A stretch of 12,247 nucleotides of DNA, from the NCBI GenBank assembly GCA_030641605.1, contig DAOWHD010000046.1:1-12247 (forward strand), written 5' to 3'. Shown here piece by piece: positions 1 through 12,247 of this stretch. How positions within the stretch are numbered: position 1 is the stretch's first letter; every line of letters starts with the position of its first letter. The stretch is from Thermoplasmata archaeon (GTDB lineage Archaea; Thermoplasmatota; E2; DHVEG-1). The notes under the pieces are model-generated. The model had not been told where the DNA came from and did no database searches. It saw nothing but the letters and a program-made list of their open reading frames with translations. The position numbers were made by a program, and so were the translations under genes.

Positions 1-53
1 ATGTGATAGACCATCTGACATATGATAAAAAGTTTGGTTACAAAAGTAAATAA
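1..53 (+). CDS. Possible 3' end of a gene entering from the left edge
   Basis: The frame read from base 3 is open to a TAA at 51-53 and would end a protein in VIDHLTYDKKFGYKSK. The hydrophilic, lysine-rich tail looks like a plausible C-terminus, and the repeat block begins immediately after the stop. Only about 16 codons are visible, so neither the product nor the reality of the gene can be established from this window. Confidence 0.3.
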   Translation, partial: VIDHLTYDKKFGYKSK

Positions 54-126
54 TTACGTCTTCTAAAATTCCAAATTTTTCGTATTTCTCGGAGGAATAA
101 GGAGGCTTACGGCCTACACCCAGCAC
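53..126 (+). repeat. Long dispersed repeat, copy 1 (74 bp)
   Basis: This 74-bp segment matches 1176-1249 at about 60 of 74 positions by eye, without gaps. Its 3' part is the strongest section, with the core GGAGGCTTACGGCCTACACC at 101-120 followed by CAGCAC. The core contains a small inverted repeat, AGGC-TTACG-GCCT. It lies downstream of the recombinase remnant, in the gap after the left-edge reading frame. No coding potential is apparent. Confidence 0.75.
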
Positions 127-146
127 CTTCTGACTTCTAAGGGGTT

Positions 147-188
147 AAATTTACGTCTTCTGTCTTCAAATTTACGGGTTCTGTCTTG
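147..188 (+). repeat. Two tandem 21-bp repeats beside the recombinase 3' end
   Basis: Two adjacent 21-bp units, 147-167 and 168-188, both begin AAATTTACG and contain TTCTGTCTT. They agree at 18 of 21 positions. They are enclosed by an 8-bp inverted repeat, CTTCTGAC at 127-134 and GTCAGAAG at 189-196. The TTACGTCTTC motif also opens the 74-bp repeats. The position next to a recombinase gene would suit an attachment or recombinase arm site, but that is inference. Confidence 0.55.
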
Positions 189-205
189 GTCAGAAGAAGT
201 TGTTA

Positions 206-605
206 TTACTGGTAGCTAAATGCTTCTTCTGTCTGGCCATAAGTTTTTAGTGATCTTATGGCTTGTAAATAGACATCTTGAGATATCTCTCCACTCGCCA
301 GTCTTTGTGCCAATTGCAGATGTAAGTTTGAGGGATTCTGTTGATTTTTAATTTCTGGAACTGGTTCTGGTTGTGTCTTTGTTTTTTCTGGTTTTATGTC
401 TAATGACATGCCCCTCATGTAAGCTTCTTTTACATGTTGATCTGACATTTGAACATAACTTTGAAGCGTATCGTATCTTTTGTGTCGGCTTTGTTTTCTA
501 ATTTCTTCTAGGTTTAGTCCCTTCTCTGCCATGTGTGTTATACTTGATATTCTGAATAGATGTGGGTATACTCGTTTTGTCAATCCAATCTCTGATGCAT
601 ATCTG
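206..605 (-). pseudogene. Tyrosine recombinase (XerC/D-like integrase), C-terminal catalytic remnant
   Basis: The minus-strand frame is open from 676 to a TAA at 206-208 (156 codons), but only the part from about base 601 downward looks like a recombinase. It carries the C-terminal half of the phage-integrase catalytic domain: RVYPHLFR gives the H-x-x-R pair (H39, R42), H65 lies in SRH, and Y74 in QSYVQMS is the expected nucleophile, nine residues after the histidine as usual. A short C-terminal tail, with LASGEISQDVYLQAIRSL at about residues 127-144, resembles a SHOCT-like tail. The N-terminal core-binding domain and the first catalytic arginine are missing, so it should be inactive alone. 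The first 25 codons are antisense to a zinc-ribbon reading frame and are probably not recombinase sequence. This looks like a broken gene left by a rearrangement at about base 600; a standalone small DNA-binding protein is less likely. Confidence 0.75.
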
Positions 606-699
606 TAAGATATGTGGTGCTGAATATTCAAAAGAAGAAATGCTATCTGATGATGTATGTTTGAATTGTGGCTCATTAATGATACATGAAGATTTATAA
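595..699 (+). CDS. 34-residue zinc-ribbon mini-ORF, possibly a truncated gene tail
   Basis: From ATG 595 to TAA 697-699 the frame encodes a 34-residue peptide. It contains CKICG near the start and CLNCG near the end, two CxxC knuckles 15 residues apart, as in small archaeal zinc ribbons. No ribosome binding site is visible and the ATG sits exactly where the recombinase similarity on the other strand stops. The reading frame is closed upstream at 553-555. The most likely reading is the 3' end of a larger zinc-ribbon gene whose front was lost when it joined the recombinase remnant. A genuine small protein cannot be excluded. Only one of the two overlapping antisense frames can be functional over 595-676, and the paired cysteines favour this one. 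Confidence 0.5.
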   Translation: MHICKICGAEYSKEEMLSDDVCLNCGSLMIHEDL

Positions 700-703
700 T
701 AAT

Positions 704-749
704 AAATTATAAATAGTAAAAGCCACAAATATAATAGCAGAAGAGGTGA
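704..749 (+). promoter_or_regulatory. TATA box and ribosome binding site for the 753-974 gene
   Basis: AAATTATAAATA at 704-715 fits an archaeal TATA box, placing a start of transcription near 735. GAGGTGA at 743-749 complements the archaeal 16S rRNA 3' end and ends 3 bases before the ATG at 753, which supports that start over the in-frame ATGs at 759 and 768. Confidence 0.5.
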
Positions 750-752
750 ATC

Positions 753-974
753 ATGACGATGGATCATATGGAACTTATTGATTATATCATTAATATAGAG
801 GCAAATTTAAAGAAGGAACAATTGAAAGAAATTACTGATATTAATGATAGTTTAAAACTATTAAAGAGGACTTATTTGGAGTTTAGAAAAGATAATCCAA
901 AGTATGAAAGTGTCTATGTATACGAAACTGCTAGATATCCACCAAATGAAAAACCTCATGATACTTTAAATTAA
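753..974 (+). CDS. Small hypothetical protein, 73 residues
   Basis: I do not recognise this protein. The start at 753 is supported by GAGGTGA just upstream. The product is hydrophilic, with no membrane segment and no cysteine. Residues from about 5 to 48 are rich in Leu, Ile, Lys and Glu with spacing that suggests two amphipathic helices or a short coiled coil; the tail has aromatic and proline residues (YVYETARYPPNEKP). It lies between a recombinase remnant and a toxin-antitoxin pair in a repeat-rich accessory zone, so it may be cargo of a mobile or decayed element. An antitoxin or DNA-binding role is possible but has no motif support. The promoter and ribosome binding site argue that it is a real gene. 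Confidence 0.6.
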   Translation: MTMDHMELIDYIINIEANLKKEQLKEITDINDSLKLLKRTYLEFRKDNPKYESVYVYETARYPPNEKPHDTLN

Positions 975-1052
975 GATATTGTAGGTTAATCATCCTTTCT
1001 TTTATTGACTCCAATATATTTTCTCCACACCTCTATTAGTTAAGTACCTCCT

Positions 1053-1077
1053 AACCACCTGTATACTAACAGGGGTT
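1053..1077 (+). other. 9-bp hairpin with one bulged base
   Basis: AACC-A-CCTGT at 1053-1062 pairs with ACAGG-GGTT at 1069-1077 around the loop ATACTA, giving nine base pairs with a single bulged A. It lies about 80 bp downstream of the 753-974 stop. No T-run follows, so a simple terminator is doubtful. A transcript 3' structure or recombination site is possible. Confidence 0.45.
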
Positions 1078-1146
1078 CACTCCAAGTTATTATCTACTCG
1101 ACTTCTGTTTTCATTTATTATCCAAATCGTCAAATAATAAACGATG

Positions 1147-1175
1147 TAAGGAGGCTTATGGCCTACACTCAGCAC
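1147..1175 (+). repeat. Dispersed repeat core, copy 2
   Basis: This copy reads TAAGGAGGCTTATGGCCTAC followed by ACTCAGCAC. It differs from copy 1 by two substitutions (C to T twice). It directly abuts copy 3, so copies 2 and 3 form a head-to-tail pair. Confidence 0.75.
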
Positions 1176-1249
1176 ATTACGTCTTCAAAAATTCTGAAAT
1201 TTCAGGTTTTCTCGGAGGATTAAGGCGGCTTACGACCTACACCCAACTT
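1176..1249 (+). repeat. Long dispersed repeat, copy 3 (74 bp)
   Basis: This segment aligns without gaps to 53-126, sharing ATTACGTCTTC at the start, TTCTCGGAGGA in the middle and GCGGCTTACGACCTACACCC in the core. It is the most diverged copy of the core. The conserved length of 74 bp suggests a defined unit rather than chance similarity. Confidence 0.7.
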
Positions 1250-1332
1250 TTTTCAGGATATATAAAACAGGAGCGAAAATATAAAAACTCCAGAATTTTT
1301 ATATAAAAATGGAAATTGAATTAAAGATAATT

Positions 1333-1399
1333 ACCAAAACATATAAATATCAAGACATAACATACATATTACACATAATAAACATAATATATGGGTGAT
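1333..1399 (+). promoter_or_regulatory. Promoter and ribosome binding site of the toxin-antitoxin operon
   Basis: ATATAAATAT at 1341-1350, preceded by the A/C-rich CCAAAAC as a possible BRE, predicts transcription starting near 1370. GGGTGAT at 1393-1399 is a good archaeal ribosome binding site 5 bases before ATG 1405 and fixes the start of the antitoxin. Confidence 0.55.
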
Positions 1400-1404
1400 A
1401 AGAA

Positions 1405-1620
1405 ATGGTAAGTATGACTTTATCAATTCCAAACGAACTAAAGAAAGAGATGGAGCTGTTTCCAGAAATAAATTGGTCAGTAGTTGCAAGAGAATCGATA
1501 AAAAGAAAGATATCAATTCTTCAAGAAATGAACAGAATACTTTCAAAAAGCGAACTTACCGACGAAGATGCGGTTCTTTTTGGAAAAAGGATAACAAAAA
1601 GAGTTGTCAAAAAATTATAG
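1405..1620 (+). CDS. vapB: VapB-type antitoxin
   Basis: This 71-residue protein is the likely antitoxin of the following PIN-domain RNase. The N-terminus MVSMTLSIPNELKKEM is the beta-strand and start of helix expected of a ribbon-helix-helix DNA-binding domain. It continues with INWSVVARESIKRKI at about residues 22-36, a pattern I recognise from archaeal VapB-like antitoxins. The charged C-terminal part, about residues 37-71, would wrap and inhibit the toxin. It precedes the toxin by 13 bp in the same orientation, the usual antitoxin-first order. Family knowledge predicts autorepression of the shared promoter. An overlapping longer frame starting at 1395 is out of frame and lacks these features. 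Confidence 0.85.
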   Translation: MVSMTLSIPNELKKEMELFPEINWSVVARESIKRKISILQEMNRILSKSELTDEDAVLFGKRITKRVVKKL

Positions 1621-1633
1621 TGGAGATAAATGA

Positions 1634-2041
1634 ATGGAACTTGTTCTTGATGCGAATATATTATTTTCAGCTTTAATAAAGGAGGGGATCACTCGAGAAT
1701 TAATGCTAGCTGATGAGATTGTTTTATTTACTCCTGAGTATATAATAAATGAATTTCTAGAACATATCGGCGAAATAGCAAAAAAAACCCATGTCGAAAA
1801 ACATGCTCTTATTGACTTTCTCAAAATATTGTTTAAAGAATCAAACATTAACATAATTCCCCTAGACGAAATAAGATCATTTATTGTGGACGCCAAGAAG
1901 ATTTCTCCAGATCCAGATGATGTTTTATATTTTGCCGCTGCAATAAGGATAAGATGCGGTATTTGGTCAAACGATAAAAAACTAAAAAATCAAGAACAAA
2001 TACCAGTATATTCAACCTATGATCTAAAAAATATATTTTGA
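1634..2041 (+). CDS. vapC: PIN-domain toxin, VapC-like ribonuclease
   Basis: This 135-residue protein is a PIN-domain nuclease, expected to cleave RNA with a metal ion bound by acidic residues and to be held inactive by the upstream antitoxin. The acidic set is visible: D6 in VLDANILFSAL, E40 in INEFLEH, D96 in DPDDVLYFAAA and D114 in WSNDKKL. The length fits an intact PIN protein and none of the active-site acids is lost. GGAG at 1622-1625 lies 8 bases before ATG 1634. The nearby ATG at 1630 is in another frame. It is co-transcribed with the antitoxin. The annotation as toxin rests on family and gene order; the specific RNA target cannot be inferred. Confidence 0.88.
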   Translation: MELVLDANILFSALIKEGITRELMLADEIVLFTPEYIINEFLEHIGEIAKKTHVEKHALIDFLKILFKESNINIIPLDEIRSFIVDAKKISPDPDDVLYFAAAIRIRCGIWSNDKKLKNQEQIPVYSTYDLKNIF

Positions 2042-2098
2042 AATTTACTGCTTCTTCTGTCTTGAATAATTATAAATTTTTTAGTATTATAACTGTCT

Positions 2099-2127
2099 TA
2101 AGGAGGCTTACGGCCTAGACCCAGCAC
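2099..2127 (+). repeat. Dispersed repeat core, copy 4
   Basis: This copy reads TAAGGAGGCTTACGGCCTAG followed by ACCCAGCAC, one substitution from copy 1 (C to G). It lies 58 bp past the toxin stop and marks the right end of the repeat-bearing zone. Just upstream, TGCTTCTTCTGTCT at 2049-2062 repeats 221-234 exactly. Confidence 0.75.
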
Positions 2128-2213
2128 AATTTTCACTGAATACAGGAATTTGCCATGTCGGAATGCAAATAGAAAAATCTGAAAAAAGAGCGAAGAAAGA
2201 GCAAAATGGAAAT

Positions 2214-2564
2214 CTATGTTGCTACTACTCTAGATCTAGAATCTGTTAAAACTGGTTCATATTTCTTAATTGTATCTTTGGATTCGATCTCTGCTACTTT
2301 TTCGGCAAGTTCAAAATCAAACTTAAGCATTAACTGTACAAGCCTATTCTCTAGATTTAGTTTGTAAAGAGAAGAATTGCATTGTTCTCTAGTTTTAATT
2401 GCCAGTTTCTTATTTAGTAGAACTTTTAAAACTTTGTAAGCTGTAGGTCTACTTACTTCTGCCTTCTCTGAAATCTCTGTTATGGAATAATCAAATCGCA
2501 GGTAGTCTGCCAAAAAATCTAAAATCTTTGTTTGTGGACTATCTCCAAATATTTCTTTAAACAT
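2214..2564 (-). CDS. Winged helix-turn-helix transcriptional regulator
   Basis: This 116-residue protein is a probable DNA-binding repressor of the archaeal ArsR-like winged-helix type. The opening MFKEIFGDSPQTKILDFLAD is typical of that group. The helix-turn-helix spans about residues 25-50, with SITEISEKAEVSRPTAYKVL containing the recognition helix, and the wing follows with REQCNSSLYKLN at about 59-70. The C-terminal helix, about 72-100, may dimerise. No sensor domain or metal-binding cluster is seen (one cysteine only). A perfect inverted repeat lies 15-33 bp upstream of the ATG, which suggests autoregulation. The gene follows the sulfotransferase on the same strand after an 86-bp gap, so it may have its own promoter. 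Its target beyond itself is unknown. Confidence 0.82.
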   Translation of the reverse strand: MFKEIFGDSPQTKILDFLADYLRFDYSITEISEKAEVSRPTAYKVLKVLLNKKLAIKTREQCNSSLYKLNLENRLVQLMLKFDFELAEKVAEIESKDTIKKYEPVLTDSRSRVVAT

Positions 2565-2578
2565 ACTTACACTTCGCT

Positions 2579-2597
2579 TTGTAACTATACGTTACAA
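2579..2597. promoter_or_regulatory. Candidate operator: perfect 7-5-7 inverted repeat
   Basis: TTGTAAC-TATAC-GTTACAA is a perfect 7-bp inverted repeat with a 5-bp spacer, directly upstream of the winged-helix gene. On the minus strand a TATA-like TTATAACAATATA lies at about 2613-2601, so transcription would begin near the operator. A dimeric winged-helix protein bound here would block its own transcription. This is inference from symmetry and position. Confidence 0.6.
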
Positions 2598-2650
2598 TGG
2601 TATATTGTTATAAGGATATATGGCACTTCAGTAAATTAGTAACACAGTTG

Positions 2651-3775
2651 CTATTTCTTGTATCCATACTCCTCAAAAGTAAGTTTCCACTCGTTGTATA
2701 CTTTCTTCTTGATCCGATCGTCAATCGTATAGTTGTCTGGCGTGTAATTCTCGTGTTTCTTAACATATCGTTCAAACGCAGGTTTTGCCTTTTCAAAACC
2801 TTCCAGCCCTAATTTTGCATATACTGCCTCAATTGTTTTTACTTGATTTTTAACAAAATCTTCATAGCTGATTTCTATCAAGTTTCCCTTAGGTATCAAT
2901 TTTCTATCCTCAAGATACCTTTCAAAAAGAGCACGATAGTTGAATAATATCTCCCTATCTAGTTGTTCACTGCTAACATGCTGAAATGAAAAAATCGGAA
3001 GAATTTTCTTATATAGTTTCCAAGTGGATAGATAAACTTTGTATGGATCTCTATAAATATGAATAAACTTTGCATCTGGATACATCTCAAGAAGTATCGG
3101 TATCTTTGCTGTATTGACAAGACTTTTTAACATTATTCGCTTTCCTTTGTTTTTATAGGTGATTTTCTTCAAAAAATAATTGTAAACCTCCATCCACCTG
3201 TCTTTTATCCCATCGTTTAAGTTTTCAAATAAAACATACTGCCTGAAATACTGCCTCATTCTTTTTGGAAAATACCACCCATGATAAAAGGAATAGGGGC
3301 TAAGATTAGCCACTGCATACTCTTCTTCATATGGCAGATCAGCATTTAGTTCTAAATCATCCATAGGTCGTTTGTCTGGCAAATGATTTTTTACAATATC
3401 TTTAAAAAATTTCTCATTTTCAATAATCATCCCTGGCGCCATAGTCTCGAAAGTAGACACATATGCCAAATTTTTATCTTGTCCGAGCAGATAATGCAGA
3501 AATGTAGTGCCGCTTCTCCAATGTCCAACGATAAAAAGAGGTGATACGACTTTTACATCTTTCAGTTTTTTATCGCATTTCCTTTTCTCATAAATTCTAA
3601 AAGGCATCATTATAATTATCATTACTGTAACATACAATGCCTTTGGTATAAACCGCCAATCAACTCGAAATCTATTTTCTATTAGCAATCTCATCCAGTT
3701 AACAAAAGAGGTCCCAGATAGCGGCTGCTCTCCAATATTGAGATAATCCCTTTTGTCATAGCTTAGTTTGGTCAT
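2651..3775 (-). CDS. Sulfotransferase family protein
   Basis: This protein of about 374 residues matches the PAPS-dependent sulfotransferase fold. The 5'-phosphosulfate-binding loop is GHWRSGTTFLHYLL (from about residue 84, with R87, S88, G89, T90, T91), and the 3'-phosphate-binding segment is IHIYRDPYKVYLSTWKL (R242, D243, followed by S/T). Family members move sulfate from PAPS to sugars, lipids or other hydroxyl groups; the acceptor cannot be read here. A hydrophobic stretch near residues 46-60 with flanking basic residues suggests membrane association. I chose ATG 3775; a TTG at 3781 is two codons upstream in the same frame, and neither has a strong ribosome binding site. A TATA-like AGTATAAAAAAG lies about 50 bp upstream on the minus strand. 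Length is normal and the gene appears intact. Modification of surface glycans is conceivable but unproven. Confidence 0.85.
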   Translation of the reverse strand: MTKLSYDKRDYLNIGEQPLSGTSFVNWMRLLIENRFRVDWRFIPKALYVTVMIIIMMPFRIYEKRKCDKKLKDVKVVSPLFIVGHWRSGTTFLHYLLGQDKNLAYVSTFETMAPGMIIENEKFFKDIVKNHLPDKRPMDDLELNADLPYEEEYAVANLSPYSFYHGWYFPKRMRQYFRQYVLFENLNDGIKDRWMEVYNYFLKKITYKNKGKRIMLKSLVNTAKIPILLEMYPDAKFIHIYRDPYKVYLSTWKLYKKILPIFSFQHVSSEQLDREILFNYRALFERYLEDRKLIPKGNLIEISYEDFVKNQVKTIEAVYAKLGLEGFEKAKPAFERYVKKHENYTPDNYTIDDRIKKKVYNEWKLTFEEYGYKK

Positions 3776-3781
3776 TTTCAA

Positions 3782-3984
3782 TCAGCTTCATATCGTTTTG
3801 TCCCCAAAATGCTCTTCTTTTTTATACTTTTTTATTAAGTGTGTAAAGTATATGTGCATTATAATATATAAATTTTAATAATAAATGTAATTATCATCGA
3901 CAATTGTCTACAATCTATCTTTTAGCAGCGCTTCCTCATAAACGCCTTCTTAAACACGAGTGTTTGATATTTTATCCATAAAAA
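3782..3984. promoter_or_regulatory. Intergenic region with sulfotransferase promoter and two palindromes
   Basis: On the minus strand this spacer has TATA-like elements near 3880-3866 and 3832-3820 that could drive the sulfotransferase gene. It also has a 10-bp perfect palindrome GACAATTGTC at 3899-3908 and AAACAC-GA-GTGTTT at 3952-3965, which lies 20 bp after the pilin-like gene stop. The latter has no T-run, so it is a weak terminator candidate. No coding region is apparent. Confidence 0.4.
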
Positions 3985-4560
3985 TTAATCATCCATCCCA
4001 TCATTACGATGGATAAGTATATATTTCTCATGATTTTTTTCCACAAGTTCAAAAGTTAACGTTGTTTTTCCCCCACTGCTAAATACAAACCCCTGTTCAT
4101 CCTCATTTATAATCCACTTATTATTAACATATTTTCCCTCTCTGAATTTAAAACCTTCTTCAGGGAACCATATAACCTGCTTATTGCTACCTGCAATTCT
4201 ATAAAATATTACCGATCCATTGCACGTCAAACCTGTATCAAAGTTACCGTTATTGTCAGGATCGGGATCCACACCAAAAGCCAAAAACATCAGATTATCG
4301 GGAAAATCAAATGTATGAGTCCTCTTTGTACCATCACTTGTATTGGCTTCATCTACATCCCTATATACGCCACTACTTATCATCGTATATAATTTTGACT
4401 CCAGCATATTGCATTCATTTTCCACTTGATTTTCAGCAAATATTACGCTGAAACTATTGTATCCAAAAGCCACCATAAAGGAGATGACGGCTATGACTGC
4501 TATGCTAATGACAAGCCGCATTGGAATCATTTCAGATGCTGTATCATCTACCTGTTTCAT
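3985..4560 (-). CDS. Pilin-like or pseudopilin-like single-pass surface protein
   Basis: This 191-residue protein has a short charged N-terminus, MKQVDDTASEMIPM, followed by one strongly hydrophobic segment at about residues 15-34 (RLVISIAVIAVISFMVAFGY). The rest is soluble and probably extracellular. The DDTASEMIP context before the hydrophobic helix recalls archaeal type IV pilins, where a prepilin peptidase cuts just before this region; no canonical cleavage motif is obvious, so processing is uncertain. An acidic Asn/Asp-rich stretch (VDPDPDNNGNFD, about residues 97-108) could bind calcium. Two cysteines are present. It begins 23 bp after the HerA-like gene on the same strand and is probably co-transcribed with it. 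The neighbouring secretion ATPase and T2SF protein support a minor pilin or pseudopilin role. Another anchored extracellular protein remains possible. Confidence 0.65.
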   Translation of the reverse strand: MKQVDDTASEMIPMRLVISIAVIAVISFMVAFGYNSFSVIFAENQVENECNMLESKLYTMISSGVYRDVDEANTSDGTKRTHTFDFPDNLMFLAFGVDPDPDNNGNFDTGLTCNGSVIFYRIAGSNKQVIWFPEEGFKFREGKYVNNKWIINEDEQGFVFSSGGKTTLTFELVEKNHEKYILIHRNDGMDD

Positions 4561-4583
4561 GCAAGTCCAACCAAAGAATTGTT

Positions 4584-5879
4584 TTATTGAGGTTCTATAA
4601 CAAGTGGTTCAGCCCCACCATGCCAACTATGGCGATGACGTATTTTTATGATATGTACCGACTCTGAAGTATCATCAATCACAAGTGCGACTCCCTTTTC
4701 ATCCCCCATTTTCTTAATGGATTCTCTAATGCCCTCTTGCATATGCACAGGGCGAATTTTACCTAATGCCGAGATATCTTCCTGAGATGTAAGCCTATGA
4801 CACAGTATAATATCACAGTGAGACATAATCTCCTGGTCCAGACTGCTAGGACGTTGAGTCGCCAGTAGAAGAGAAAGGCCCGGTTGCCTACCCTGTCGCA
4901 TCCATTTATTGATAAAAACATCTTTACTCAGGCTATTTTTGCCATCTGGTAAAAAAAGTTGTGCTTCGTCAATTGCCAACCATACCATAGGAATTCCATT
5001 TTCCTCTACGTCATGTCCCATTTTTTTTAACTCATAAATCTTACGCTCTTGTACACGTTCCTCATAGATTTTTTCACCGACAAGACTTGTTACTATGACC
5101 TTTAGAGTTTGGTCAGATAAGTGACTAATATCAAGAACCGCTATGCCTCCTCGTGTTACAATTTCATTAACACCCATTCCCACTCTATCAAAAATGCCCC
5201 ATGATTCTGCCATGGCAAGAAAATTTTCAGCAACACCACAAACAGCATCATTACTTCTTTTATCTATTTTGATACATTCCAACAATTCTTGAATAGAAAA
5301 TCTGTTTGATTCTGATTGCATTTTAAGGACTGCACGTGTCAGAACAATTCCAAAGGGATCAGTATATTTAACGTTGAAAAGTTGACACCAATGAAAAGGC
5401 GATAGTTCTGACGTTCTGATGGAAAAGCTATGAGCATCAATCCCTTTTGATCTATACTCATTGACAAATTTTTTAGGTACAAGAAGATTTATATCCACGC
5501 CTTTAGGGGTATCATCCCATCTGCTAAGCTTTTCTACATTAGCCATATTTGGAAAATGCATTGGCCAAAAAATACCAAGCGTATCAACAACAACAACTCC
5601 AAGATTGTTTTTTATCTCTTCTTCAAGCCGCGCAATTTCTTCTACAAAAACACCCATCGTGTAGGACTTTCCGTAACCACGTTTACCACATATTAAAATT
5701 ATGTGGGGGCGTAAGATATCTACATAAACCTCTGCACCCAGAGATGAATCCAAAGCATAATATCGACCTATGTTTAATGCCCCTCGTGAAACTTTCTCTT
5801 TTCTCCCCAGCACGTATTGTTTTCCTAAAGCATTTTTTGCCACTTCAGAAACATGTTTTTTCAACTTTAAATTCCCCAT
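4584..5879 (-). CDS. HerA/FtsK-superfamily ATPase (DUF87-like)
   Basis: This 431-residue protein is a P-loop motor of the HerA/FtsK superfamily. The Walker A motif is GKRGYGKS at residues 65-72 and Walker B is WLAIDE at 300-305. A strand ending in VVVVDTLGIF lies at about 95-104, and MRQGRQPGLSLLLATQRP follows Walker B, with the TQ-R of the sensor region characteristic of HerA proteins. The N-terminal 60 residues may form the small beta domain seen in HerA (GALNIGRYY). HerA itself pumps or unwinds DNA with NurA during end resection, but no NurA gene is adjacent here. The gene diverges from a secretion ATPase and is followed by a pilin-like gene, so a dedicated role in this machine, such as substrate coupling or assembly, is plausible. 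ATG 5879 has no ribosome binding site, consistent with a short or absent leader. Confidence 0.85.
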   Translation of the reverse strand: MGNLKLKKHVSEVAKNALGKQYVLGRKEKVSRGALNIGRYYALDSSLGAEVYVDILRPHIILICGKRGYGKSYTMGVFVEEIARLEEEIKNNLGVVVVDTLGIFWPMHFPNMANVEKLSRWDDTPKGVDINLLVPKKFVNEYRSKGIDAHSFSIRTSELSPFHWCQLFNVKYTDPFGIVLTRAVLKMQSESNRFSIQELLECIKIDKRSNDAVCGVAENFLAMAESWGIFDRVGMGVNEIVTRGGIAVLDISHLSDQTLKVIVTSLVGEKIYEERVQERKIYELKKMGHDVEENGIPMVWLAIDEAQLFLPDGKNSLSKDVFINKWMRQGRQPGLSLLLATQRPSSLDQEIMSHCDIILCHRLTSQEDISALGKIRPVHMQEGIRESIKKMGDEKGVALVIDDTSESVHIIKIRHRHSWHGGAEPLVIEPQ

Positions 5880-5940
5880 CTTTAATTTAGAAAAATATAT
5901 ATTGCAAGTTTATATATTTTGTGCGCGAGGAACGAAATTC
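5880..5940. promoter_or_regulatory. Shared divergent promoter region
   Basis: Only 61 bp separate the two divergent ATGs. The near-symmetrical TTTATATATTTT at 5909-5920 is TATA-like on both strands. It lies about 26 bp before ATG 5941 and 35 bp before ATG 5879, and could nucleate transcription both ways. A second TATA-like run is at 5892-5902. GAGG at 5927-5930 may serve as a ribosome binding site for the rightward gene. Linked regulation of both arms follows from the compact layout. Confidence 0.6.
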
Positions 5941-8169
5941 ATGGGGGAAGATCTCTGCTCATATAATGTCATAACAAAAACAGATAATAAGACACTGACC
6001 ATTGATTGCCGGCGATGCAACATTGGAAACTCTACGATATTTGACAAAAACTGCAGGTCAAATATTCTTAGAATACTTCAAACAGAACATGGCGTAGACG
6101 CAATCATACTTAATCATGCTCTTGTCCAAGTTTTCAGAGCAGAGGAATTAGACACTATCAAAGAATTAGCCCGCTTTATTGACGGGGTAAGTGTATACGG
6201 TGATTTGAAACTACCAAGTGAAAAATTTGACATATGTGAGAAGTGCAGTAAAAATAGACATGAGGAAATAAGAAAAATAATTGAATTATCTAAGACCGAT
6301 CCCATCAAGGCTTTGCTGAACCTTGAAGAAATTGTGAAAAGGAAAGAATATACAGACAAAAGATGCGTCAATTGCCACAGAAAATACAAAGATATCATTT
6401 CTGAGATGATATCAAAAGCTGAGTTCAGACGACGTGCCACAGAAAAAACAATTGACAGCGAATTCTTTTATGCCAAATACATAAGACCATATGTCAGACC
6501 AGGTTTCATAGATTCTTACATTCAACTTGATCCGCCACCAGATGCTGTTTTTTTAGAGTCCTACGAAGTGCAACGTAATAAGGGGGGCCGGCCAATAAAC
6601 ATCTCGCTATATGTGCTTAGGACACGACCTGAGAAACTTTATTTTGTGGTCCCTTTAGAATATGATCTGCCACGTAGCGAGATATATCTATTGGAAAAGG
6701 TTAAACGACATCTTTCTCACCATAGGCCAAAGGACGCTTCTTTTATGGATGCGAATACTGCAAGAGAATATTTTCGACATTTTGGGAGACAAGTCATAAC
6801 TAAGCTTGTTAAAGAAGGGGAATTTGACATCAATGCAAGTAGGATTGAACTTCTGTCTGACATTTTCGCTCGCTACACTGCAGGTTTTGGAATACTTGAG
6901 GACATTTTACTGGATTCTAGAATACAGGATATCTATGTAAATGCACCTGTAACCAACAACCCATTACATCTTGTAGTAGATGGGGAAGAATATACTTCAA
7001 ATGTATATTTGTCCGTTAGCGACGTAGATACTCTTGCATCTCGCTTTAGAGCTCTGAGTGGCAGAGCATTTTCCGAAGCCTCACCAGTAATGGACATGGA
7101 TCTTAAGAACTATCATACCCGTGTGACTGCTATCAGCAACCCTCTTACTCCACATGGCATCGCTTTTGCATTGAGAAAACATCGACAGAAACCGTGGACT
7201 CTTGCACATTTTATAGCAAACAAGATGATCTCTCCAGCCGCTGCTGGATTTTTAAGTTTCTTAATCGATGGCCAAGCATCCCTTCTCATAGCTGGAAGTC
7301 GCGGATCTGGCAAAACATCTCTTCTTAGCGCGTTAATCCTTGAGATACCTCAGCGTTTTAGAATCCTTACTATTGAAGACACATCCGAGATACCTGTAGA
7401 GATTCTTCAAAAACATGGATACAAAATACAGTCATTAATTACTAAATCAATATCTTCAGGTTCAAATTCCGCAGAAATCAATCCAACTGATGCTCTTAGA
7501 ACCGCTCTGCGTCTTGGAGAATCGGTTTTAATACTGGGGGAGGTTCGAGGCGTTGAAGCCAAGGTCTTATTTGAGGCCATGAGAGTTGGTGCTGCAGGCA
7601 ATTTAATCATGGGAACAATACATGGATCCACAACTAGAGATGTCTATGAACGAGTTGTCTATGATATCGGCATACCACCAACATCATTTAAAGCTGTAGA
7701 TTCCGTAGTAGTTGCCGCCCCTATCAGATCAGAAGGAGGAATAGAACGTAAACGAAGAGTTGTACAGATATCAGAAATCACAAAAACAGGATGGACCGTT
7801 GATCCAGAACCTGACAGTGTCTTTCAAGACATAATGATATACAACACAAAGAAGGACGAGCTGATCCCTACAAATCTACTTGATATGGGACAGTCAGAGA
7901 CAATAGGAAACATTGCTAAGAAATGGGGAATTACTATAGAAAAAGCACTTCAAAATATAAAACTCAGAACTTTCATCAAAAAAACCTTAGCTGATTACAG
8001 CAAAGACAATGAAGAGTTGTTGGAAGCACATGCCTCCAGAGATGCCAACAACGCTTTTTGGATGTTTATTGAGGAAAGTAAATTGCAAAATGATGAAGTA
8101 AACTATGACCAGATAAGAAGAAAATGGCTGAAATGGTTCAAAGAATACATCGGAAGAATAGTACCATGA
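5941..8169 (+). CDS. Type II/IV secretion system ATPase (FlaI/TadA/VirB11 family) with Cys-rich N-terminus
   Basis: This 742-residue ATPase should power assembly or export by a type IV pilus-like or Tad-like machine at the cytoplasmic face. Motifs are complete: Walker A GSRGSGKTS at 452-460, Asp box LTIEDTSEIP just after, Walker B LILGEVRG with E534, and His box GTIHGST with H561. The N-terminal part is unusual: C23/C26 (CRRC) and C38, then C99/C102 (CEKC) and C142/C145 (CVNC), a set that could bind zinc. The middle region, about 340-440, is the family's N-domain (GFGILEDILLDSRIQDIYVN). The frame is open to 5770, but that stretch is antisense to the HerA-like gene; ATG 5941, with GAGG upstream and a well-placed TATA box, is the better start. 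The last codon overlaps the next gene as ATGA. Confidence 0.92.
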   Translation: MGEDLCSYNVITKTDNKTLTIDCRRCNIGNSTIFDKNCRSNILRILQTEHGVDAIILNHALVQVFRAEELDTIKELARFIDGVSVYGDLKLPSEKFDICEKCSKNRHEEIRKIIELSKTDPIKALLNLEEIVKRKEYTDKRCVNCHRKYKDIISEMISKAEFRRRATEKTIDSEFFYAKYIRPYVRPGFIDSYIQLDPPPDAVFLESYEVQRNKGGRPINISLYVLRTRPEKLYFVVPLEYDLPRSEIYLLEKVKRHLSHHRPKDASFMDANTAREYFRHFGRQVITKLVKEGEFDINASRIELLSDIFARYTAGFGILEDILLDSRIQDIYVNAPVTNNPLHLVVDGEEYTSNVYLSVSDVDTLASRFRALSGRAFSEASPVMDMDLKNYHTRVTAISNPLTPHGIAFALRKHRQKPWTLAHFIANKMISPAAAGFLSFLIDGQASLLIAGSRGSGKTSLLSALILEIPQRFRILTIEDTSEIPVEILQKHGYKIQSLITKSISSGSNSAEINPTDALRTALRLGESVLILGEVRGVEAKVLFEAMRVGAAGNLIMGTIHGSTTRDVYERVVYDIGIPPTSFKAVDSVVVAAPIRSEGGIERKRRVVQISEITKTGWTVDPEPDSVFQDIMIYNTKKDELIPTNLLDMGQSETIGNIAKKWGITIEKALQNIKLRTFIKKTLADYSKDNEELLEAHASRDANNAFWMFIEESKLQNDEVNYDQIRRKWLKWFKEYIGRIVP

Positions 8170-10157
8170 AAGAGGATACGCACTGGTTTGAAAAAGGAAC
8201 AGCATTTGCAAAGAAATATTTTTCATGGATGACAGTAGACAATAGTAGAACCCAACAAAAAATCAAAAAATACTTCACACAAGAATATATAGATAATCTC
8301 AATTTCACAGGATTAAACGTTGAGCCGCACGGCATACTAATTTTTGCCTATGCAGGGGCACTAATATCTTTTATTTCTGTTTTCATAATAGATCTAATTA
8401 TTATATTTTCATACGGTACAAACATCGAAGCGATTGATGTTTTAACATTGCTTCTTATGATTGCTACTTCGATTTTTTTCCCACTTACCATAATGAACTT
8501 GTTAGCCAATTATCCTAAAACGTATGCCCGCTACATCAAAATTCATTCTCTTGGAGACATCCCTGAAGTTCTAAGTTATCTTGTAATGTATCTAAAGTTA
8601 GTACCTAACCTTGAAAATAGTGTAAAATTTGCAACATCCGAATCATCTACCTCTTTAGTGAAAGAACTTCGTAAAATGCTTTGGGATATGGAAATAAGAG
8701 TATATTATGGAATTGATGATGCATTTATAAGTTTTGCAAATTTCTGGGGAAAATGGAGTGAACATTTCAAAAGGGCGTTGCATCTAATACGAAGTTCAAT
8801 CCACGAATCAGAAGAAGCACAACGAATAATCACACTTAACAGAGCTCTTGATGTAGGTTTGGATGGCACCAGAGATCTGATGAATAAATTTGCCAGCAAA
8901 CTACATCAACCTACAATGTTCATCTATTCAATAGGGATTATGATTCCTCTTTCCATCATCGCTATGCTACCTGCCGCTGGGTTAATAGGTATGAAAATTA
9001 CAATATTCCAGGTTTTCCTCCTGTACGACATCATTCTTCCTCTGTTTATATTTTTATATACTCGTAAAATTCTCCTCTCCAGACCAGCAACGTTTAATCC
9101 TCCTAACATACCTAGCGATCATCCTGATTTAGTGAACATTGATAAACACAAAGGATTGATTATATCCGTAGCAGCTGGGTTGCTGATTGCTTTACCTGGC
9201 ATTTTTTCCATGATAGTTCCAATATATGTAGAAAATAATTCATCAAATGACATTCTAAACTTTGTGTCCAATCCTGCTGGTCTGAACAGTTATTTCCCTG
9301 TAACTCTCTTCATCATATGGGGCATTGCTACAACAATTACGATTTACAGCCTAAGTGTGTATCGCCCCTATAAAAAAATAAGAGACAATATCAAACAGAT
9401 TGAAAGGGAATTCAGTGATGCACTTTACATACTTGGTAAAAGAATCAGTGAAGAAAAATCGCCGGAGAAAAGTTTCATATATGCGGCAAAAACCATGGAA
9501 GGTGCAGAAATTGCAGAAGTATTCAGCCAAACTGGATACAATCTAGCAGCAATGCACACTAACATTAGCAATGCATTATTCAGCCCAGAATACGGATCCT
9601 TGAGATACGTCTATTCAGATCGCATCAGAGCAATAATGCATTTGTTTGTGGAAGGCATTCAGAAAAGTCAGAGGTCGGCAAGTATTTCCATCATTCGTAT
9701 AGCCGACCATCTTAAAGAACTGCAACAGGTTGAAAGCAAAATAAAAGACACACTTTATTCCCTTACCTCCACATTGAGATCAACTGCTGCAATCTTTGCC
9801 CCATTAATAGCCGGTGTTACCCTTGCCATCACTAAGCTGATCTCAAAAATTCTTCAGTCTATGGCCGGTAAATTTCCGACTGAAAGCACCATGGGTTCTT
9901 CAACTATGCTTGCAAGCGTCAGTGAAGCATTTACATTAGAAAATGTTCGACCCGAATATTTTGTTCTAGTGGTAGGCATCTATATCATCGAACTTGTCAT
10001 TCTTTTAACTAGATTTACCAACGGCATTGATGAGGGTGACGATAAGGCAGAATATATGTGTTCTCTGGGAAAAATGATGCCAACAGCAGTAATCGTTCTC
10101 ACGATTACAATTATTATTGGACAGATGCTGTTTTCATCCTTAGTTAGAACGTTCTAA
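8166..10157 (+). CDS. T2SF-domain membrane platform protein (FlaJ/TadB-TadC-like), tandem domains
   Basis: This 663-residue membrane protein is the probable inner-membrane platform that works with the preceding ATPase. Two predicted membrane segments lie near residues 57-82 and 92-113. A first cytoplasmic T2SF domain follows at about 125-245 (GDIPEVLSYLVMYLKLVPNLE), then hydrophobic segments near 250-310, 335-360 and 385-405. A second T2SF domain at about 415-540 begins REFSDALYILGKRISEEKSP, and three more hydrophobic segments end the protein. The architecture resembles TadB and TadC joined in one chain, as in many archaeal homologues. I chose ATG 8166, which forms an ATGA overlap with the ATPase stop and implies translational coupling. 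An in-frame ATG at 8124 would add 14 residues inside the ATPase gene and is less likely. Confidence 0.9.
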   Translation: MKEDTHWFEKGTAFAKKYFSWMTVDNSRTQQKIKKYFTQEYIDNLNFTGLNVEPHGILIFAYAGALISFISVFIIDLIIIFSYGTNIEAIDVLTLLLMIATSIFFPLTIMNLLANYPKTYARYIKIHSLGDIPEVLSYLVMYLKLVPNLENSVKFATSESSTSLVKELRKMLWDMEIRVYYGIDDAFISFANFWGKWSEHFKRALHLIRSSIHESEEAQRIITLNRALDVGLDGTRDLMNKFASKLHQPTMFIYSIGIMIPLSIIAMLPAAGLIGMKITIFQVFLLYDIILPLFIFLYTRKILLSRPATFNPPNIPSDHPDLVNIDKHKGLIISVAAGLLIALPGIFSMIVPIYVENNSSNDILNFVSNPAGLNSYFPVTLFIIWGIATTITIYSLSVYRPYKKIRDNIKQIEREFSDALYILGKRISEEKSPEKSFIYAAKTMEGAEIAEVFSQTGYNLAAMHTNISNALFSPEYGSLRYVYSDRIRAIMHLFVEGIQKSQRSASISIIRIADHLKELQQVESKIKDTLYSLTSTLRSTAAIFAPLIAGVTLAITKLISKILQSMAGKFPTESTMGSSTMLASVSEAFTLENVRPEYFVLVVGIYIIELVILLTRFTNGIDEGDDKAEYMCSLGKMMPTAVIVLTITIIIGQMLFSSLVRTF

Positions 10158-10299
10158 TCTTTTGAACAGAATCATCGCCCATAAAAACAGTTACTGCTAA
10201 AATAGTTGGACCTTTGGTAATGTTATCCTAAAATCAGATTGTGTCAGGGCAGGACATATGCCACCCTATCCAAGTGTTTTCATATCAAAAGCAGATTTC
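10158..10299. other. Convergent intergenic region
   Basis: This 142-bp gap lies between the T2SF gene and the convergent LEA14-like gene. No strong terminator hairpin with a T-run is evident on either strand. On the plus strand a run of 36 codons without stop (about 10189-10310) could be a coding remnant, but it has no start signal or recognisable similarity. Confidence 0.4.
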
Positions 10300-11517
10300 T
10301 TAGGTAAATAGATGCATGTCGTTGTACCCGCCGAAGCCTAACCAGATTGATTGATTAATTCCAGGTATGGTTAAGTTTCCTCGAACCAGCAATAATACTT
10401 CTCCCGGGAAAAGCGTTCCTTGACTTAGGGTAAGCAAATTAGAATAAGGTATAATTTCCTCTCCTCTGATATATGTAAGGTTTTCTGATTTGACTATACT
10501 ATCTTCTAGCTCACATTTACTTATTAGTTGTCTTTCATTGTTTGAGGTGGCATATGTGTAAACTGTGACATCTTCTGCCGTTAAAGTCAGCTTTGTCGGA
10601 TTGTGTATTTCTAGTGTTAAATGCCCAATCAATCCTGTTAGGGAGGCTTCATACTCAGGTTTTATTATCAAATCTATTGGAGAATCTGGAGGTATCAATT
10701 CACTTAAATTTGGAACTTTTACTATGGTTTCTGCTGATATGCTCACGGACTCGTTTACACCTGCTATTTCAGCCCCGGCAGTGGCACTCATATTGATAAA
10801 AAGTATTTTTGCGTTTAACGCTTCGATGAGCATTTTCCCATTACCAGTAAATTCTGCAGAATTCTTATAAGGTATAATGCCTCCAATGATGGTTAGGTTT
10901 CCCACCTTTTTTCCTGTTTCAGTTTCCACTGTCATTGAAATATTTCTAATATGAATATTGAATGCGTTAGGATTGTATGCATCTATTGATACATTAAATC
11001 TGATTCTTTCTTGAGTTATGTCGGAGAAATCTGCTGTTATTTGTATGGACGGTGGAGACACTTGTCCAATCACTTTTTCTATAGATGTTATTATGTCAAC
11101 TGAAAGAGGAATCGTTTTATGAATGAAACCAATGCATAATCCTAAAACACCTGTTATTTTGCTTGTTAACATTTTTGGGCTGCTGCCGTTAAATGCAACA
11201 TGAGCAACTGTAACAAAGGTTTTGTTTTCATTTGGAGGAATACTCCCTCCTTTTATTGTAGCATGTCCTACTTTCTTTCCTTCAGGCGTAATCATAGTTA
11301 TTTCAAAGTTTTTAGCTATCAATTCAAAAGCGTTCTGATTTGAAATATCTATTGTAGTTTCTATTATAACTTCTTTGGAATTTATTTCTATGACATCGAT
11401 ATTGATGGTTGTCACTGGAGTCTGCAATACTTGAATATCAAAAAAGATGAATGAGGCTGCAGTCACATTTATGATGGTTATCATCGATATTAATATGATA
11501 ATAATTTTCATTTTCAT
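10300..11517 (-). CDS. Membrane-anchored extracellular protein with three LEA14/WHy-like domains
   Basis: This 405-residue protein has an N-terminal hydrophobic segment (about residues 4-26) acting as signal peptide or anchor, followed by an exported beta-rich region. Three LEA14/WHy-like units can be seen. Unit 1 holds NQNAF at 60-64 and EGKKVG at 79-84; unit 2 holds NPNAF at 182-186 and TGKKVG at 201-206; unit 3 holds NPTKL at about 306-310. The period is about 122-124 residues. The N-P-x motif after a strand is characteristic of the LEA_2 fold. Many N-x-S/T sequons occur, so N-glycosylation is possible. ATG 11517 is preceded by GTGGAG at 11523-11528. LEA14-like proteins are linked to desiccation stress in plants; in archaea the role is not settled. 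Proximity to the secretion genes hints at a surface role, but it is on the opposite strand from the T2SF gene. Confidence 0.78.
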   Translation of the reverse strand: MKMKIIIILISMITIINVTAASFIFFDIQVLQTPVTTINIDVIEINSKEVIIETTIDISNQNAFELIAKNFEITMITPEGKKVGHATIKGGSIPPNENKTFVTVAHVAFNGSSPKMLTSKITGVLGLCIGFIHKTIPLSVDIITSIEKVIGQVSPPSIQITADFSDITQERIRFNVSIDAYNPNAFNIHIRNISMTVETETGKKVGNLTIIGGIIPYKNSAEFTGNGKMLIEALNAKILFINMSATAGAEIAGVNESVSISAETIVKVPNLSELIPPDSPIDLIIKPEYEASLTGLIGHLTLEIHNPTKLTLTAEDVTVYTYATSNNERQLISKCELEDSIVKSENLTYIRGEEIIPYSNLLTLSQGTLFPGEVLLLVRGNLTIPGINQSIWLGFGGYNDMHLFT

Positions 11518-11772
11518 ATTTTCTCCACTTGCTCTTACCGTTTATCTTATCAAAAAACGAAAGTCAAATATTAAGAATTAGATGTAATAATATAAATGTT
11601 TCTAAATATTAAATATAAAACAAATATTCATCTATATTCTCTCTTTTCCTCCTAAAAACATCCATCAAAAATAGGAGTAACGTACATATCAAAAGGCTTA
11701 GGGCATTGTTACCCCTTATTATCTCCTGGGAAAATTGCGTTTTTCGTAAATATAATAAAGCGAGTTTGAATG
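11518..11772. promoter_or_regulatory. Upstream region of the LEA14-like gene
   Basis: On the minus strand TTTATATTATTAC-like elements near 11602-11584 would place transcription start near 11565, and GTGGAG at 11523-11528 is the ribosome binding site. The rest of this 255-bp region shows no coding potential. AGGG and CCCT at about 11699-11717 can form a short 4-bp stem only. Confidence 0.4.
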
Positions 11773-11928
11773 TTATTTCTGTCTTATACGTGGTGTTTTT
11801 TTGATACGGGCTGGCATTTTAGTTTTCCTTATACGTTTTTTACCTTTCTTTTTCGATTCTCCCTCAGAATGCTCTATGCTCATGCCTTTTTCAATATGGT
11901 GTTTTTGTCTCTCTTTTTTTCTTACCAT
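11773..11928 (-). CDS. Small very basic protein, 51 residues
   Basis: This frame runs from ATG 11928 to TAA 11773-11775 with GGTGA a few bases upstream. I do not recognise the product. Lysine and arginine make up a very large share of it: it opens MVRKKERQKHHIEKG and ends KKTPRIRQK, with the cluster KKKGKKRIRKTK in the middle. No hydrophobic segment or cysteine is present. Such composition suits binding to RNA or DNA, or a ribosome-associated role, but this is inference from charge only. It lies 51 bp downstream of the zinc-ribbon gene on the same strand and may share its transcript. A plus-strand open frame over the same bases is rich in Phe and Leu and is the expected antisense shadow of this lysine-rich gene. 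Confidence 0.6.
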   Translation of the reverse strand: MVRKKERQKHHIEKGMSIEHSEGESKKKGKKRIRKTKMPARIKKTPRIRQK

Positions 11929-11979
11929 TTATTTCACCTTATCCTTATTCTCTTCTAGATCTATTTCATAACTGGCTTT

Positions 11980-12138
11980 TCAATCTTCTATATCCTCCAT
12001 ATCTTCTATAATTTTACTATCCGTTTCACTCAACAATGCTTCATAACAAGGTTTACAATACCACAAATCTTCCATTGTTCGTTCATCTAGCAATTCTTCA
12101 ACCACATCTTTTCCACAGGAATGACAACGAAATTTCAT
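11980..12138 (-). CDS. Small zinc-ribbon protein, 52 residues
   Basis: The frame from ATG 12138 to TGA 11980-11982 encodes a 52-residue protein with CHSCG at residues 5-9 and CKPC at 28-31, two CxxC knuckles separated by 19 residues, the form of a single zinc ribbon. The C-terminal tail is strongly acidic (SKIIEDMEDIED). GGAGGAAGGAG lies just before the start and is a strong ribosome binding site. The protein may bind nucleic acid or a partner protein; no specific function is recognisable. It precedes the basic 51-residue gene on the same strand, so an acidic zinc-ribbon plus basic partner pair is conceivable. It is too short for many gene finders and may be missed in automatic annotation. 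Confidence 0.75.
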   Translation of the reverse strand: MKFRCHSCGKDVVEELLDERTMEDLWYCKPCYEALLSETDSKIIEDMEDIED

Positions 12139-12182
12139 TTTTCTCCTTCCTCCACATCTACACTTTTATAACAACCATTTCT

Positions 12183-12247
12183 TTAAAAGTCTTTCAACGT
12201 CCTCTGCCAGTCATCAGGCAACACAACTCGCCTTTTAACCTCCTGCC
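12183..12247 (-). CDS. 3' end of a gene entering from the right edge
   Basis: On the minus strand the frame read from 12245 is open to TAA 12183-12185 and would end a protein in QEVKRRVVLPDDWQRTLKDF. The other two minus frames contain stops. The sequence looks like a natural C-terminus but only 20 codons are visible. It lies 44 bp upstream of the zinc-ribbon gene and could belong to the same transcript. Confidence 0.4.
   Translation of the reverse strand, partial: QEVKRRVVLPDDWQRTLKDF

What the first reader, a model, noticed from the sequence alone, without database searches (positions are those of the whole stretch)
3985..10157. Divergent HerA-like ATPase/pilin and secretion ATPase/T2SF module: a possible two-motor archaeal surface machine
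Two P-loop motors, a HerA/FtsK-type and a FlaI/VirB11-type, diverge from a 61-bp region, each followed closely by a partner gene (pilin-like, tandem T2SF). Classical archaella and pili use a FlaI-type ATPase with FlaJ and no HerA motor. The pairing resembles the VirD4/VirB11 logic of conjugative systems, suggesting a pilus or secretion system with a dedicated coupling or substrate-feeding ATPase. Motifs and gene order are seen directly; the joint function is inferred.
Basis: partly seen in the sequence, partly recalled or inferred. Interest (0 to 1): 0.8.

Follow-up and report, generated by a model that had tools for sequence, protein, structure and literature searches.

The report
Archaeal pilus machine with extra motor
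In a branch of poorly known archaea, the genes that build a hair-like surface filament are paired with a gene for a second, DNA-pump-like motor protein, so this filament machine may have two engines rather than the usual one.

Summary
Window 3985-10157 carries a pilin-like gene and a HerA-family ATPase (minus strand) diverging across 61 bp from a VirB11/FlaI/TadA-type ATPase and a TadC/T2SF-like platform (plus strand). The grouping is not accidental: HerA lies divergent from and next to that ATPase in 24 of 24 testable genomes, and the two are jointly present or absent in 59 of 60. The pilin-like gene is in all 25 HerA-positive genomes, in nine of them away from HerA; there the gene after HerA is a prepilin peptidase in 5 of 9, and the pilin ends a cluster of up to eight mostly prepilin-like genes, with DUF7284 and DUF7286 members. 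Haloferax volcanii and Methanosarcina acetivorans also have DUF7286. So this is a type IV pilus-superfamily machine with a HerA-type motor as a fixed partner. The VirD4-like 'coupling ATPase' reading is unproven; operon partners suggest pilin or filament handling, family precedent suggests DNA. The capped listings of seven paper searches showed no HerA component of a type IV pilus.

The parts
3985..4560 (-). pilin-like protein (DUF7311-type), second gene of the HerA operon
   Evidence: ORF; alignment A2 (15 members); model (pLDDT 84.8, helix 6-63 then beta domain); present in 25 of 25 HerA-positive genomes; 8 of 10 f7/f10 homologues fit a prepilin motif such as RG-ATFIP, the window copy reads TASEMIP and does not
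4584..5879 (-). HerA-family ATPase without HAS barrel, T4P-linked subfamily
5880..5940 (.). 61-bp divergent promoter region with back-to-back TATA-like boxes
   Evidence: gap of 30-166 bp in 20 loci; AGAAAATTATATA...TTTATATATTTTGT-like stretch seen by eye in the window, L037, L038 and, less exactly, L040; not tested against chance
5941..8169 (+). VirB11/FlaI/TadA-type assembly ATPase with Cys-rich N-terminal extension
   Evidence: PF00437; alignment A4 (21 members): C23, C26, C38 invariant; G452, R454, G455, K458 of Walker A, EDT, GEVRG and GTIHG invariant
8124..10157 (+). TadC/T2SF-like membrane platform (probable start 8166)
   Evidence: alignment A3 (23 members, 64% mean column identity); PF00482 in 4 of 23; hhalign E 6e-5 for the second half only; nine hydrophobic segments; Haloterrigena homologue
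2651..3781 (-). sulfotransferase gene downstream of the pilin (loosely linked, not core)
   Evidence: PF13469; the same gene in 3 of 27 genomes (own, L053, L058)

Best explanation
This is the core of a type IV pilus-superfamily machine of Thermoplasmatota archaea whose base has two different ring ATPases. Shown: a conserved pair of divergent operons (HerA plus pilin or prepilin peptidase; assembly ATPase plus platform) that co-occurs with a set of prepilin-like proteins. Inferred: the VirB11/TadA-type ATPase and the TadC-like platform polymerise the filament. The HerA hexamer is a soluble second motor that docks at the same base and works on pilins or the filament, by the VirB4 logic (pulling pilins out of the membrane, or driving withdrawal of the filament). 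Confidence that HerA is an integral part of the machine is about 0.9; confidence in pilin/filament handling rather than DNA as its job is about 0.45.
Against: Nearly all studied HerA-clade proteins act on DNA (recalled). The protein lacks the VirB4 N-terminal domain and has no transmembrane segment, so how it reaches the base is unknown. Archaeal and Tad pili are thought to extend and retract with one ATPase (PMC11178815 passages), so a second motor is not needed on principle, and most relatives run other T4P ATPases without this HerA (some ATPase match in 58 of 60 genomes, the HerA in 25). Two rather complete genomes (G053, G058) have the pilin and the DUF7286-type protein but neither this HerA nor its ATPase. 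In 4 of 9 f7/f10 genomes HerA is followed by neither pilin nor peptidase. The pilin model has no significant match in the PDB. Nearly all f1 pilins (15 of 16) lack the usual prepilin cleavage motif. The genomes are related, so the co-occurrence counts are not independent events.
Confidence: 0.5

Rival explanations
1. T4P-based DNA transporter: the pilus captures or contacts DNA or a partner cell and the HerA hexamer pumps DNA across the membrane, as CedB/CedD do with Ups pili in Sulfolobales or TdtA in Thermus.
For: The closest fold matches are HerA-type DNA translocases. Catalytic motifs are intact. Precedents: Ced/Ups (PMC11868833 passages), Ced/Ted (PMC9905601 passages), TdtA (PMC5365140 passages).
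Against: No nuclease or DNA channel was recognised among families recurrent in the flanks, by reading N-termini. ComEC: 2 of 60 genomes match at E 0.001, 0 over cut-off (also not in the four archaeal controls, so its absence says little). DprA: 8 of 60 over cut-off; the three full-length matches (159-190 bits) are in HerA-negative genomes, the other five are partial matches in 149-196-aa frames, four of them in HerA-positive genomes. CedB, CedD and canonical HerA equivalog models score far below cut-off. The HerA operon holds a pilin or prepilin peptidase.
Confidence: 0.3
2. Regulator or assembly scaffold: HerA uses ATP binding to dock on the ATPase ring and gate assembly, as FlaH does with FlaI in the archaellum, without moving any substrate.
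For: FlaH is the precedent of an ATP-binding partner of the assembly ATPase (PMC4858521 section). The divergent, short shared promoter region suggests joint expression.
Against: The motor residues, including the arginine-finger region and the Walker B glutamate, are invariant in 24 of 24 members, more than a mere nucleotide switch needs.
Confidence: 0.15
3. Accidental neighbourhood: a DNA-repair or defence HerA happens to lie beside a pilus operon.
For: A 36%-identical HerA on a Haloplanus plasmid lies near a BREX-type ATP-binding protein gene, so near relatives exist outside T4P loci.
Against: 24 of 24 adjacency and 59 of 60 joint presence/absence. A second, canonical-type HerA is elsewhere in the same genome. 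Distances congruent.
Confidence: 0.03

Closest known systems
Archaeal type IV pili of Makarova et al. 2016, subclade 4F (PMC4858521)
   Same: Assembly ATPase with a variable Cys-rich N-terminal extension, TadC platform, prepilins, a coiled-coil partner (c6 here, weak DUF7310 match); DUF7286 occurs in H. volcanii and M. acetivorans.
   Different: HerA is named in that paper only as the superfamily of the assembly ATPase, not as a component. Clade membership was not tested by a tree here.
HerA (HerA-NurA) DNA translocase
   Different: About 431 aa, no HAS barrel match at E 0.01 in 24 of 24 members, 23% identical to the genome's own canonical-type HerA, no NurA recognised in the loci, own conserved C-terminal SWHGG-E tail.
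VirB4/VirD4 with VirB11 of type IV secretion systems
   Different: TadC-type platform and class III-type prepilins; no VirB4 N-terminal domain and no VirD4-like transmembrane anchor. Other T4SS parts (VirB6, VirB8, VirB10) were not searched for.
Ced/Ups and Ted systems of Thermoproteota
   Same: HerA/VirB4-type ATPase working alongside archaeal pili (PMC11868833 and PMC9905601 passages).
   Different: CedD has a transmembrane and an N-terminal domain; NCBIfam CedB and CedD scores are 15 and 25 bits against cut-offs of 700 and 600.
TdtA of Thermus thermophilus (PMC5365140)
   Same: HerA-like hexameric ATPase tied to cell-to-cell DNA movement, with a competence system in the recipient (passages).
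   Different: Carried by a 14-kbp mobile element with a NurA-like nuclease; the passages seen list no pilus gene there.

Membership tests
Type IV pilus superfamily machine | assembly ATPase of the T2SSE/VirB11 family | tested here: met
   PF00437 70.7 bits over cut-off 24.9; motifs in 21 of 21
Type IV pilus superfamily machine | TadC/PilC/T2SF platform protein | tested here: inconclusive
   PF00482 in 4 of 23 homologues only, best 6e-4; hhalign E 6e-5, probability 65%, for the second half, nothing for the first. Position next to the ATPase and a Haloterrigena homologue make it very probable
Type IV pilus superfamily machine | prepilins with class III signal and pilin fold | tested here: inconclusive
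   f7/f10: motif in 8 of 10 pilins and, read by eye, in most cluster proteins c1-c4. Window copy and 15 of 16 f1 copies (window included) lack it. Model is helix plus beta domain but has no PDB match
Type IV pilus superfamily machine | prepilin peptidase | tested here: met
   PF01478 over cut-off in own genome, C73; directly after HerA in 5 of 9 f7/f10 genomes
Canonical HerA (DNA end resection) | HAS barrel domain | tested here: not met
   HAS-barrel in 0 of 24 members at E 0.01; the canonical-type HerA of the same genome matches it at 8e-4
Canonical HerA (DNA end resection) | HerA_C region (PF05872) | tested here: inconclusive
   4 of 24 members, best E 8e-4
Canonical HerA (DNA end resection) | equivalog score | tested here: not met
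   NF040819 37.6 bits against 970, NF040937 50.8 against 800
HerA-FtsK superfamily ATPase | Walker A, Walker B, arginine-finger region, RecA-like fold | tested here: met
   invariant columns
Archaellum | FlaI equivalog | tested here: not met
   NF058587 132.5 bits against cut-off 550
Archaellum | FlaH, FlaF, FlaG in the locus | not tested
   not searched for by model; clusters flanks by blastp only
Ced/Ted DNA import | CedB/CedD equivalog | tested here: not met
   15.1 against 700, 25.2 against 600 bits
Type IV secretion system | VirB11 equivalog | tested here: not met
   TIGR02788 85.5 bits against cut-off 249.95
Makarova subclade 4F T4P | Cys-rich N-terminal extension on the ATPase | tested here: met
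   C23, C26, C38 invariant in 21 of 21
Makarova subclade 4F T4P | placement in the ATPase tree | not tested
   no named reference set built; 43% identity to a Haloterrigena ATPase over 48% of the query is suggestive only
Makarova subclade 4F T4P | coiled-coil intracellular partner and haloarchaeal-type pilins | tested here: inconclusive
   one member of each tested: c6 DUF7310 20.7 bits against 40 (below cut-off); DUF7284 34.4 and DUF7286 115.7 over cut-off 27; DUF7311 27.0 at cut-off 27; DUF7285 15.9 below it; second pilin and c2 no such match

The most novel reading that the evidence does not exclude
A chimeric nanomachine between type IV pilus and type IV secretion system: a pilus base with two unlike ring motors, in which the HerA ring is a dedicated second motor that either withdraws pilins and filament (the retraction motor archaea were thought to lack) or pumps DNA through the base without ComEC.
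Probability: 0.45. Interest if true: 0.85.

Novelty: new variant of a known kind. Interest (0 to 1): 0.62.

Why it matters
Archaeal type IV pili are described with a single motor ATPase; PilT-type retraction ATPases are absent from their gene clusters, and how such pili withdraw is open (PMC11178815 passages). A HerA-family motor genetically locked to one pilus lineage gives a named candidate for a second motor and a link between T4P and T4SS logic. DUF7286, a conserved protein of the associated pilin cluster, also occurs in Haloferax volcanii and Methanosarcina acetivorans, so the question may be testable in organisms with genetics, provided that a HerA partner is found there, which was not tested.

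Tried and rejected
Accidental grouping: rejected by adjacency and co-occurrence. Mobile-element origin: one scan of viral contigs with the HerA profile found no relative; in plasmids one close HerA (36% identity) turned up in a different context. Bacterial-type competence: ComEC over cut-off in 0 of 60 genomes; DprA over cut-off in 8 of 60, full-length only in 3, all HerA-negative. Two proteins of the pilin cluster (DUF7286- and DUF7284-type) found no match on plasmids, so whether haloarchaeal chromosomes also carry a HerA in this locus was not tested; I recall such a gene order in haloarchaeal annotation, but that is memory and comes from no call. Structure search for the pilin model gave no significant match. 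Sequence search of solved structures with the platform profile gave no relative. The sulfotransferase next to the pilin was considered as a component; it is there in 3 of 27 genomes only. HerA relatives inside 1059-1445-aa proteins of other families lie in fetched stretches without a match to the window's ATPase, platform or pilin and were set aside. Co-occurrence P values (Fisher) are not quoted as evidence because related genomes are not independent.

Full report
What is there. The window is a whole contig (G000:C26, 12,247 bp) of a 56%-complete metagenome-assembled genome of 712,612 bases in 89 contigs. The four named loci found with its HerA gene are titled Thermoplasmatota or Thermoplasmata archaea. 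The four genes are real ORFs. The minus-strand pair is pilin-like (3985-4560) and HerA-like (4584-5879), 23 bp apart. The plus-strand pair is the assembly ATPase (5941-8169) and the platform (8124-10157, probable start 8166). The two pairs are separated by 61 bp.

The grouping is conserved. In the 25 HerA-positive genomes of the 60, HerA is directly divergent from the ATPase in 24; in the 25th (G017) both genes sit at contig ends. ATPase and platform are adjacent in every contig that extends far enough. The gap between the two start codons is 30-166 bp in the 20 loci measured; some f1 loci (the window, L037, L038 and, less exactly, L040) share a stretch of two back-to-back TATA-like boxes, seen by eye and not tested against chance. 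Joint presence or absence of HerA and ATPase holds in 59 of 60 genomes; the exception, G008, is cut by a contig end inside the ATPase gene. Pairwise distances of HerA, ATPase and platform across 19 genomes correlate at 0.91, 0.90 and 0.96; vertical inheritance alone would also give high values. This HerA is not a general part of archaeal pili: 58 of the 60 genomes match the assembly ATPase at E 0.001, many only through other pilus ATPases, and only 25 have the HerA.

Links to pilus biology. In all 16 HerA-positive f1 genomes the pilin-like gene follows HerA (in G029 it is cut by the contig end). In families f7 and f10 the next gene is a prepilin peptidase (PF01478) in 5 of 9 genomes, one of them a fragment at a contig end; in the other 4 (G057, G052, G046, G054) it is neither. 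Synteny suggests loss there: HerA-peptidase-lipoate ligase in L051 against HerA-lipoate ligase in L049, and the same with an oxidoreductase-like gene in L048/L050 against L055/L056 (gene names are my reading of N-termini). The pilin-like gene is nevertheless present in all 9 f7/f10 genomes at another place, on another contig except in G052, where it is about 31 kb away. There it is the last gene of a cluster: c6 (coiled coil and two hydrophobic segments), a second small pilin, c2, c3, c4, c1 (about 1000 aa), c5 (signal peptide and C-terminal hydrophobic segment) and the pilin. All eight are seen in 4 of 11 fetched loci (L157, L160, L161, L163); the others are cut by contig ends or stretch ends or lack c5. 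c1-c4 and the pilins mostly begin with a prepilin-type signal such as DKRG or DNRG before a hydrophobic helix. Pfam, one member of each: DUF7286 115.7 bits and DUF7284 34.4 bits over cut-off 27, DUF7311 27.0 at cut-off, DUF7285 and DUF7310 below cut-off. The 1000-aa protein is found in 23 of 25 HerA-positive and 3 of 35 HerA-negative genomes. It is not found in the window's own genome, which is 56% complete. Two genomes, G053 and G058 (94% and 92% complete), have pilin and 1000-aa protein but neither this HerA nor its ATPase; that is loss of the whole motor locus or an assembly gap. In the f1 genome G012 two cluster members (c2-like and a pilin-like protein with a weak DUF7311 match) lie just downstream of the platform gene, so the cluster can be linked to the motor genes in f1 as well. 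DUF7286 also rings in Haloferax volcanii and Methanosarcina acetivorans among 14 control genomes.

A detail worth keeping. Eight of ten f7/f10 pilins fit a prepilin motif under my pattern (RG-ATFIP and the like), whereas 15 of 16 f1 pilins, the window's included, do not, typically reading TASEMIP or FAAEMIP. The f1 loci have no prepilin peptidase next to HerA. The f1 pilin may be uncleaved or cleaved at a changed site.

Mechanism. The gene content (assembly ATPase, probable platform, prepilins, prepilin peptidase) says type IV pilus superfamily. The HerA ring is the extra part; that it is a hexamer is inferred from its family. Three readings remain: a second motor for pilins or filament, a DNA pump, or a scaffold. 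I lean to the first. HerA's operon partner is a pilin or the prepilin peptidase in 21 of 25 genomes, and no recurrent neighbour reads as a nuclease or DNA channel. The VirB4-VirB11 pair in T4SS gives a worked precedent: VirB4 extracts pilins and VirB11 modulates it (PMC6362355, passages). The DNA reading draws on the record of the HerA family, including CedB/CedD (PMC11868833, passages) and TdtA (PMC5365140, passages). Against it stand no ComEC over cut-off in 60 genomes and no full-length DprA match in any HerA-positive genome, though several of those have partial DprA-like matches, four of them over cut-off; archaeal DNA import by Ced does not use ComEC either (recalled).

Comparison with what is in print. 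The census of archaeal type IV pili (PMC4858521; parts 1-5 of 8 and passages read) mentions HerA only as the superfamily of the assembly ATPase and in a reference title. Features of its subclade 4F (Cys-rich N-terminal extension of the ATPase, coiled-coil partner, euryarchaeal pilins) agree with what is seen here, but no tree was built to place this ATPase. Searches that joined HerA with archaeal pilus or HerA-structure terms listed 20 of 48, 9 of 9, 15 of 71, 8 of 18, 10 of 177, 10 of 114 and 8 of 42 papers; none of the listed titles, abstract starts or passages read describes a HerA component of a type IV pilus. DUF7284/7286/7310/7311 are named in no paper of the library. Unlisted papers, supplementary files, preprints and most subscription journals were not seen.

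Limits. Genomes are incomplete and related; counts are of genomes, not of independent events. The platform's first half, the pilin fold and the cleavage of the window's pilin are not established. Haloarchaeal chromosomes were not examined for a HerA partner.

Noticed in passing
window 206-676 (-): C-terminal fragment of a tyrosine recombinase (PF00589, 28 bits) near the left contig end; a possible mobile-element remnant.
   Followed up: no
window 1405-2041 (+): Small protein followed by a PIN-domain protein (PF10130), a toxin-antitoxin-like pair.
   Followed up: no
window 2651-3781 (-): Sulfotransferase (PF13469) beside the pilin; the same gene is near the pilin in L053 and L058 but not in the other loci; possible modification of surface glycans.
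   Followed up: partly
window 10300-11517 (-): LEA_2-domain protein with one N-terminal hydrophobic segment, convergent with the platform gene; no homologue in the other loci at E 1e-5.
   Followed up: partly
L109 189-1967; L110 7473-9385: More distant HerA relatives (30-31% identity) directly preceded by a small membrane protein; in L109 it has a prepilin-like N-terminus (KGALEGLPLYLII), so HerA paired with pilin-like proteins may have arisen more widely.
   Followed up: partly
L107, L108, L112, L113, L115, L116: HerA domain inside proteins of 1059-1445 aa in other Thermoplasmatota families; function unknown.
   Followed up: no
L067 11962-13131: Haloplanus plasmid HerA, 36% identical to the window's, two genes after a BREX-type ATP-binding protein gene; a possible defence role of a near relative.
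   Followed up: partly
P0309, P0311-P0316: 420-432-aa relatives of the pilin with Big_1 and Invasin_D3 Ig-like domains, perhaps adhesive tip pilins.
   Followed up: no
L060 (G000:C43) and L061 (G000:C63): The same genome has tandem FlaI-like ATPases with two separate T2SF genes on C43, and another ATPase with two T2SF genes on C63, so several type IV filament systems coexist.
   Followed up: partly
L057 10313-13297: In G054 the gene after HerA is a 994-aa PAS/GAF sensor protein.
   Followed up: no
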